Positions 1 to 64,000 of a DNA stretch of 64,000 nucleotides are shown in pieces. Position 1 is the first letter of the stretch. Each line of letters opens with the position of its first letter. Source of the stretch: Bacteroidota bacterium (GTDB taxonomy: Bacteria > Bacteroidota > Bacteroidia > JAFLBG01); contig JAFLBG010000010.1 in NCBI GenBank assembly GCA_017303975.1, positions 1 through 64,000 on the forward strand, written 5' to 3'. The translations under genes and the position numbers were made by a program. Under the pieces are notes generated by a model, which was not told the origin of the DNA, searched no databases, and saw only the letters and a program-made list of their open reading frames with translations.

Positions 1-2
1 GA

Positions 3-1577
3 TTTGTTTCTCAAACTGCCGATGTGAAAACTCTGGCACACGAATTAGCGCATGGAGCCTTTGGTTTGGAGCATCCGTTCCCGCAAATAACACAAGGCTC
101 TTCGGGGTTGCTCATGGACTACGCTTCTGGAGAAGAGTTGACGAGGATGGAGTGGGAGCAAATTCATAGCCCTAATCCTATTTACAACTGGGGCGATAGC
201 GATGAAGATGCTGCGTTTTTCGATTCATGGTTACGCTCAGCATTGGGCAATAATTGTTATACACAATATCTTGCACACGATGGCATTATACCTCCTTGCT
301 GGTGGGAAAATGAATATGTTTACAATCCCCAAGGCGACCCAGCTTTAATTTCCGGAATTATCGATGGAGCTTACAATACGATTAAAAGTGTCTTTACAAT
401 TGCTCAGTTGTGTGTGTGCATGACTCCTGCAGGAGTGGTTACGCCATCGTGTTATGAATTAAATGAAAAAATTGGAGAAACAGGGACGTTTATTTACAAC
501 TATGCAACAGATAATGCTTATAGAGCATCTGTCAAAACGGCCATTTATAAAGAGCTGGGTAATTGGTGGGATAGTACTACTTGTTTTCAACCGCATTGCA
601 GATACAATCAAGGTAAATTAGTTTTTGATATTGCCTCTGCAGTATTAACCGATGGTGGAGCTGCAATTTTAAAGGGGGGAATTACAATTCAAAAGACGGC
701 TAATCTACTTTCTAAAATTCCTAAGGTGTTTGGTAAGGTAAATAAGGCTGTTTCAAAATTGAGCTACAAAATTACCAAGCAAGCCAAGATATTTTATTTA
801 ACTACTTCCTTAAATGTAAATATCGCGGTTTTCGATATTTCGAAAAATGCGATACGGCCAATTCAGTGGATGCCGAGTACAGCCAGCAATACAAAAGTAT
901 TGCAAAAGATAAACAATGTTGATTTCTATGATGCTTCCAACACCCTTAAACATGGAGAATTAGAGATTTTAGAAGATGCGGGTAAGAATGTAGGATGGAG
1001 GGAGGTAAACATGATGGGGGATTTGCTTACTAAGCGCACTAATTGGTTGAATAATTTAAAATCACAACATGGACCCTTTGATATTTTAAACTTTAAGTCT
1101 CAAGGTCTAAAACAAATTGATGTTCCAAATGCAATCTATACGGAGATGTTGGGTGAATATCCAACAGCTATCGATAATGCAACTAAGCAGGGATATCTAA
1201 ATGAATTAATAAACTCAGGGAGTTCAGTTCCATTAAAAAAGCATTTTAATATTGGAGATGAACTATATAAAATAGTACCTAAGGGAGAGAGTGTGACCCC
1301 CTATACTCCTTTTTTTATGACAAAATCAGAGTATGAAGCTCTTGAAACCGCCTCAAATATTGAGCAAAGACTAGGACTACCATTAATAAGCCACTCAATT
1401 GAATATGATGTATTTAAAATTACTGCAACTCAACAAGCAAAAGCATTTGAAAATACAATAGCTAATACATTGGAAAAGTCCTACACAACAACTGGAGGGG
1501 GAAAACAAATGCTTGTAATTGATAGAGGTAAATGGAGTGCTCCTCTAAAAGTTAAGACTATTATACCTAATCAATAA
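3..1577 (+). CDS. Polymorphic toxin, 3' part (metalloprotease motif plus C-terminal toxin tip)
   Basis: The frame is open to the window edge, so the gene is 5'-truncated here; the GTG at 24 is only an internal codon. Numbering from that GTG, residues 6-17 read HELAHGAFGLEH, a zinc-peptidase HExxH motif with a further downstream His, followed by LLMDY near residue 30, which resembles a Met-turn. A long middle part follows. The last ~100 residues start at a VPKG junction (418-421) and look like an exchangeable toxin tip. Proteases of this kind in polymorphic toxins are thought to release the tip; that role is inferred here. The tip's toxic activity is not recognised. The stop is 2 bases before the next gene, the likely immunity gene. 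The tip resembles the remnant at 2520-2666. Confidence 0.72.
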   Translation, partial: FVSQTADVKTLAHELAHGAFGLEHPFPQITQGSSGLLMDYASGEELTRMEWEQIHSPNPIYNWGDSDEDAAFFDSWLRSALGNNCYTQYLAHDGIIPPCWWENEYVYNPQGDPALISGIIDGAYNTIKSVFTIAQLCVCMTPAGVVTPSCYELNEKIGETGTFIYNYATDNAYRASVKTAIYKELGNWWDSTTCFQPHCRYNQGKLVFDIASAVLTDGGAAILKGGITIQKTANLLSKIPKVFGKVNKAVSKLSYKITKQAKIFYLTTSLNVNIAVFDISKNAIRPIQWMPSTASNTKVLQKINNVDFYDASNTLKHGELEILEDAGKNVGWREVNMMGDLLTKRTNWLNNLKSQHGPFDILNFKSQGLKQIDVPNAIYTEMLGEYPTAIDNATKQGYLNELINSGSSVPLKKHFNIGDELYKIVPKGESVTPYTPFFMTKSEYEALETASNIEQRLGLPLISHSIEYDVFKITATQQAKAFENTIANTLEKSYTTTGGGKQMLVIDRGKWSAPLKVKTIIPNQ

Positions 1578-1579
1578 TT

Positions 1580-1942
1580 ATGATGAATACAATTAATTAT
1601 ATAGAAAATAATCTAAATCGAATTTCAGAATTATCGGTATTAGAAAAATTTGATTTAATTATAAGTTCAACAAATGCTATAAATAAGAAGGAATTATCAA
1701 ATGTTGAATTGATCAAAAAGATATTGACTAAAATAGAAGCTTTGCGTTACGAAATGGGTTACAATAAAGGGATAGAGGCAATAAGCGGTAGACTTGATAA
1801 AATTTTAGCATATGAAGCGTTAAAGCTTGCCCGAACTATTTTTAATGGAAAAGATTTAATGAAGTTTATCAATGATGTACTTTATTACGAAATAAATGAA
1901 GGTTTTAGAGAAGAGTTGTTGAAGGAAATAGAAGGATTATAA
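1580..1942 (+). CDS. Candidate immunity protein for the upstream toxin
   Basis: 120-aa protein with no signal peptide or membrane segment, mostly Leu/Ile/Lys/Glu and apparently all-helical. I recognise no family. It begins 2 bases after the toxin stop (a second ATG lies one codon in), the arrangement expected of a toxin-immunity pair, where the immunity protein binds and neutralises the tip in the cytoplasm. Function is inferred from position only. An ordinary unrelated small protein cannot be excluded. Confidence 0.6.
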   Translation: MMNTINYIENNLNRISELSVLEKFDLIISSTNAINKKELSNVELIKKILTKIEALRYEMGYNKGIEAISGRLDKILAYEALKLARTIFNGKDLMKFINDVLYYEINEGFREELLKEIEGL

Positions 1943-1957
1943 CGAAAAATCTCGTAA

Positions 1958-2086
1958 ATCAATAATTCTGCACGTGCTAACCTACCTCCAGGCAGGGCTG
2001 AAGCTATGCTATTTGTCTTGGGCTTAGTGCGCAACAGTTCTTGTAAGATGGGCTTATTTAAAATAAGCAAAGCTTACAAAAATTAA
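1958..2086 (+). pseudogene. Possible orphan toxin-tip remnant (LPPG junction)
   Basis: Open frame bounded by TAA at 1955 and TAA at 2084-2086, with no own start. It carries a NLPPGRAEA stretch (about 1979-2005) that lines up in DNA with the xPxG junction of the other remnants, followed by about 30 residues. It runs directly into the next remnant. The similarity is short, so this could be coincidental noncoding sequence. Confidence 0.3.
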
Positions 2087-2166
2087 AAGGTACTAAGAAA
2101 ATCTTAGCACCTACGGGGGATAATTCATTTAAAAATTCCGTACAACAAATTCAATTACCATGGTAG
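2062..2166 (+). pseudogene. Orphan toxin-tip remnant 1 (APTG junction)
   Basis: Frame follows a TAA at 2059 and ends in TAG at 2164-2166, with no start codon. It contains ILAPTGD (2101-2121), matching the IVPKGE junction of the full toxin at about 1272-1289, then a short tail of 14 residues. The stop overlaps the ATG at 2160 of the next gene (ATGGTAG), as in coupled toxin-immunity pairs. Without promoter or start it should be silent unless recombined onto a full-length toxin gene. Confidence 0.5.
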
Positions 2167-2450
2167 AAACAGAATTATTTAAAAAACAATACAATGAATT
2201 ATTAGAATTAGTTGCAAACGAAGCTAAGCTTAACAAATCAGCTTTAGAATACTTAAATTATTTGAATAAGTATTACAGTATGTTTGTAGCTTATTCTAAT
2301 AAGAGTGATAAAGAAAATTTAAAAGAGTTTTTGCGAAGCGCCAATCGTTACTTAGATGAATTTTCTTTTTCAGCTGACAATAGTTATTTAATAAAAAACA
2401 GAATTAGTGATTTGTATGATATACTAGACAAAGAAAACAATGCAATGTAA
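2160..2450 (+). CDS. Candidate orphan immunity protein (96 aa)
   Basis: Small, Lys/Glu/Leu-rich, probably helical soluble protein with no recognised domain. Its ATG overlaps the stop of the toxin-tip remnant ending at 2166, which suggests it is the retained partner of that tip. Retained immunity genes of displaced tips protect against sister cells still carrying the tip; this is known for Rhs/CDI loci and inferred here. Confidence 0.5.
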   Translation: MVETELFKKQYNELLELVANEAKLNKSALEYLNYLNKYYSMFVAYSNKSDKENLKEFLRSANRYLDEFSFSADNSYLIKNRISDLYDILDKENNAM

Positions 2451-2519
2451 TTTTATTGAATACCGATTACTAGATTGCATTTTTTAAGCAATTAACGGCA
2501 AATACATACTTTTGTTTTA

Positions 2520-2666
2520 GTGATGAGTGGCGATTATAAGATTACCACAAGTCAATCAGCAACAACCTATAGAATTATAATAGCTCCTACCACACAGAGG
2601 GGATATTCAACTACAGGAGGTGCTATTCAAACATTATTACTTGATGGAAGCCTTTGGAGTACCCTA
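2520..2666 (+). pseudogene. Orphan toxin-tip remnant 2, homologous to the main toxin C-terminus
   Basis: Translation from 2520 contains GDYKITTSQSATT and GYSTTGGAIQTLLLDG followed by LWS, which align with DVFKITATQQAKA, SYTTTGGGKQMLVIDR and KWS at the end of the full toxin (residues about 460-505). The frame has no equivalent of the native C-terminus; it runs into the repeat at 2667 and ends at 2789 as out-of-family sequence. It is therefore truncated at both ends, with the repeat joined at its 3' side. Confidence 0.6.
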
Positions 2667-2789
2667 GTAAGCGCGAACTTTTATTTCATACCAAACTATC
2701 ATATAACTTTGCTTCCAAAAATAAATAAGCTGGAGCTTATAAAAAAATTAGGCCTAAGCTCCAACACACAATGCAACGCTGCAGCTTAG
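2667..2789 (+). repeat. Inter-cassette repeat, full copy 1 (block B plus block A)
   Basis: Block B (2667-2716) matches 4291-4340 at about 40 of 50 positions. Block A (2765-2789) is a 25-nt stretch identical to 3456-3480 and 4391-4415 and contains the palindrome GCTGCAGC. Between them is an 8-bp-arm hairpin (GGAGCTTA/TAAGCTCC). The block ends exactly at a TAG that precedes an LPTG junction. No coding function was recognised. Confidence 0.75.
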
Positions 2790-2834
2790 CTACCTACTGG
2801 GAAGACTGCACAAGCTGTGCACATTATACTGTGA
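2790..2834 (+). pseudogene. Orphan toxin-tip remnant 3 (LPTG junction)
   Basis: Directly after the TAG closing block A, the frame reads LPTGKTAQAVHIIL and stops at 2832-2834. It has no start codon. It is very short and is supported mainly by its position: the same TAG-junction frame occurs at 3481 and 4416. The next gene starts 44 bases later. Confidence 0.4.
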
Positions 2835-2877
2835 ATAATGTAAACATATAGTAGTATAAATTCTAAATGAATAATAG

Positions 2878-3435
2878 ATGAAATTAAAAAGGAATTTAAG
2901 TTTTTATTTTTTTTGTTCTGTCTTTATGTTTTTTCAAAAAGGTTTTACGCAAATTATAGACAGAGCCTATTTAGACCATATAAATAGTAGTTATGGTGAA
3001 GTGGCATTAATAAATTTTATTGATAGCTGTGCTAAAAGGAAAAATATTGAGTGTATGTTTAATAAATATGTTATGTATTATGATAGTAGAAAAATAGATA
3101 GTGCAGTTGTATTGTTACTTGAAATAGCTTGCCAAAACATCGGTAGCATGGATGACCCTTATAATAGAGTTTTGGAAGTCCGAAATTCATTGGGAATAAT
3201 GTATTTGGATGGATTTGTTTTAAAACAAGATTTTTACTTAAGCTATGTGTGGTTTCTTGTTTATAATGAGCATAAAAATAGTTGCGCCCAAGATGTTCAA
3301 CAAAATAATATCAAAAGAATAAAATATGTTCAAAAAAAGCTATCTAAAAGTGAAATTTTATCTGCTCAAAAAGACGCTACATTTATAAATAAAGGGCCAC
3401 TAAAGAATACTTCGAAACTTTTTGTAATGGAGTAG
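2878..3435 (+). CDS. Exported Sel1-like protein, candidate periplasmic immunity factor
   Basis: 185 aa. Residues 1-24 form a signal peptide (KLKR, then a hydrophobic FYFFCSVFMFF core, cleavage near FTQ). Residues about 85-140 contain LGIMYLDG and YVWFLVY, resembling one Sel1/TPR-like repeat. Its place in the array suggests an immunity protein acting outside the cytoplasm, as some Sel1 proteins do elsewhere. The preceding tip remnant is not directly coupled, so this is uncertain. Confidence 0.5.
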   Translation: MKLKRNLSFYFFCSVFMFFQKGFTQIIDRAYLDHINSSYGEVALINFIDSCAKRKNIECMFNKYVMYYDSRKIDSAVVLLLEIACQNIGSMDDPYNRVLEVRNSLGIMYLDGFVLKQDFYLSYVWFLVYNEHKNSCAQDVQQNNIKRIKYVQKKLSKSEILSAQKDATFINKGPLKNTSKLFVME

Positions 3436-3455
3436 CTCCAGAGGTTAAGCACAAA

Positions 3456-3480
3456 CACACAATGCAACGCTGCAGCTTAG
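3456..3480 (+). repeat. Inter-cassette repeat block A, copy 2
   Basis: 25 nt identical to 2765-2789 and 4391-4415, lying 20 bases after the stop of the Sel1-like gene. Block B is absent here. It ends at a TAG (3478-3480) immediately followed by an LPKG junction. Confidence 0.8.
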
Positions 3481-3549
3481 TTGCCTAAAGGGTTTGTTGA
3501 TGATTTTGCTAATAAAATAACTTTTGTAAAAGAAATTCCATTACAATAA
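3481..3549 (+). pseudogene. Orphan toxin-tip remnant 4 (LPKG junction)
   Basis: After the TAG at 3478-3480 the frame reads LPKGFVDDFANKITF and on to a TAA at 3547-3549. That TAA shares one base with the ATG of the next gene (TAATG). It has no start codon of its own. Same frame and geometry as the remnants at 2790 and 4416. Confidence 0.5.
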
Positions 3550-3809
3550 TGAAAATAATAATTGACAAATGCCCCGCATGTGAACCTATCAATAAAATTA
3601 TTGAAGAGATTTTGAAAATTGGATATAAGACTTTAGAAAGCAAACTAGAAGACTATCATTTTCGCCAATTGTATTTTAAGGTAAACGCAAAAATTGATAT
3701 TTTAAAGGGATTCGATATTTCTGGATTTACAATAAAGGATAATTTTTTGATTTGTGACTGTCATTGGAGCAGAATTGAATTCATTCAAAATGAAGTTGTT
3801 CATTCATGA
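3549..3809 (+). CDS. Candidate orphan immunity protein with paired cysteine motifs
   Basis: 86 aa, soluble, no family recognised. It has CPAC near the N-terminus (residues 8-11) and CDC followed by HW near the C-terminus, which could form a metal site; this is only a visual suggestion. Its ATG overlaps the stop of the upstream tip remnant, and its own TGA overlaps an ATG at 3806 opening the next short frame, so translation may be coupled through the array. Confidence 0.5.
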   Translation: MKIIIDKCPACEPINKIIEEILKIGYKTLESKLEDYHFRQLYFKVNAKIDILKGFDISGFTIKDNFLICDCHWSRIEFIQNEVVHS

Positions 3810-3913
3810 AACCAATTCCTTCAAGTATTACCCCCCCCCTTCCTTTAAGTAAAGGAGGTCTTGGAGGAACAATGACTAATCTAGGAAATAATTTATGGAA
3901 AACAATATGGTAA
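3806..3913 (+). pseudogene. Short frame, possible tip remnant 5, with a C9 tract
   Basis: ATG at 3806 overlaps the preceding TGA (ATGA); the frame runs 35 codons to TAA at 3911-3913, inside the start of the next gene. It contains nine consecutive C (3831-3839) and ends NLGNNLWKTIW. The coupling to the next gene mirrors the other remnant/immunity junctions, but there is no clear xPxG junction (SKGG is the nearest), so its identity as a tip is uncertain. Confidence 0.35.
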
Positions 3914-4248
3914 ATAATGTTTTATTTGATAATAAGTTCTTTTTAAGCTATTCTGATGCGAAAGAGGTAATAAATGAGTTTTTAAAAAACAACATGAACG
4001 AGTGGCTCTTAAAGGAAGATGAAAATTTTGGCATGTACTTTCATTTGAGATATGAATACAAAAATTATTCAATTTACTTACTAAGTGATAGAGGCAGTTT
4101 GAGCTTTAAATTTACGGTTGATAATAACGAAATAAGTTTATTGCTTTTCGAGCCATTATTATCTAATGTAGAGTGGTTCAGTAGAAAAAATATATTATTT
4201 GTTCTTGGAACAATTCAGCGTTATATAGAAGGGCAAAGTGTGATTTAA
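3895..4248 (+). CDS. Candidate orphan immunity protein (117 aa)
   Basis: Small acidic/aromatic protein (FHLRYEYKNYSIYLL, LLFEPLL, VEWFSRKN) with no membrane segment; fold appears alpha/beta, resembling small cytoplasmic immunity proteins in composition but with no family I can name. The start may be 3895 or the in-frame ATG at 3907; the latter overlaps the stop of the upstream frame. Followed 42 bases later by an inter-cassette repeat. Confidence 0.5.
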   Translation: MENNMVNNVLFDNKFFLSYSDAKEVINEFLKNNMNEWLLKEDENFGMYFHLRYEYKNYSIYLLSDRGSLSFKFTVDNNEISLLLFEPLLSNVEWFSRKNILFVLGTIQRYIEGQSVI

Positions 4249-4290
4249 CCCTCGATAGTCGACAAAGTAACCAGTAAGCTTTTCAACTCA

Positions 4291-4415
4291 GTAGGCGCGT
4301 AATTTTACTTCATACCAAACAAGCTAATAACTTTGCCTACAAAAAGGAAACAAGCTTATCTAATAAAAACATTAAGGCATTAAGCACCAGCACACAATGC
4401 AACGCTGCAGCTTAG
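4291..4415 (+). repeat. Inter-cassette repeat, full copy 2 (block B plus block A)
   Basis: Block B (4291-4340) is flanked by GTAGGC and its reverse complement GCCTAC, and matches 2667-2716 with the same 50-bp length. Block A (4391-4415) is identical to the other two copies. The 50 bases between the blocks are diverged from copy 1. Together with the tip remnant that follows, it fills most of the 323-base gap between genes; 4249-4290 shows nothing else. Confidence 0.75.
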
Positions 4416-4568
4416 CTGCCTACAGGAGACGAAATAGTAATATGGAGTGATCCAATTAATTCTAGAACTGGATTCTATAAGCGTGAATTGGACTTTATTC
4501 AAATGAATGCTATAAATTATGGGTTTGATTATAGTACAGGAATAAGTACTGGAATATTTAAAAAATAA
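4416..4568 (+). pseudogene. Orphan toxin-tip remnant 6 (LPTGDE junction), the longest
   Basis: Immediately after TAG (4413-4415) the frame reads LPTGDEIVIWSDPINSRTG and continues to TAA at 4566-4568: 50 codons, with no start codon. It ends 3 bases before the next ATG. A long codon-like frame locked to the junction and to the next start supports a displaced tip. The toxin family is not recognised. Confidence 0.55.
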
Positions 4569-4571
4569 AAA

Positions 4572-4994
4572 ATGGACAATTTTTTCAGAAGAATAAATAC
4601 GGAATCTCTCTATCAGTTTATTGGTGAAACAAAAATTGATTATCATGCTGGCATATATTTCGTCTATAAGAAAACTAATTACTTGAAATTTTTTAAGAAT
4701 CATACAATAAAATATTTTGAGAGAATTGAGGGACAGCACTTAGATGATACGAATTTTTTAAAACTAAATGAGTCTCTGCTTATAGAAAATAAAGATATTC
4801 AGACGGTTCAAGCTAAAGGTATAGAATGGAATAATAATATAGTCTTATTTGAGATTAAAAGGAATACAATTTTAATTCCTTTTTATTGTATGCCTTCTAA
4901 ACTAATCGAATTAATAGATAATGAAATAACAGAGGTGGTTTTTGATAATCACGAATCACCTCATAAAACAACTGAAGTATATCGATTAATCTAA
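4572..4994 (+). CDS. Candidate orphan immunity protein (140 aa)
   Basis: Soluble protein with mixed alpha/beta composition (KIDYHAGIYFVYKK, ILIPFYCMPSKLIELID) and no recognised family. It starts 3 bases after the tip remnant ending at 4568, the same geometry as the first toxin-immunity pair (2-base gap). It is the last gene of the array on this strand; block B copy 3 follows within 25 bases. Confidence 0.5.
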   Translation: MDNFFRRINTESLYQFIGETKIDYHAGIYFVYKKTNYLKFFKNHTIKYFERIEGQHLDDTNFLKLNESLLIENKDIQTVQAKGIEWNNNIVLFEIKRNTILIPFYCMPSKLIELIDNEITEVVFDNHESPHKTTEVYRLI

Positions 4995-5019
4995 GACATT
5001 AAAAGATTTTTATGCCCTA

Positions 5020-5061
5020 GTTAGCGCGAACTTTTACTTCATATCAATTAATAAGTTTTCC
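5020..5061 (+). repeat. Inter-cassette repeat block B, partial copy 3
   Basis: The first 24 bases (GTTAGCGCGAACTTTTACTT and on) closely match the start of block B at 2667 and 4291; the right part is diverged. It sits 25 bases after the last candidate immunity gene and overlaps the 3' end of the convergent gene that stops at 5048. Block A is absent. Confidence 0.6.
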
Positions 5062-5647
5062 TAAAATGCTCTTTTCCTGCTAACCACAAGTATCTGTCAA
5101 TATCTTTTAATGTAAAAATTTCAAGATTATAAAATGTGCGAAAACTTAATAGAATGTTTTTAAATTTTGTGTACTCTTTTAAATCTATTTTGCCAAACTC
5201 GCAAAACGAATCTTCTTTTTTAAAGTGCAAAAGTATTTTCCCTACATAGGAATCATAAATAGGATATAAGTTTGGATAATGATGGCTGCAATATTTGGTT
5301 GCGAATGAGTAAAAATTTTTCTGCACTCCATTCATTTTTACCATTGCAATTTTATTAACTATACCAAGATCTCCTTGTTTAATTTTCCTGTCAATATCAA
5401 GAGAAATTATATGCTTGGCCACAGCAAATGGTGAAAAAATATGAGTGCTGTAAAAATCATTTAGCGAACATACTTTTATTAAAACATCATCTAAATCTAT
5501 ATTATTAGGATACGTAATCAAGAATAGTTTTTTGAGCGCACTCTCTTGTTCAATATAATTTTTATTTTCTTCGGAATACCACATCTGAACATATCGAGCA
5601 ATTTCCGTTTCTGACGGCTTAACAATATTCTTATTCTTCATTTTCAT
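5048..5647 (-). CDS. Hypothetical protein, 199 aa
   Basis: No domain I can name with certainty. The C-terminal half (YSFATKYCSHHYPNLYPIYD, then DLKEYTKFKNILLSFR and DRYLWLAGKE) looks like a well-conserved globular domain seen in uncharacterised Bacteroidota proteins. Soluble, no signal peptide. The first ATG (5647) is used; an ATG two codons on is possible. It is convergent to the toxin/immunity array and its 3' end overlaps a repeat block. Upstream lies the lipoprotein gene on the same strand, 15 bases away. Confidence 0.6.
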   Translation of the reverse strand: MKMKNKNIVKPSETEIARYVQMWYSEENKNYIEQESALKKLFLITYPNNIDLDDVLIKVCSLNDFYSTHIFSPFAVAKHIISLDIDRKIKQGDLGIVNKIAMVKMNGVQKNFYSFATKYCSHHYPNLYPIYDSYVGKILLHFKKEDSFCEFGKIDLKEYTKFKNILLSFRTFYNLEIFTLKDIDRYLWLAGKEHFRKTY

Positions 5648-5662
5648 AATATTAAAGTTAAA

Positions 5663-6172
5663 CTACTTTCTCCTAAAACAGCCAAACATCCTATCACAGA
5701 GCATTTTATCATTTTCTACGTATTCAATAAGAAATATATTTTTTAAAACATTTACTTGGTTGATAAGGAAGTTTTTGTCGCTATTAGCAATATACATCAT
5801 TGCAGAATCAGCATTAATATTTAAACCATGATTTTTTCTAAGACTATTCCTTAGCAATTCTGAAACAAGTATTCTTTTTGTTTCTCCCTTTTCTGTAATA
5901 GTTAGAAGATATTCCGTTTTATAAGTATTTCCTGTTTTGGAAATTGTTAATTGTACTTCTATTGCTGGATTTGTTGAATAATCTTCGCCAACAAATGGCA
6001 GCTTACGTTCTGCAATCAAGCTTGGATTTGATTTGCACAATATCCATTCTCCAATAAATGAATCGAAGTCATCCGATAATAACTCAGTCGTATTATTGAT
6101 TGAAATTTCTTTACATGAAATTAGTACAACGCAGATACATGTAAATATAAATATTTTTAAACCTTTACTCAT
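5663..6172 (-). CDS. Predicted lipoprotein, 169 aa
   Basis: A start at 6172 (MSKGLKIFIF) is preferred over 6229 because it gives a compact signal peptide ending in the lipobox LISC, so the mature protein should be lipid-anchored at Cys ~19. The mature part has ExWxLC-like and LLTITEKGE segments suggesting a small beta-rich domain; function unknown. It starts 8 bases after the stop of the SHOCT gene, so the two are probably cotranscribed. Confidence 0.6.
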   Translation of the reverse strand: MSKGLKIFIFTCICVVLISCKEISINNTTELLSDDFDSFIGEWILCKSNPSLIAERKLPFVGEDYSTNPAIEVQLTISKTGNTYKTEYLLTITEKGETKRILVSELLRNSLRKNHGLNINADSAMMYIANSDKNFLINQVNVLKNIFLIEYVENDKMLCDRMFGCFRRK

Positions 6173-6179
6173 TATACAT

Positions 6180-7343
6180 TTATTGATTACAACATTGCCA
6201 ACTATATTTAATTTTGTATCCATCATCAAGTGCCGATACCTCGACCAAACAACACCCTACTTCTGCCCCATAACAAGAGAAACTATATACGTCTTCGCGT
6301 AAATTTTCTTCGCTACAAAAATATTTCATGAAGTGCTCATGTATATAGCTATAATCAAACAAGGCTTTTTGAGTATAAATCCCCTTGGAAGACACTATAT
6401 TTACAATGTTTTCATTTGTTAACAAATCATCTGTTGAATAAATTGCCGATAGCTCTAATTCTAAAGATCTATCTTTATTATTTAATTTTTTATTGTCCCG
6501 TTGCGAACTCTGACCATATGATTTATCTTGCAATTGCCTTTCGTGAGTTACATTTAAAGCTATATTCCGTTGAATCGTATCATTCTCAACCTGTTTTATT
6601 TCTGAAGTTGTCTCAGAGACTGAGGGGGCTGATGCAGATTTGTAATTCTTTGAAAAATAAAAGCAGATTATTGCAAATAGGACTAAAAACAATACGATGC
6701 CTAGAGCAACTATGGTGCTAATGCCACTAGAATCTTTTCTCTCATGAGGCAAATAAGGTATTGAAGGTTGTTCGGCATTAGCCCCTTGTTCTTTGTGCTC
6801 ATTATTGCCCTCACCCTTTATCTCTAAATTATTATCCCCAATTAATAGTTTCTTTTTCAATTCTTCTTTCTGATATTCATACTCCCTTTCCGTAAGCACA
6901 CCTTTTTCTTTTAAAAGAAGGACCTGCTCTAGTTGCTTTAAAACATCTCCATTATTATTGTGCAGAGATTCCTTTTCTAAATTTAAGCGCTTTGCCTGAT
7001 CTGTTTTTATTTCATTATTCCGCTTCGCCATTAACTCCGCCTCCAGTTCAATATCTTCATTATAACTATTTATTGCATTTGCTCCCCAAATTATTGGTAT
7101 AATGTAGTGAATAAGAAGCCAAACAATTACAAACCAAACTACAGCACCTAATACACCACCAACACCTACTAATTGAGAGCCTAAAAGAGTTTTAATAATG
7201 GTATTTCCTAAAAAAATCCAGTATATAATTTCTGCAAAACACATTACTACAGCTCCTGTAATAGTACAATAAACCATGCTTATTGGTCCTAGAATAAACC
7301 AAAGAATAATAAAAATCCAAATTTCCTTAGGACGTTTAATCAT
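6180..7343 (-). CDS. SHOCT-domain membrane protein, 387 aa
   Basis: N-terminal hydrophobic segments (residues about 8-33, 35-58, 60-85), then a charged coiled-coil stretch and a SHOCT-like domain at about 135-165 (LEQVLLLKEKGVLTEREYEY, the usual GxLTxxEF/Y core). A further transmembrane helix lies near 205-232 (STIVALGIVLFLVLFAIICF), followed by an extracytoplasmic C-terminal domain of ~150 residues. SHOCT is a short oligomerisation motif; the protein's role is unknown. First gene of a run with the lipoprotein downstream. Confidence 0.65.
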   Translation of the reverse strand: MIKRPKEIWIFIILWFILGPISMVYCTITGAVVMCFAEIIYWIFLGNTIIKTLLGSQLVGVGGVLGAVVWFVIVWLLIHYIIPIIWGANAINSYNEDIELEAELMAKRNNEIKTDQAKRLNLEKESLHNNNGDVLKQLEQVLLLKEKGVLTEREYEYQKEELKKKLLIGDNNLEIKGEGNNEHKEQGANAEQPSIPYLPHERKDSSGISTIVALGIVLFLVLFAIICFYFSKNYKSASAPSVSETTSEIKQVENDTIQRNIALNVTHERQLQDKSYGQSSQRDNKKLNNKDRSLELELSAIYSTDDLLTNENIVNIVSSKGIYTQKALFDYSYIHEHFMKYFCSEENLREDVYSFSCYGAEVGCCLVEVSALDDGYKIKYSWQCCNQ

Positions 7344-7446
7344 TACAAATTGCTTTTTACAAAATAGTAAATATATAATTTACAATGTAAATATTAAACA
7401 TACAAATAAAAGTGTAAAAAGTCCATGTGTTTCTCAATTTTGTGGG

Positions 7447-7821
7447 ATGGGCGTACACATTGGAGAAAAAATACGGCAGCGAGCCAAAGAGCTGCGCATG
7501 GGGCCTACTGAGTTGGGCAAATTAGTTCACACCTCCAAACAAAACATTGCCGGTATTTACAAACGAAAATCTATTGATGCCGAATTACTTAGAAAACTAT
7601 CGCATGCACTTAATTATAATTTCTTTGAATACTACTCTCCGTCTGTTGTTATAACCTATGCCAATGAAGAACAAGCTGCGCATAGAAAATCTTCGGGAAC
7701 AAAATACGGCAAGAAGAAAAACAGCAAAAAGAAAAACAACCTCGATTTAGCAACAGAGCTGCACGCTATACGCCAACTACTTGATGTTATTTTTAAAAAA
7801 CTAGAGAATCCTTTGCAGTAG
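7447..7821 (+). CDS. Small XRE-like HTH protein with basic linker
   Basis: The start at 7447 (MGVHIGEKIRQRAKELRMG) is chosen because upstream codons in this frame look noncoding. Residues ~3-62 form a helix-turn-helix of XRE type (TELGKLVHTSKQNIAGIYKR), then a Lys-rich linker (KYGKKKNSKKKNN) and a C-terminal helix. Probably a DNA-binding regulator. Divergent from the SHOCT gene across a 103-base AT-rich gap. Its stop overlaps a degenerate block-B-like repeat. Confidence 0.65.
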   Translation: MGVHIGEKIRQRAKELRMGPTELGKLVHTSKQNIAGIYKRKSIDAELLRKLSHALNYNFFEYYSPSVVITYANEEQAAHRKSSGTKYGKKKNSKKKNNLDLATELHAIRQLLDVIFKKLENPLQ

Positions 7822-7860
7822 GCGGGCATGTTTACTTCGTGCCCAAATTCTTTAACTTAA
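7818..7860 (+). repeat. Degenerate block-B-like repeat, copy 4
   Basis: GTAGGCGGGCATGTTTACTT followed by a region resembling TTCATACCAAAC and TTTAACTTAAT of block B. It begins within the stop codon of the HTH gene and lies on the far side of the accessory region from the other copies. Similarity is partial and judged by eye. Confidence 0.4.
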
Positions 7861-7887
7861 TCGCATTGGCGCGCTAAGCCGCACACA

Positions 7888-8856
7888 TTAATAGTAGCTA
7901 ATCTTATAAATATCTATTTTCTTATTTTTTTCATCTCTAGACAATCGTGATTTCAAGAGTCCATTATCATAAAAAATAAAATTATCCTGAAACACTAGTT
8001 CATTGCTTTTGTATTTACTAATTATACTTAATTGACCATTTTCTGTATAACCAATAGTGTATTTCTCGTTCATATCTCCACTTGCATTTGACGAATAAAC
8101 CTTTTCGGTCAATTGCTTCTTGGTATTATAAGAATATATATTTTCTAAATGCACCCAACCTATTGAAAAATCGTGGGTTTCACGCAAAAGTAAATTATCG
8201 TCAGAAAAATATTTTATAATCTCTTTATATATCCTACTCTCGTCATTAAAACATTTTACCTTAAACTGATAGTTTGGCAAACGCTCGTAAGCAAATGTTT
8301 CTAATGAAATAACAACTTGTGCTGATGGAATAAAATTAGTTATGTGGTTACCAACATTCTGCTCTCGCACATTAGTAAGTTTTGAGACAAAACCTCCGTC
8401 ATTATACTCGTAATACCAACTAGTAAAGCCGGTTTCTAGCCGCGTACGTTTTATTTGCAAATTACCTTCTTTGTTATAATGGTAATAGGTAATAGATGAA
8501 TCGCTGACAATATGCTTACGTCCATTGCCTTGCTCATCGTCCTTTCCGACAATCTTTCTTTCTTCAACTCTCATGGATTGAATAAGCTGACCTTCTTCGT
8601 TAAAAAAGAACTGGTCGTAAAAGTTATAGTCCTTAATAGGCTGATTATCGGGCTTAACAGCGTAATTTATTTTTATCGCTCTTACTTTATTTTTTTGCAC
8701 AACTGCTCTTTCAAACTGGTTAAACTCCAAGCCTTGATTAGGAGAAGTACTCAAGTGATTAGGCGAAAAAACAAATTGTGAAAACAACGGATGTCCGCCA
8801 AGCAAAAAAGAAAAAAGAAAATAATAGTTAATTGTGGATTTGCCTAAGCGCTTCAT
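7888..8856 (-). CDS. Secreted protein with YD/MORN-like repeats
   Basis: 322 aa from the start at 8856 (MKRLGKSTINYYFLFSFLLG), which gives a proper signal peptide ending near PLFSQ; the longer frame to 8901 would spoil it. The body has repeated tyrosine/asparagine-rich strands such as YHYNKEGNLQIK, YEYNDGGFVSKLTN, SYNTKKQLTEKVY and YTENGQLSII, typical of YD/MORN-type beta repeats in Bacteroidota cell-surface proteins. The start overlaps the 3' end of the upstream thioredoxin-fold gene by 29 bases. Specific function unknown. Confidence 0.6.
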   Translation of the reverse strand: MKRLGKSTINYYFLFSFLLGGHPLFSQFVFSPNHLSTSPNQGLEFNQFERAVVQKNKVRAIKINYAVKPDNQPIKDYNFYDQFFFNEEGQLIQSMRVEERKIVGKDDEQGNGRKHIVSDSSITYYHYNKEGNLQIKRTRLETGFTSWYYEYNDGGFVSKLTNVREQNVGNHITNFIPSAQVVISLETFAYERLPNYQFKVKCFNDESRIYKEIIKYFSDDNLLLRETHDFSIGWVHLENIYSYNTKKQLTEKVYSSNASGDMNEKYTIGYTENGQLSIISKYKSNELVFQDNFIFYDNGLLKSRLSRDEKNKKIDIYKISYY

Positions 8857-10903
8857 CAACAGTATGTGTAGGATATTTACATGTTTTATTGGTACAAACA
8901 TATATGGTGTTTTCTTTTGCCTCTAATTTATCTTTTAATAAAGGAATTTTTGTTTGTACACTACTACTAGTTATAAACATTTTGTTGGGTATATATTTTT
9001 TAGAAAACTCCAGAATATTTTTTTTTGCATCATTCCCCACAATTGCAATTTCATACAACGGAAAAATTTGTTGCAACAACAAGATGCCCCAATTGCTATA
9101 TCCGGAGCCATATTCCTTTAATAAAGGGATTGTATTGTTTAGCATTTTCAAACTTACAGTGCGGTAATATTCATTGTCTAGTAAATTGCCTAAATAAAAC
9201 AATGATTTCGCAATGGAAGAGCTTGATGCAGGAATAACATTGTCAGACACTTCATATTTACGGGCAATTAATGCTTTCGATTTAATGGAAGTAAAATAAA
9301 ACATTCCGGAAGCAGAATCGAAAAAATTATCGAAACAATACGAAACATAACTGTTTGCTTTCTCTACCCACTCTTCATTTCCGGTGGCCTCGTACAATGC
9401 AATATATCCTTCCACCACAAATGCATAATCCTCTAAAAAACCCTCTATAGTTGCGCTCCCGTTTTTGTAGGAATGAAATAATCCACCATCTGGCATCTTT
9501 ACACTACGCTCTATCAGCGCTGCTATTTGCAAAGCATTGTGCAAATAGTGTTCATTCTGCAGGGCAAAATAAGAATCTACAAAACCTTTCAGTAGCAGCG
9601 CATTCCAACTGGTTAAGCATTTATCGTCCAATCCGGGCTTTGTACGCTTATTTCTTTCCTGCTGCAATTTTTTCTTGGCATTTTCTATTTTTTCTTGCAC
9701 TTGTGCTACCGACAAATTTTGCCGTGCCGCAAAATCTACTAACTCAGCATTTCTTAGCAAAATATAATTATCGTGCTCCCAACAGCCCAATTCATTTACA
9801 TTAAAATAATCTGCAAACAATAAATAATTTTCCCCCAATACATTTTCAAGCTCTTTTTTAGTCCACACATAATATTTTCCTTCCACGCCTTCGCTATCTG
9901 CATCCAATGCGCTATAAAATAATCCTTCTGCCGACTTCATTTCTGTTGTCAAAAACAAAATAGTCTGCTCAATTACTTCTTTGTACAGTTCTTTCTTAGT
10001 GCACTGAAAAGCCTCTGCATACAACGATAATAACTGTGCATTATCATACAACATTTTTTCAAAATGTGGCACTTTCCATTCCATATCCGTTGAATAGCGC
10101 GCAAACCCACCTCCAAGTTGATCGTAAATGCCGCCCATTGCCATTTTATCCAGTGTCAAAAAAACGTGCTCTAGTAATTTGGGCGAATCAATTGCATTAG
10201 GGCTAGAAGAAGCAATATTGGATGATATTTTATACTTGTTTAGAGTTGCCAAACGCATTAAAAAAATGTAATTATTGGGCAACGGAAATTTGGGTGCTTT
10301 TGCCGGTCCACCAAACTCCTCATCAAATCTTACGCTCCAATTATCCATACAGGCTTTCAAAATAGATATATCAAATCCTTCTGTTTGTTCAATCCGTACA
10401 ACGCTATCTGTTTTGATTATACCATCTGTTAAGCGTTCTGCATATTCATACATTTTACCGGGCTCTGTTTTATAGATGTCCACCAACGTAGATAATACTT
10501 GCATCCACTTTGCCTTAGGAAAATAAGTTCCGCCATATACAGGTCTTTGATCGGGCAATGCAAAACAATTAAGAGGCCAACCTCCTTGTCCACTCATCAA
10601 CTGAACAGCCGCCATATATACTTGGTCTATGTCCGGACGCTCCTCTCTATCTACTTTTATACACACAAAATGTTCGTTCATTAGTTTAGCCACCTGTTCG
10701 TCCTCAAAGCACTCACGCTCCATCACATGGCACCAATGACAAGACGAATAGCCAATACTAATAAGTATCAATTTATTCTCCACAACAGCTTTTGTAAGCG
10801 CACTTTCTGTCCAAGCGTACCAGTTTACCGGGTTATATGCATGCTGCAACAAATATGGACTTGTTTCATTTATGAGCGAATTGGCTTTATTATTCTTTAA
10901 CAT
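8828..10903 (-). CDS. Thioredoxin-fold DUF255 protein (YyaL/SPATA20 family)
   Basis: 691 aa, full family length. The N-terminal ~170 residues form a thioredoxin-like domain with CHWC at 55-58 and the family hallmarks SPYLLQHAYNPVNWY and GGWPLNCF; the rest is an alpha/alpha-barrel related to N-acylglucosamine 2-epimerases/glycosidases (GGIYDQLGGGFARYS, KVPHFEKMLYDNAQLL). Cytoplasmic; biochemical role is not firmly established for the family. Divergent from typA over 74 bases. Confidence 0.92.
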   Translation of the reverse strand: MLKNNKANSLINETSPYLLQHAYNPVNWYAWTESALTKAVVENKLILISIGYSSCHWCHVMERECFEDEQVAKLMNEHFVCIKVDREERPDIDQVYMAAVQLMSGQGGWPLNCFALPDQRPVYGGTYFPKAKWMQVLSTLVDIYKTEPGKMYEYAERLTDGIIKTDSVVRIEQTEGFDISILKACMDNWSVRFDEEFGGPAKAPKFPLPNNYIFLMRLATLNKYKISSNIASSSPNAIDSPKLLEHVFLTLDKMAMGGIYDQLGGGFARYSTDMEWKVPHFEKMLYDNAQLLSLYAEAFQCTKKELYKEVIEQTILFLTTEMKSAEGLFYSALDADSEGVEGKYYVWTKKELENVLGENYLLFADYFNVNELGCWEHDNYILLRNAELVDFAARQNLSVAQVQEKIENAKKKLQQERNKRTKPGLDDKCLTSWNALLLKGFVDSYFALQNEHYLHNALQIAALIERSVKMPDGGLFHSYKNGSATIEGFLEDYAFVVEGYIALYEATGNEEWVEKANSYVSYCFDNFFDSASGMFYFTSIKSKALIARKYEVSDNVIPASSSSIAKSLFYLGNLLDNEYYRTVSLKMLNNTIPLLKEYGSGYSNWGILLLQQIFPLYEIAIVGNDAKKNILEFSKKYIPNKMFITSSSVQTKIPLLKDKLEAKENTIYVCTNKTCKYPTHTVDEALRQIHN

Positions 10904-10939
10904 ACTGTTGTTTTAATGCTTAGGAATGGTAATTTATTG

Positions 10940-10958
10940 CAAAATTATAGTAGTTTTG
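10940..10958. promoter_or_regulatory. Divergent promoter region between the DUF255 gene and typA
   Basis: TAATTTTG on the minus strand (10947-10940) and TAGTTTTG on the plus strand (10951-10958) both fit the Bacteroidota -7 consensus TAnnTTTG. On the minus strand a TTG lies about 21 bases further upstream; no clear -33 element is seen for the plus strand. The plus-strand site is about 20 bases before the typA ATG. Confidence 0.4.
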
Positions 10959-10977
10959 CGCATCTTAACAATTATAT

Positions 10978-12786
10978 ATGCAAAGTATCAGAAATATTGC
11001 CATTATTGCGCACGTTGACCACGGTAAAACAACACTAGTAGATAAGATATTATTACTAGGAAAACTATTTAGAGAAAATCAAGAAATGGGCGAGCTAATC
11101 CTTGACAACAATGATTTAGAGCGCGAAAGAGGAATTACCATTCTAGCGAAGAACGTTTCTGTTACATACAAAGGTGTAAAAATAAACATTATCGACACTC
11201 CGGGCCATGCCGACTTTGGTGGAGAAGTAGAGCGTGTATTAAACATGGCTGATGGCGTAATCCTATTAGTTGATGCGTTCGAGGGACCAATGCCTCAAAC
11301 ACGTTTTGTATTGCAAAAGGCACTTCAAAAAGGATTAAAAGCAATTGTGGTTGTAAATAAAGTAGACAAACCAAATTGTCGTCCGGATGAAACACAAGAA
11401 AATGTTTGGGAATTGTTTTTCAACTTAGATGCAACGGAAGATCAACTTGACTTTCCTACCGTATATGGCTCTTCCAAGCACAATTGGATGGGACCTGACT
11501 GGAAAACCCCAACCACAGACATTACTTATTTATTAGATACTATTCTTGCAAAAATACCACCTGCGCCTATGCATGAAGGTACTTTGCAGATGCAAATTAC
11601 ATCGTTAGACTTCTCCACATTTGTTGGCAGGATTGCCATAGGACGTGTGTATAGAGGATTAGTAAAGGAAAATATGCCGGTATCACTCGTAAAACGAGAT
11701 GGTAAAATAATAAAATCAAGAATTAAAGAACTTTTTGTTTTTCAAGGTTTGGCAAAGCAAAAAGTACAAGAAGTTAAAGCTGGCGATATTTGTGCAGTTA
11801 CTGGAATTGAAGGTTTTGAAATTGGCGATACACTTGCCGATTTTGAAAATCCGGAAGCATTACCTCCAATTGATATTGATGAGCCTACTATGAGTATGCT
11901 CTTTACAATTAACAATTCTCCATTTTTCGGTAAAGAAGGTAAGTTTGTTACTTCACGCCATTTGAGAGATAGACTATTCAAAGAGTTAGAAAAAAATCTT
12001 GCCATGAGATTGGTAGAAACTGACTCTCCAGATTCTTACATGGTTTTCGGACGAGGTATTCTGCACTTGTCTATCCTAATTGAAACAATGAGAAGAGAAG
12101 GCTACGAAATTCAAGTAGGGCAACCACAAGTAATTATCAAACACATAGACGGTGTTAAACATGAGCCGGTAGAAATTTTATACGTAGATACCCCACAAGA
12201 AACATCCGGTAAGGTAATTGAATTTGTAAGTCAGCGAAAAGGCGAAATGGTTGTAATGACACCAAAAGCAGACTGGGTACATTTAGAGTTTAACATTCCA
12301 TCTCGTGGATTAATAGGTTTAAGAAACAATATTTTGACAGCTACTGCAGGAGAAGCGGTAATGAACCATAGATTTAAAGCTTTCGAACCTTGGAAAGGTC
12401 CAATTCCATCAAGAATTGCAGGTGTGCTAATATCTGGAGAAACTGGCACGGCAGTTGCATACTCCATAGATAAATTGCAAGACAGAGGTAAGTTTTTTGT
12501 AGAACCTACAGAGGAAGTATACGCTGGACAAGTTATTGGAGAAAACATTCGCCAAGACGATTTAGTAATTAATATTACTAAAGGGAAAAAACTAACAAAT
12601 ATGCGTGCTTCAGGCAGCGATGAAAAAATGAGTATCGCCCCTAAAATTAATTTTTCGTTGGAAGAAGCTATGGAATATATACAATCTGATGAGTATGTAG
12701 AAATAACACCGAAATCAATTCGTTTAAGAAAAATCCACTTAGATGAAAACGAACGAAAACGCCAACAAAAGAAAGTTGAAGCCTAA
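10978..12786 (+). CDS. typA: Ribosome-associated GTPase TypA/BipA
   Basis: 602 aa, standard length. G1 AHVDHGKT at residues 11-18, [12 protein letters not shown] and NKVD follow; then EF-G-like domains II, III and V and the family-specific C-terminal domain ([25 protein letters not shown]). It binds the 70S ribosome and assists 50S assembly, chiefly at low temperature or stress. Transcribed alone, divergent from the DUF255 gene; ATG lies 20 bases after a TAnnTTTG element. Confidence 0.96.
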
Positions 12787-12935
12787 TTTTGTAGTTTAAG
12801 AAATAAATATATCTTTATGGTACATTTAAAAACAAGACCACTAAAAAATTCAAGATGTTTTTAGTAAATTGTTTTGATTTATTGTAATAGAATTTTAATA
12901 TTGTGATATCGTATCTAATTGATTTTAAGGATAAC

Positions 12936-13727
12936 ATGAATAAAATAGTTATAGTTTTAGTTGCGCTGATTTCTTCACTAAATACAGCCTTTGCAGGCGG
13001 AGTAATTGTGTTAGAAGGTACCTATCAAGGAAAAAATTTGTATGTGAACAATCCTTTTGCAGGAAGCGGAGTAGGTTTTTGCGTATATGAAGTTACGGTA
13101 AACGACCAAGTAACAACTGACGAGATTAACTCAAGTGCCTTTGAAGTTGATTTTAAAAATTTTCAATTTAAACTAGGAGATAGAATTGAAGTGAAAATTA
13201 AGCATAAAGACGATTGCAAGCCACGCGTTTTAAATCCGGAAGTTTTAAAACCAAAAAGTTCCTTTGAGATTGTAAGTATGAAGATTGAAAAAGACGAAGT
13301 TTTAAAGTGGACAGCAAAGAATGAGAACGGAAAACTTCCATATATAGTTGAACAGTTTAGATGGAATAAATGGGTTAAAGTTGGTGAAGTAGAAGGCAAT
13401 GGAACACCGTCTGAAAATTCATATTCCTTTAAAATAACACCACATTCAGGAAAAAATCAATTTAAAGTAAAACAAGTTGACTATTCTAACGTAGCTCGAA
13501 TTTCCAAACCTGTTGATTACATGTCTTCAAAATCGGAAATTACATTCTCTCCACAAAAGGTTTCTAAAGAGCTCGTTTTTTCTGAAGAAACTATGTACGA
13601 AATTTTTGACCAATATGGAAATGTGGTAAAAAGAGGTACAAATAAACAAATAGATTGCTCAAATCTTTCTAAAGGTGTTTATTACATAAACTACGATAAT
13701 AAAACCGGGGAGTTTATTAAAAAATAA
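12936..13727 (+). CDS. Secreted protein with short C-terminal sorting-like domain
   Basis: 263 aa from the ATG at 12936 (MNKIVIVLVALISSLNTAFA signal peptide); the upstream ATG-less extension to 12903 is unlikely. The body is beta-rich with a Cys pair (FCVYEV, DDCKPR). The end (EIFDQYGNVVKRG and LSKGVYYINYDNKTG followed by a Lys-rich end) resembles a T9SS type A sorting domain, so the protein is probably exported through the outer membrane. Function unknown. A strong hairpin follows. Confidence 0.65.
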   Translation: MNKIVIVLVALISSLNTAFAGGVIVLEGTYQGKNLYVNNPFAGSGVGFCVYEVTVNDQVTTDEINSSAFEVDFKNFQFKLGDRIEVKIKHKDDCKPRVLNPEVLKPKSSFEIVSMKIEKDEVLKWTAKNENGKLPYIVEQFRWNKWVKVGEVEGNGTPSENSYSFKITPHSGKNQFKVKQVDYSNVARISKPVDYMSSKSEITFSPQKVSKELVFSEETMYEIFDQYGNVVKRGTNKQIDCSNLSKGVYYINYDNKTGEFIKK

Positions 13728-13739
13728 TTTTTTTAAACA

Positions 13740-13783
13740 AAATAGAAAAGGTGTACTAACTACTTAGTACACCTTTTCTATTT
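13740..13783 (+). terminator. Intrinsic terminator-like hairpin after 13727
   Basis: Perfect 19-bp arms (13740-13758 and 13765-13783) around a 6-base loop ACTACT. The arm begins AAATAGAAAAGG and ends CCTTTTCTATTT, giving U-rich sequence at the 3' side. It separates the secreted-protein gene from the nuo operon. Confidence 0.8.
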
Positions 13784-13888
13784 CTAACCAATTTCTTTTC
13801 AGCAAAAATCATTAATTAAGTTATATCTGTATTTTTCATTTAATGAACATTATTAGTTAAATTAGTGTTATTCATTAAATAGAATTTT

Positions 13889-14272
13889 ATGCACACGTCT
13901 CAAGCATTTATTGATTATGTTCCAATTGTAATAACATTAATTATTGCACTAGGCTTTGTTGGACTTACTATGTTTGCAACACACGCCCTTGGACCAAAAT
14001 TAAAAGGCAAAAAAAAACTCGACACATTTGAGTGTGGTATTGAGTTGCAGGGCAATGCGCGCATTCCATTTTCTATAAAATATTTTATAGTCGCAATTCT
14101 TTTTGTGTTGTTTGATGTGGAAGTAATATTTATGTATCCATGGGCAGTTAATTTTAAGGAGTTAATGTCAGAAGGCGGACCTGCAATTTTTTTCGAAATG
14201 CTTTTATTCATTGCATTTTTCTTGATTGGCTTTACCTACATTATCAAGAAGGGGGCGCTAAAATGGGAGTAA
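13889..14272 (+). CDS. nuoA: NADH-quinone oxidoreductase subunit A
   Basis: 127 aa, three transmembrane helices (residues about 10-31, 65-87, 98-119) with the family signature KKLDTFECGIELQGNARIPF between helices 1 and 2 and FDVEVIFMYPW after helix 2. Membrane subunit of complex I at the quinone-site interface. First gene of the nuoABCDEF run. Confidence 0.95.
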   Translation: MHTSQAFIDYVPIVITLIIALGFVGLTMFATHALGPKLKGKKKLDTFECGIELQGNARIPFSIKYFIVAILFVLFDVEVIFMYPWAVNFKELMSEGGPAIFFEMLLFIAFFLIGFTYIIKKGALKWE

Positions 14273-14360
14273 TACCAATTTGATAATGATTACACGAATC
14301 AACTCGAAGTATTTTTTTTAGAATTTTAGTATTTATTATTTAGAACTTTCTTCCGAATTT

Positions 14361-14900
14361 ATGAGCAAAATACACATAGCTGAAAAACCCGATGGACACG
14401 AAGGTGCAGGGTTCTTTGCCACATCGCTTGATAAAGCCGTTGGCTTAGCACGAAAAAATTCTATTTGGCCACTGCCATTTGCTACCTCTTGCTGCGGCAT
14501 TGAGTTTATGGCATTAATGGCATCGCATTACGATTTAGGAAGATTTGGTTCCGAGCGACTTTCGTTTTCTCCTCGTCAAGCAGATTTACTAATGGTAATG
14601 GGAACCATCGCAAAAAAAATGGCTCCTGTTTTAAGGCAAGTTTATGAACAAATGGCAGAACCTAAGTGGGTTCTATCAATGGGTGCTTGTGCTTCAAGTG
14701 GTGGAATATTCGACACCTATAGTGTTTTACAAGGTATTGATAAAGTTATACCAGTAGATGTATATGTTCCAGGCTGCCCTCCAAGACCGGAGCAGGTTAT
14801 TGATGGAATAATGCAAATCCAAAATATGGTTGGCAACGAAAGTTTGAGAAGAAGAAATTCTCCTGAATACGCTCATTTGCTTGCTAAATACGGCATGTAA
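14361..14900 (+). CDS. nuoB: NADH-quinone oxidoreductase subunit B
   Basis: 179 aa peripheral complex I subunit holding the terminal 4Fe-4S cluster N2. Ligands are seen in SCCGIEFM (tandem Cys), GACASSGG and VPGCPPRPE. It passes electrons to quinone near NuoD. 88 bases after nuoA and 22 before nuoC. Confidence 0.97.
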   Translation: MSKIHIAEKPDGHEGAGFFATSLDKAVGLARKNSIWPLPFATSCCGIEFMALMASHYDLGRFGSERLSFSPRQADLLMVMGTIAKKMAPVLRQVYEQMAEPKWVLSMGACASSGGIFDTYSVLQGIDKVIPVDVYVPGCPPRPEQVIDGIMQIQNMVGNESLRRRNSPEYAHLLAKYGM

Positions 14901-14922
14901 CAAATAAATTATAAAATTTAGT

Positions 14923-15438
14923 ATGACTACAACCGATACAACACTTTTAACAACAATACACGAAAAATTAAAAACGCAATTTGGCGATGCAATTATTTCG
15001 GCTGAACAGCACTACGATTTTCCGGTGTTTGTTGTTTCAAGAGAAAAAGCTCACGACATATTGCAGTTTTTAAAAGAGAATGCAGATACGCAATTCCAGT
15101 TTTTAACTACCATGTGCACATTGCACTTTCCAGATAACGAGGGACAAGAATTTGGCATAATGTATCAATTGCATAATATGCCTAAAAACTGGCGTATTCG
15201 CATAAAAACATTTTTCTCAAAGAACGACACTTCTATTCCTACTGTAACAGATTTGTTTCCTACAGCCAACTGGATGGAGCGTCAGGAGTACGATTTTTTT
15301 GGCATCCAATTTAAAGGGCATCCTGATTTGAGAAGAATATTAAATATGGATGAGATGAATTATCATCCAATGCGTAAAGAATATGCACTAGAAGACGATA
15401 CCCGCACCGATAAGAACGACAAGATGTTTGGACGATAA
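14923..15438 (+). CDS. nuoC: NADH-quinone oxidoreductase subunit C (30 kDa)
   Basis: 171 aa, typical separate NuoC. The C-terminal region has the 30-kDa signature (NWMERQEYDFFGIQFKGHPD, RRILNMDEM, HPMRKEY). It scaffolds the peripheral arm with NuoD, which is a separate gene here rather than the NuoCD fusion. Confidence 0.95.
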   Translation: MTTTDTTLLTTIHEKLKTQFGDAIISAEQHYDFPVFVVSREKAHDILQFLKENADTQFQFLTTMCTLHFPDNEGQEFGIMYQLHNMPKNWRIRIKTFFSKNDTSIPTVTDLFPTANWMERQEYDFFGIQFKGHPDLRRILNMDEMNYHPMRKEYALEDDTRTDKNDKMFGR

Positions 15439-15484
15439 TACAATTTGAAAGTGTGCTGATTTGAAAATTTGAAAATGTTTTTTT

Positions 15485-16684
15485 ATGATTACCGACAAAG
15501 AAATAAAAGAAAAAGATTACTCGATACTTAACCTTGGTCCCACGCATCCAGCTACACATGGTATTTTTCAAAATGTATTGAAAATGGATGGTGAGATTAT
15601 AATGGAAGCAGAACCTACAGTTGGCTATATTCACAGGGCGTTTGAAAAGCTTGCAGAGCGCAGACCATATAATCAAATAACTCCAATTACTGATAGGTTG
15701 AACTATTGTTCTTCACCTATAAATAACATGGGGTGGCACATGACGGTTGAAAAGCTTGCAGGAATTGAGATTCCGAAGCGTGTGCAATATTTACGTGTAA
15801 TAATTATGGAATTGGCGCGTATTGCAGATCATTTAGTTTGTAACAGTGTAATTGGTGTAGATACAGGTGCAATGACAGGTTTCTTATATGTGTTTCAAGA
15901 GCGTGAGAAAATTTATGAGATATATGAAGAAATATGCGGAGCTCGATTAACTACTAATGTTGGGCGTATAGGAGGATTGGAAAGAGATTTTTCTGAAACC
16001 TGTTGGAAGAAATTAGAGAAATTCATGAATGAGTTACCTGGTGTTTTAAAAGAATTTGAAAATCTTTTGATGCGAAACAGGATATTTATGGATCGTACAA
16101 TTGGTTGTGGGCCAATTGCTGCTGAACGCGCATTGCAGTATGGTTTTACAGGTCCTAATCTTCGTGCAGCAGGAGTCGACTATGATGTGCGCGTAATGAA
16201 TCCATATTCATCGTATGAAGAATTTGATTTTATAATTCCAGTAGGAACAAATGGAGATACATACGATAGATTTATGGTGCGCCAACAAGAAATGTGGGAG
16301 AGCTTAAGCATCATGAAGCAAGCAATTGAAAAAGTGAAGCAAATAAAAGATAAAGTATATCACGCGGATGTTCCTGATTTTTATTTGCCACCCAAAGAGG
16401 TGGTTTATAGCAGCATGGAGGCGTTAATATATCACTTTAAAATTGTTATGGGAGAAACCGTAATTCCTAAAGGTGAGGTGTATCATGCAGTAGAAGGCGG
16501 CAATGGTGAATTAGGATTTTATCTAATCAGCGATGGCGGCAGAACCCCGTACCGCTTGCATTTCAGAAGACCTTGTTTTATTTATTACCAAGCGTATCCT
16601 GAAATGATTAAAGGAAGTATGCTAAGTGATGCTATCCTAACTATGAGTAGTATGAATGTGATTGCGGGGGAATTGGATGCGTAA
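15485..16684 (+). CDS. nuoD: NADH-quinone oxidoreductase subunit D (49 kDa)
   Basis: 399 aa, full length. LNLGPTHPATHGIFQ at the N-terminus, VGYIHRAFEK, RADH-like ARIADHLVCN, and GGRTPYRLHFRRP near the C-terminus are family hallmarks; related to hydrogenase large subunits but lacking their metal-binding Cys motifs. Lines the quinone pocket with NuoB. Preceded by short direct TTGAAAA-type repeats in the 46-base gap. Confidence 0.97.
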   Translation: MITDKEIKEKDYSILNLGPTHPATHGIFQNVLKMDGEIIMEAEPTVGYIHRAFEKLAERRPYNQITPITDRLNYCSSPINNMGWHMTVEKLAGIEIPKRVQYLRVIIMELARIADHLVCNSVIGVDTGAMTGFLYVFQEREKIYEIYEEICGARLTTNVGRIGGLERDFSETCWKKLEKFMNELPGVLKEFENLLMRNRIFMDRTIGCGPIAAERALQYGFTGPNLRAAGVDYDVRVMNPYSSYEEFDFIIPVGTNGDTYDRFMVRQQEMWESLSIMKQAIEKVKQIKDKVYHADVPDFYLPPKEVVYSSMEALIYHFKIVMGETVIPKGEVYHAVEGGNGELGFYLISDGGRTPYRLHFRRPCFIYYQAYPEMIKGSMLSDAILTMSSMNVIAGELDA

Positions 16685-16757
16685 AATAGTTTAATGTGTT
16701 TCGTGTTTATGAGTTGTTTAACTCAAAACTCGAAGTTCAAAATAAGAAATAAAGTTT

Positions 16758-17291
16758 ATGGAAATAAAATTTTCAAGCGAAGCCTTAGAATTGGTAAACA
16801 AAATAATTAAACGCTATCCAGAAGGGAAGCAAAAATCCGCGCTACTGCCGGTGTTGCATATTGCACAAGCAGAGTTTGGAGGTTGGCTGAGTTCACAAAC
16901 AATGGATTACGTAGCGAGCTTATTAAAAATTCAACCGGTTGAGGTGTATGAAGTAGCGAGCTTTTACAGTATGTTTAATTTAAAACCTGTAGGAAAATGT
17001 TTAATAGAAGTCTGCAGGACTGGTCCTTGTTGGTTGTTAGGTGCCGAAGATTTAGTGAAGTATTTAGAGAAAAAATTAAACATAAAAGAAGGACAAACTA
17101 CTGCTGATGGGATGTTTACATTGAAAACGGTTGAATGTCTTGCAGCGTGCGGAACAGCGCCTGTTGTGCAAATTGGAGAGAAATACCATGAGAATATAAC
17201 ATTTGAAAAAATGGATGGTATCTTAAATGAATGTCGTGCAACAGTAACAGAACCGGTATCCCATTGGGCAAAGGATAAAATAAAGGCGTAG
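16758..17291 (+). CDS. nuoE: NADH-quinone oxidoreductase subunit E (24 kDa)
   Basis: 177 aa thioredoxin-like [2Fe-2S] subunit of the NADH dehydrogenase module. Cluster ligands seen in CRTGPC and, ~35 residues later, CLAAC. N-terminal ALLPVLHIAQAEFGGWLS is the family helical part. Followed by nuoF. Confidence 0.95.
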   Translation: MEIKFSSEALELVNKIIKRYPEGKQKSALLPVLHIAQAEFGGWLSSQTMDYVASLLKIQPVEVYEVASFYSMFNLKPVGKCLIEVCRTGPCWLLGAEDLVKYLEKKLNIKEGQTTADGMFTLKTVECLAACGTAPVVQIGEKYHENITFEKMDGILNECRATVTEPVSHWAKDKIKA

Positions 17292-17372
17292 AAACAATAT
17301 TCCCTTTTATGTGGGAATGACAATAAGAATTGACAACTTGAAACAATAAACCCAAAACAAGAAACAAAAAGT

Positions 17373-18719
17373 ATGGGCAAACAACTTTTGTTAGAAAATA
17401 TAAATACACAGGGCATAGATACACTTCCTGTTTATAAGCAACATGGCGGATATCAAGCATTGGAAAAGGTTTTAAAAATGAAACCCGAAGAAGTAGTTGC
17501 TGAGGTGCAAAAATCAGGTTTAAGAGGTCGTGGTGGAGCCGGTTTCCCGACTGGCATGAAATGGAGTTTTATTGCAAAGCCTCCGGGAGTGCCAAGACAC
17601 TTGGTTTGTAATGCAGACGAAAGTGAACCTGGAACATTTAAGGATAGGTTTTTAATGCAACACAAGCCTCATTTATTGGTGGAGGGTATGATTATTTCAA
17701 GTTTTGCTCTAGGTGCGAATACTTCTTATATATACATACGAGGCGAAATGTTGTATGTATTTCATATTCTGGAAAAAGCTATACAAGAGGCTTACGATGC
17801 GGGCTATCTTGGTAAAAATATTTTAGGAAGCGGTTTCGATTTAGATTTGTATGTTCATCCAGGTGGTGGAGCTTACATTTGTGGTGAAGAGACTGCATTG
17901 ATAGAATCATTGGAAGGCAAACGAGGCAATCCTAGAATAAAACCTCCTTTCCCTGCTATTGCAGGTGTTTGGGGAAGACCAACTGTAGTGAATAATGTAG
18001 AAACAATTTCTGCTGTTGTACCCATTATAAATATGGGAGGCGATGAATACGCTAAAATTGGAGTTGGGAAAAGTACAGGAACAAAGTTGATTTCTGCTTG
18101 TGGACATATTAATAAGCCCGGAGTATACGAAATAGAGTTAGGTGTACCTGTAGAAGAATTTATTTATTCGGAAGCCTACTGTGGAGGAATAAAAAATGGA
18201 AAAAAATTAAAAGCCGTTGTTGCCGGAGGTTCTTCTGTTCCTATACTTCCAACGGAATTAATTTTGAAAACTGCTAAAGGTGAGCCGCGCCTAATGACAT
18301 ACGAAAGTTTGAGTGATGGAGGTTTTCAAACTGGCACCATGCTTGGCTCCGGAGGTTTTATTGTGATGGATGAAACAACAAGTGTTGTGAAAAATTTATG
18401 GAATTTTACTCGTTTCTACCATCACGAAAGTTGTGGGCAATGCTCTCCTTGTCGTGAAGGAACCGGATGGATGGAGAAAATCTTACATAAGATAGTTGAG
18501 GGGCATGGTACAATAGCAGATATAGATTTACTTTGGGATATACAAAGCAAGATAGAAGGTAAAACCATCTGTCCTCTAGGAGAAGCTGCATCATGGCCTG
18601 TGGCTAGTGCTATTCGTCACTTCAGAGCAGAGTTTGAAGATTATGTAAATAATCCATCTAAAATTAAAGATGTAAAGCATTATTTCAATACGCATAACCT
18701 GCAAGCAACAGAAGCATAG
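17373..18719 (+). CDS. nuoF: NADH-quinone oxidoreductase subunit F (NADH-binding, 51 kDa)
   Basis: 448 aa. [16 protein letters not shown] is the NADH/FMN-binding glycine motif; [14 protein letters not shown] and [20 protein letters not shown] follow; [15 protein letters not shown] with a later Cys binds the 4Fe-4S cluster N3. Oxidises NADH and feeds NuoE/G. It is the last nuo gene here: nuoG-N do not follow. Confidence 0.97.
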
Positions 18720-18757
18720 TTTCTCAAATTAGTTAAACACAAAAGCGCATCTTTCAC

Positions 18758-19798
18758 ATGAAAAAAGTAATTATATTATTAGTGGCAATTACATCTTTTA
18801 GTGTTGTTGCATCTAGTAAACCTAAAAAAATAAAACTTACCAAAATGGATAAAGAATTTCTACAAAAACAAGCAGACGGAATTTATGCAAAATTCGAAAC
18901 TAACAAAGGAATTATTTACACAAACCTTGAGTTTAAGAAAACACCTTTAACGGTAGCAAACTTTATAGGACTAGCAGAAGGAAGTATAAAAAACAATATA
19001 AAGCCTGAGAATACACCTTATTACAATGGATTAAAATTTCATCGTGTAATTCCCAATTTTATGATACAAGGTGGATGCCCCTTAGGTACTGGCACTGGAG
19101 ATCCCGGCTATAAATTTGCAGATGAAATTGACACTTCATTAAAACACAGCGGCCCCGGAATATTAAGTATGGCAAATGCAGGTCCTGGCACTAACGGATC
19201 GCAGTTTTTTATCACACATGTTGCTACACCTTGGCTAGATGGCAAACATACCGTTTTTGGACATGTAATTGAAGGGCAAGATGTGGTTAATAAAATTGTA
19301 ATGAACGATACGATTATTAGTCTTATTATTTTGCGCAAAGGTAAAGAAGCAGAGGCATTTGATGCAAGCAAGAAATTTGTGGAAGAACAGGCCAATGCAG
19401 CAAAAAAAGCATTGGAAAAAGAAGCAAAATCAAAAGCTGCCGCAGAAAAATTAATGAAGGAATTTACCAATGTTACAGCTTCAGGACTTAAATATATCGT
19501 TTTAAAAGAAGGTACAGGGGCTACTCCTGTTGAAGGGAGTAATGTAAAAGTGCATTATACCGGTTCTTTTCTTGATGGAACCATCTTTGATAGCAGTGTG
19601 CAACGTGGTAAGCCAATTGATTTTGGATTAAATCAAGTTATTAGAGGCTGGACAGAGGGCTTGCAACTAATGAAGGAAGGCGCTAAATACAAATTTTACA
19701 TTCCATACAACCTTGCCTATGGCGAACAAGGATACCCTGGTGCAATACCTCCAAAAAGCGATTTGATTTTTGAAGTGGAGTTGATTAAGATAAATTAG
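18758..19798 (+). CDS. Exported double prolyl isomerase (cyclophilin + FKBP)
   Basis: 346 aa. Signal peptide at 1-20 ([20 protein letters not shown]). A cyclophilin domain at ~40-195 ([35 protein letters not shown]) and, after an Ala/Lys-rich helical linker (~200-232), an FKBP domain at ~237-346 ([41 protein letters not shown]). Two unrelated isomerase folds in one polypeptide, probably a periplasmic folding factor. 38 bases after nuoF; functional link unlikely. Confidence 0.93.
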
Positions 19799-19880
19799 TC
19801 GTCCCTTAAAAAGTCGGTTTCACAAATTGATTATAAAACAAAAATCGCGAGATGAAATTTTCTAGCAGTTTTATACCGTA

Positions 19881-19912
19881 GTCATTAACCTATGCTTCCA
19901 TAGGTTAATGAC
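19881..19912. terminator. Hairpin between convergent genes
   Basis: Perfect 14-bp arms (19881-19894, 19899-19912) with a CTTC loop. It lies between the isomerase gene and the convergent hpd gene and could end transcription from the isomerase side; there is no long U-run. The rest of 19799-20024 shows nothing recognisable. Confidence 0.5.
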
Positions 19913-20024
19913 TCGTTTAGCTCAGAGACCACAGACTATTCATTTGAACTATTCAATAAGAATTTAAGTTTCGCTAGTATAGCTAACAAAATTTAGAAAA
20001 TATTGGTAAAAAAACCTGCCTAAC

Positions 20025-21185
20025 CTACAGCGTGCCTCTCTTTTCCTGCTCTCGTTCTATAGATTCGAATAATGCTTTGAAATTTCCGGCTCCAAACCCA
20101 CGTGCACCCATTCGTTGTATAATTTCAAAAAACAAGGTAGGTCTGTCCTCTACAGGTTTGGTAAATATTTGTAGTAAATATCCTTCTTCATCGGCATCAA
20201 CAAGAATAGCTAGTTTTTCTAACACGTTAATGTCCTCTTTCATTATACTCATGTGACTACCCAAACGCTTCGGTATTTCTTGGTAGTAAGCATGTGGTGG
20301 TGCTGATAAAAACTCTACCCCACGGGCGCGCAATTCAGAAACTGTTTTTATAATATCGTCTGTAGCAACTGCTATATGCTGCACTCCGGGGCTTTCGTAA
20401 AAATCTAAATATTCTTCTATTTGCGACTTCTTTTTTCCTTCTGCAGGCTCGTTAATTGGAAATTTAATTCGTCCATTTCCGTTGCTCATTACTTTACTCA
20501 TCAATGCCGAGTATTCGGTATGAATTTGTTTGTCGTCAAACGATAAAAAGTTTACAAATCCCATTACATCTTCGTACCATTTTACCCATTGATTCATTTC
20601 GCCCCAACCTACATTCCCCACCATGTGGTCGATAAACTTCAACCCTGTTGGCGTTGGATTATAATCCGACTTCCAAGGCTTGTACCCCGGCATGAATGTG
20701 CCTTTGTAATTTTTTCGTTCTACAAAAATGTGTACTGTTTCGCCATAGGTATAAATGCCGGAGCGTACCACCTCTCCATGCTCGTCTTTTTCTACAGTAG
20801 GCTGCATAAAAGGTTTTGCACCACGTTTAGTGGTTTCTTCAAATGATTTAGTAGCATCTTCTACCCACAGTGCAATTACTTTTACACCATCTCCATGTTT
20901 TTTTAAATGCTCATTTATTGGCGAATCGCTCTTAAGCGGAGTTGTAAGCACCAGCCTAATTTTATCTTGAGCCAATACATAGGATGTTCTGTCTTTAACA
21001 CCAGTTTCAAGTCCTGCATACGCAAGCGATTGAAACCCAAAAGCTGTTTTATAAAAGTGGGCCGATTGCTTAGCATTCCCCACATAAAATTCTACATAAT
21101 CAGTACCAAGAAGTGGAAGAAAATCTTGTGCACCTTCGAATATTTTTTCTAATCCGTATTCTACGTTTTTTATTTCTTTTGACAT
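20025..21185 (-). CDS. hpd: 4-hydroxyphenylpyruvate dioxygenase
   Basis: 386 aa from MSKEIKN at 21185; an ATG 6 codons upstream is possible. Two vicinal-oxygen-chelate domains; iron-ligand regions are DHMVGN (His), GVQHIAVATDD (His) and LFFEIIQRMG (Glu), with the C-terminal GARGFGAGNFKALFESIERE helix. Converts 4-hydroxyphenylpyruvate to homogentisate. Lies downstream of hmgA on the same strand, together giving steps of tyrosine catabolism. Confidence 0.95.
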   Translation of the reverse strand: MSKEIKNVEYGLEKIFEGAQDFLPLLGTDYVEFYVGNAKQSAHFYKTAFGFQSLAYAGLETGVKDRTSYVLAQDKIRLVLTTPLKSDSPINEHLKKHGDGVKVIALWVEDATKSFEETTKRGAKPFMQPTVEKDEHGEVVRSGIYTYGETVHIFVERKNYKGTFMPGYKPWKSDYNPTPTGLKFIDHMVGNVGWGEMNQWVKWYEDVMGFVNFLSFDDKQIHTEYSALMSKVMSNGNGRIKFPINEPAEGKKKSQIEEYLDFYESPGVQHIAVATDDIIKTVSELRARGVEFLSAPPHAYYQEIPKRLGSHMSIMKEDINVLEKLAILVDADEEGYLLQIFTKPVEDRPTLFFEIIQRMGARGFGAGNFKALFESIEREQEKRGTL

Positions 21186-21308
21186 CGTATAATTAGTTTG
21201 CATTTATTAGTAAGTGGTATGTAAGTGTGTACACCTTTCATATTGTATATTACCAAAAGTACTTATAACTTAAACATTCAACATTTTTAATTCTTAATTC
21301 ATAATTCC

Positions 21309-22466
21309 CTACTCCACCCAGCTTTTATAGTATTTTCCATCATCAATTCCCATGGCAGCTTCCGTAACCATTAATGGTTTAAATGTGTCTACCATTACTG
21401 CTAATTCTTGCGTTTCTTTCTGACCGATACTGCGTTCCATTGCACCCGGTGCCGGCCCGTGCGGAATACCTTTTGGATGCAATGTTATATGACCTTGTTT
21501 AATATTATTTCTACTCATAAAATCACCATCTACATAATACAATACTTCGTCCGAATCTATATTACTGTGATTATAAGGTGCCGGAATTGCCTGTGGATGG
21601 TAGTCGTACAAGCGAGGGCAAAATGAACATACCACAAACGTATCTGTCTCAAACGTTTGATGCACCGGAGGTGGCTGATGCACACGTCCTGTAATAGGTT
21701 CGAAATTATGAATAGAAAATCCATACGGAAAATTATATCCATCCCAACCTATCACATCAAAGGGATGTGTGGCATACACCACATCGTGCAACATTCCTTC
21801 TTTTTTTACTTTAATAAGAAAATCGCCTTTCTTATCGTGGGTTTCAATGGTAACAGGCAATTTATAATCCCGTTCGCAAAAAGGCGAATGCTCCAACATT
21901 TGACCAAAATGATTGCGATAGCGTTTAGGTGTGTAAATTGGTGCAAACGATTCTAAAAACAATAAACGATTATCTGTGGAGTTGAATTCCATTTGGTAAA
22001 TCATGCCTCGGGGAATAACAAGATAGTCGCCATATTCAAAAGGAATATTCCCCATAAACGTTTTTAGTGTGCCCGAACCCTTATGTATAAATAGCATTTC
22101 ATCGGCATCGGCATTCTTATAAAAATAAGACGTGGTAGATTCTTGAGGTGCAGCCAACCCCAAATGAACATCGTTGTTTACAAGCAATGCTGTTCTGCTT
22201 TCTAAAAAATCTGCCTTAGGTTGTACTTTAAACCCCTCTAATAGCAACGCTTTAATGTTTTTTTGTATTGCAATTTTAGGACTTACATCCTTCGAGCCAA
22301 GAATTTCTTTTACCTGAGTTGGTCTGTGTACATGATACAACAAAGACGACATGCCACTAAATCCTTCTGTACCAAAAAGCTGCTCGTAATAATGTTTGTT
22401 GTCTTTACTTTGAAATACTACATGGCGTTTTTGAGGAATATCTCCCAATTTGTGGTATATAGGCAT
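21309..22466 (-). CDS. hmgA: Homogentisate 1,2-dioxygenase
   Basis: 385 aa cupin-type iron enzyme opening the homogentisate ring to maleylacetoacetate. Recognised by YHKLGDIPQKRH, FIHKGSGTLKTFMG, GDYLVIPRGMIYQ, PFDVIGWDGYNFPYGFSIH and LHPKGIPHGPAPGAMERS, which holds the metal/active-site histidines. It precedes hpd by 123 bases; the gap contains an AATTC-rich repeat (21285-21300). Confidence 0.95.
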   Translation of the reverse strand: MPIYHKLGDIPQKRHVVFQSKDNKHYYEQLFGTEGFSGMSSLLYHVHRPTQVKEILGSKDVSPKIAIQKNIKALLLEGFKVQPKADFLESRTALLVNNDVHLGLAAPQESTTSYFYKNADADEMLFIHKGSGTLKTFMGNIPFEYGDYLVIPRGMIYQMEFNSTDNRLLFLESFAPIYTPKRYRNHFGQMLEHSPFCERDYKLPVTIETHDKKGDFLIKVKKEGMLHDVVYATHPFDVIGWDGYNFPYGFSIHNFEPITGRVHQPPPVHQTFETDTFVVCSFCPRLYDYHPQAIPAPYNHSNIDSDEVLYYVDGDFMSRNNIKQGHITLHPKGIPHGPAPGAMERSIGQKETQELAVMVDTFKPLMVTEAAMGIDDGKYYKSWVE

Positions 22467-22582
22467 ATTTACTTTGTATTAAAAAACAATTTTTTGATTG
22501 AACTGTGAACCAAAAAATAATTTTTATGTATACCTAAATTTACTAATAAGAATATGATTTTTAAAGATAAGGGACGGAAATA

Positions 22583-23161
22583 TTAGCTGATTTTTGTCAC
22601 TTTACCATTCTCTAACTTATACTTTTGTTTGCTCTCAGAACATACTGCTACTCCATCTTTATCAAAGCTTAGGCGATGCCCATATTCGCTCATCCAACCG
22701 ATTTGTTTAGCAGGATTGCCTACAAACAAGGCATATGCGGGAACATTTTTAGTAACTACAGCTCCGGCACCAATAAAGGCAAACTCTCCAATATCATGTC
22801 CACACACAATAGTTGCATTTGCGCCAATAGTAGCACCTGTGCCTACATGCGTTTTAGCATATTCGCTTTTTCTATTTACTGCGCTGCGCGGATTTATTAC
22901 ATTGGTAAAAACCATAGACGGACCCAGAAACACATCATCTCCGCAAGTTACTCCAGTATAAATAGAAACATTGTTTTGCACTTTTACATTTTTGCCCAAC
23001 ACTACATCCGGAGAAATAACCACATTTTGACCAATGTTGCAATTCTCGCCAATAGTGCAATTAGGCATAATGTGCGAAAAATGCCAAATCTTTACACCTT
23101 TTGCTATTTTACAACCTTCGTCAACTACGGCAGTTGGGTGAGAAAAAAAAATATTTTCCAT
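22583..23161 (-). CDS. Left-handed beta-helix N-acetyltransferase (WbpD/WlbB-like)
   Basis: 192 aa with continuous hexapeptide repeats (residues ~8-150: [40 protein letters not shown]). [21 protein letters not shown]-type start and [17 protein letters not shown] near the end fit UDP-2-acetamido-3-amino-2,3-dideoxyglucuronate N-acetyltransferases acting in surface polysaccharide synthesis. No other polysaccharide gene is nearby; it is the last gene of the pssA-purS run, so the substrate is inferred from family only. Confidence 0.8.
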
Positions 23162-23183
23162 GAAAAAATAATTTAATACGTAC

Positions 23184-23435
23184 TTATATGCTACCTATCG
23201 TGTAATCGTAGCTTTCCATAATTTGATTTGCCAATAATTTTTTACACGCTTCGTCAACTTTAGCTTTTGCAGTGGCTTCGTCTGTGGCATCGATTTCTAA
23301 TGTAATATGTTTACCTACACGCACATTCTCAATCTCTGCCAATCCAATATTTTTCATACTAGATGTAACGGCTTTGCCTTGTGGGTCTAACAGTGCTTTT
23401 AAAGGCATTATATTTATTTCAGCTTTAAACTTCAT
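23184..23435 (-). CDS. purS: Phosphoribosylformylglycinamidine synthase subunit PurS
   Basis: 83 aa, the usual size of PurS. Pattern [20 protein letters not shown] and [11 protein letters not shown] is characteristic. It bridges PurL and PurQ in the FGAM synthase of purine synthesis. Separated from purL/purQ here; it sits between pssA (upstream) and the acetyltransferase (22 bases downstream), probably cotranscribed. Confidence 0.9.
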
Positions 23436-23494
23436 ATGGCTACTTGTTTTTAAATTGTGCTATAAGGGGTTTTCAAGTTTATTCAAGGCAGCAA

Positions 23495-24250
23495 CTATTG
23501 AGTGGGCTTTTTCTTCAAACCGCCAAATACTAGAGATAGTAATATGTACAAAGGCACCACCAAAAGCAATCCTATATACTGGAAGAAGGCAATAAGTATA
23601 ATGGAAGATACCACCAATATGTATTGTGGCTTGTTGTCGGCAAATGAAAATGTTTCCATTTTAAAAGAGAACATACGAATGTTTGCAACCAACAAATATG
23701 ATAAAAACACTACCAACACCAACAGAAAATAAGGATTCAAAACAGCCGAATTAAGCAGCCATTCATTAATATTTGTTGGATTCTCAATTACTAACGGGAA
23801 AGACGCTATTAACAACGTATTGCCGGGAGTAGCCAACCCAATAAATGTTTTATGCTGACGAGTATCGATATTGAATTTAGCCAAACGCCATGCAGAAAAT
23901 AGTGTAATTAAAAAGGCAACGTACGATAGTTTTGTATAAACAGTTCGTGCTTCTAATGACATATTCTCTTGAATAGATTGGTATATAAGGGCTCCGCCAA
24001 TTAATTTAAACATAATAACACCCGGAACAAGTCCAAAAGAAACCATGTCAGCAAGTGAATCCAACTCTTTACCAATGGGACTATTTGCTTTTAATGCTCT
24101 AGCCATAAAGCCATCTAAGAAATCAAAAATTAGAGAAAAGCCTACACAGTAGGATGCTCCAACCAAATTATTATTTAGTGCAGCAACTGTAGCAATGCAG
24201 CCAAACAAGAGATTTGCAAGAGTAAAAAAATTGGGAATATTATTTCGCAT
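23495..24250 (-). CDS. pssA: CDP-diacylglycerol-serine O-phosphatidyltransferase
   Basis: 251 aa integral membrane enzyme making phosphatidylserine from CDP-DAG and serine. The CDP-alcohol phosphotransferase motif is exact: D46 G47 x2 A50 R51 x8 G60 x3 D64 x3 D68. Six to eight hydrophobic segments follow. Works downstream of CdsA, which is encoded at 41.8 kb. Divergent from the MBOAT gene. Confidence 0.94.
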   Translation of the reverse strand: MRNNIPNFFTLANLLFGCIATVAALNNNLVGASYCVGFSLIFDFLDGFMARALKANSPIGKELDSLADMVSFGLVPGVIMFKLIGGALIYQSIQENMSLEARTVYTKLSYVAFLITLFSAWRLAKFNIDTRQHKTFIGLATPGNTLLIASFPLVIENPTNINEWLLNSAVLNPYFLLVLVVFLSYLLVANIRMFSFKMETFSFADNKPQYILVVSSIILIAFFQYIGLLLVVPLYILLSLVFGGLKKKPTQ

Positions 24251-24344
24251 CGTTAATTTGCTATTTAAGCTACAATATAAATAATCTTATCTAAAATTAA
24301 CATAATCTAATTCAATAATATAAATTTACCCCACAAATTAGCCA

Positions 24345-25796
24345 ATGTTATTCAACTCCATTCATTTTATTGTATTTCTACCCATTGTTTTTATGCTGTA
24401 TTGGAGCATAAAGCATGAATGGAGATGGATATTGCTTCTCATTGCCAGCTATTATTTTTATTTAAGTTGGGAGCCTTGGTTTGGGTTGTTACTATTAGGC
24501 ACTACAATCGTTGATTATTATTCCGCAATAAAAATTTACAATACTCAAGACAAACACAAAAAGAAAATTTGGTTATCTATAAGCCTAACAGCCAACTTAG
24601 GATGTTTGGCTTATTTTAAATACAGTAGTTTTTTTTACAATTCGATTATTGACATTGTAAATATGACATCAGGCAAAGGTCTGGAAAGTATATCCAGCAT
24701 TATACTTCCCGTTGGTCTATCCTTCTATACATTTCAGTCTATTAGCTACACAATAGATGTATATAGAAGCGTAAACAAACCCGAAACTAATTTAGCTCGT
24801 TTTGCTTTATACGTATCGTTTTTCCCCCAACTGGTTGCAGGGCCTGTAGAACGTTTTTCGCATTTAATGCCTCAGCTGTACGAAAAAAAAGAATTTAATT
24901 ATTCAGATTTTGGAGAGGGAATTAGACTCTGCATTTGGGGATTCTTTAAAAAACTAGTAGTAGCTGATAGGTTAGCCACTTTTGTTGACCCCGTGTTTAA
25001 CGATGTAGAAAATTACTCCGGATTAACATTTTTAGTTGCGGGCTTTTTCTTTGTGGTGCAGCTGTATTGCGACTTTTCGGGATACACGGATATAGCAAGA
25101 GGTGTAGCAAAGTTCTTTGGCTTTAGCCTACTTATTAATTTCAATCGACCTCTATTGTCAACATCTATACGAGATTTCTGGAAGCGCCATCATATTTCTA
25201 TGACAACGTGGTTTAGAGACTATTTATACTTTTCTTTGGGTGGGAATAAAAAAGGATTTACAAAACAGATAACAAATATATTTATAGTATTCTTAATTAG
25301 TGGCTTGTGGCACGGGGCCGGTTGGAACTTTGTTTTGTGGGGATTTTTTCATGCTTTGTTTTTTTCTTTAGAATTAATCGTGTCGAAGTTTTCGTTTTAT
25401 AAAAAAACAACCACTGCTCAACATTCATTATTTAACACCCAACGCTTCTTAGGTTGGATTTATTTTTTATTAGTGCACTCCATTACATTAATCTTGTTTC
25501 GCACCAAGAGCATTCATGATATACACTTTATTTTTTCTTCGTTGTTTTCTTTTTCCCATTTTGATGCCATCAACACACTTAACCAACTCCTATCTATAAA
25601 TACAACGTTTCCTTTGTTTGTAACACTTACCGTTGTTTTATTTTTATTTAGCGCTGACTTTATATCCGAAAGAATTGAAAAAAAGGGATATACTATACCC
25701 AACTTTTTACTTATTGCATATTACTTAGTGCTTACAGTAGCTATATTTATTTTAGGTCAATTTAATGCAAATGAATTTGTCTATTTTCAATTTTAA
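24345..25796 (+). CDS. MBOAT-family O-acyltransferase (AlgI-like)
   Basis: 483 aa polytopic membrane protein. LPVGLSFYTFQSISYTIDVY, SFFPQLVAGPVERF, FWKRHHISMTTWFRDYLYF and the catalytic-His segment LISGLWHGAGWNFVLWG are diagnostic. Such enzymes move acetyl groups across the membrane onto surface polysaccharide or other glycans. Its 3' end overlaps the next gene by 32 bases, an SGNH-like partner as in AlgI/AlgX or DltB/DltD pairs. Confidence 0.92.
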   Translation: MLFNSIHFIVFLPIVFMLYWSIKHEWRWILLLIASYYFYLSWEPWFGLLLLGTTIVDYYSAIKIYNTQDKHKKKIWLSISLTANLGCLAYFKYSSFFYNSIIDIVNMTSGKGLESISSIILPVGLSFYTFQSISYTIDVYRSVNKPETNLARFALYVSFFPQLVAGPVERFSHLMPQLYEKKEFNYSDFGEGIRLCIWGFFKKLVVADRLATFVDPVFNDVENYSGLTFLVAGFFFVVQLYCDFSGYTDIARGVAKFFGFSLLINFNRPLLSTSIRDFWKRHHISMTTWFRDYLYFSLGGNKKGFTKQITNIFIVFLISGLWHGAGWNFVLWGFFHALFFSLELIVSKFSFYKKTTTAQHSLFNTQRFLGWIYFLLVHSITLILFRTKSIHDIHFIFSSLFSFSHFDAINTLNQLLSINTTFPLFVTLTVVLFLFSADFISERIEKKGYTIPNFLLIAYYLVLTVAIFILGQFNANEFVYFQF

Positions 25797-26724
25797 ATCT
25801 TTTGTACTATTAGTCATTATGGCTATTCTACTGCTTTTTGCAGCTAGAGAAGCTATTTATATTGGCATTAGAAAAAACGAAATTGGAGAATTCGATAAGC
25901 TAAATACCATCTTTATAAAGAAAAACAATTTTGATGTTCTGTTAGTTGGCTCATCAAGAATGGAATCGCATGTGCACCCCGGAATTATCGATTCTGTTTG
26001 CCATACATCGAGCTATAATATTGGAATGGATGGTGGCTCTTTGCCTTTTGTTTACGGTGTTTTCAAATCGTATTTAGTTAATAGCGCTACCCCTAAAGTA
26101 GTAGTGTTTAATATTGATATGCACTCGTATAGTTTGAAAAAAATTGTAATTAATCGCTTTCCTCGCTACTTCCCTTATTTAAAAAACAAGGAACTACATA
26201 CTGTATGTAGTGCACTAGATGAACGCTTCCCCTATTTCAAGTACATTCCAATGTACAGTCTTCCTTATTTAAATGACACGTATCTTAATGCAAGCGTAAG
26301 AGGTTATTTTGGGAAGAAAAGCGAATTTGACAAGGCATTTTATAAAGGCTATGTTCCTATTCCACAACAATTACATCAGAACGTAGATACGGTTACCTAT
26401 AAAATATTTGCTTCGCCTACACAGCCTATTATCTTCGAATCCTTCGACTCTACCATAGCATTGTGCAATAAATTAAACACTAGGCTAGTGTTTGTTATTT
26501 CTCCCATGTATTACAAAGGTTCCGTGGTGGTAAGTAATTTGGCAACTCTAAAAAAAGAGTTTATGGCAAAAGCGGCAGAAAAAAACATCCGATTCATTGA
26601 TTATTCAACAGATACAATGTGTTTTAATCCTAGTTTTTTTGCAGACCCTTACCACCTAAATACAAAAGGCGCTTATGTTTTCTCGACAAAACTAGCCTCT
26701 GATTTAAAGCAATATTTAAAGTAA
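25765..26724 (+). CDS. SGNH-like partner of the MBOAT protein
   Basis: 319 aa with an N-terminal membrane anchor (residues ~8-27) and an extracytoplasmic SGNH-like domain: VLLVGSSRMESHVHP carries the candidate nucleophile Ser, YNIGMDGGS the Gly block, and ADPYHLNTKGA the C-terminal Asp-x2-His. Likely performs the final acyl transfer to the glycan supplied by the MBOAT protein, inferred from overlap and fold. Start at 25765 or 25771. Confidence 0.8.
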   Translation: MQMNLSIFNFKSFVLLVIMAILLLFAAREAIYIGIRKNEIGEFDKLNTIFIKKNNFDVLLVGSSRMESHVHPGIIDSVCHTSSYNIGMDGGSLPFVYGVFKSYLVNSATPKVVVFNIDMHSYSLKKIVINRFPRYFPYLKNKELHTVCSALDERFPYFKYIPMYSLPYLNDTYLNASVRGYFGKKSEFDKAFYKGYVPIPQQLHQNVDTVTYKIFASPTQPIIFESFDSTIALCNKLNTRLVFVISPMYYKGSVVVSNLATLKKEFMAKAAEKNIRFIDYSTDTMCFNPSFFADPYHLNTKGAYVFSTKLASDLKQYLK

Positions 26725-26774
26725 AAAAGCGTTTTAGTAATTGTTTTGCAATTACATAATCTATACTTATATTA

Positions 26775-27875
26775 ATGTCTATGAATTACATTCATTTGAA
26801 GAGATTTACATTTTCGCTTTTAGTATGCACATCGACTATTTTATTTGCACAAGCACCAAAATACAGTAATGAATTTTTATCTGTAGGGGTTGGCGCAAGA
26901 GCACTAGGCATGTCGAATGCAGTGGTAGCCTCTGTAAACGATGTAACATCGGGATATTGGAATCCGGCAGGACTTGTGCACATGAATAGCAACGTACAAG
27001 TGGGGTTAATGCACTCCGAATACTTTGCGGGAATTGCAAAATATGATTATGGCAGTTTTGCCTTTAAAATAGATAGTTCCAGCGCAATCGGATTTAGCCT
27101 AATTCGTTTTGGTGTAGATAATATTCCCAACACTACCGAACTTATTGATGCGCAAGGCAACATTAATTACGACAGAATAACAACATTCTCCTCTATTGAC
27201 TATGGGTTTCTTGTTTCTTATGCACGCAAACTAAAAATAGAAGGACTTAACCTAGGAGTAAATGCTAAAGTGGTAAGGCGCACAGTAGGTGATTTTGGTG
27301 GAGCTTGGGGATTTGGCGCAGATGCTGGAATACAATACAACAAAAACAAATGGTTATTCGGATTAATGGCAAGAGACATTACCACCACTTTTAACGCTTG
27401 GAGTTACACCCTATCCGACCAAACAAAAAACACATTTGCTTTAACAGGAAATGAAATACCGGAGAATAGCTTAGAAATTACCCTTCCAAAACTAATTTTA
27501 GGAGTGTCCAAAAAGTTTTCTTTTTTTACAAATCGCTTTTCTGTAGCTCCAGAAGCAAACTTGATGTTTACGTTTGATGGCAAACGAAACGTGGTAATAA
27601 AAAGTGATTTTACAAGTATAGACCCGACTCTTGGATTGGAGATGGATTATCAGAATTTGATATTTTTCAGAGCAGGAATTGGCAATATTCAACAAACTAC
27701 AGATGTAACCAATAAGTCCGTTACTACGTTTCAGCCTAATATAGGGGCAGGTGTAAAAATAAAAGGCGTTACGCTTGATTATGCACTTACAGATATTGGA
27801 GATAGGTCTATCGCTTTATATTCGAATGTGTTTTCGTTAAAAATAGATATTAATAAGCGTGTCAATAAAACATAA
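26775..27875 (+). CDS. porV: PorV-family outer-membrane protein of type IX secretion
   Basis: 366 aa. Signal peptide (cleavage near LFAQ), then the PorV/PorQ start KYSNEFLSVGVGARALGMSN with NDVTSGYWNPAGL, and alternating beta strands of a FadL-like barrel. PorV shuttles T9SS cargo from the translocon to the PorU sortase. It overlaps the PorU-like gene by 17 bases. It may be a paralog rather than the main PorV, given the unusual partner. Confidence 0.88.
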   Translation: MSMNYIHLKRFTFSLLVCTSTILFAQAPKYSNEFLSVGVGARALGMSNAVVASVNDVTSGYWNPAGLVHMNSNVQVGLMHSEYFAGIAKYDYGSFAFKIDSSSAIGFSLIRFGVDNIPNTTELIDAQGNINYDRITTFSSIDYGFLVSYARKLKIEGLNLGVNAKVVRRTVGDFGGAWGFGADAGIQYNKNKWLFGLMARDITTTFNAWSYTLSDQTKNTFALTGNEIPENSLEITLPKLILGVSKKFSFFTNRFSVAPEANLMFTFDGKRNVVIKSDFTSIDPTLGLEMDYQNLIFFRAGIGNIQQTTDVTNKSVTTFQPNIGAGVKIKGVTLDYALTDIGDRSIALYSNVFSLKIDINKRVNKT

Positions 27876-30800
27876 TTACTTTTTAAAAAACATAACCCTA
27901 TTTATTCTTTTTGCTGCAAACGCTGCATTATCGCAGCCTTATGGCAACGAGTGGATAAATTATTCGCAAAAATATTACAAAATAAAAGTTGTAAAAGATG
28001 GAGTTTACAAACTAGACTCTACCACCCTTGCAAAGTCTGGATTTCCTGTTGCGACAATCGACCCAAGAAACTTACAGCTCTTTGCAAGAGGCAAGGAACA
28101 ACCCATGCACATTGTAGGACAGAACGATGGTAAATTTAACACAAACGATTACCTACTTTTTTATGGTGTACGCAATGATGGTTATTTAGACTCCGCATTA
28201 TACTTGGGCGGAGCAGCGTCTCAACCAAACCCCTACTACAGTTTATATAATGATACGGCTATTTATTTTTTAACGTATAACTCATCACTAACCAATAAAA
28301 GATTTGCGCTAGAAAGCGACATTACTTTTTCTTCATACACTCCCATAAATTATGTTTGGAAAAAAGAGGTTAGTTATTTTAGTGCATTTTATTTGGATGG
28401 TGCTACCAATGTATTTAACAGCACGGACGCAGAATTCACAAATAGTGAGGGATGGTTTGACACAAGAATTGACTTAAATGTTACAAGGAGTTACAATCTT
28501 CCTACAAATAATATTTACACACTTGGGCCAAATGCATCAGTTAAAACACTAGTTGTTGGTTCGAGTAATTTTGGCGCACTAAACCCCGACCACCATGTAG
28601 AAATAACAGTTGGCGGGCAAATGCAGGATTCTACGTTTGAAGGTTATGTTCCTGTACCTTTCACATTTACTATTCCACCGGCAAATTTAACCACAGTACA
28701 AACAACTGCTATCGTAAAAAATGTTGATATTTGGGCTACTCCAAGTCTTTCTGTTACAGCATCGTTTGTTGTACCTTATTTTTCCATTAACTATCCACAC
28801 ACGTTAGATTTTGAAGGGAAATCTTTGTTTGATTTTCATGTAAAAGACAATCAAACGCAAAGCAAATCATACATACAGGCTACCAATATTCCTAACGGCA
28901 ATTACTGGCTATTTGACATCACAAACCAAAAAATTATTTCGTATTCTTTCAATGGTGCTACCTTACAAGCATTGATCCCTAATAGCAATAACGAAAAGCA
29001 TTGTTTGTTAATAGACCAAGGGAATTTTTTTAGTGTTGATACACTTCTCACTGTAAGTAACAACGGAACGTTTACCGATTTTACACAATTGGCAGTCGAT
29101 TCGGCTTATCTAATTGTAACACACAAAAGTTTACTTTCGGAAGCCAACAACTACAAGCAATACAGAAGTATGGATCCGAATGGAGGAAATTACAACGTAG
29201 TAGTTGCCGATGTAGATGAACTATACGACCAATTTGCTCATGGGATTGTAAAAAATCCATTGTCTATCCGAAGATTTTCGGAGTTTGCATACGACACATG
29301 GAATAGCCCGCCTAAGTACTTGTTTTTAATTGGGAAGTCAGCTTGGGTAAATTCAAATAGTAGTGGGCAAAATGCTAGAAAGTACGATGCCAATTATTAT
29401 GCAACATTGGTGCCAAGTATAAACAATCCTCCGTGTGATAATTTTTTCACAATGAAAATGAATGGTTCGGGATACAAAATGCTTATTCCAACCGGTAGAT
29501 ACGCTGCCCGAACGCCCAATGAAGTTGACATTTATTTAGACAAAGTTAAAGAACACGAAAGTGCTCAACCTGACGAATGGATGAAAAACATTTTGCACTT
29601 TGGCGGAGGAACCAATAGTGGTGAATTGCAGCAATTAAAAGGCTATTTAGATGGCTACAAAACTATTGCAGAGGATACAATGTTCGGAGGCATCGTAAAA
29701 ACATTTTCAAAAACAACATCTGCTCCTATTCAAATAGCCATTACAGATTCAATAAAAGGGTTGATAAATAACGGGGTTACGCTTATGACGTTTTTTGGGC
29801 ACGGTGGTGCGCAAAATTTTGACCAAAGCATAGATTTACCACAAAACTATAACAACAAAGGCAAGTACCCAATGCTGGTTGCAAACTCCTGTTATTCGGG
29901 CAATATACACATTGCCGTTACAGGACTTCCCTCCCTTGGCGAATCGTTTGTTATTCTTCAAGACAAAGGCACTATCGGTTTTTTAGGAACCATATCTCAA
30001 GGTATTTCAACCGGGTTAGATAATTTTACCAGTAGATTTTATACAAATTTTTCTAAAAACATGTATGGTCAAAGTATTGGCAATATTATCCAAAAAACCG
30101 TTGATTTTCTAGAGCCAATTTCCAACTTCGATCCTATCACAAAAGCAACGTGCATGGAAATGACACTACATTGCGACCCTGCTATAGTTTTAAACTCTTG
30201 GCCAAAACCGGATTATAAAATAAGCAACAGCAATGTATACTTCGACACTAAAACAAATCCTGACTCCATTAAAGTATATGCCATTGTAACAAATGTTGGC
30301 AGAGCCATTAGCGATTCTTTTTACGTAGAGTTTACCAGAAAAAAACCAAACGATTCTTTGGAAACAATATACGTGTATTCCCCATCTACCCTATTTAAAG
30401 ACACCCTATCTGCATCTTTTGCAATTGGTGCAAACGGATATGGTGTAAATAAATTTATAGTAAAAATAGACCCCATAAATATTATTGATGAATTAGTAGA
30501 AACAAATAATTCAACCAATCCGGAAATAGAATTACTGGTATCAGGACGCATTGCTGTTCCAATATATCCATATAATTATGCAGTAATACCAAATGATACT
30601 GTTACTCTAAAAGCATCGTCATTAGACCCGTTAGCCCTGTCCACCAAATATATATTTGAAATTGATACAACACTAAATTTTTCAAGCCCATTTAAACAAG
30701 TTGGTGTGCTTATTAGTACTGGTGGCGTGTTAGAATGGACTCCATCTATTACACTTAAAGATAGCTCTGTTTATTTTTGGCGTATATCTCCAGATTCAAT

Positions 30801-32955
30801 AGATAATACTGGCTTCCAATGGAGAACATCGTCTTTTCAATACATACAAGGCAAGCACGGTTGGGGACAAGCAAATTTCTCACAATACAACAACAACGAA
30901 TATGAATTTATTAAACAGATTCAACCAACAAAAGAGTTTGATTATTTCGGCAACTTTAGCACACTATTAATTAGAAATGCCGGATACTGGAACACCTCAC
31001 TATCAATTACTACCTTTATGATAAATGGGCTTGTAGCAGCACCTAGATCATGTTTGTTTGCAGGCACAGGCGGTGTTGCTGGAATTAATTTTGTAGTTAT
31101 TAATCCTAAATCAGGCAAGCCTTGGAATACCGGCCCGAATACAACAAACGGAAGAACCGGGAAGTACAAAAACTATGTTTTCCCGGGAGCTTGTGACAAT
31201 AGAAACACCTTTGATTACTGTACAAAATCAGGCCCAGTTGATTCTGCAGGAGCTGTAATAATAAGAGGCCCAAGCTATTGGAGACAAGCCATACGAGACT
31301 TTATAGACTCTATTCCTAATGGACATATTGTGTTGGCATATACAATCCCAGAGCTTGCCGGGGCTCGCCAAAATCACTACTTAAATTTAGACACTACGTT
31401 GTATAGCTCTTTTGAAAAATTTGGAGCAGGACTCGTAAGAACAGTAAACGACACAACACCTTATTTGATTTCGGGTGTAAAAGGTGCAGCTATAGGGAGT
31501 GCGACTGAAATAGTTGGAGCAATTGCAAATACTGCCTATACGCTAACAGACACTTTTTTGACTAACTGGAATGAAGGCTCTATTACTTCTACATTGATTG
31601 GACCGTCTAAAAACTGGAAATCATTGCATTGGAGAGAGAAATCTATTGAAGCAATAGATAAAGATAGTGTAATGTTAAACGTAATTGGCGTAACAGCAAG
31701 CGGAACAGAAAACAACTTAGCTAGCTTCCCTCCGGATTCGGCAGATGTATTTAACCTTGGAGCGTATGCTAATGCAGCTACATACCCATACTTAAAGCTA
31801 ATATCCTATATGAAAGATGATAGTTTTAGAACTCCTTCTCAATTAAAACGTTGGCAAGTATTGTACGACCCTTATCCGGAAGCCGCAATAAATCCAAAAA
31901 TAAACTATGCGCTACATGATAGTATGGTACAAGAAGGTGCAGACATAAGCCTCAGTTTAGGAATTGAAAATGTAAGCGAATTTAATTTTGTAGATAGTTT
32001 TGCAATAAAATATTGGGTAGAAGATAGAAATAGAGTAAAACATATACTCCCTGGAAAAGTTTTAAAGCCGCCTTTCAACGGATTGACTTCCTTTATTGAT
32101 ACCATAAAAACAAGTACATACAATTTTTCAGGTAACAATAATTTATGGGTAGAAATAAATCCGTTGGCAGATGTTAACTACCAAGAAGAACAATATCATT
32201 TTAACAATTTGATACGAGTTCCATTTAAAGTACAGGCAGATAAAATAAATCCTTTGCTAGATGTAACATTTGATGGATTACACATCATTAATGGAGATAT
32301 TATAAACCCAAGACCAACTATTATAGTGCAAGTAAAAGATGAGAATAAATTTTTAGCACTTAATGACACCAACGATTTTGCCCTTTTTCTAAAAAAACCT
32401 TCTTCATCAAATTTGCAAAAAATATACTTTGATAACGGGATGTCTTTTACTCCAGCATCCTTACCTAGCAATAGTTGTAAGATTACCTACAACCCAATTT
32501 TAACAGAAGATGGTATTTATGAATTGCTAGTACAAGCAAAAGACAGATCAAAAAACCAGTCCGGAAAAAATGATTACAAAATACAATTTGAAGTAATACA
32601 AAAATCAAGTATTACAGAGGTGATGAATTATCCTAATCCATTTTCTACCTCCACGCGATTTGTGTTTACATTAACCGGAAGTGAAGTGCCTACCGATTTT
32701 AGAATACAAATTATGACTATTACCGGCAAGGTTGTTCGAGAAATTTCGCAAGCCGAACTAGGACCAATTCGCATTGGTAAAAACATTACCCAATATGCAT
32801 GGAATGGCAAAGATGATTTTGGAGATCAATTAGCCAATGGAGTATACTTGTATAAAGTAATTACCCGCTTAAGCAACGAAAGTATTGAGAAGCGTGCCAC
32901 CGATGCTGACCAATACTTTACAAAAGGTTTTGGGAAAATGTATTTAATGAGGTAG
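27859..32955 (+). CDS. Very long PorU-like T9SS sortase (peptidase C25)
   Basis: 1698 aa from a GTG start inside the porV end; signal peptide cleaved near ALSQ. The gingipain-like C25 domain spans ~400-780, with catalytic His648 in TFFGHGGAQ and Cys678 in VANSCYSGN. After it come CARDB-like Ig domains (~790-910 and ~1350-1450), a FlgD-like Ig near the C-terminus (NYPNPFSTSTRFVF) and the ending KGFGKMYLMR. Canonical PorU is ~1150 aa, so this is an expanded variant. PorU cleaves CTDs and attaches cargo to A-LPS. Confidence 0.85.
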   Translation: MSIKHNYFLKNITLFILFAANAALSQPYGNEWINYSQKYYKIKVVKDGVYKLDSTTLAKSGFPVATIDPRNLQLFARGKEQPMHIVGQNDGKFNTNDYLLFYGVRNDGYLDSALYLGGAASQPNPYYSLYNDTAIYFLTYNSSLTNKRFALESDITFSSYTPINYVWKKEVSYFSAFYLDGATNVFNSTDAEFTNSEGWFDTRIDLNVTRSYNLPTNNIYTLGPNASVKTLVVGSSNFGALNPDHHVEITVGGQMQDSTFEGYVPVPFTFTIPPANLTTVQTTAIVKNVDIWATPSLSVTASFVVPYFSINYPHTLDFEGKSLFDFHVKDNQTQSKSYIQATNIPNGNYWLFDITNQKIISYSFNGATLQALIPNSNNEKHCLLIDQGNFFSVDTLLTVSNNGTFTDFTQLAVDSAYLIVTHKSLLSEANNYKQYRSMDPNGGNYNVVVADVDELYDQFAHGIVKNPLSIRRFSEFAYDTWNSPPKYLFLIGKSAWVNSNSSGQNARKYDANYYATLVPSINNPPCDNFFTMKMNGSGYKMLIPTGRYAARTPNEVDIYLDKVKEHESAQPDEWMKNILHFGGGTNSGELQQLKGYLDGYKTIAEDTMFGGIVKTFSKTTSAPIQIAITDSIKGLINNGVTLMTFFGHGGAQNFDQSIDLPQNYNNKGKYPMLVANSCYSGNIHIAVTGLPSLGESFVILQDKGTIGFLGTISQGISTGLDNFTSRFYTNFSKNMYGQSIGNIIQKTVDFLEPISNFDPITKATCMEMTLHCDPAIVLNSWPKPDYKISNSNVYFDTKTNPDSIKVYAIVTNVGRAISDSFYVEFTRKKPNDSLETIYVYSPSTLFKDTLSASFAIGANGYGVNKFIVKIDPINIIDELVETNNSTNPEIELLVSGRIAVPIYPYNYAVIPNDTVTLKASSLDPLALSTKYIFEIDTTLNFSSPFKQVGVLISTGGVLEWTPSITLKDSSVYFWRISPDSIDNTGFQWRTSSFQYIQGKHGWGQANFSQYNNNEYEFIKQIQPTKEFDYFGNFSTLLIRNAGYWNTSLSITTFMINGLVAAPRSCLFAGTGGVAGINFVVINPKSGKPWNTGPNTTNGRTGKYKNYVFPGACDNRNTFDYCTKSGPVDSAGAVIIRGPSYWRQAIRDFIDSIPNGHIVLAYTIPELAGARQNHYLNLDTTLYSSFEKFGAGLVRTVNDTTPYLISGVKGAAIGSATEIVGAIANTAYTLTDTFLTNWNEGSITSTLIGPSKNWKSLHWREKSIEAIDKDSVMLNVIGVTASGTENNLASFPPDSADVFNLGAYANAATYPYLKLISYMKDDSFRTPSQLKRWQVLYDPYPEAAINPKINYALHDSMVQEGADISLSLGIENVSEFNFVDSFAIKYWVEDRNRVKHILPGKVLKPPFNGLTSFIDTIKTSTYNFSGNNNLWVEINPLADVNYQEEQYHFNNLIRVPFKVQADKINPLLDVTFDGLHIINGDIINPRPTIIVQVKDENKFLALNDTNDFALFLKKPSSSNLQKIYFDNGMSFTPASLPSNSCKITYNPILTEDGIYELLVQAKDRSKNQSGKNDYKIQFEVIQKSSITEVMNYPNPFSTSTRFVFTLTGSEVPTDFRIQIMTITGKVVREISQAELGPIRIGKNITQYAWNGKDDFGDQLANGVYLYKVITRLSNESIEKRATDADQYFTKGFGKMYLMR

Positions 32956-32959
32956 TTTG

Positions 32960-33253
32960 TTATTTTTTCTCTAATACTTTTGGCACTTTAAAATAATCAG
33001 AATCTTTTTTAGGAGCATTCTTCAGAGCATCATCTTGAGTAATTTCTTGTTTTATCTCATCCTCACGCAAAACATTTACATCCTCATTGATATATATTAA
33101 TGGCTCTACATTTGTAGTATCTACTTGATTTAGTTTTTCTACAAATGCTATCATCTTAGTTAAATCCGTTTTCATTTGTTGTTTTGAAGAATCGTTAAAC
33201 TCTAACTTGGCAAGCTCTGCAATTCTATCAATTAAATCATTCGTTATTTCCAT
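32960..33253 (-). CDS. gatC: Asp-tRNA(Asn)/Glu-tRNA(Gln) amidotransferase subunit C
   Basis: 97 aa from MEITNDL at 33253 (the longer frame from 33274 adds seven unlikely residues). IDRIAELAKLEFND, MIAFVEKLNQVDTTNVEPL and a C-terminal DYFKVPKVLEKK are typical. Stabilises the GatAB transamidosome. The start overlaps the 3' end of plsC by 17 bases. Confidence 0.92.
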   Translation of the reverse strand: MEITNDLIDRIAELAKLEFNDSSKQQMKTDLTKMIAFVEKLNQVDTTNVEPLIYINEDVNVLREDEIKQEITQDDALKNAPKKDSDYFKVPKVLEKK

Positions 33254-33989
33254 GTTGTTGTAAATCGGTTGCAAAAATTGTGTGTACCTTATTCAGCAAA
33301 GGTAATAAATCTTCCTCTGTTAATCCTTTTGTATCAATTGGCTTGTGAATAATTGCCTTTGTAAACCCAGGTCCACCTTTGGCTTTAAAAAAGCCTCCAC
33401 TTTGCATGCGTTTCCAATTGTCTATAAATGTTATTGGAATAATCGGAATCTGTTTTTGTATAGCAAGCCTAAAAGCTCCCTTTTTTAAGGGCAGAAGCTT
33501 ACCTTCTCGGTTGAATGTGCCTTCCGGATAAAGAAACATACTATTGCCTTTATCAACCTGTTCTGCTGACTGCAACAATGCCTTGTGCGACTCGTGTTTA
33601 TTTTTTCTATCAACCAAAATATTCATTCTCTTGAAAAATATATTAAACAACGGAATCTTCTGAAGCTCCTTTTTTCCCATGTACGAAAAATATTTTGGCA
33701 CCACAACATAACTAATTACAATATCGATATAGGAAGTGTGGTTAGCACAATACACCACCGGACCATTTATTGTATTCCAATCTAAATACACTTTTTTTTT
33801 TATAAAAATACCATTGGACAGTAGTATAAATTTAGCCCACATCCGTTTCAAAGAAAAAGCATAGCCAAACCACTTTTCGTTAGAAAGCAACACAAAGAAA
33901 ACTGGATATAATAGAATAAGTCCTATTACGAATGTAAGGACGAAATACGCCTTCCAAATTGCACGGGGTAATATCAACAGGTATCTCAC
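33237..33989 (-). CDS. plsC: 1-acyl-sn-glycerol-3-phosphate acyltransferase
   Basis: 250 aa with an N-terminal membrane helix. Acyltransferase block I NHTSYID (HX4D), block III LYPEGTFNREGKLLPLKKGA and block IV IPIIPITFID are present. Makes phosphatidic acid, the CdsA substrate. Translationally coupled to gatC by overlap. Confidence 0.92.
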   Translation of the reverse strand: MRYLLILPRAIWKAYFVLTFVIGLILLYPVFFVLLSNEKWFGYAFSLKRMWAKFILLSNGIFIKKKVYLDWNTINGPVVYCANHTSYIDIVISYVVVPKYFSYMGKKELQKIPLFNIFFKRMNILVDRKNKHESHKALLQSAEQVDKGNSMFLYPEGTFNREGKLLPLKKGAFRLAIQKQIPIIPITFIDNWKRMQSGGFFKAKGGPGFTKAIIHKPIDTKGLTEEDLLPLLNKVHTIFATDLQQHGNNE

Positions 33990-34086
33990 TACCTACAAAA
34001 ATACAGAAAACCTTTTATTATACGGTTATTTAAAACTGATGAAATTCGGATACCTCTTTAATCATTATATTTACAAAAATTTTAGT

Positions 34087-35058
34087 ATGGCTCGTATATT
34101 AACAGGAGTGCAAAGCACAGGAATTCCGCATTTAGGCAATGTTTTAGGCGCAATACAACCGGCTATTGAGTTGTCTAAAAATCCGGCAAACGAATCGCTT
34201 TTTTTTATTGCTGATTTACATACACTTACCAGCGTTAAAAATGCAGAAATCATAAAAAACAACACGTATTCTGTTGCCGCAACTTGGTTAGCATTTGGAT
34301 TCGACATTAAGAAAAATTTATTTTATCGCCAATCGGATGTTACCGAAGTATGCGAATTAATGTGGCATTTAAGCTGTTTTACGCCCTATCCCATGTTGGC
34401 AAATGCGCACTCATTTAAGGATAAATCGAATAGACTGGCCGATGTAAATGCCGGACTATTTACCTATCCAGTTTTAATGGCAAGCGATATTCTTTTATAC
34501 GATGCCGACTTTGTACCCGTTGGCAAAGACCAGTTGCAGCATCTTGAAATGACGCGCGATATAGCTAAATCATTCAATCATCAATATGGAGAAACTTTGA
34601 TATTGCCTGAAGCCTTGATAGATGAACGAGTGATGATTGTACCTGGAATAGATGGTCAAAAAATGAGTAAATCGTACAACAACTACATCAATATTTTTTT
34701 GCCGGAAAAAGAGCTCAAAAAAGTAGTACTATCTGTGGTAACAGACAGCAAAGGACTTGAAGAGCCTAAAGATCCTGAAACGTGCAACGTATTTGCGTTG
34801 TATAAACTTATTGCAAGTGTTGATGATATTGCAAAAATGCGTGACAATTATCTGCGTGGTGGTTATGGTTACGGACATGCCAAAACAGCCCTTTATGAAC
34901 TACTACTCGAGCGCTTTAAACACGAGCGTAGCGAGTACAATAGATATATGAATGATTTGCACGAATTAGACAATCAACTAAAAATTGGTGCAACCAAAGC
35001 GAAAGCAATTGCAAATCAGGTATTGCAAAGAGTAAGAGGGAAGATTGGTTATTTATAA
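34087..35058 (+). CDS. trpS: Tryptophanyl-tRNA synthetase
   Basis: 323 aa from MARILTGVQSTGIPHLGN at 34087, where the HIGH-like motif (PHLGN) falls at the usual distance; the ATG at 34039 is 16 codons too far upstream. KMSKS occurs in DGQKMSKSYNN; VGKDQLQHLEMTRDIA is the family signature. Class I enzyme charging tRNA-Trp. Confidence 0.95.
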   Translation: MARILTGVQSTGIPHLGNVLGAIQPAIELSKNPANESLFFIADLHTLTSVKNAEIIKNNTYSVAATWLAFGFDIKKNLFYRQSDVTEVCELMWHLSCFTPYPMLANAHSFKDKSNRLADVNAGLFTYPVLMASDILLYDADFVPVGKDQLQHLEMTRDIAKSFNHQYGETLILPEALIDERVMIVPGIDGQKMSKSYNNYINIFLPEKELKKVVLSVVTDSKGLEEPKDPETCNVFALYKLIASVDDIAKMRDNYLRGGYGYGHAKTALYELLLERFKHERSEYNRYMNDLHELDNQLKIGATKAKAIANQVLQRVRGKIGYL

Positions 35059-35067
35059 AAACAAAGA

Positions 35068-35676
35068 TTACATCAACATATAGTCTTCTCTGCTTTTTTC
35101 AATTACTTGCAAAGCCTCTTCTTTAGCATACACAGCATCAATTACACAAGTTGGAGTAGTTTCTCCGGGAATATTTTTATACGTTAAAAAGTAATGCTTT
35201 AGTCTATTAATAATTGATTCAGGGCAATCGGAAAGTGTTTCAAAATTGCCATACACATCATCTCCGTATAGCACTGCAATAATTTTATCATCGGCCTCCC
35301 CTTTATCTATCAACCGAAAACCTCCTATTGGTTTTGCCTTCAGTATTATATCGCCATGAGAAATAATGCGTTCCGTTAAAACACAAATATCTAACGGGTC
35401 TTTATCTCCGGATTCTATAATCCTTTTACTTCTTTCGGAAGCATATTTTGCTACGTTAGCGCCACAATAGGTTTGAGGAATAAAACCATATAGTGAAGGA
35501 ATAACATTAGAAAATTTTTGAGGTCTATCTACTTTTAAATACCCACTTTCTTTATCAATTTCGTATTTAACTGTGTCGGATGGAACTATCTCGATAAAGG
35601 CAGTAACAATTGCCGGAGCATTTTCTCCTATAGAGATTCCGTGCCAAGGATGTGATTTATGTTTATGCTTATTCAT
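35068..35676 (-). CDS. ppa: Inorganic pyrophosphatase (family I)
   Basis: 202 aa. The signature Asp cluster DKDPLDICVL (DxDPxD) and the upstream KYEIDKESGYLKVDR are present. Hydrolyses PPi from biosynthesis. The C-terminal half (EADDKIIAVLYGDD, LKHYFLTYKNIPG) fits the soluble family. It starts 8 bases inside the stop region of the NUDIX gene, so the two overlap slightly and are likely cotranscribed. Confidence 0.93.
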   Translation of the reverse strand: MNKHKHKSHPWHGISIGENAPAIVTAFIEIVPSDTVKYEIDKESGYLKVDRPQKFSNVIPSLYGFIPQTYCGANVAKYASERSKRIIESGDKDPLDICVLTERIISHGDIILKAKPIGGFRLIDKGEADDKIIAVLYGDDVYGNFETLSDCPESIINRLKHYFLTYKNIPGETTPTCVIDAVYAKEEALQVIEKSREDYMLM

Positions 35677-36295
35677 TTTTCTTTTTATTAACGTATGCGT
35701 TCATTACCTCGCCAATAGACAAAAAGGATTTGGAGATTACATCCTCCAATTGTTTTTTCTCGACCCATTTTACTTCCGAAATCCCCTCTTCTAATTGAGG
35801 CTTACCTGCATTTACACCTTTATACTCCATCGTAAACCAATACGTTTTTTTTATAGCCTTTGTCTTCCCAATAAAATAAATATGGTGTGTAGTAACCAAC
35901 GCTGAGCGTATTACAACGGGAGCAATTCCACACTCCTCTTCTACCTCTCTAGCAGCGGCCGTTTCAACATCTTCTCCTTTTTCAATTTTACCTTTGGGCA
36001 AATCCCATTTACCGTTTCTAAAAATAAATAGAAGTTTGCCTTCCTTATTTTTCACAACACCCCCCGCAGCCTCTACAACCTTAAATAGCGAGCAAAAATC
36101 AGCATATAACTTATTTACATCCGATGCACTTACATACAAACTAGTTACTTCTTTGTTGAACAGCACCATGTCTATCAATATTTTTAATGCTGACTTAGAA
36201 TCATAACAAACATACATACTTCCATCTTCTAAATGAAGATTGGCAGCTTTACCTACCAAGTAAATACATTTAGTATGAAAGTAAATTTTAAACAT
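35669..36295 (-). CDS. NUDIX hydrolase
   Basis: 208 aa. The Nudix box GKIEKGEDVETAAAREVEEE followed by CGI fits GX5EX7REUXEEXGU, in a domain spanning ~70-205 (WDLPKGK, ISEVKWVEKKQLED). An N-terminal ~65-residue region is separate and specific to Bacteroidota. Substrate is not predictable. Divergent from pyrE by 48 bases (counted to its ATG). Confidence 0.9.
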   Translation of the reverse strand: MFKIYFHTKCIYLVGKAANLHLEDGSMYVCYDSKSALKILIDMVLFNKEVTSLYVSASDVNKLYADFCSLFKVVEAAGGVVKNKEGKLLFIFRNGKWDLPKGKIEKGEDVETAAAREVEEECGIAPVVIRSALVTTHHIYFIGKTKAIKKTYWFTMEYKGVNAGKPQLEEGISEVKWVEKKQLEDVISKSFLSIGEVMNAYVNKKKNE

Positions 36296-36343
36296 TAAAA
36301 ATATGTTTTGGTAAAAGTACTATTTTATTTAGGTTTGTGTTCT

Positions 36344-36985
36344 ATGAATATTAACGATGTTACCTCCCAAAAAATTGCGCAGCACTTACTACAAATAAAG
36401 GCTATTCGGCTGCAGCCCAACAACCCATTTACGTGGGCTTCGGGGTGGAAATCGCCTATTTACTGCGACAACCGAAAAACGCTTTCATACCCTTTAGTAA
36501 GAACTTATATAAGACAACAGTTTGCAGATGTAATAAGTTCGAAATATGGAAAACCGGATGTTATTGCAGGTGTTGCAACAGGCGGAATTGCAATTGGCGC
36601 TTTAGTAGCGCAAGAACTTGGCTTACCCTTTGTATATGTGCGCTCGGAAGCGAAAGTACATGGACTAACAAACCTAATTGAAGGTGTTATTGAAAAAGGA
36701 CAAACGGTAGTTGTGGTAGAAGATTTAATATCAACCGGCTCAAGTAGCCTTAAGGCAGTTGATGCACTTAGAGCAGAAGGATGTGATGTAAAAGGAATGG
36801 TTGCTATTTTTACCTACGGATTTAAAGTGGCAGACCAAAATTTCAAAAAATCTAAATGCGAACTATACACTTTATCCGACTACAATATTCTTATTGAAGA
36901 AGCTGTAAAAGCCAAATTTGTATCTGAAAAGGACTTGGATTCATTAAAAGCATGGCGCCAAAGCCCAGACAAATGGGAAAAATAG
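36344..36985 (+). CDS. pyrE: Orotate phosphoribosyltransferase
   Basis: 213 aa from MNINDVTSQKIAQHLLQIKA at 36344; the 36308 start adds 12 poor residues. FTWASGWKSPIYCDNRKTLS and the PRPP loop VVVVEDLISTGSSSLKAVD are diagnostic. Joins orotate and PRPP to OMP in pyrimidine synthesis. Followed by an AATTA-rich gap and an SRPBCC gene. Confidence 0.95.
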   Translation: MNINDVTSQKIAQHLLQIKAIRLQPNNPFTWASGWKSPIYCDNRKTLSYPLVRTYIRQQFADVISSKYGKPDVIAGVATGGIAIGALVAQELGLPFVYVRSEAKVHGLTNLIEGVIEKGQTVVVVEDLISTGSSSLKAVDALRAEGCDVKGMVAIFTYGFKVADQNFKKSKCELYTLSDYNILIEEAVKAKFVSEKDLDSLKAWRQSPDKWEK

Positions 36986-37103
36986 CGAAACAATAAGAAT
37001 TGAGAATTAAGAATTAAAAGCAAAGAATCAAGAATTGATAGTCAGCTTACTCCTTGTGAATATATAACTATCCTACAATTAAATACATACCAAACTCATA
37101 AAA

Positions 37104-37502
37104 ATGAAAATAGAAAGCGATAAAGTACTAGTTGAAAACACAAATGATAAATTATTTACTTACCTAAGCGATTTCAATAATTTTTCACAATTAATGCCTG
37201 CACAAGTTACCAACTGGAAATCTACTGCAGACGAATGCTCGTTTACGATCAATGGACTTGCTACTGTTGGAATGAAGATTATAAATAAAGTCCCAAATGA
37301 AGTAATTAATATCGTTTCAGGAGATAAAACACCGTTTAAGTTTACACTCAACATTCACCTAAAACCGCAGGATGGTGGCGCAAAAACAGAAGGGCAACTT
37401 TTGTTTGAATCGGACTTGAATCCTATGATGAAAATGATGGTAGAAAAACCATTGACCAATTTTTTTAATATGTTGGCCCAAAAAATGAAAGACATCAAGT
37501 AG
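37104..37502 (+). CDS. SRPBCC-family (START-like) small protein
   Basis: 132 aa with the START/SRPBCC arrangement: an N-terminal strand (IESDKVLVENTNDKLFTYLS), FNNFSQLMPAQVTNW, beta strands (FTLNIHLKPQDGG) and the long C-terminal helix (TNFFNMLAQKMKDI). Probably binds a hydrophobic ligand; ligand unknown. Commonly seen next to pyrE or birA in related genomes, as here. Confidence 0.75.
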   Translation: MKIESDKVLVENTNDKLFTYLSDFNNFSQLMPAQVTNWKSTADECSFTINGLATVGMKIINKVPNEVINIVSGDKTPFKFTLNIHLKPQDGGAKTEGQLLFESDLNPMMKMMVEKPLTNFFNMLAQKMKDIK

Positions 37503-37511
37503 TAGTTTAGA

Positions 37512-38288
37512 TTAAGCTACTACTAATTGTATTTCTTTAAACCCAAACTTTCTAAATTCATCTTCGCCATTTAACACCACCAACAGCTCTCCTATTGGCG
37601 AAACGCCTTTAATCACACCATCTACTAGTTTAGTGTTAAGCATAAATTGTTGTTCGAGCCCAAGCCCTTTCAACTTTCCCAAATAGCCCTCTCTTACTTG
37701 ATTTTGGCCGTTTTGATTTCGTATTTGCAAATATCTTTTGTCTATTTGAGTGCAAATTTTTGCCAAAATTTCTTCTGTATCAAACTCCTCTTCAAATTCG
37801 TTACTTAATGAGCTAGCCTGAGTTGGAAACAAATCAAATTTCTTTTGATTTACATTTATACCAACACCAACCACTGTATGCTGAATTGATGTTTCACGAA
37901 TACTGTTTTCTATCAAAATACCACATACCTTTTTATTGTTCAGTAAAATATCATTGGGCCATTTTATGGCTATTTTGTCATTAAGTTTACCTGTATTGTC
38001 AAGTGCTGCCACAAAGTCGCAAATAGCAAGCGACACTGCTTGTGTTAATAAAAACTGATTGGAAATGGGTAAAAAGTGGGGAGTTAAAACTATAGAAAAA
38101 GTGAGATTCTTAAAGGGTTCCGACTGCCAATTATTGCCTCGTTGTCCACGGCCATTTGTTTGATTTAATGAATATATTAACGTGCCTTCATAAACTTTTT
38201 CTTGTTTCAAAAGTTCTATGGCATAAGTATTGGTTGAGTTAACCTCATGTAGCTTTATTCTAGTATGTCCAATAAATAAACTATTCAT
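37512..38288 (-). CDS. birA: Biotin-[acetyl-CoA-carboxylase] ligase
   Basis: 258 aa, catalytic domain only (no N-terminal HTH, so not a repressor). The biotinyl-AMP loop GRGQRGNNWQSEP, KWPNDILLNNKKVCGILIE and VGVGINVNQ are present. Attaches biotin to carboxylases. Divergent from rsfS, 69 bases apart. Confidence 0.94.
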   Translation of the reverse strand: MNSLFIGHTRIKLHEVNSTNTYAIELLKQEKVYEGTLIYSLNQTNGRGQRGNNWQSEPFKNLTFSIVLTPHFLPISNQFLLTQAVSLAICDFVAALDNTGKLNDKIAIKWPNDILLNNKKVCGILIENSIRETSIQHTVVGVGINVNQKKFDLFPTQASSLSNEFEEEFDTEEILAKICTQIDKRYLQIRNQNGQNQVREGYLGKLKGLGLEQQFMLNTKLVDGVIKGVSPIGELLVVLNGEDEFRKFGFKEIQLVVA

Positions 38289-38357
38289 AAAACTGCTGTG
38301 TACATTAAATTTAGTATATTAATAGGATTAAAATAAAAGGATTTATAATTAGTTGAT

Positions 38358-38807
38358 ATGCCCGTAAAAAAAACCAAAAAGACTACTAAGCCTGTTGTTG
38401 TAAAAGGAAGAAAAAAAATCGAAAAAAAGGTTGAGAAAAAACCAAAATCAACAACAAAAAAGGCTGAGCCTAAAATATTAGACATCATAATAGACGCTAT
38501 TAAGGAAAAAAAGGGCGATTATATAGTTAGCTTAGATTTAACATCTATTAAAAACTCTGTAACTAATTATTTTGTTATCTGCCAAGCCAATTCCACAACA
38601 CAAACAGCTGCAATAGCAGAATCTGTTGAAGATGAGGTAAAAAAGAAACTGCAAATACGACCATATCATGTAGAAGGCAGGCAAAATTCAGAATGGATTT
38701 TGATTGATTATGCAGATATAGTGGTGCATATTTTTCAGCCCGATATTCGCTCTTTTTACAATTTGGAGGCACTTTGGGCAGATGCCAAAATTAAAAAGCA
38801 CAATTAA
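38358..38807 (+). CDS. rsfS: Ribosomal silencing factor RsfS with Lys-rich N-terminus
   Basis: 149 aa. Residues ~40-149 are RsfS/Iojap (DYIVSLDLTSIKNSVTNYFV, HVEGRQNSEWILIDYADIVV), which binds uL14 and blocks subunit joining. Residues 1-37 are an extension with about 17 Lys that most homologues lack; it could contact rRNA. No internal start gives a better fit. First gene of the rsfS-ftsH-LUD-DUF2007-cdsA run. Confidence 0.93.
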   Translation: MPVKKTKKTTKPVVVKGRKKIEKKVEKKPKSTTKKAEPKILDIIIDAIKEKKGDYIVSLDLTSIKNSVTNYFVICQANSTTQTAAIAESVEDEVKKKLQIRPYHVEGRQNSEWILIDYADIVVHIFQPDIRSFYNLEALWADAKIKKHN

Positions 38808-38831
38808 ATACTAAAACAGATTAATTTTTAT

Positions 38832-40931
38832 ATGAGCACTAACGAACAACAAGATAAAAACCAGTTTGATAAAATGAAGGAACGGCTTAAGAAAAAGCCG
38901 AATATGTCTAAAACACCTTTCAATGTAAACTGGATTTATTTCATCGTAGTAATTCTAATACTTGGATTGCAATTTTGGGGCGGCTCTATGAACTCCGGAA
39001 TTGGCAAAACAGACTTCTCTTCTTTCGAAGAAAATATGCTTAGAAAAAACCATGTAGAAAGAGTGGTTGTAATAAATAATGAGGTTGTAGAGGTGTATAT
39101 TAAGAAAGACAGCCTAAACTTACCTCAATACGAAAAAATAAATAAAAAAGGATTTGGAGGTTCTGTTAATCCCGGACCACACTACCAATTTAAAGCCGTA
39201 GAAGATTTTGCGTCCAGTTTGCGTGATTCACAAAAAGATGTTCCGGCAGGTCAAAAGAAAGTATATGCCGAAAAAGAAGAACGAACAGACTGGTTGAATA
39301 TATTTATTACCGGAATATTACCATTTGGGCTAATTATTTTGGTTTGGATATTTATTATGCGCAGAATGGGCGGTGGCGGTGCCGGAGGACAAATATTTAA
39401 CATTGGAAAATCAAGAGCTACACTCTTCGACAAAGACACCAATGTGCAAATTACCTTTAATGATGTTGCAGGCTTAGAAGAAGCAAAAATTGAGATTAAA
39501 GAAATTGTTGATTTTCTAAAGAACCCAAAAAAATATACTGCTTTGGGAGCAAAAATTCCTAAAGGTGCGTTGTTGGTAGGTGCCCCGGGAACAGGGAAAA
39601 CGCTACTAGCAAAGGCTGTGGCAGGAGAGGCAAAAGTTCCTTTCTTTTCTTTATCAGGTTCCGATTTCGTGGAAATGTTTGTGGGCGTTGGTGCATCGCG
39701 TGTGCGAGATTTATTCCGTCAAGCAAAAGAGAAAGCTCCGTGTATAATTTTTATTGATGAGATTGATGCTATTGGGCGTGCACGTGGTAAGAATCCTGCA
39801 CAAGGAGCCAATGACGAAAGAGAAAATACACTCAATCAATTACTAACCGAGATGGATGGATTTGGTACCAACAGCGGAGTAATTATTTTAGCTGCTACAA
39901 ATAGAGCCGACATTTTAGATAGAGCATTGTTGCGTCCGGGTCGATTCGACCGACAAATTTATGTGGACATGCCTGATTTAAATGAGCGAAAGGAAGTATT
40001 TAAAGTACATTTAAAACCATTAAAACTAGACAATACCGTAGATGTAGAGTTTCTTGCTAGACAAACACCTGGCTTTTCCGGTGCCGACATTGCAAATATT
40101 TGTAACGAAGCTGCATTAATTGCTGCCAGAAAAGACAAAAAAGTAATTGACAAACAAGATTTTTTAGATGCCGTAGATCGTATTATTGGCGGTTTAGAAA
40201 AGAAAAACAAAATAATTTCAACATACGAAAAAAAGGTTATTGCCTATCATGAGGCGGGACACGCATCCGTTAGTTGGCTTTTGGAACATGCCTCCCCGTT
40301 GGTAAAAGTTACTATCATCCCTAGAGGACGTTCATTGGGAGCAGCTTGGTACTTGCCGGAAGAAAGACAAATTACAACACGAGAGCAATTGTTAGATGAA
40401 ATCTGTTCTGCTTTAGGCGGTAGAGTAGCTGAAGAAATAATGTTTGGAAAAGTTTCCACTGGAGCATTAAGTGATTTGGAAAAAATTACCAAGCAAGCGT
40501 ATGCCATGATTGTGTATTATGGCTTAAACGACCGCATTGGCAACATTAGTTTTTACGACTCTTCTGGAAATAGCGAATACTCATTTAACAAACCATACAG
40601 CGAAAAAACTGCGGAAATTATTGATGAAGAGGTTAGTAAGATGATTGAGGCCGCATATAAAAGAACTAAAGAAATACTTACAACCAATAAAAATTCGTTG
40701 ATGAAATTGGCAGAATTGCTATTGGAAAAAGAAGTTATTTTCAAAGAAGATTTGGAAAATATTTTTGGCAAACGCTTATTTGAAAAAGACATTCAAAATG
40801 ATAAAGATGCACTTGAATCAACTATAATTGCTGCAAACGAAAAAGAAGAAAAAAACCTTACCCCTACTGAAAATAAAACAGAAGTAGAAGGCACAGAAAA
40901 TTCCGAACAAAAAAATCCAACATTGTTTTAA
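38832..40931 (+). CDS. ftsH: ATP-dependent zinc metalloprotease FtsH
   Basis: 699 aa. Two N-terminal transmembrane helices (~34-52, ~155-175) flank a periplasmic domain. AAA+ Walker A GAPGTGKT at 250-257, Walker [13 protein letters not shown] with RPGRFDRQI; zinc site HEAGH at 473-477. Degrades membrane and regulatory proteins. The Glu/Asn-rich C-terminal tail is typical. 24 bases after rsfS and 6 before the LUD gene. Confidence 0.97.
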
Positions 40932-40937
40932 AGTGTT

Positions 40938-41594
40938 ATGGAAGATAGTACTTCAAGAGAAAAAATATTAAAAAAAGTTCGCAAGGCGCTGATTAACCAA
41001 TCAACCTATGAAATAGGCAATGTAGATTTTGATTCTGAAATATACCATAAGCCAACCGAATCGTACGAAGTGCTATTCGCTCAAAATTTTTCGGCACTAA
41101 ACGGAAAGTTTATTTTTTGCGAGAGCGAGGCCGAATTCTCGGAAAACATAAAAGCATTGGTTGAAGAAAACAAATGGTCTAATATAACTTGTTTGGAAAG
41201 CAATATTCAGCAGTTGCTTACTAATGCAGCTGTTCCTTACATTTCCTCTTCCACCCAAATGGATGAGACGGATATTGGTATTACAAGCTGCGAGTGCTTA
41301 GTTGCCCGACTTGGGAGTATTTATATTTCATCGAAACAACAAGCAGGTAGGCGATTGCCTGTATTTGCAAATATTCATATCGTAGTTGCTTATACATCGC
41401 AATTAGTGTACCATATAAAAGATGCTTTAAAGCTTATAAAAAATAAATACCCGAACTCTATTCCTTCTATGATAGCAAGTATTGCAGGCCCAAGCCGCAC
41501 CGCTGACATTGAAAAAACTTTAGTACAAGGAGCTCACGGCCCTAAAGACATTTATTGTTTTTTAATTGACGACTATAACGTAGATAAAAAATAA
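40938..41594 (+). CDS. LUD-domain protein (LutC/YkgG-like)
   Basis: 218 aa with the LUD-domain stretch ITSCECLVARLGSIYISSKQ and later IASIAGPSRTADIEKTLVQG and AHGP. The family includes LutC of the lactate-utilisation complex, but lutA/lutB are absent here, so the LutC role is not established. It shares its last A with the ATG of the next gene (TAATG). Confidence 0.85.
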   Translation: MEDSTSREKILKKVRKALINQSTYEIGNVDFDSEIYHKPTESYEVLFAQNFSALNGKFIFCESEAEFSENIKALVEENKWSNITCLESNIQQLLTNAAVPYISSSTQMDETDIGITSCECLVARLGSIYISSKQQAGRRLPVFANIHIVVAYTSQLVYHIKDALKLIKNKYPNSIPSMIASIAGPSRTADIEKTLVQGAHGPKDIYCFLIDDYNVDKK

Positions 41595-41803
41595 TGGAAA
41601 AAGACTGGGAAAAAGTTTACTCAACATCTCAGGCACATCAAGCAGAAATGATAAAAACAATATTGGAGGAAAACGAGATAGAATGTGTATTGATAAATAG
41701 ACAAGATTCGTTTTACAAATTTATTGGCGAGTTAGACTTATATGTAAATAGAGATAAAATAATTAAAGCAAAAACAATAATTAATAAATTTAGTAGTGAA
41801 TAA
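41594..41803 (+). CDS. DUF2007-family small protein
   Basis: 69 aa: WEKVYSTSQAHQAEMIKTIL, ENEIECVLINRQ, ELDLYVNRDKIIKAK: the DUF2007/putative signal-transducing fold, of unknown function. It is embedded between the LUD gene (1-base overlap) and cdsA (8-base overlap), so translational coupling is likely. Confidence 0.85.
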   Translation: MEKDWEKVYSTSQAHQAEMIKTILEENEIECVLINRQDSFYKFIGELDLYVNRDKIIKAKTIINKFSSE

Positions 41804-42626
41804 TTTTTGGAAGAGAACCATAACGGGCACTTTTTTTATTATAGTAGTTATTGCTTCTATTATTTATTCTTGGCAATCGGCATTTACATTATTCTTCATA
41901 ATCTCCATTTTAGGATTACTTGAGTTTTATAAATTAATTAGTATTTCGACATACAAACCGCTTAAAGCATACGGGATTATAGTTGCTATATTTGTATGGC
42001 TTGTAAACACACCTATTCTAAGCTATTTTTACAGTGATGTCAAATTAGACAAGCTATTTGCAGCATTACCGCCACTACTTTTTTTAAGCTTGCTACTTGA
42101 GTTGTTTCGAAAAAAAGAAAATCCAATGGGCAATACAGCCGTTACATTATTAGGCGTGTTGTATATACCAGTATCATTTACCTTATTATTCGACCCTGTT
42201 TTTATACTGGAAGCAAATGCAACTAACTACTCGTACGAGGGAATTATAGGCATATTTATCATTCTTTGGAGCAACGATACAGGAGCGTATTTAGTTGGTT
42301 CTAAAATTGGAAAAAATAAATTATTCGAACGTATATCGCCCGGGAAAACGTGGGAAGGAACAATTGGAGGTGCTGTATTTGCTGTACTCGCAGGATATAT
42401 AGTATCCAAATTTTACACCATTCACAACACAACAGATTGGATGGCAATTGCCTTAATCATTGCTGTTATTGGCACATTGGGCGACCTTATCGAATCTCAA
42501 CTAAAAAGAAGTGTTGGCGTAAAAGATTCCGGCACCATATTACCCGGACATGGTGGAATTCTAGATCGTTTCGACAGTTTTATTCTCATTATTCCATTTA
42601 TTTACTTCTATCTAAAAGTATTTTAG
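41796..42626 (+). CDS. cdsA: Phosphatidate cytidylyltransferase
   Basis: 276 aa, GTG start overlapping the DUF2007 stop. Multiple membrane helices and the C-terminal signature from VKDSGTILPGHGGILDRFDS are diagnostic, as is GKTWEGTIGGA. Makes CDP-diacylglycerol from PA and CTP for PssA. In related genomes a phosphatidylserine decarboxylase gene often follows; here none does. The 110 bases after it hold only a promoter-like element. Confidence 0.94.
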   Translation: MNNFWKRTITGTFFIIVVIASIIYSWQSAFTLFFIISILGLLEFYKLISISTYKPLKAYGIIVAIFVWLVNTPILSYFYSDVKLDKLFAALPPLLFLSLLLELFRKKENPMGNTAVTLLGVLYIPVSFTLLFDPVFILEANATNYSYEGIIGIFIILWSNDTGAYLVGSKIGKNKLFERISPGKTWEGTIGGAVFAVLAGYIVSKFYTIHNTTDWMAIALIIAVIGTLGDLIESQLKRSVGVKDSGTILPGHGGILDRFDSFILIIPFIYFYLKVF

Positions 42627-42712
42627 GGAGGTTTCGCCTACGTTTCTACCTTTTTTACCGACTTTTACCTATACTGCACCTAAATACGCTACTTTACAGG
42701 CGTTTACCATTG

Positions 42713-42720
42713 TACATTTG
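42713..42720 (+). promoter_or_regulatory. TAnnTTTG promoter element upstream of the LiaF-like gene
   Basis: TACATTTG fits the Bacteroidota -7 consensus and lies 16 bases before the ATG at 42737. No clean TTTG lies 19-21 bases upstream, so this is a partial match only. Confidence 0.4.
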
Positions 42721-42736
42721 AATAAAAATAATTACT

Positions 42737-43510
42737 ATGAACACGGAATTTAAAAATGATTTAAGAAGTAAAATAGAAAGACACCATGCACTAGAAAGCA
42801 AGCCCGGTAAAATATTGGGAGGTGTACTAGTTATTGTTGTTGGTGCTATTTTACTAGCCCATAAATTGGGCGTGGTATTCCCCGACTGGTTTTTTAGTTG
42901 GCAAATGTTTTTAATTGTACTTGGATTATTTCTGGGGCTAAAGAGAATGTTTCGTTCTAAAGGTTGGTTTATACCAATTATCATTGGCGCATTCTTTTTA
43001 ATAGATGAGTATATAATTACACTTTCTATCGGAGAATATTTTTGGCCTATACTTATTATAGGTATTGGACTTTTCATGATTATTAAATCGACACGAAAAA
43101 AAAAAGAATTTTTCTCGACTTATAAAGATGTAAGCAATTTTGGAACTGTCGAAGTGCACCCGGACAACTCTCTTTCAACAACTTCTATTTTTGGAGGCGT
43201 AAAAAAAAATATCACTTCTAAAAATTTTAAAGGCGGAGACATTACTTGCGTAATGGGTGGAGCTGAAATAGATTTTATGCAGGCAGATATAGAAGGCGAT
43301 GCCGTATTAAATATAACTGTGGTATTTGGAGGAGTAATGCTTGTAGTACCATCTAATTGGCAAATAAAATCAGGGCAGGAATCTACAGTAATAATGGGAT
43401 CTGTAGAAGACAGACGAGTAATGCCTTTGAACACAACATCAGATTCTACAAAAACACTTACAATAAAAAGCTCTACAATATTTGGCGGAATTGAAATAAA
43501 AAATTATTAA
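42737..43510 (+). CDS. LiaF-like membrane protein with C-terminal adhesin-like strands
   Basis: 257 aa. Four hydrophobic segments (~25-45, 52-67, 75-95, 97-117) of the LiaI/LiaF type are followed by a cytoplasmic right-handed beta repeat (TTSIFGGVKKNI, DITCVMGGAEIDFM, FGGVMLVVPSNW, STIFGGIEIKN). LiaF-type proteins repress envelope-stress two-component systems in Firmicutes. The adjacent LytS/LytTR pair suggests a similar role. Confidence 0.8.
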   Translation: MNTEFKNDLRSKIERHHALESKPGKILGGVLVIVVGAILLAHKLGVVFPDWFFSWQMFLIVLGLFLGLKRMFRSKGWFIPIIIGAFFLIDEYIITLSIGEYFWPILIIGIGLFMIIKSTRKKKEFFSTYKDVSNFGTVEVHPDNSLSTTSIFGGVKKNITSKNFKGGDITCVMGGAEIDFMQADIEGDAVLNITVVFGGVMLVVPSNWQIKSGQESTVIMGSVEDRRVMPLNTTSDSTKTLTIKSSTIFGGIEIKNY

Positions 43511-43530
43511 TGGCTAATTAGGCAACTGAA

Positions 43531-43872
43531 ATGAATTGGTATACTTCTAAAATTGTTTTTCAAATAATATGTGGCAATGGAATACATACACCACAATTTG
43601 ATAGTCAAGTCCGTCTTATAATGGCAAATACAGAAGATGAGGCATATGTAAAAGCATCAAAAATTGGGATTGCCGAACAGGACTCGTTTACCAATAAGGC
43701 ATTCGAAAAAGTGGAATGGAAATTTATTGCCGTAACTGAAATTTCTAGAATAACAGAATTGAAAGATGGAATAGAAGTTTATTCTCAAATAGATGAAAAC
43801 GACAACCCTGCGAACTATATTTCGATGTTAGTTCAAAAAGAAAAGAGCTTGCAAACAGTTTTTGTTAATTAA
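43531..43872 (+). CDS. DUF4288-domain protein
   Basis: 113 aa with WYTSKIVFQIICGNG at the start, FDSQVRLIMANTEDEAYVKA and VEWKFIAVTEI in the middle; this matches the DUF4288 family (unknown function). Soluble. 20 bases after the LiaF-like gene and 45 before the TM2 gene, likely the same operon. Confidence 0.75.
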   Translation: MNWYTSKIVFQIICGNGIHTPQFDSQVRLIMANTEDEAYVKASKIGIAEQDSFTNKAFEKVEWKFIAVTEISRITELKDGIEVYSQIDENDNPANYISMLVQKEKSLQTVFVN

Positions 43873-43917
43873 TAACACAAATAAAATCTTATATTAATAC
43901 AAACTAAAACAAACCAA

Positions 43918-44277
43918 ATGGATCAAAAAGTATTGTCTATGCTTCCCGGATTAGAAGCAGATGAAATGATGTACATTCAAGAGCTTCTAAAAAATTTATC
44001 CGAAGACCAACAAAAACAGTTTATTCTTCTTTACCAAGGGAAGCGAAAAGATCCTCAAACCATACTAATTTTTACACTAGTAGGATTTCTTGGATTTGCA
44101 GGAATACAGCGCTTTGCAGTTGATGAAATTGGAATGGGAATAGCCTACTTGTTTACAGGAGGGTTTTGTGGAATAGGTACAATTATCGACCTAATTAATC
44201 ACAAGAAACTAACATCCGAATTCAATAGAAAAAAAGCATTAGAGTGCTGCAATATGGCTAAAGTAATGGCCAACTAA
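43918..44277 (+). CDS. TM2-domain membrane protein
   Basis: 119 aa. Residues ~45-95 form a TM2 domain: FTLVGFLGFAGIQRFAVDEI, a turn, then IAYLFTGGFCGIGTIIDLI, two helices with the DRF-like turn replaced by QRFAVDE. Function unknown. Part of the 42.7-46.1 kb cluster. Confidence 0.85.
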   Translation: MDQKVLSMLPGLEADEMMYIQELLKNLSEDQQKQFILLYQGKRKDPQTILIFTLVGFLGFAGIQRFAVDEIGMGIAYLFTGGFCGIGTIIDLINHKKLTSEFNRKKALECCNMAKVMAN

Positions 44278-44340
44278 TTTTAACTACCCATGCATCTATT
44301 GTACATATTAGCATACAGCTATTTTTAATAACAATAGAGC

Positions 44341-45369
44341 ATGGGTATTTCATACCAAAAGTTATTCTTTATTCTTGGTGGATGGTATCTGCTTTGGTTA
44401 GCAGCCCACACTTTTATTGTCTATCAATTCTATCTAGATTTCTATTTAGCTCTTACAGATAGTTTACTAAGTAATATTCCACTTTTTATTATTTGTTCGC
44501 TATTGGTAATTATTCTTAAATACTACCAACCCAATACCAATAATATTGTCAATCTACTAGTTTGGATACTTGTATTATCCGCAATTTATATTGGTCTATT
44601 AAAATTAATTTTCCCCATATTCATTGCAAACACCTCAGTAGCCCCACTATTCGAGAAGTCGACTTACATACGCTATTGTGTAGCACTTTTACTTATGAGT
44701 TTTGTTTTGGTGCTTAGTTGGGTGTGGCAAACCATCAATGAAATAAAACTAGTGGAACAACGTAAACTACAAATAGAGCAACTTGCTAAGGATGCCGAGT
44801 TAAATTCCATCAAACAACAATTACAACCACATTTTTTATTCAATAGCCTCAACTCCATAAGTGCGCTTATTACCATTAAACCGGAAGACGCAAGAAAAAT
44901 GATATCACAACTATCCGATTTTTTTAGAGGCACTTTAAAGAACGACACGCAACAACTAATTACAATTGAAGAAGAAATAAAATATTTACAACTCTATTTA
45001 GATATTGAAAAAATACGTTTTTCTAATCGACTCGATGTTGCAATAGAATTGGATTCAGCCTTAACATCGTGCAAGTTACCCTCATTACTCTTACAACCTG
45101 TGGTTGAAAACGCCATTAAATATGGGCTTTACGACACCACAGAAAAAGTGCTTATCTCTATTTCTACGAAAAGACTAGAAAACGATTTAGTTATTTCTAT
45201 ATCAAATCCATATGATAATAAAAGCGTGTCCACTAGAAACGGAACAGGATTTGGGCTATCGTCCATAAGCAGAAGACTACTTTTGTTATATGGCAGAAAC
45301 GATTTATTAGAGCTTAGTCAGCAAGGAAATATATTTACTACCACCATTAAAATACCTCAACATGCATAG
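44341..45369 (+). CDS. LytS-type sensor histidine kinase
   Basis: 342 aa. Four transmembrane helices (~8-30, 42-60, 70-92, 108-130), then PF06580-type His kinase with QLQPHFLFNSLNS, phospho-acceptor His164, and an ATPase C-terminus (LPSLLLQPVVENAIKYGL, GTGFGLSS). No extracytoplasmic ligand domain, so it probably senses membrane state. Its stop overlaps the response regulator start by 8 bases. Confidence 0.92.
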   Translation: MGISYQKLFFILGGWYLLWLAAHTFIVYQFYLDFYLALTDSLLSNIPLFIICSLLVIILKYYQPNTNNIVNLLVWILVLSAIYIGLLKLIFPIFIANTSVAPLFEKSTYIRYCVALLLMSFVLVLSWVWQTINEIKLVEQRKLQIEQLAKDAELNSIKQQLQPHFLFNSLNSISALITIKPEDARKMISQLSDFFRGTLKNDTQQLITIEEEIKYLQLYLDIEKIRFSNRLDVAIELDSALTSCKLPSLLLQPVVENAIKYGLYDTTEKVLISISTKRLENDLVISISNPYDNKSVSTRNGTGFGLSSISRRLLLLYGRNDLLELSQQGNIFTTTIKIPQHA

Positions 45370-46102
45370 TGTTTTATTAATTGATGACGAATTATTAGCC
45401 AGGGCATTGGTAAAAGAGTTTTTATCGGACTTCCCAGAGTTTAAAGTAATAGGCGAATGTAATGATGGATTTGAAGGATTTAAAGCAATACATACACTTA
45501 AGCCCGACTTAATTTTTCTAGATATTCAAATGCCAAAACTAAACGGCTTTGAAATGCTTGAAATAGTTGAACATCCTACAAATGTAATTTTCACTACTGC
45601 ATTTGATGAGTTTGCTGTTAAAGCCTTTGAAGCGCATGCCGTTGATTATTTATTGAAACCATTTAGCAAAGAGCGTTTCAAAAAAGCGCTAGAAAAATAT
45701 GTAACTCAAAAAGAAAATCAAAAAAAATCAACAGATGCATTGCTAGAAAAGATTACAGGAAAAGAGGATGAAACCAAACGAATTGTTGTAAAATCAGGCA
45801 ACAGCTTAAAAATTCTAGCAACGGAGGAGGTCGAACACATTGAGGCTTACGATGATTATGTTAAAATTTTTACACTCGATGGCAATTTATATGTAAAGAA
45901 AAAAACAATGTCGTTTTACGAAAAAACATTACCTCAAAAAAATTTTATTAGAGCACACCGATCCTATATTTTACAAGTACAACAAATAGTTAGGTTAGAG
46001 CCTTACGAAAAAGACGGATACTTGGCCATTTTAAAATCAAACAAAAAAATTCCCGTAAGTAAGACAGGATATAGCAAACTAAAAGAGCTATTAAATTGGT
46101 AA
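45362..46102 (+). CDS. LytTR-family response regulator
   Basis: 246 aa. Receiver domain 1-120 with Asp8/Asp9 and phospho-acceptor Asp54 in IFLDIQMP, Thr and Lys of the switch (TTAFDEFAV, LLKPFSKERF). A LytTR DNA-binding domain at ~145-244 (HIEAYDDYVKIFT, NFIRAHRSYILQV). Partner of the overlapping kinase; ends at a strong terminator. Confidence 0.94.
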   Translation: MHSVLLIDDELLARALVKEFLSDFPEFKVIGECNDGFEGFKAIHTLKPDLIFLDIQMPKLNGFEMLEIVEHPTNVIFTTAFDEFAVKAFEAHAVDYLLKPFSKERFKKALEKYVTQKENQKKSTDALLEKITGKEDETKRIVVKSGNSLKILATEEVEHIEAYDDYVKIFTLDGNLYVKKKTMSFYEKTLPQKNFIRAHRSYILQVQQIVRLEPYEKDGYLAILKSNKKIPVSKTGYSKLKELLNW

Positions 46103-46109
46103 AATTAAA

Positions 46110-46141
46110 AAGCCAAGTAAGCAGAACCGCTTACTTGGCTT
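46110..46141. terminator. Bidirectional terminator between convergent genes
   Basis: Perfect 13-bp arms (46110-46122, 46129-46141) with loop AGAACC, flanked by A-rich sequence on the left and CTT on the right. It lies between the LytTR regulator stop (46102) and the convergent T9SS gene stop (46158), so it can end transcripts from both. Confidence 0.8.
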
Positions 46142-46157
46142 AAAGAGGAAGGATAAA

Positions 46158-47843
46158 CTAATTGTTAACTACAAGTTTGCTAACTTGTTTTTCTGAACCA
46201 TTTACTGAAATAGCAACAAAATAAATTCCTGCTTTAGCAGTACTTAAATCAACTGCTGTATGTTGATTTCCTAAAGAAAGATTTGCAAGTTCAGTAGCAT
46301 AAACTACCTTACCAGTTATGTCTAAAACTTGAATAACAACATCAGCTCTTTCTTTCAAACTAAAACCGATAGTAGCAATACCACTTGAAGGATTTGGATA
46401 TACAGAAAGTAAAGACAATACATTACTTACTTCTCTTATTCCTGTGTTAATAACTAACCCCGAAAATTTAGTATCTGTAAAAGATGCTCCAGTTGCGGCA
46501 ACAGAAGTATTATTCATCAATCTAAAATCAGCTGTATCGCTTAATGCAGTTGGAAACGGATCTACCCAAGCTATTTGAGCAACTGTCTGAGTTGTATCAT
46601 TACCATCTTGAGAAAAGAATGTATAATAAAAACTATTTGAAGCAGTTGCCAATGGATCAGATGCTCCTACAATCAAATTATTTGCAAACACAGCAGAGTC
46701 TCCAATAAAATTATCTTCAGTTGCAGATCCTTCTATTGACACTCCTTTACTCCAACCTACTATTATTGAATTAAATGTTGAGATAGAAGTATTTCTTCTG
46801 ATACGCAACGCCTTTCCAAACGCTTGATTAGAAGGCAATGAAGTATTACCATCTCTTTTAGGTCCTACTAAAGTAATATTTGAGAAAATTCCTGACGTCA
46901 GTGGAGTTCTTCCTGATCCCGGGTCAAAATTATCCGATTCAAAACCATTTGAATCTTTACCAGTATCAGAAATATCTTTATCCCTTATAGCAAGCCCAAA
47001 CTGAACATTTCCAGCCCAACCATGATCAGTATCAAAATCATCATCTAAGCCTCTAAACGCAATTAAGTATTTTGCATTTACAGCACCACCAAACCATTCG
47101 TAAGAATCATCTCCTGAATAAGAAACTTGGATATGGTCTATTTTTGTTTTTCTTCCAACACTTCCCATTGTCAAGCCATTTATTTCCGAATTACTTGCAG
47201 ATGATAATGCAACCCCCGCATACTCTATTCTTACATAAGAAAGCACTCCGGAACTATCATCATTATTATTTCCACCATGCAATATTTCAGGAAAATTGCT
47301 TGAAAACCCTTCTATATAATTCGTATTTGGATTGGTTGAGCAGCTTCCACAAGATGTATTAGTAACACCGTAGCCAAGTATTATCAAGCCTCCCCAATCT
47401 CCCGGCAATCTATTGTTTACACCTTGGTCGGAAGTAAAAACAATAGGATTTGCGACAGTTCCTTGTGCAATAATTTTGGCACCTTGTGCAATAATTAAGC
47501 AGCTCTTGGTTGCTTGATCTCCGTAAATTATTGTTCCCGGCTGTATAGTAAGCACAGCGCCATTCTTAACAGAAATATTCCCAACTAGTTTATACACATT
47601 AGAAGATGTCCATGTGGTGTTAGTTGTAATATCTGAATTAATGGTTTGTGTAACTGTAGTAGGATACGATTTAACATCTGGATTCCATTCTGCCCATCCT
47701 GCAGTCCAATCATTCGAACTTACTCCTGTCATTCCATCTGTAACCGGGAACGCACCTTTGTAGGTAACCGGTGTAAAAAATGGCTGTGCTAACATACTAC
47801 CTGTAAGCAGTGCAGCAGAAATAAATGTGTAAATTTTTTTCAT
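46158..47843 (-). CDS. Secreted beta-helix-like T9SS type A protein
   Basis: 561 aa. Signal peptide (MKKIYTFISAALLTGSMLAQ), a Ser/Thr/Asn/Gly-rich right-handed-helix-like body (ISVKNGAVLTIQPGTIIYGD, GDWGGLIILGYG, GDDSYEWFGGAVNAKY) and a C-terminal type A sorting domain (~490-561: LLSVYPNPSSGIATIGFSLK, ITGKVVYATE, GIYFVAISVNG). Similar proteins are abundant on Bacteroidota surfaces, with unknown function. Next to no obvious partner. Confidence 0.85.
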   Translation of the reverse strand: MKKIYTFISAALLTGSMLAQPFFTPVTYKGAFPVTDGMTGVSSNDWTAGWAEWNPDVKSYPTTVTQTINSDITTNTTWTSSNVYKLVGNISVKNGAVLTIQPGTIIYGDQATKSCLIIAQGAKIIAQGTVANPIVFTSDQGVNNRLPGDWGGLIILGYGVTNTSCGSCSTNPNTNYIEGFSSNFPEILHGGNNNDDSSGVLSYVRIEYAGVALSSASNSEINGLTMGSVGRKTKIDHIQVSYSGDDSYEWFGGAVNAKYLIAFRGLDDDFDTDHGWAGNVQFGLAIRDKDISDTGKDSNGFESDNFDPGSGRTPLTSGIFSNITLVGPKRDGNTSLPSNQAFGKALRIRRNTSISTFNSIIVGWSKGVSIEGSATEDNFIGDSAVFANNLIVGASDPLATASNSFYYTFFSQDGNDTTQTVAQIAWVDPFPTALSDTADFRLMNNTSVAATGASFTDTKFSGLVINTGIREVSNVLSLLSVYPNPSSGIATIGFSLKERADVVIQVLDITGKVVYATELANLSLGNQHTAVDLSTAKAGIYFVAISVNGSEKQVSKLVVNN

Positions 47844-48017
47844 ATTCTGTGTTTAATTTAGGTTTCTAATTATGTATTATGTACTTATTCAAATACATGT
47901 GTGAAATTAGAATGAGTGAATTACCTAATATTTAACACAGAATTACCACTAAATTAAATGTGCATTAATTGAATGTTAAGCAAGCTCGAAGCTCGAATAA
48001 TAAGGAGAAATGCAGAA

Positions 48018-49211
48018 TTAGCCCTTGTATGAATATACTCCATTAGAGCTATTAATAGTAAGTTGTTTATTTCCTGCCTCTACCCTACCTATAATTTTTG
48101 CATCTATCGAAAACTCATTGATAGAAATATCTATAATTTTCTTTGCGGTTTCTTTGTCAGTATAAATTTCTAATCTGTGTCCCATGTTAAATACCTTATA
48201 CATTTCTTGCCAAGAGGTATTGCTTTCTTTTTGAATTAGTTCAAAAACGGGAGGTATATCAAATAAATCGTCTTTTACAATATGTATATCATCTACAAAA
48301 TGCAGCACCTTTGTTTGTCCACCACCACTGCAATGCACCATTCCATCTATTTTATTTCTAAATTTTTCTATTATTCTTTTGGCAATGGGAATATATGTTC
48401 GAGTCGGAGACAAAACTAATTTACCTACGGTTGTTTCTACATTTCCTGCAAATTTATCTTGAATAGAAACTTTATCAGTAAGATTTTTTGTGCCAGAATA
48501 CACGATACTTTTTTCCAAAGAATTATCATAACTCTCCGGATATTTTTCTGCTATATAATTCGAAAAAACATCGTGTCTGGCAGCAGTAAGTCCATTGCTC
48601 CCGATTCCGCTATTATACTCTGTTTCGTAAACAGCTTTTCCAAAAGACGCCAAACCCACAATTACGTTTCCGTGCTTTATATTTTTATTGTCTATCACAT
48701 CGCTTCTCTTCATTCTACACACAATGGTGCTATCTACAATAATAGTTCTTACTAAATCGCCCACATCAGCTGTTTCGCCTCCGGTGGAAAAAATTTCAGC
48801 ACCAAAAGATTTTATACTTTGTAATACCTCCTCCGAGCCGTTGATGATGGCAGCAAGTACATCTTTGGTGATTAAATTTTTATTTCTACCAATGGTAGAA
48901 GATATCATCATGTTATCAATTGCACCTACACAAAGCAAGTCATCTGTATTCATCACAATAGCATCTTGGGCAATGCCTTTCCACACACTGATATCGCCTG
49001 TTTCCTTCCAATAGCTGTATGCCAAAGAAGATTTGGTGCCAGCACCATCAGCATGCATTACAATGCAATAGTTAGGGTCTCGGCCTAAATAATCAGGAAC
49101 AATTTTACAAAACGCTTTTGGAAATAATCCTTTGTCTATATTTTTTATAGCAGCGTGCACATCTTCTTTAGAAGCAGATACTCCTCGCTGATTGTATTTT
49201 GTGTCGCTCAT
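48018..49211 (-). CDS. purM: Phosphoribosylformylglycinamidine cyclo-ligase
   Basis: 397 aa. PurM hallmarks: HADGAGTKSSLAY (substrate loop), NTDDLLCVGA, STGGETADVGDLVRTI and HCSGGGQTKVLHFVDDIHI; long Bacteroidota form. Makes AIR from FGAM, the step after the PurS-containing synthase encoded at 23.2 kb. Confidence 0.93.
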   Translation of the reverse strand: MSDTKYNQRGVSASKEDVHAAIKNIDKGLFPKAFCKIVPDYLGRDPNYCIVMHADGAGTKSSLAYSYWKETGDISVWKGIAQDAIVMNTDDLLCVGAIDNMMISSTIGRNKNLITKDVLAAIINGSEEVLQSIKSFGAEIFSTGGETADVGDLVRTIIVDSTIVCRMKRSDVIDNKNIKHGNVIVGLASFGKAVYETEYNSGIGSNGLTAARHDVFSNYIAEKYPESYDNSLEKSIVYSGTKNLTDKVSIQDKFAGNVETTVGKLVLSPTRTYIPIAKRIIEKFRNKIDGMVHCSGGGQTKVLHFVDDIHIVKDDLFDIPPVFELIQKESNTSWQEMYKVFNMGHRLEIYTDKETAKKIIDISINEFSIDAKIIGRVEAGNKQLTINSSNGVYSYKG

Positions 49212-49238
49212 ATAGATTGAAAAAGGAGCTAAAACAAT

Positions 49239-49263
49239 CAGTCCCGATGGTTAGTCGGGACTG
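49239..49263 (-). terminator. Terminator downstream of the PorE-like gene
   Basis: 9-bp perfect arms (CAGTCCCGA at 49239-49247 and TCGGGACTG at 49255-49263), loop TGGTTAG. Read on the minus strand it is followed by TTGTTTT, fitting termination of the gene that stops at 49273 before purM. Confidence 0.7.
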
Positions 49264-49272
49264 AGAATATTT

Positions 49273-51522
49273 TTATTTTGGTTTGTTTGTGTTGTTTGGC
49301 TGTTGTGGAGTAGTTGCCTTTGGCTGCTGATTAGGAGTAGTTGCAGGCGTTGTATTTGTTGGAGCCGGAATAGTAGTAGGTGCAGTTTCTAATTTTACCG
49401 GAGCTTCTTCATCTCCATAATCTTCACCTTCTCCACCCTCTACTTTAGGCAATACCTTAGGTAATGGTTTTGGAGCATTAGGATCTTGGTAATCCCAACG
49501 TAATACTCTAAATACAGTTCTTCTGTTTTTTTGGTGAACAGCTTCCTGCTCTTCTTTTGTTTTTAACTGTTTAGTAATGTATTGCTCTGTAGCATATTGC
49601 AAACACTTTCCGTCTTTATCTTTCTCTAAACAGATTGGTTTAGACTCACCCCAACCTTTAGCAGAAAGTCTTTCAGCAGGAATACCTTTTTCTTTAATTA
49701 AATAATCCACACAGGATTGAGCTCTACGTTGCGATAAATCAATGTTAGATTTATCTGTACCTCTAAAGTCGGTATGTGCATCTAGTGATACAACTAGTGT
49801 AGGGTTATCAATCAATGTTTGATACAAGAAATTTAAAGAGTCTTTAGATTCAGGTCTCAAATCTGCTTTGTTTAAATCGTACATAACAGCAGGGAATTTA
49901 ATACCGGCAGGGTTATTAGGTACTAAGCAAAAATCTTGTTTAAATGTTTTACTTTCTTTTTCTCCTACAGTTGTAATTCTACCTTTTTCTGAGCTATTCA
50001 AATATCCAGTACCTCCTGCAGAGTTAATAACTGTGCTAAGAGCTAATGCATCTGTAGATATAACATAAGAAGTATTCATGTTAATGTATCTAGCATTACC
50101 AACTTCCGAAAATCTATAGTATCCGGCTTTGTCTGTCTTCATTTCTACGTTTGTTCCATCAGAACCTACTAAACGAACAGTAACACCTTCTAATGGACCT
50201 TTGCTAGCACAATCAGAAATAACACCTTCTAAGGTGTACAACACCGGAGGTAAAACGAATGAATATAAATCATCGCTACCTTTTCCACCTTCACGGTTAG
50301 AAGCAAAGTAGCCTCTTTCTTTTTTTCCTTCAAAAATGATAGAAAAATCATCTCCGGCTGAATTTATGGGAGCTTGTAGGTTTGTAACATTTGCCCAATT
50401 ATTATCGCCTTTTTTCTCTGCTTTAAAAATATCCAATCCTCCCATTCCAATATGACCATTTGAGGAGAAATACAAAGAACCATCCTCATGAAGGAAAGGG
50501 TACATCTCATCTCCGGAAGTATTTATAGTTGGACCTAAATTAATTGGCGAGCCGAATTGTTTTGCTTTACTATCGTAAACAGCATACCAAATATCTCTTC
50601 CACCTTGTCCACCAGACATATCAGACGTAAAAAGAATAAGTTTTTCATCTGCACTTACAGATGGATGACCAAACGCAAAGCTATCTACACAAAAAGGTAA
50701 TTTTTTTTCATCACCCCAAGAGCTACCTTTTTTAGTTGCCATAAAAAGTTGACATCTTTTTTCTTTGTTTTTCTCTACCTCACAACGTGTAAAATAAATA
50801 GTGTTTCCTTTTTTAGCAACTACAGAAGATCCATCGTTAGCAGGAGTGTTCAAAGGCTCCGCAACAGGAGTTGGAGTACTCCACTTTCCGTTTTTATCTA
50901 CTTTTGTCTCAAAAATATCGCTGTATGTTTGTCCTAGTCCCGGGTCTGTTTTACCACCAGTAGAGCCCTCTCTAGTTGACGTAAAATAAAGCGTTGTTCC
51001 TTTTTTATCTGCAAATCCGGGAGCAAAATCTTGTTGCTTAGAATTTAGCATTGCCATATTATCTACTTTAAAACGAGTTGGATTGTCTTTCCACTTTTGT
51101 GCCATTTCGCACGATTTAACACCGTCTGCACCTCTTGTATCGGAAGGAACTTCTTTTTTGTAGTTGTTGTATTCTACTATAGCTTCATCGTATTTTTGTT
51201 GGATTTTCTTTGCGTCAGCCAAATATAAAATAGCCTTAGGGTCAGGATACTTTGCTTTAACAGCCTTTGCATACCAAGTCTCCGCTTGCTTTGAATCACC
51301 AATTTTTCTATAGCACTCCGCTGTTTTAAAAAGAATAGAAGCTTTTTCTTCTTTCTTTTTTGCTTTAGAATAGGCTTTTTTATACAACTCTATGGCATTA
51401 AAGAATTCCATGTTTTTGTAAGCCTTATCAGCTTCTTTCGAAAAGTTTTTTTGAGCAAAAGCAGGAGCTACAAACAAAAAAGCTACTAACAAAACGGAAC
51501 TTAAACGAATACTCATTTTCAT
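49273..51522 (-). CDS. PorE-like OmpA protein (TPR, beta-propeller, CarboxypepD_reg, OmpA)
   Basis: 749 aa. Signal peptide 1-23; TPR helices ~25-140; WD40/PD40-type propeller ~150-420 (repeats such as KGTTLYFTSTREG, EDGSLYFSSNGHIG); CarboxypepD_reg-like domain ~425-540; OmpA C-terminal domain ~570-690 (SLDAHTDFRGTDKSNIDLS, RRAQSCVDYL). This domain order matches PorE of P. gingivalis T9SS, but Bacteroidota have many paralogs, so the role is unproven. A Pro/Thr/Gln-rich tail (~690-749) is low-complexity. Confidence 0.85.
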   Translation of the reverse strand: MKMSIRLSSVLLVAFLFVAPAFAQKNFSKEADKAYKNMEFFNAIELYKKAYSKAKKKEEKASILFKTAECYRKIGDSKQAETWYAKAVKAKYPDPKAILYLADAKKIQQKYDEAIVEYNNYKKEVPSDTRGADGVKSCEMAQKWKDNPTRFKVDNMAMLNSKQQDFAPGFADKKGTTLYFTSTREGSTGGKTDPGLGQTYSDIFETKVDKNGKWSTPTPVAEPLNTPANDGSSVVAKKGNTIYFTRCEVEKNKEKRCQLFMATKKGSSWGDEKKLPFCVDSFAFGHPSVSADEKLILFTSDMSGGQGGRDIWYAVYDSKAKQFGSPINLGPTINTSGDEMYPFLHEDGSLYFSSNGHIGMGGLDIFKAEKKGDNNWANVTNLQAPINSAGDDFSIIFEGKKERGYFASNREGGKGSDDLYSFVLPPVLYTLEGVISDCASKGPLEGVTVRLVGSDGTNVEMKTDKAGYYRFSEVGNARYINMNTSYVISTDALALSTVINSAGGTGYLNSSEKGRITTVGEKESKTFKQDFCLVPNNPAGIKFPAVMYDLNKADLRPESKDSLNFLYQTLIDNPTLVVSLDAHTDFRGTDKSNIDLSQRRAQSCVDYLIKEKGIPAERLSAKGWGESKPICLEKDKDGKCLQYATEQYITKQLKTKEEQEAVHQKNRRTVFRVLRWDYQDPNAPKPLPKVLPKVEGGEGEDYGDEEAPVKLETAPTTIPAPTNTTPATTPNQQPKATTPQQPNNTNKPK

Positions 51523-51698
51523 ATTTTTGAACTGTTACATTAATATATCTGACACGCTAAAATAAACAAATATTTGAAACTAAAAAATATTTATTAGCTT
51601 GATTATTAAAGTGATTATGCCTAACAGTATAAAGGGGGAATAAACCAACAGCTCTACTTTATTTACTCTTAATGTTAGTTAAAAAACGCTTTTCTAGG

Positions 51699-51706
51699 TA
51701 TATTTG
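51699..51706 (+). promoter_or_regulatory. TAnnTTTG promoter element upstream of the M1 peptidase
   Basis: TATATTTG matches the Bacteroidota -7 consensus, 26 bases before the ATG at 51733. A weak -33-like TTAG lies about 20 bases upstream. Good position for this gene. Confidence 0.45.
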
Positions 51707-51732
51707 AAACACTATATTAGCACAAACAAAAC

Positions 51733-54156
51733 ATGAAACTCCAACTTCTAAGCCTATTTACCTTTTTAAATTTACTATCGCTAGCTCAAAATCCTATTTT
51801 TTCTTGTAAAGGATTTAAAACGCTGTTGCCTGAAGCAACTGCAACTAATTCGGCTCAAGCCTTAAATACCAGAAGCGACACCTTTGATATTCTTAAATAC
51901 ACCATCAACTTAGAAATTACCGACTTTACAAATAAAAAAATTAGTGGGAATACAATTGTTCGCTTTGCTCCAAAACTAAACGGAGTTAATTATATAGACC
52001 TTGATTTATACAAACTAACTGTTGATTCCGTAAAATTAAATAGTAATAATCTATCATTTACTTATAATGCAGGAACAGATTCGTTATTGCATATTTTACT
52101 TGGAACAAACTACAATACAACAGATACGCTCGATTTAATTGTGTATTACAATGGAAGTCCGGCAAAAGACCCTTCCGGTTGGGGCGGATTCTATTTTCAA
52201 AGCGGGTATGCGTTTAATTTAGGAGTAGGTTACTCGGCCAATCCTCACAACTATGGACGAGTTTGGTTTCCGTGTTTCGATAACTTTGTAGAACGCTCTA
52301 AATACGAATTTAATATTACAACAAACAGCGGCAAACGTGCGTATTGCAATGGATACTTAAGCAAAGACACCTTGTTTGTGAATGGCAATAGAATAAGTAC
52401 GTGGGTGCTAGAGGACGAAATTCCAACTTATTTAGCGTGCGTTGCTGTTGCTAATTATACACACGTATCGCAGATATATAATGGTGTTCAAAGGAACATA
52501 CCTATTTGGCTTACCGCAGCACCTGCTGATACTACCAATTTAAAAAACGCATTTATCAATTTAAAAAATGCCCTTGCCGGATTTGAAAACGATTATGCAC
52601 CTTACGCATGGAACAAAGTTGGCTATAGCTTAGTTCCTTTTAGCAGTGGGGCAATGGAACATGCTACAAACATAGCCTATCCGCAGCTAGGTGTTGCAGG
52701 AGGCTCTACCGGATTACAAGATTTAATGGCGCACGAGCTTGCACACCACTGGTGGGGAGACTTAATTACATGTGAAACTGCTGAAGACATGTGGATAAAC
52801 GAAGGTATGGCAACGTATTCGGAACATATTTTCTTTGAGAACCTGCAAGGGAAAAATGCTTACAAAAACCAAGTGCGAACCAATCACGAGGATGTACTGC
52901 ATTTTGCGCACATTGAAGAGGCTGGATACAGAGCAATTTCTGGAATTCCACATCAGTACACGTACGGGAAACACGTATATAATAAAGGAGCTAGTGTAGC
53001 ACACACGCTTAGAGGCTATTTGGGAGATTCTCTATTTTTTGTGGGCCTACAACACGCTCTAAATACATTTAAGTTTACACATGTAAATAGTACTCAATTA
53101 TTGAATGACATGAGCACTGCTACCGGAGTTCCACTTACCAATTTTTTAAATGAATGGGTGCTTGGTGCCGGATTCCCTCATTTTTCTATTGATTCGAGTA
53201 GCGTTGCAGGTGGCGGAGCAAATAATAACGTAACTGTTTACATTAAACAAAAACTGACAGGTGCGCCAAACTACTTTACAAATGTGCCAATTGAAATAAC
53301 CTTTAAAAATGCACAATGGCAAGATACTACAGTACGAACAACGGTTTCGGGCAAACACACCACATTTACTATTTCGTTGCCTTTTGCGCCTACTTACATT
53401 GCATTAAACTTAGACGAAAAAATAAACGATGCCATTGCGCCCGATTACAAAACGATTAAAAGTGTTGGAACCTATACGCTTTCAAATGCACGAATGACGG
53501 TAATTGCGAGTGCTGTTACGGATTCAACCTTTCTTCGTGTAGAACATAATTATACTGCTCCCGACCCGTACAAAGCTTCTACATATAAGTATAGAATTTC
53601 GCCAAATAGATATTGGAAGGTTGATGGGATAATACCGGCAGGCTTTAAGGCAAAAGGACGAATAAACTACGATGGCAGGACAAACTTTAGTGGAAATGGG
53701 TATTTGGATAATGCACTAATTACAACAACAGAAGATAGTTTGGTTTTATTATACAGAAAAAATGCTGCGGACGACTGGCAAGTATTTCCATACTACACAA
53801 AATCGATGGGTATAAACACAGATAAAGCAGGGTTAATAACAATAGACTCTTTGTTCAAAGGAGAATACGTATTTGCGATGCAAGATAAAACAGCCGGTTT
53901 GGCAGAAAATAAAAACTTATTTGAGTACTCTGTTTATCCAAACCCAACTAATGGAAACATTTATGTAGAAATTCCGGAAACTATAAATGGGAACACCACA
54001 TTTGAAATTATTAATAGTGTTGGTGCTAAAGTGCTTACCGGAAATGCGAGTAACTTTTTTGTAGTAGATACAAAAACCTTCGACACTGGAATGTATTTAA
54101 TTCGAATTAAAAAAGACAATCTAATTACAACAAAGCGTTTTGTGGTAATCCGCTAA
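51733..54156 (+). CDS. Secreted M1-family metallopeptidase with T9SS sorting domain
   Basis: 807 aa. Signal peptide 1-18; N-terminal M1 beta domain; GAMEH (substrate amino-end motif, usually GAMEN); zinc site HELAH at 334-338 with the second Glu at 357 (HExxH-x18-E). C-terminal ~735-807 type A sorting domain (YSVYPNPTNGNIYVEIPET, GMYLIRIKKDNLIT). Probably surface aminopeptidase for external protein. Confidence 0.93.
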   Translation: MKLQLLSLFTFLNLLSLAQNPIFSCKGFKTLLPEATATNSAQALNTRSDTFDILKYTINLEITDFTNKKISGNTIVRFAPKLNGVNYIDLDLYKLTVDSVKLNSNNLSFTYNAGTDSLLHILLGTNYNTTDTLDLIVYYNGSPAKDPSGWGGFYFQSGYAFNLGVGYSANPHNYGRVWFPCFDNFVERSKYEFNITTNSGKRAYCNGYLSKDTLFVNGNRISTWVLEDEIPTYLACVAVANYTHVSQIYNGVQRNIPIWLTAAPADTTNLKNAFINLKNALAGFENDYAPYAWNKVGYSLVPFSSGAMEHATNIAYPQLGVAGGSTGLQDLMAHELAHHWWGDLITCETAEDMWINEGMATYSEHIFFENLQGKNAYKNQVRTNHEDVLHFAHIEEAGYRAISGIPHQYTYGKHVYNKGASVAHTLRGYLGDSLFFVGLQHALNTFKFTHVNSTQLLNDMSTATGVPLTNFLNEWVLGAGFPHFSIDSSSVAGGGANNNVTVYIKQKLTGAPNYFTNVPIEITFKNAQWQDTTVRTTVSGKHTTFTISLPFAPTYIALNLDEKINDAIAPDYKTIKSVGTYTLSNARMTVIASAVTDSTFLRVEHNYTAPDPYKASTYKYRISPNRYWKVDGIIPAGFKAKGRINYDGRTNFSGNGYLDNALITTTEDSLVLLYRKNAADDWQVFPYYTKSMGINTDKAGLITIDSLFKGEYVFAMQDKTAGLAENKNLFEYSVYPNPTNGNIYVEIPETINGNTTFEIINSVGAKVLTGNASNFFVVDTKTFDTGMYLIRIKKDNLITTKRFVVIR

Positions 54157-54165
54157 ATACTGCTG

Positions 54166-54741
54166 CTATTCATCATTCCAACGATAGGTTTTTGAATTTT
54201 GCAACCCTGCCAAATCTAGCACTCTATCTACAACAGTAGCTGCAAGCTCTTCAAAGTTTGTTGGCTTGCTATAAAAAGAAGGAGATGCGGGACAAATAAT
54301 TCCACCTGCCTCGGTAATTGTTTTCATATTAGTAATATGAATTAAACTTAACGGAGTATCGCGTGTTACGAGAATTAATTTTCTGCGTTCTTTTAAAATA
54401 ACATCTGCTGCACGAGTTGTTAAATCATCAGAAACACCTGCCGCAATTCGTCCTAAGGTGCCCATGGAACAAGGGCAAATTATCATAGTAGTATATTTTG
54501 CAGAACCGGAAGCAAACGGTGCGAAGAAGTTCTTCTTATCGTAAAATTCGAACGAATACTTTTCGTAGGATTTATCGCCTAATTCAAATTCCCACACCTG
54601 CTTGGCGTTGTCGGACATAACTATTCCTACTTTATCAATTTGCTCGTGTAGCTGCAAAAGCTTATCCAACAGCACTTTTGCGTAAATAGCACCACTGGCA
54701 CCGGTTACAGCTACTACTATTTTATGTTTTGTATTAGACAT
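54166..54741 (-). CDS. ubiX: Flavin prenyltransferase UbiX
   Basis: 191 aa, normal length. Rossmann-like start VVAVTGASGAIYAKVLL; PCSMGTLGRIAAGVSDDLTT, and RKLILVTRDTPLSLIHITNM are family hallmarks. Makes prenylated FMN for UbiD decarboxylases; the ubiD partner is not in the window. 18 bases after the PorT-family gene on the same strand. Confidence 0.95.
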   Translation of the reverse strand: MSNTKHKIVVAVTGASGAIYAKVLLDKLLQLHEQIDKVGIVMSDNAKQVWEFELGDKSYEKYSFEFYDKKNFFAPFASGSAKYTTMIICPCSMGTLGRIAAGVSDDLTTRAADVILKERRKLILVTRDTPLSLIHITNMKTITEAGGIICPASPSFYSKPTNFEELAATVVDRVLDLAGLQNSKTYRWNDE

Positions 54742-54758
54742 ACTTAATTTATATAAAC

Positions 54759-55397
54759 TTACAACTCATAATTTAAGCTAAGACAAAGCAAACTATTGTA
54801 ATATCCTTTATTAAAAAAATTAGACATTAAATTAGGCGAATATACTGCAAATGGAAACTTTCTGATAGGCATTAGAGAATAACTTCTTCTAATTGCTACT
54901 GTCCATTTTTCGGCAAACTGATAATAAAATCCAGCAAAAAACATAACATCACTTTTTTCGAACGGATACAATTGAATAACAGGCCCCGCTTGATTTTGTT
55001 CGGAAAAGCTAAAAAGTCGACCATAAGACGCTCCGCCTTCAAAATATATTTTTTTATACCTATACCGCAAGCATACCGGAACATCAATATAATTGAGCCT
55101 GAGCAAATAAGAAGTGTAATCGCCTTTTTCTGTATCCGGGTTCTTTCTACTTCCTTTTTGTGTATATATAATTTCAAATCGAACATCAAACTTGGAGTTT
55201 AAATTTGTTCGAACATACGCTCCAACAAGCGGCCCAACTTTATCAAATCCCCCATAACTATCGCCATCTACCTGACTAGTGGAAATACCCGCAATAATTC
55301 CGGCATGAAATTTTTTTGAAGGGGTTACATTCTCTTCTTGAGATTGTAGATGATATGATAAGATAAGGGCAAAAAAGAAGCTCGTATATTTTAGCAT
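54759..55397 (-). CDS. PorT-family outer-membrane beta-barrel protein
   Basis: 212 aa. Signal peptide (MLKYTSFFFALILSYHLQSQ), then alternating strands GIIAGISTSQVDG, VGAYVRTN, FEIIYTQKGSR, YIDVPVCLRYRY, GASYGRLFS typical of small PorT/OMP_b-brl barrels. PorT itself is a T9SS component, but this wide family includes many non-T9SS barrels, so no role is claimed. Divergent from the choice-of-anchor gene. Confidence 0.8.
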   Translation of the reverse strand: MLKYTSFFFALILSYHLQSQEENVTPSKKFHAGIIAGISTSQVDGDSYGGFDKVGPLVGAYVRTNLNSKFDVRFEIIYTQKGSRKNPDTEKGDYTSYLLRLNYIDVPVCLRYRYKKIYFEGGASYGRLFSFSEQNQAGPVIQLYPFEKSDVMFFAGFYYQFAEKWTVAIRRSYSLMPIRKFPFAVYSPNLMSNFFNKGYYNSLLCLSLNYEL

Positions 55398-55424
55398 GCG
55401 CTAATTTACAAATAATTTGAGGGC

Positions 55425-55455
55425 TTTGTTTTAATCCATATATGCTTTAACTTTG
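55425..55455 (+). promoter_or_regulatory. Bacteroidota promoter of the choice-of-anchor L gene
   Basis: TTTG at 55425-55428, 19-base spacer, TAACTTTG at 55448-55455: an exact fit to the -33/-7 consensus TTTG-N19-TAnnTTTG. Transcription should start a few bases after 55460, about 25 bases before the GTG start. Confidence 0.7.
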
Positions 55456-55484
55456 TGTTAAACCTGTATTAATAATTTAACCGC

Positions 55485-56903
55485 GTGAGAAAATACAATT
55501 TAAGTATTGTACTAGTTCTGCTACTGTGTTTAAACATAGTAATGTCTCAACCTTTGTCAGTGCAGCAAAAAACTGCTGCTCAATTAGTAAATAATGTATT
55601 ATTGGGAAATGGTGTTACAGTATCGAATATCACCTACAACGGAGACCCTCAAGCAATAGGCTTTTTTAAAGGCGCGACTAGCAATATTGGCTTAGACAGC
55701 GGCATTATTATGACAACAGGAGTTATACAAGACGCTCCCGGTCCGAATAGTATGTTTGGCGCATCTACATCTCATTATACAAGTGGAGACCCTGATTTGG
55801 ATATTTTGGCCGGATTAACAACCTACGATGCGGCAATAATTGAATTTGACTTTATACCTAAATCAGACACTGTCCAATTTAGGTATGTGTTCGCATCTGA
55901 AGAATACATGGAGTTTGTAAACCCTCTATTTCCAATTAATGATGCATTCGCTTTTATAATTACAGGGGTTACTGTAGCAATGCCTGCTTCAAATATTGCT
56001 TTAATTCCCGGCACAACTACACCCATAAACATAAATAATATAAACCTAAACAATTACCCTAATTTTTATGTTGACAACGGTGATGGTTGGGGAACAGGAA
56101 CTGCTCCAGATGGATTAACAGTTAATTACGATGGCTTTACGAAAGTATTTACAGCTATTGCAGCAGTGCAATGTGGAGAGACTTATCACATAAAATTAGC
56201 TATTGCAGATGGATCCGATTGGTCGTACGACTCAGGAGTATTTATCGAAGCGGGAAGTTTTAGTTCTAAATCTGTGGTGTCGATTAAATCAGATTTATTT
56301 CAAGGAGCTGCGCAAGACCAAAATACGGTTTACGAAAACAATGGTTCTATAAATATCTGTTTTGACAGAGGTACAAAAAACATATCTAAGCGCGAAGCTT
56401 TTAAATACACACTCAGCGGCACGGCTGAAAATGGAGTTGATTATGTTTATTTACCGGATAGTCTAATTTTTCAGGCAGGAGAAGACAGCGTGTGTATTAC
56501 AATACAAGCCATTACAGATAATATCGTAGAGTGTAAAGAAGACATCCATTTTGACATTAACGAAATTGGCGCTTGTGATTCGCTAATTGCGAACTTTACT
56601 TTTTATATTCAAGATACATGCGTGTCGTACTTTTATATTCCAACCGCATTTACTCCTGACGGAAATGGCAACAACGATTTATTTATGCCACAGAGCGCAG
56701 GAGTTTTATCTTTTGAATTAGCCATTTACAACAGATGGGGTGATTTAGTCTTTCAAACCACAGATCCTACTATTGGTTGGGATGGAACAACAGGCGGAAA
56801 AAATGCACCACAAGGTGTTTACATTTGCAAATACTCGGTAGAAAGTGTTTATGGGGATTTTAAAGAAGAAGACAAAATATCGCACGTGGTGCTAATTCGA
56901 TAA
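55485..56903 (+). CDS. Choice-of-anchor L protein with gliding-motility type C-terminus
   Basis: 472 aa from GTG. Signal peptide ends near VMSQP. Residues ~20-270 form a choice-of-anchor L domain (MTTGVIQDAPGPNSM, EYMEFVNPLFPINDAFAFII, YDGFTKVFTA); a Calx-beta-like part (~290-370, TAENGVDYVYLPDSLIF) and a gliding-motility-associated C-terminal domain, T9SS type B (~385-472: YIPTAFTPDGNGNNDLFMP, NRWGDLVFQT). Surface adhesin candidate. Excellent promoter upstream. Confidence 0.9.
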   Translation: MRKYNLSIVLVLLLCLNIVMSQPLSVQQKTAAQLVNNVLLGNGVTVSNITYNGDPQAIGFFKGATSNIGLDSGIIMTTGVIQDAPGPNSMFGASTSHYTSGDPDLDILAGLTTYDAAIIEFDFIPKSDTVQFRYVFASEEYMEFVNPLFPINDAFAFIITGVTVAMPASNIALIPGTTTPININNINLNNYPNFYVDNGDGWGTGTAPDGLTVNYDGFTKVFTAIAAVQCGETYHIKLAIADGSDWSYDSGVFIEAGSFSSKSVVSIKSDLFQGAAQDQNTVYENNGSINICFDRGTKNISKREAFKYTLSGTAENGVDYVYLPDSLIFQAGEDSVCITIQAITDNIVECKEDIHFDINEIGACDSLIANFTFYIQDTCVSYFYIPTAFTPDGNGNNDLFMPQSAGVLSFELAIYNRWGDLVFQTTDPTIGWDGTTGGKNAPQGVYICKYSVESVYGDFKEEDKISHVVLIR

Positions 56904-56909
56904 TTAAAT

Positions 56910-57245
56910 TTACAACTCCAATTCCTTTAATGGATCCCAAAAAAGAGTTTTAAATTTTTCTATTTTATCTTTCTTAACTTTTACGCCTTCCTTTTCTAAC
57001 AGTTCCTGCATAAGGAAAGGTGTTGCAAAATGATGCTTGCCGGTTAACTCTCCATTTCTATTTACCACTCTATGTGCAGGCACTTTTGGTTTTACGGAAT
57101 GAGAGGCATTCATTGCCCAACCAACCATCCGAGAAGAACGCTTTGCTCCTAAATAAGCAGCAATTGCGCCATAGCTGGTTACTCTTCCTTTAGGAATAAG
57201 TCGCACTACCTGAAAAACTTGATCGAAAAAATCGGAAGAAGCCAA
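56910..57245 (-). CDS. Alkyltransferase-like (ATL) protein lacking the catalytic Cys
   Basis: 111 aa with the MGMT DNA-binding/active-site domain (VVRLIPKGRVTSYGAIAAYL, MVGWAMNA), but the active-site PCHR is PAHR at 56-59 (Cys replaced by Ala57). It cannot self-methylate. Such ATLs bind O6-alkylguanine and flag lesions for nucleotide excision repair; that role is family knowledge, inferred here. The gene is short, matching ATL rather than MGMT length. Confidence 0.85.
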   Translation of the reverse strand: MASSDFFDQVFQVVRLIPKGRVTSYGAIAAYLGAKRSSRMVGWAMNASHSVKPKVPAHRVVNRNGELTGKHHFATPFLMQELLEKEGVKVKKDKIEKFKTLFWDPLKELEL

Positions 57246-57273
57246 TGTAAAAAGTTAACGTGGATTTGCTTTT

Positions 57274-57311
57274 AGTCTGCATTTGAATTTCGTAAAATTC
57301 AAATGCAGACT
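57274..57311. terminator. Long hairpin between the ATL gene and the small membrane gene
   Basis: Perfect 17-bp arms (57274-57290, 57295-57311) with CGTA loop. It lies between the small membrane gene (57320-57451, minus) and the ATL gene (minus). There is no U-run on either side, so a termination role is possible but not shown. Confidence 0.5.
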
Positions 57312-57319
57312 GATTAAGA

Positions 57320-57451
57320 TTACAACTTTTCTACAATAGTTCGCACTACAAAATAGAGAATTGTGGCTATAACGAATACCGCCACAGTTCCTGAAGCAAT
57401 TTGCGAAACTCTTTCTTCGAGTTTTTGGGTGTTTTTTGCAATTGTTCTCAT
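57320..57451 (-). CDS. Small single-helix membrane protein (43 aa)
   Basis: 43 aa from MRTIAKNTQKLEERVSQIAS at 57451: a short charged helix then one transmembrane segment (GTVAVFVIATILYFVV). The 57508 frame start would add an unlikely 19 residues. No family recognised. Followed by the 17-bp hairpin at 57274. Confidence 0.45.
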   Translation of the reverse strand: MRTIAKNTQKLEERVSQIASGTVAVFVIATILYFVVRTIVEKL

Positions 57452-57571
57452 GATAATTGGGGTGTTGGTTTCTGTAAGATACAAACAGATGTTAATCGCA
57501 TTTAACAAGCATTAACAGACTTACTAACTTTGAGTTGTTAATTTCGAAACACTATTTTTTTAGCATAAAAA

Positions 57572-57597
57572 AACGGGCTGCAAAATTGCAGCCCGTT
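57572..57597 (-). terminator. Terminator of the PKD-protein gene
   Basis: 11-bp perfect arms (AACGGGCTGCA, TGCAGCCCGTT), loop AAAT. On the minus strand it is followed by TTTTTTT, and it lies 26 bases downstream of the stop at 57623: a standard intrinsic terminator. Confidence 0.85.
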
Positions 57598-57622
57598 GAA
57601 AAATTAACTTGCCCTTATCCCA

Positions 57623-58996
57623 CTAATGACTAATGATCAATCTTTTTGCCGTTCCTAGTTCATTATCTACTTTTATAAGATAGATACCATTCGGTATAGA
57701 TTCTGTATTTATAGTTACACTATTCAATCCCTGCGTTTCTTTTACAATTATTTCATTGCCTAGCATATCTAGAATTGAAATTTGCTGTTTGGAAACATCT
57801 TTTAGATTTATGGTTACACTTTCGTTTGCCGGATTTGGGAACGTATTTGATATACTAGATTGTACACTTCTTATTCCAGCAAGCCCTTGAGTATTTATAA
57901 CAGTTATCGACTGTGCAGAAAAAATTGTAGTACAAGTTGTACTTGAGCAAGAATCACTTGTTAGTATTGTTAAACAAACTTGATATGTACCCACATTTGC
58001 GTAAGTATGTGAAGGATACTGCTGGTTTGAAGTATTCCCATCTCCAAAACTCCAGAAGTAACTTACTGAGCCATTCCACGATACATATGGATAGAACAAA
58101 TAAGAGTTGCTACTTAAATTTGAACTATCTAAGCTACTATATAGTTGAATAGAGCATGAAGAACCAGAAGACGAACAATTTACTATAACAGACTCACAAT
58201 GACTAACACTGCAATTATTTGCACTATCCGTTACTGTTAAACACACTGTATATGTTCCAGGGGCTGCATAAGTGTGGCCCTCTGGACCGGTATAGGAAGT
58301 ATATACATTTCCATCACCAAAATCCCATGAAAAAGTTGTACTAGCGCCTACTTGACTCAATTTATACAAAGCAGGAACGAAGTAAGTTATTCCATTAGTA
58401 CAACCCGAATCATTGTAGGTAAATGCTGCATCACAAGGATTTGTTTTAATTTGATATCCACCTTGTGTTTGGCAGCCAATATTATCTGTTACAGTTAATC
58501 CATAAAATCCTGTGCACATGGCAGTATTTGACCAAACTGATCCTGAAAGAGATACTAAAACATTGTTTGGATCTACTAGCGTGTAAGGACTAACTCCACC
58601 GGAAATAGATATGATTACAGAACCATCACAATTAAGTGATGAGCTTGCGTCTATTGTTGTTATTGCTATTTGAGGTGGGGAGCATGCATTTGTAATGGAA
58701 ATTGTAGTATCGCAAGCAAAAGAACTACATAGCGAATCATATAAACATACAGTAAAGTTGCCATTTTGCGAGTAGGTATGAGTAGGATTCTGTGCATTCC
58801 CATAATAGCCATCTCCAAAATCCCAAGCATATTGTCCGAATGTAGAATTAGATGATGTGTTTGAAAAAGTTACCTGATTACCATTCGTGACTGAATAACT
58901 AAATGATGTTACACAATTTTGTGCTTTACTAGTAAGAGCAAAACAAAGAATAATAGCTACTAAAATTCTTTGAAATTTTTTGATTGTTGTTTTCAT
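57623..58996 (-). CDS. PKD-repeat secreted protein with T9SS sorting domain
   Basis: 457 aa. Signal peptide (residues 1-25, ALTSKAQ). Three PKD domains: ~28-110 (AWDFGDGYYGNAQNPTHTYS), ~190-275 (SWDFGDGNVYTSYTG), ~285-370 (FWSFGDGNTSNQQYPSHTYA). C-terminal type A sorting domain (~385-457: NTFPNPANESVTINLKD, IPNGIYLIKVDNELG). PKD repeats usually mediate binding to surface polymers. Last gene of a minus-strand group with the RiPP-like peptide gene. Confidence 0.88.
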   Translation of the reverse strand: MKTTIKKFQRILVAIILCFALTSKAQNCVTSFSYSVTNGNQVTFSNTSSNSTFGQYAWDFGDGYYGNAQNPTHTYSQNGNFTVCLYDSLCSSFACDTTISITNACSPPQIAITTIDASSSLNCDGSVIISISGGVSPYTLVDPNNVLVSLSGSVWSNTAMCTGFYGLTVTDNIGCQTQGGYQIKTNPCDAAFTYNDSGCTNGITYFVPALYKLSQVGASTTFSWDFGDGNVYTSYTGPEGHTYAAPGTYTVCLTVTDSANNCSVSHCESVIVNCSSSGSSCSIQLYSSLDSSNLSSNSYLFYPYVSWNGSVSYFWSFGDGNTSNQQYPSHTYANVGTYQVCLTILTSDSCSSTTCTTIFSAQSITVINTQGLAGIRSVQSSISNTFPNPANESVTINLKDVSKQQISILDMLGNEIIVKETQGLNSVTINTESIPNGIYLIKVDNELGTAKRLIISH

Positions 58997-59056
58997 AATT
59001 AATCGTTTTAAAATTTTGATTTCAGGATAAAAGAGTAAATATTTAGTTTTTATAAA

Positions 59057-59425
59057 TTAACATACTGCTGCGCTAATGCAAGCCAATGCACCTCCTCCGA
59101 TACTTACAGCAACACACCCAACAAAATCCTTTGTTTGTATTCCATTACAATAGATATTATTGGAGTCTCCACAAACTAATTCAGATGCCTTGTCGCCAAC
59201 AGTAAAAGACTCATTCTCTTCCAGATATGACTTCACTGCACAAGTAATTCCAACTACAACTGTAGTTTGTCCTGTTGGAACAGCTGTTGTAGCGCTAACG
59301 ACAGCACTCGTAAGTGCCGCCTCTCCTTTTTGACCGGCAATAGTTAATTGTGAAGAGGGTTCTAAATTTGTAATAAAGCTTTGTACTTTAATTTCAGTCA
59401 AGCTAAATTTCTTGATTGGTTTCAT
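59057..59425 (-). CDS. RiPP-like precursor protein with a Bacteroidota class-I leader
   Basis: 122 aa. Residues 1-~30 (KFSLTEIKVQSFITNLEPSS) resemble the leader of pinensin-type/class I lanthipeptides of Bacteroidota (KLxLxxLKVxSF). The remainder is rich in Ser/Thr/Gly with six Cys at 62, 85, 93, 104, 116 and 122, and ends SIGGGALACISAAVC. No modification enzyme (LanB/LanC) or C39 transporter is in the window, so it may be modified elsewhere or be a non-lanthionine secreted peptide. Leader similarity is by eye. Confidence 0.5.
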   Translation of the reverse strand: MKPIKKFSLTEIKVQSFITNLEPSSQLTIAGQKGEAALTSAVVSATTAVPTGQTTVVVGITCAVKSYLEENESFTVGDKASELVCGDSNNIYCNGIQTKDFVGCVAVSIGGGALACISAAVC

Positions 59426-59452
59426 AACAATTAGTTTTTAGTGATTAATACT

Positions 59453-59587
59453 TTATTTAATTAAAAGATTGAAAAATCCAAAAGCCATAACCGAGAAAAC
59501 GGTTATTACTAATACATGAGAAAATAGGTTTATTAGTTTCTCTGATTTTTTATTTGTGTGCGCATTTGCTGTTTTCATGGCTGACAT
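59453..59587 (-). CDS. Small membrane peptide upstream of the RiPP-like gene
   Basis: 44 aa, not in the usual length cutoffs. MSAMKTANAHTNKKSEKLIN followed by a transmembrane segment (VLVITVFSVMAFGFFNLL). Starts at ATG 59587 (or the ATG three codons in) and ends TAA 59453-59455, 27 bases before the RiPP-like gene on the same strand. Possibly an immunity or processing partner; no evidence beyond position and hydrophobicity. Confidence 0.4.
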   Translation of the reverse strand: MSAMKTANAHTNKKSEKLINLFSHVLVITVFSVMAFGFFNLLIK

Positions 59588-60030
59588 CTTTTTATTTATT
59601 TATAATTAATTTCTTGATACAAACTTCGGCTAAGAAATTCAGTAAGACGAATTAGAATTTCAATTTTCTTACGCATTCAAATACCATTTCAGCATAAAAT
59701 ATTCTCCATAGAGAAAGAAAAAAAACTCTTTAGTCTCCCGAAAAGCCTAATCCATAGCAGTAGGAGCATTAGTTCAATTAGCTTTCATAGCATATCGCTT
59801 GGCATGTATTACGAAAATCATGGTGATACAATTTCACACTGAGCAGCAATAAAAATGGCCCTAGGGGTGGATGGGGAGAGACTGGCTTATGAGAAAGCGC
59901 ATGCGATTGCCACCGCAATTAGCTCACAATTTTTAGCGCTAGTATCTTTTAATTGACAAAACGCTCTAAACAAGAACAGCCATACTAAGCATAGTATGGC
60001 TGTTTTATAATAATGCTTTACTACTAAAAA
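59588..60030. other. Intergenic region without a clear gene, with a GC-richer stretch
   Basis: 443 bases between the small membrane peptide and the T9SS gene at 60031. It holds the hairpin at 59975-60004 and a GC-richer stretch near 59850-59940, in which a 33-codon plus-strand frame (59855-59956) opens with MALGVDGERLAYEKAHAIAT. The frame lacks family resemblance and may be decayed sequence. Confidence 0.4.
59975..60004 (-). terminator. Terminator-like hairpin downstream of the 60031 gene
   Basis: 13-bp perfect arms (59975-59987, 59992-60004), loop AGCA. On the minus strand it lies 27 bases after the stop at 60031 and is followed by TTGTTT, a modest U-run. Confidence 0.65.
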
Positions 60031-60711
60031 CTAGTCGGTCTTTACAAGGCGAATTACGTGAGAGCCCTTTCCCTTAGTATTAACATAAAGCAGGTAAATT
60101 CCACTTGGCAAATGATTTATTCTATAGCCATCGTTGGCAACAATTAGAGGCAACTCCGCTCCTTGCGAATTATACAGCTTTATGCTTTCCAGCGCAATAT
60201 CGTAAGAAAGCTTAACACCAAACTCTTGTGCAATTGGATTAGGATACACGTTAATTTCACCTTTACTATTTATTTCAAGTATAGATGACGGACTTGCTAT
60301 TACAGTTAATATTGTCCGAGCTGTATCCGGGATAGATCCATTGCCAATCATAGGCCAAACCACAATAACATTAGGGCCTACAGCCTGCTTCCCGTAAGCA
60401 GTAGGCAAATTGTTTATTGTAGTTAAAGAACTATCTCCTGGCTGAAGAGAATATGTAAAAAACTGCACTAAAGTATCTGACGATGTAAAAGAATTTCCAA
60501 TTCCTGTGCTGTCAATTCCTATTCTATATTGTAAACTATCATTGTAAGGCAACGCACTTTCGTTTTTCAGATAAAAAGTTGTAGAATAATTGCTTCCCAT
60601 TTGAAGCGTGTCTGGGGTAAGCGTAAGCCATTTAGTACTTAGTGATGTTTGAGAGTAATACCTAAAGCAGCCTAGCACTAAAAGTAAAATGATGTATCTA
60701 CAATGTTTCAT
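60031..60711 (-). CDS. Small T9SS-sorted secreted protein
   Basis: 226 aa. Signal peptide (1-20, CFRYYSQ), one Ig-like domain of ~120 residues (TLQMGSNYSTTFYLKNES, SLTTINNLP) and a C-terminal type A sorting domain (~150-226: INVYPNPIAQEFGVKLSYD, LPSGIYLLYVNTKG). Ligand unknown. Divergent from the helical paralog pair. Confidence 0.75.
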   Translation of the reverse strand: MKHCRYIILLLVLGCFRYYSQTSLSTKWLTLTPDTLQMGSNYSTTFYLKNESALPYNDSLQYRIGIDSTGIGNSFTSSDTLVQFFTYSLQPGDSSLTTINNLPTAYGKQAVGPNVIVVWPMIGNGSIPDTARTILTVIASPSSILEINSKGEINVYPNPIAQEFGVKLSYDIALESIKLYNSQGAELPLIVANDGYRINHLPSGIYLLYVNTKGKGSHVIRLVKTD

Positions 60712-60900
60712 CTGTATTAAATTTTAAGTTTCTAATTGTCACATGAGATACGCCACCTTTTTAATATTCATTTCTGTTTGTGTTTACCATTGGCAAACAT
60801 GGCTATTTCATGGTACTTGTCTTGCTTTTTTTAAATATACCAATTATTCATTATTAAATTTACATATATTTATATAAATCTTACGCATTCAATTATATAA

Positions 60901-62406
60901 ATGGATATTCTAATTCAATTAATTTCATCTCTATCCAAAGAAGAACAGCGCAACTTTAAACTTTTCTTAAACAGAACCAACAGTTCCGCAGAGCGAAAAG
61001 ATGAAATGCTATTCAATTACATTAAGAACTCATACCCAAATTACGATGAAGAAAATATAAACAAAAAACTTTACTACACAGAAGATAAAAATGCACTCTA
61101 TCGGCTTAAAAACAGGCTAGCCGAAGATGTTTCTAAAAGCTTATATCTGCTACACTACGCTATTTCAGATTACAATAAGTGCCTATACTATATTTCTCTG
61201 AGCCATGTTTTTTTTAACAAGAAAAACAAAACATTACTTCAATTCTTTATTAAAAAGGCCGAGGTGACAGGAGTTCAAAATGAATTTTACGATCTGCTTA
61301 TCGTTATTTATAATTTTAAAATAAAAATTGCATCAGACTTTTTAGAAGTAAGTCCGGAAGAATTTATAAACCAACGAAACAACGCACAAAAAACATTAGA
61401 TAAACTGAATCAAATAGAGGAAGTTGTTGCCGTATTATCATACCGTATAAGAACTTTCCAACTACACACATCTTCTAAACAGAATAAAGTACTAGAATTA
61501 CTTGAGAAAACAATCAAAGAATTTTCAAAAGACAAAACCATTAAAAACAGCACCACGTTTAAAGTAAAAACATACAATGCAATTAGTCGTATACTTCTAC
61601 AAAAACAAGACTACGTTTCACTAGAACGGTATTTGCGACACACCTATGCAGATTTCAAAAAAAATAATCTGTTTGACAAAAATAATCACGAAGTGAAAAT
61701 TCAGTTAATTACATATTGGATAAATGCTCTTTATAAAAATCAGAAATACTACGATTCGTTAAAACTAACAACAGAGCTTAAAAATGCTATCGAAGAGTTT
61801 AATTATTTACATTACGAAAAGTACTTATTCTTTTACTACAACTCTCGTATTATAAATTATTCAACCTTAGAAAACTCCTTTGAAAAAAGAGTATCTATTT
61901 TAACTGAAGCCATAAATAATCATATTATACAAAAACAGACGAATCACTTGGCAATTCTGTATTCTAACTTAGCGTTGGCATATTTTGACAACCAAGATTA
62001 TAAAAATGCACTTAGAAATATTTTAAAACTTATAAATAGCAGACATTTTGAACAACTGGACATGGGATTTCAATGCAAATTAATTTTTGCAGAACTAATG
62101 ATTCGCTTCGAATTAAATGACATTGAGTATGTATCTGCTCAATTTTTAAAAATAAAAAGAAAATACAATGCGTTCTTAAAACTTCCATCCAACTCTAGAG
62201 ATAAAGATTTCCTAAATCTTTTAACTCTACTGTCCAAAGATTATCGACACACGAAAAAGAAAAAGCTTGTGATTTCGTCATTAAAAATATTTACAAATAA
62301 ATACAGTAACGAAAACTATAATGACGTTATAAACTACAACCCTTGGATAGAAAAGCAAATAGAGATAATTAAAGGACACACTACTAATAAATTGCAAAAT
62401 CATTAG
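60901..62406 (+). CDS. Large alpha-helical protein, paralog 1
   Basis: 501 aa, no signal peptide, strongly Lys/Asn/Tyr/Leu-rich and probably all-helical with TPR-like pairs (ILYSNLALAYFDNQDYKNAL). The N-terminal SSLSKEEQRNFKLFLNR pattern is shared with the next gene (KSLTKGEKRYFKLFAGM), which shows paralogy. Similar proteins exist in other Bacteroidota; no function is known to me. 24 bases before paralog 2. Confidence 0.7.
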   Translation: MDILIQLISSLSKEEQRNFKLFLNRTNSSAERKDEMLFNYIKNSYPNYDEENINKKLYYTEDKNALYRLKNRLAEDVSKSLYLLHYAISDYNKCLYYISLSHVFFNKKNKTLLQFFIKKAEVTGVQNEFYDLLIVIYNFKIKIASDFLEVSPEEFINQRNNAQKTLDKLNQIEEVVAVLSYRIRTFQLHTSSKQNKVLELLEKTIKEFSKDKTIKNSTTFKVKTYNAISRILLQKQDYVSLERYLRHTYADFKKNNLFDKNNHEVKIQLITYWINALYKNQKYYDSLKLTTELKNAIEEFNYLHYEKYLFFYYNSRIINYSTLENSFEKRVSILTEAINNHIIQKQTNHLAILYSNLALAYFDNQDYKNALRNILKLINSRHFEQLDMGFQCKLIFAELMIRFELNDIEYVSAQFLKIKRKYNAFLKLPSNSRDKDFLNLLTLLSKDYRHTKKKKLVISSLKIFTNKYSNENYNDVINYNPWIEKQIEIIKGHTTNKLQNH

Positions 62407-62430
62407 TATATTAATACAACTGTAAGTTTA

Positions 62431-63969
62431 ATGCAAAAAGTAATCAACAAATTAGGCAAAAAGGATTTATTTAATCTTATCAAATCGCTTACAAAAGGCG
62501 AAAAAAGATATTTCAAACTTTTTGCCGGTATGCAAGAAGGGGAAAAACACTACCTAAAAGTATTCGACATAATTGAAATGATGGAAGAATACGATGACGA
62601 TGAAATAATTGAAAAAATTGCTGACAAAAAAATTATAAAAAATTTACATGCCGTAAAACATTACTTGTTTGAGTTGATTTTAAAAAGTTTACGAGTATAC
62701 AACTCAGATAAAAACAGCCAATATACGCTACAGAACAAACTACTGGATATTGATATACTTTTAGAAAAGGGGTTAAATGATATAGCCTATTTATGGATTA
62801 CTAAAGCATTAAAAACGTCTAGCGAAATAGAAGAGTTTAATCTTATCTATTCGTTTTTAGCAAAGAAAGATAACTTTCACATCAAAACTCGTTTCGTAAA
62901 TATTGACGAGTCTGACCTAGAAAAACATATACTGCAAAAAAAAGACTCCTTATCTAATATTTCTGAATTCGAAAACAATAAAGAGCTCTTAGATAAGCTT
63001 GAGTTTATAAATAAAAAGGGCCTTTTCTCTGTTGCGGAAAGTGGAGAAAAAATCAAACAATTACTTCAGAGCACACATTTACAAAAAGAGAAATACACAA
63101 CTGTAAGAGCAAGTTTAGATTATTATTATATAAAATTGCTTGAAGCGTATTTCAATAATAACTCAGAGGATGGATTAAAACATTCGATTGCATTTTTAAA
63201 CACCCTAGAAACATCTCCATCTTTAATTCAGCACAGCCCTCTTAGATACCTCTATTCTATTATTAATGTTATTTCATCCTGCAGTATACTTCAGTACTAT
63301 AAAAAGTCTATTGAATTTTGCGACAAGCTAAAACAAAACTTAAACACCTATAAAAATGTCATTAATGTTAACGAATATAACAATATAGTTGTTACCCAGC
63401 TTATTCATAAAGCATGGGGGGAAATACACCTACCTATTACCACTAATAAATCTGACACTCCATCACAGTTAGAAAAATACTGTGATGCAAATGAAGAAAT
63501 AACATCAAAAGAAAGAATGATAAACTGTTATTTTGCATTAACAAAAGTTTATTTTTTCAATGGTAACTATAAAAAGTCATTGCAATTTGCAAATAAACTA
63601 ATTGCCTTCGAAAACAGCGACATACAAGCAGATTACTTTATTGCAGGACGTATAATACAAATACTTACACATATAGAAAAAGAAAATTTCTTAGTAGCAA
63701 AAAACCTCATAAGAGAATTTGAGAAACTTCCGGTTTTATATAAGTCTCAGTCAGTATTCATTTCAGTAGCTAAAATTTACTATAAGTTATTTACGAATAA
63801 AAAAGAGCTTGATGACAAACTAAAAATTGAATATGAGAACGTAAGAGAACTTCAAAAAAACGAGAAAGAGCAATTCTTCTATAGACATTGCTATTTGGAT
63901 ATTTGGCTACAAAGCAAACTAGAGAAAAAGCCTATTTTACAATTAATTCAACAATTAACCAGAGACTAA
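62431..63969 (+). CDS. Large alpha-helical protein, paralog 2
   Basis: 512 aa, same architecture as the upstream gene: N-terminal LIKSLTKGEKRYFKLFAGM, long helical body with TPR-like stretch (INCYFALTKVYFFNGNYKKS), Lys-rich C-terminus. Identity to paralog 1 is low outside the N-terminus. Its stop (TAATG) overlaps the start of the next gene, so they are likely cotranscribed. Confidence 0.7.
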   Translation: MQKVINKLGKKDLFNLIKSLTKGEKRYFKLFAGMQEGEKHYLKVFDIIEMMEEYDDDEIIEKIADKKIIKNLHAVKHYLFELILKSLRVYNSDKNSQYTLQNKLLDIDILLEKGLNDIAYLWITKALKTSSEIEEFNLIYSFLAKKDNFHIKTRFVNIDESDLEKHILQKKDSLSNISEFENNKELLDKLEFINKKGLFSVAESGEKIKQLLQSTHLQKEKYTTVRASLDYYYIKLLEAYFNNNSEDGLKHSIAFLNTLETSPSLIQHSPLRYLYSIINVISSCSILQYYKKSIEFCDKLKQNLNTYKNVINVNEYNNIVVTQLIHKAWGEIHLPITTNKSDTPSQLEKYCDANEEITSKERMINCYFALTKVYFFNGNYKKSLQFANKLIAFENSDIQADYFIAGRIIQILTHIEKENFLVAKNLIREFEKLPVLYKSQSVFISVAKIYYKLFTNKKELDDKLKIEYENVRELQKNEKEQFFYRHCYLDIWLQSKLEKKPILQLIQQLTRD

Positions 63970-64000
63970 TGCATTCCATTCTTACTGTAAAAAATGTTTC
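63969..64000 (+). CDS. Start of a gene cut by the window edge (possibly ABC transporter ATPase)
   Basis: ATG overlaps the previous stop (TAATG). Only ten residues are visible, MHSILTVKNV. The ILTVKNVS-like beginning is common in ABC transporter ATP-binding proteins, which is the only basis for the guess. Confidence 0.3.
   Translation, partial: MHSILTVKNV

What the first reader, a model, noticed from the sequence alone, without database searches (positions are those of the whole stretch)
59057..59587. Possible RiPP locus: leader-like precursor with six Cys plus a 44-aa membrane peptide
The 122-aa protein begins like Bacteroidota lanthipeptide leaders (FSLTEIKVQSF) but has a long Ser/Thr/Cys-containing core, unlike the ~20-residue core of pinensins. 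A small transmembrane peptide lies just upstream on the same strand, and a PKD T9SS protein downstream. No modifying enzymes are nearby, so this could be a precursor acted on in trans or a new leader-guided secretion type.
Basis: partly seen in the sequence, partly recalled or inferred. Interest (0 to 1): 0.65.

Follow-up and report, generated by a model that had tools for sequence, protein, structure and literature searches.

The report
Scattered pinensin-type lanthipeptide precursor
This bacterium carries twelve genes for leader-tagged, mostly cysteine-rich peptides scattered over eight places in its genome, with a single set of matching modification and export enzymes encoded far from nearly all of them, which suggests one shared machine that finishes many different peptides.

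Summary
Window 59057-59425 (-) encodes a 122-aa protein whose first ~31 residues match the curated pinensin leader family NF038180 above cut-off. The LanC lies on the window's own contig, 9.0 kb from the precursor and outside the window; the rest are on other contigs. In genome G354 the homologous genes form one ordinary cluster with four precursors, so the scattered genes look like parts of one pathway. I conclude this is a trans-acting, split class I (pinensin-type) lanthipeptide system, laid out like the class II prochlorosins. The window precursor belongs to a five-member subfamily with a ~90-aa core and six invariant cysteines, found nowhere else searched. Modification of that subfamily is the weak point: its Ser/Thr-Cys spacing is no better than shuffled, and its cleavage site reads G-Q instead of G-G or G-A. 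The 44-aa membrane peptide has no detected relative beside other precursors and weak coding support.

The parts
59057..59425 (-). Precursor gene, 122 aa: pinensin-type leader plus six-Cys core
   Evidence: NF038180 over cut-off; four full-length paralogues; purifying selection
59330..59425 (-). Leader, residues 1-32 (MKPIKKFSLTEIKVQSFITNLEPSSQLTIAGQ), ending in a double-glycine-like site that reads G-Q here
   Evidence: NF038180 match residues 5-31; position equivalent to GG/GA in the paralogues
59060..59329 (-). Core, residues 33-122, with Cys 62, 85, 93, 104, 116, 122 invariant in five paralogues
   Evidence: Alignment A1
59453..59587 (-). 44-aa ORF with one predicted membrane span, 27 bp upstream of the precursor; membership doubtful
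   Evidence: Sequence, hydropathy; no homologue near other precursors; weak coding score
57623..58996 (-). T9SS-secreted PKD protein, 60 bp downstream, possibly co-transcribed; neighbour, not a known part of the pathway
   Evidence: PKD_4 and Por_Secre_tail
60901..62406 (+). ~500-aa helical repeat protein of a family found near 6 of 8 precursor loci; neighbour of unknown role
62431..63969 (+). Second helical repeat protein of the same family

Best explanation
The 122-aa protein is one of twelve precursors of a split, trans-acting class I lanthipeptide system of the pinensin type. Proposed route: the conserved leader recruits the single LanB pair (1016-aa glutamylation protein plus 332-aa elimination protein, contig C23), which would dehydrate Ser/Thr of the core; the LanC-like protein (661 aa, contig C10, 9.0 kb from this precursor) would add Cys thiols to form thioether rings; the C39-peptidase ABC transporter with its HlyD partner (contig C8) would cut at the double-glycine-like site and export the core. 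Shown: the leader family, the twelve copies, the enzymes, their conserved motifs, and clustering of their homologues with such precursors elsewhere. Inferred: that they act on each other in this cell, and that this particular six-Cys core receives thioethers rather than being exported with disulfides.
For: NF038180 leader. Twelve leaders at 8 loci in the genome. Single copies of LanB_N, LanB_C, LanC and C39 ABC, with LanC GFSHG/WCHG/LCHG, LanB KTSPFSTFT and C39 DCGPTC motifs. Homologous genes clustered with four precursors in G354 and one in G343 (identities for G354 65% C39, 47% LanB_C, 43% LanB_N, 38% LanC including the C-terminal extension). LanB plus LanC in 4 of 5 leader genomes against 33 of 395 overall, Fisher P 2e-4. 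C4a/C4b: leader 78%, core 20% identical. Literature: pinensin systems have split LanB and LanM-like LanC (PMC7268733).
Against: Seven of eight precursor loci have no enzyme of the pathway in the stretches read, and no experiment links them. In the six-Cys subfamily Cys are not enriched for Ser/Thr 2-6 residues upstream (P 0.63 for this precursor). The cleavage site is G-Q. Two genomes with weaker leader matches (G011, G156) lack LanB_N and LanC, so the leader does not by itself imply lanthionine.
Confidence: 0.6

Rival explanations
1. For the six-Cys subfamily the leader serves export only: the C39 transporter cuts and secretes a ~90-aa peptide that folds with three disulfides, while LanB/LanC act on the other, mostly shorter precursors.
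For: Six invariant Cys in a long core whose sequence is more constrained than the leader. No Ser/Thr-Cys spacing signal in this subfamily, whereas the six other Cys-bearing precursors of this genome do show it (combined P 0.002).
Against: The leader belongs to the same family as precursors clustered with LanB/LanC. Three invariant Ser (81, 88, 118) stand 4-5 residues before invariant Cys, though this is no more than expected.
Confidence: 0.27
2. The window copy is a decaying or unused paralogue: a leader with a spoilt cleavage site (G-Q) that is no longer processed.
For: Only copy with Q at the site where all paralogues have G or A; leader dN/dS against C13 higher than that of the core.
Against: Core dN/dS about 0.09, intact frame and gene-like codon usage. 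Cutting could occur after A30-G31, as A-G sites are seen in G046_C5 and Fulvivirga.
Confidence: 0.07
3. A new leader-guided secretion type in which the 44-aa membrane peptide or the T9SS neighbour takes part.
For: Adjacency on one strand; T9SS cargo genes adjoin several precursor loci.
Against: A C39/HlyD exporter, whose C39 part is 65% identical to one clustered with such precursors, exists in the genome. The 44-aa peptide is not found at the other loci. The precursor has no T9SS sorting domain.
Confidence: 0.03

Closest known systems
Pinensins (Chitinophaga pinensis; class I lanthipeptides, precursor family I 17 of Walker et al. 2020)
   Same: Same curated leader family; split LanB; LanC most similar to LanM cyclase domains
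Prochlorosins and synechococsins (class II, ProcM/SyncM; marine picocyanobacteria)
   Same: One enzyme set and many precursors scattered as single genes over the genome, sharing leaders with unlike cores, some without Cys
   Different: Class I LanB/LanC enzymes and a pinensin leader here, LanM and a Nif11-type leader there. Analogy of layout only, not membership
Class I lanthipeptides of Pedobacter lusitanus (PedA15.2)
   Same: Bacteroidota class I; its leader can be cut by LahT150, a GG-specific C39 peptidase domain (PMC12328550)
   Different: The primary paper was not held, so leader, core and gene layout could not be compared

Membership tests
Pinensin leader family NF038180 | Leader scores above the curated cut-off of 24 bits | tested here: met
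   33.7 bits for the window precursor; 12 copies over cut-off in the genome
Class I lanthipeptide system, pinensin type | Split LanB: separate glutamylation and elimination proteins | tested here: met
   PF04738 1016 aa and PF14028 332 aa, adjacent on C23
Class I lanthipeptide system, pinensin type | Stand-alone LanC with zinc-binding motifs, related to LanM cyclase domains | tested here: met
   PF05147, 661 aa; WCHG and LCHG; best NCBIfam match TIGR03897 (below its cut-off); best solved relative LicM2
Class I lanthipeptide system, pinensin type | Precursor encoded in one cluster with its enzymes | tested here: not met
   LanC 9.0 kb away on the same contig; LanB, elimination protein and exporter on other contigs
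Class I lanthipeptide system, pinensin type | Double-glycine-type site and C39 peptidase transporter | tested here: inconclusive
   One C39 ABC with HlyD, but the window precursor reads G-Q; its paralogues read GG or GA
Lanthipeptides | Lanthionine or methyllanthionine in the mature product | not testable with these tools
   Needs mass spectrometry; the sequence spacing test does not support it for this subfamily
Prochlorosins | LanM synthetase and Nif11-type leader | tested here: not met
   The leader is NF038180; the only LanC-like protein of the genome lacks a LanM dehydratase domain, matching TIGR03897 only from position 542 on
Prochlorosins | Precursor genes scattered away from a single enzyme set | tested here: met
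   12 precursors, 8 loci on 8 contigs, single enzymes. Analogy only

The most novel reading that the evidence does not exclude
Bacteroidota contain a class I counterpart of the prochlorosins: a substrate-tolerant split LanB/LanC pair acting in trans on many scattered precursors, here including a new subfamily of domain-sized (~90 aa) peptides with six invariant cysteines.
Probability: 0.45. Interest if true: 0.7.

Novelty: new variant of a known kind. Interest (0 to 1): 0.56.

Why it matters
Genome mining for lanthipeptides looks for precursors near the enzymes; Walker et al. 2020 limited the search to seven genes either side of LanC and say they missed scattered prochlorosins for that reason. 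A dispersed class I system would be missed in the same way. If the enzymes accept all twelve leaders, this is a natural class I enzyme set tolerant of cores from about 36 to 99 residues, useful for engineering. It would also show that scattered many-substrate lanthipeptide production exists outside cyanobacterial LanM systems.

Tried and rejected
Other copies of the 44-aa peptide: none near the other precursors. Structure of the precursor: no confident model (pLDDT 32). Fold search with the helical repeat protein: only weak generic TPR-like matches, none at E <= 0.001. Relatives of the six-Cys core in the GTDB species set: only a leader match in Fulvivirga imtechensis. Pfam match of the precursor to Neurensin: below cut-off, rejected. 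Ser/Thr-Cys spacing as support for thioethers: fails for this subfamily. The order of this genome holds no other genome in the collection, so no close relative could be compared. No paper describing a dispersed class I system was found in the held library, which is not proof that none exists.

Full report
What is there. The minus strand of window 59057-59425 encodes a 122-aa protein, MKPIKKFSLTEIKVQSFITNLEPSSQLTIAGQ followed by a ~90-aa core with six Cys. A 44-aa ORF with one hydrophobic stretch ends 27 bp upstream, and a T9SS-secreted PKD protein starts 60 bp downstream. The leader matches the curated NCBIfam family NF038180 'pinensin family lanthipeptide' at 33.7 bits against a cut-off of 24. 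Pfam has nothing over its threshold for the protein.

The gene is real. Its own genome (3.43 Mb, 70 contigs, 99.8% complete) holds paralogues at 73, 50, 49 and 45% identity. The five align over the whole length, with all six core Cys invariant. Between this copy and the C13 copy dN is 0.21 and dS 1.44; in the core alone 0.16 and 1.74, so the core is under stronger constraint than the leader. Codon usage is gene-like. The 44-aa ORF is uncertain: 10.6% of shadow ORFs score as well, and nothing similar was seen near the other precursors.

A leader family with twelve members. NF038180 finds 12 copies over cut-off at 8 loci on 8 contigs. Five share the six-Cys core (C10, C13, C24, C6a, C4a). Others are unrelated in the core: C7 has two near-repeats of LATQCC.A.DTSC.TV, C5a has ten Cys, C6b has none. 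The tandem pair C4a/C4b has leaders 78% identical and cores 20% identical, which fits leader-guided processing of unlike cores. The leader is rare: 6 of 395 sampled genomes of the class and 4 of 396 of the phylum, the window's genome included in both.

The enzymes exist, once each. LanB glutamylation protein: 1016 aa, C23:10320-13370 (-). Elimination protein directly after it: 332 aa, C23:9258-10256 (-). LanC-like protein: 661 aa, C10:68380-70365 (+), on the window's contig, 9.0 kb from the precursor and 4.4 kb beyond the window's end, directly behind a sigma-54-type response regulator. C39-peptidase ABC transporter C8:30959-33151 (+), followed by an HlyD adaptor. Motifs look functional: GFSHG, WCHG and LCHG in LanC, KTSPFSTFT in LanB, DCGPTC in C39. 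Nearest solved relatives by sequence: the LicM2 cyclase domain, the TbtB dehydratase, TbtD and MibB for the elimination protein, and, over the whole length including the C39 domain, the PCAT1-type transporters.

Why these belong together. In G354 the homologous genes are one cluster: C39-ABC, HlyD, LanB_N, LanB_C, four NF038180 precursors on the opposite strand, and LanC with the same C-terminal extension. Identities to the scattered set are 65% (C39), 47% (LanB_C), 43% (LanB_N) and 38% (LanC). G343 has a compact cluster of the same kind with one precursor. G046 is dispersed too: seven leader matches on six contigs, LanB_N on C8, LanB_C on C14 and C10, LanC on C8 and C10, with one leader beside LanC and LanB_C on C10. 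Across 395 class genomes LanB and LanC are both present in 33; among the five genomes with leaders over cut-off, four have both (Fisher P 2e-4; P 0.002 without the window's genome). Walker et al. 2020 (PMC7268733) report split LanB for pinensin and pinensin-type LanCs related to LanM cyclase domains; and, for Bacteroidota class I precursors more generally, an LxLxKx5L leader motif, often ending in GG, with C39 peptidases encoded nearby.

How it most likely works. Shown: precursors, enzymes and their kinship to a clustered pathway. Inferred: the leader recruits the split LanB, Ser/Thr are dehydrated, LanC closes rings, and the C39 transporter cuts and exports. For the window's precursor two facts are cautionary. 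Its double-glycine site reads G-Q, where all paralogues have GG or GA. Its Cys have no excess of Ser/Thr 2-6 residues upstream (P 0.63), while the six other precursors of this genome that have Cys and lie outside this subfamily do (combined P 0.002), as does the G354 cluster (P 0.01). Thioethers in the six-Cys subfamily are therefore possible but not supported by sequence spacing; export with disulfides is the main rival. The leader alone does not prove lanthionine: G011 has one such leader beside a C39/HlyD pair and two elimination-type proteins, without LanB_N or LanC.

Comparison. In chemistry this is a pinensin-type class I system by leader and enzymes. In layout it works like the class II prochlorosins, whose precursors are also scattered (PMC10783134), but it is not a member of that family: the leader differs and no LanM was seen. 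The six-Cys core was not found in the GTDB species collection by pattern plus tblastn (this reaches near relatives only). I found no paper on a dispersed class I system in the held library, but a key Bacteroidota paper (Pedobacter lusitanus) was not held.

Side associations. A family of ~500-aa all-helical repeat proteins, two of them in this window, lies within 5 kb of 6 of the 8 precursor loci, with 16 copies genome-wide (P about 5e-7 under random placement). In G046 it lies within 2 kb of 2 of 6 loci (P 0.01). The count is biased, because the copies nearest the precursors were used to build the search model, and clustering of both in variable regions could explain it. A role in regulation, as suggested for TPR genes near other Bacteroidales RiPP loci (PMC10352776), is only an idea. 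T9SS cargo genes also adjoin most precursor loci; their genome-wide number was not counted, so this is not tested.

Noticed in passing
window 60901-62406 and 62431-63969; contigs C5, C6, C7, C13, C24: A ~500-aa all-helical repeat protein family with no Pfam or NCBIfam match lies within 5 kb of 6 of 8 precursor loci (16 copies genome-wide), and within 2 kb of 2 of 6 loci in G046. Role unknown; the search model was built from the near copies.
   Followed up: partly
contigs C4, C5, C6, C7, C10, C13, C24 near the precursors: Large T9SS cargo genes (PKD, SprB, DUF7948, sorting domains) adjoin most precursor loci; C24 and C4 share a pair of similar T9SS genes, suggesting spread by segmental duplication.
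   Followed up: partly
upstream of precursors C4a, C4b (L012) and C24 (L010): A shared element, GGTAACTTTGAATCAT in C4a and C4b and GTAATTTTGAATCAT in C24, contains TAnnTTTG, the Bacteroidota -7 promoter consensus (consensus from memory; sequences).
   Followed up: no
window 59975-60004: An inverted repeat (AACAGCCATACTA...TAGTATGGCTGTT) lies between the 226-aa T9SS gene and the 44-aa/precursor unit, a possible terminator separating the transcription units (read).
   Followed up: no
C10:67212-68375 (L031:6713-7876): The only LanC gene starts 4 bp after a sigma-54-type response regulator gene, so the cyclase may be controlled with it.
   Followed up: no
G628, loci L088, L091, L092, L093: Another genome of the phylum has four NF038180 leaders on four contigs, at least two on long Cys-rich cores (108 and 120 aa in all), with no PF14028 elimination protein found. 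LanB_N and LanC were not sought there.
   Followed up: partly
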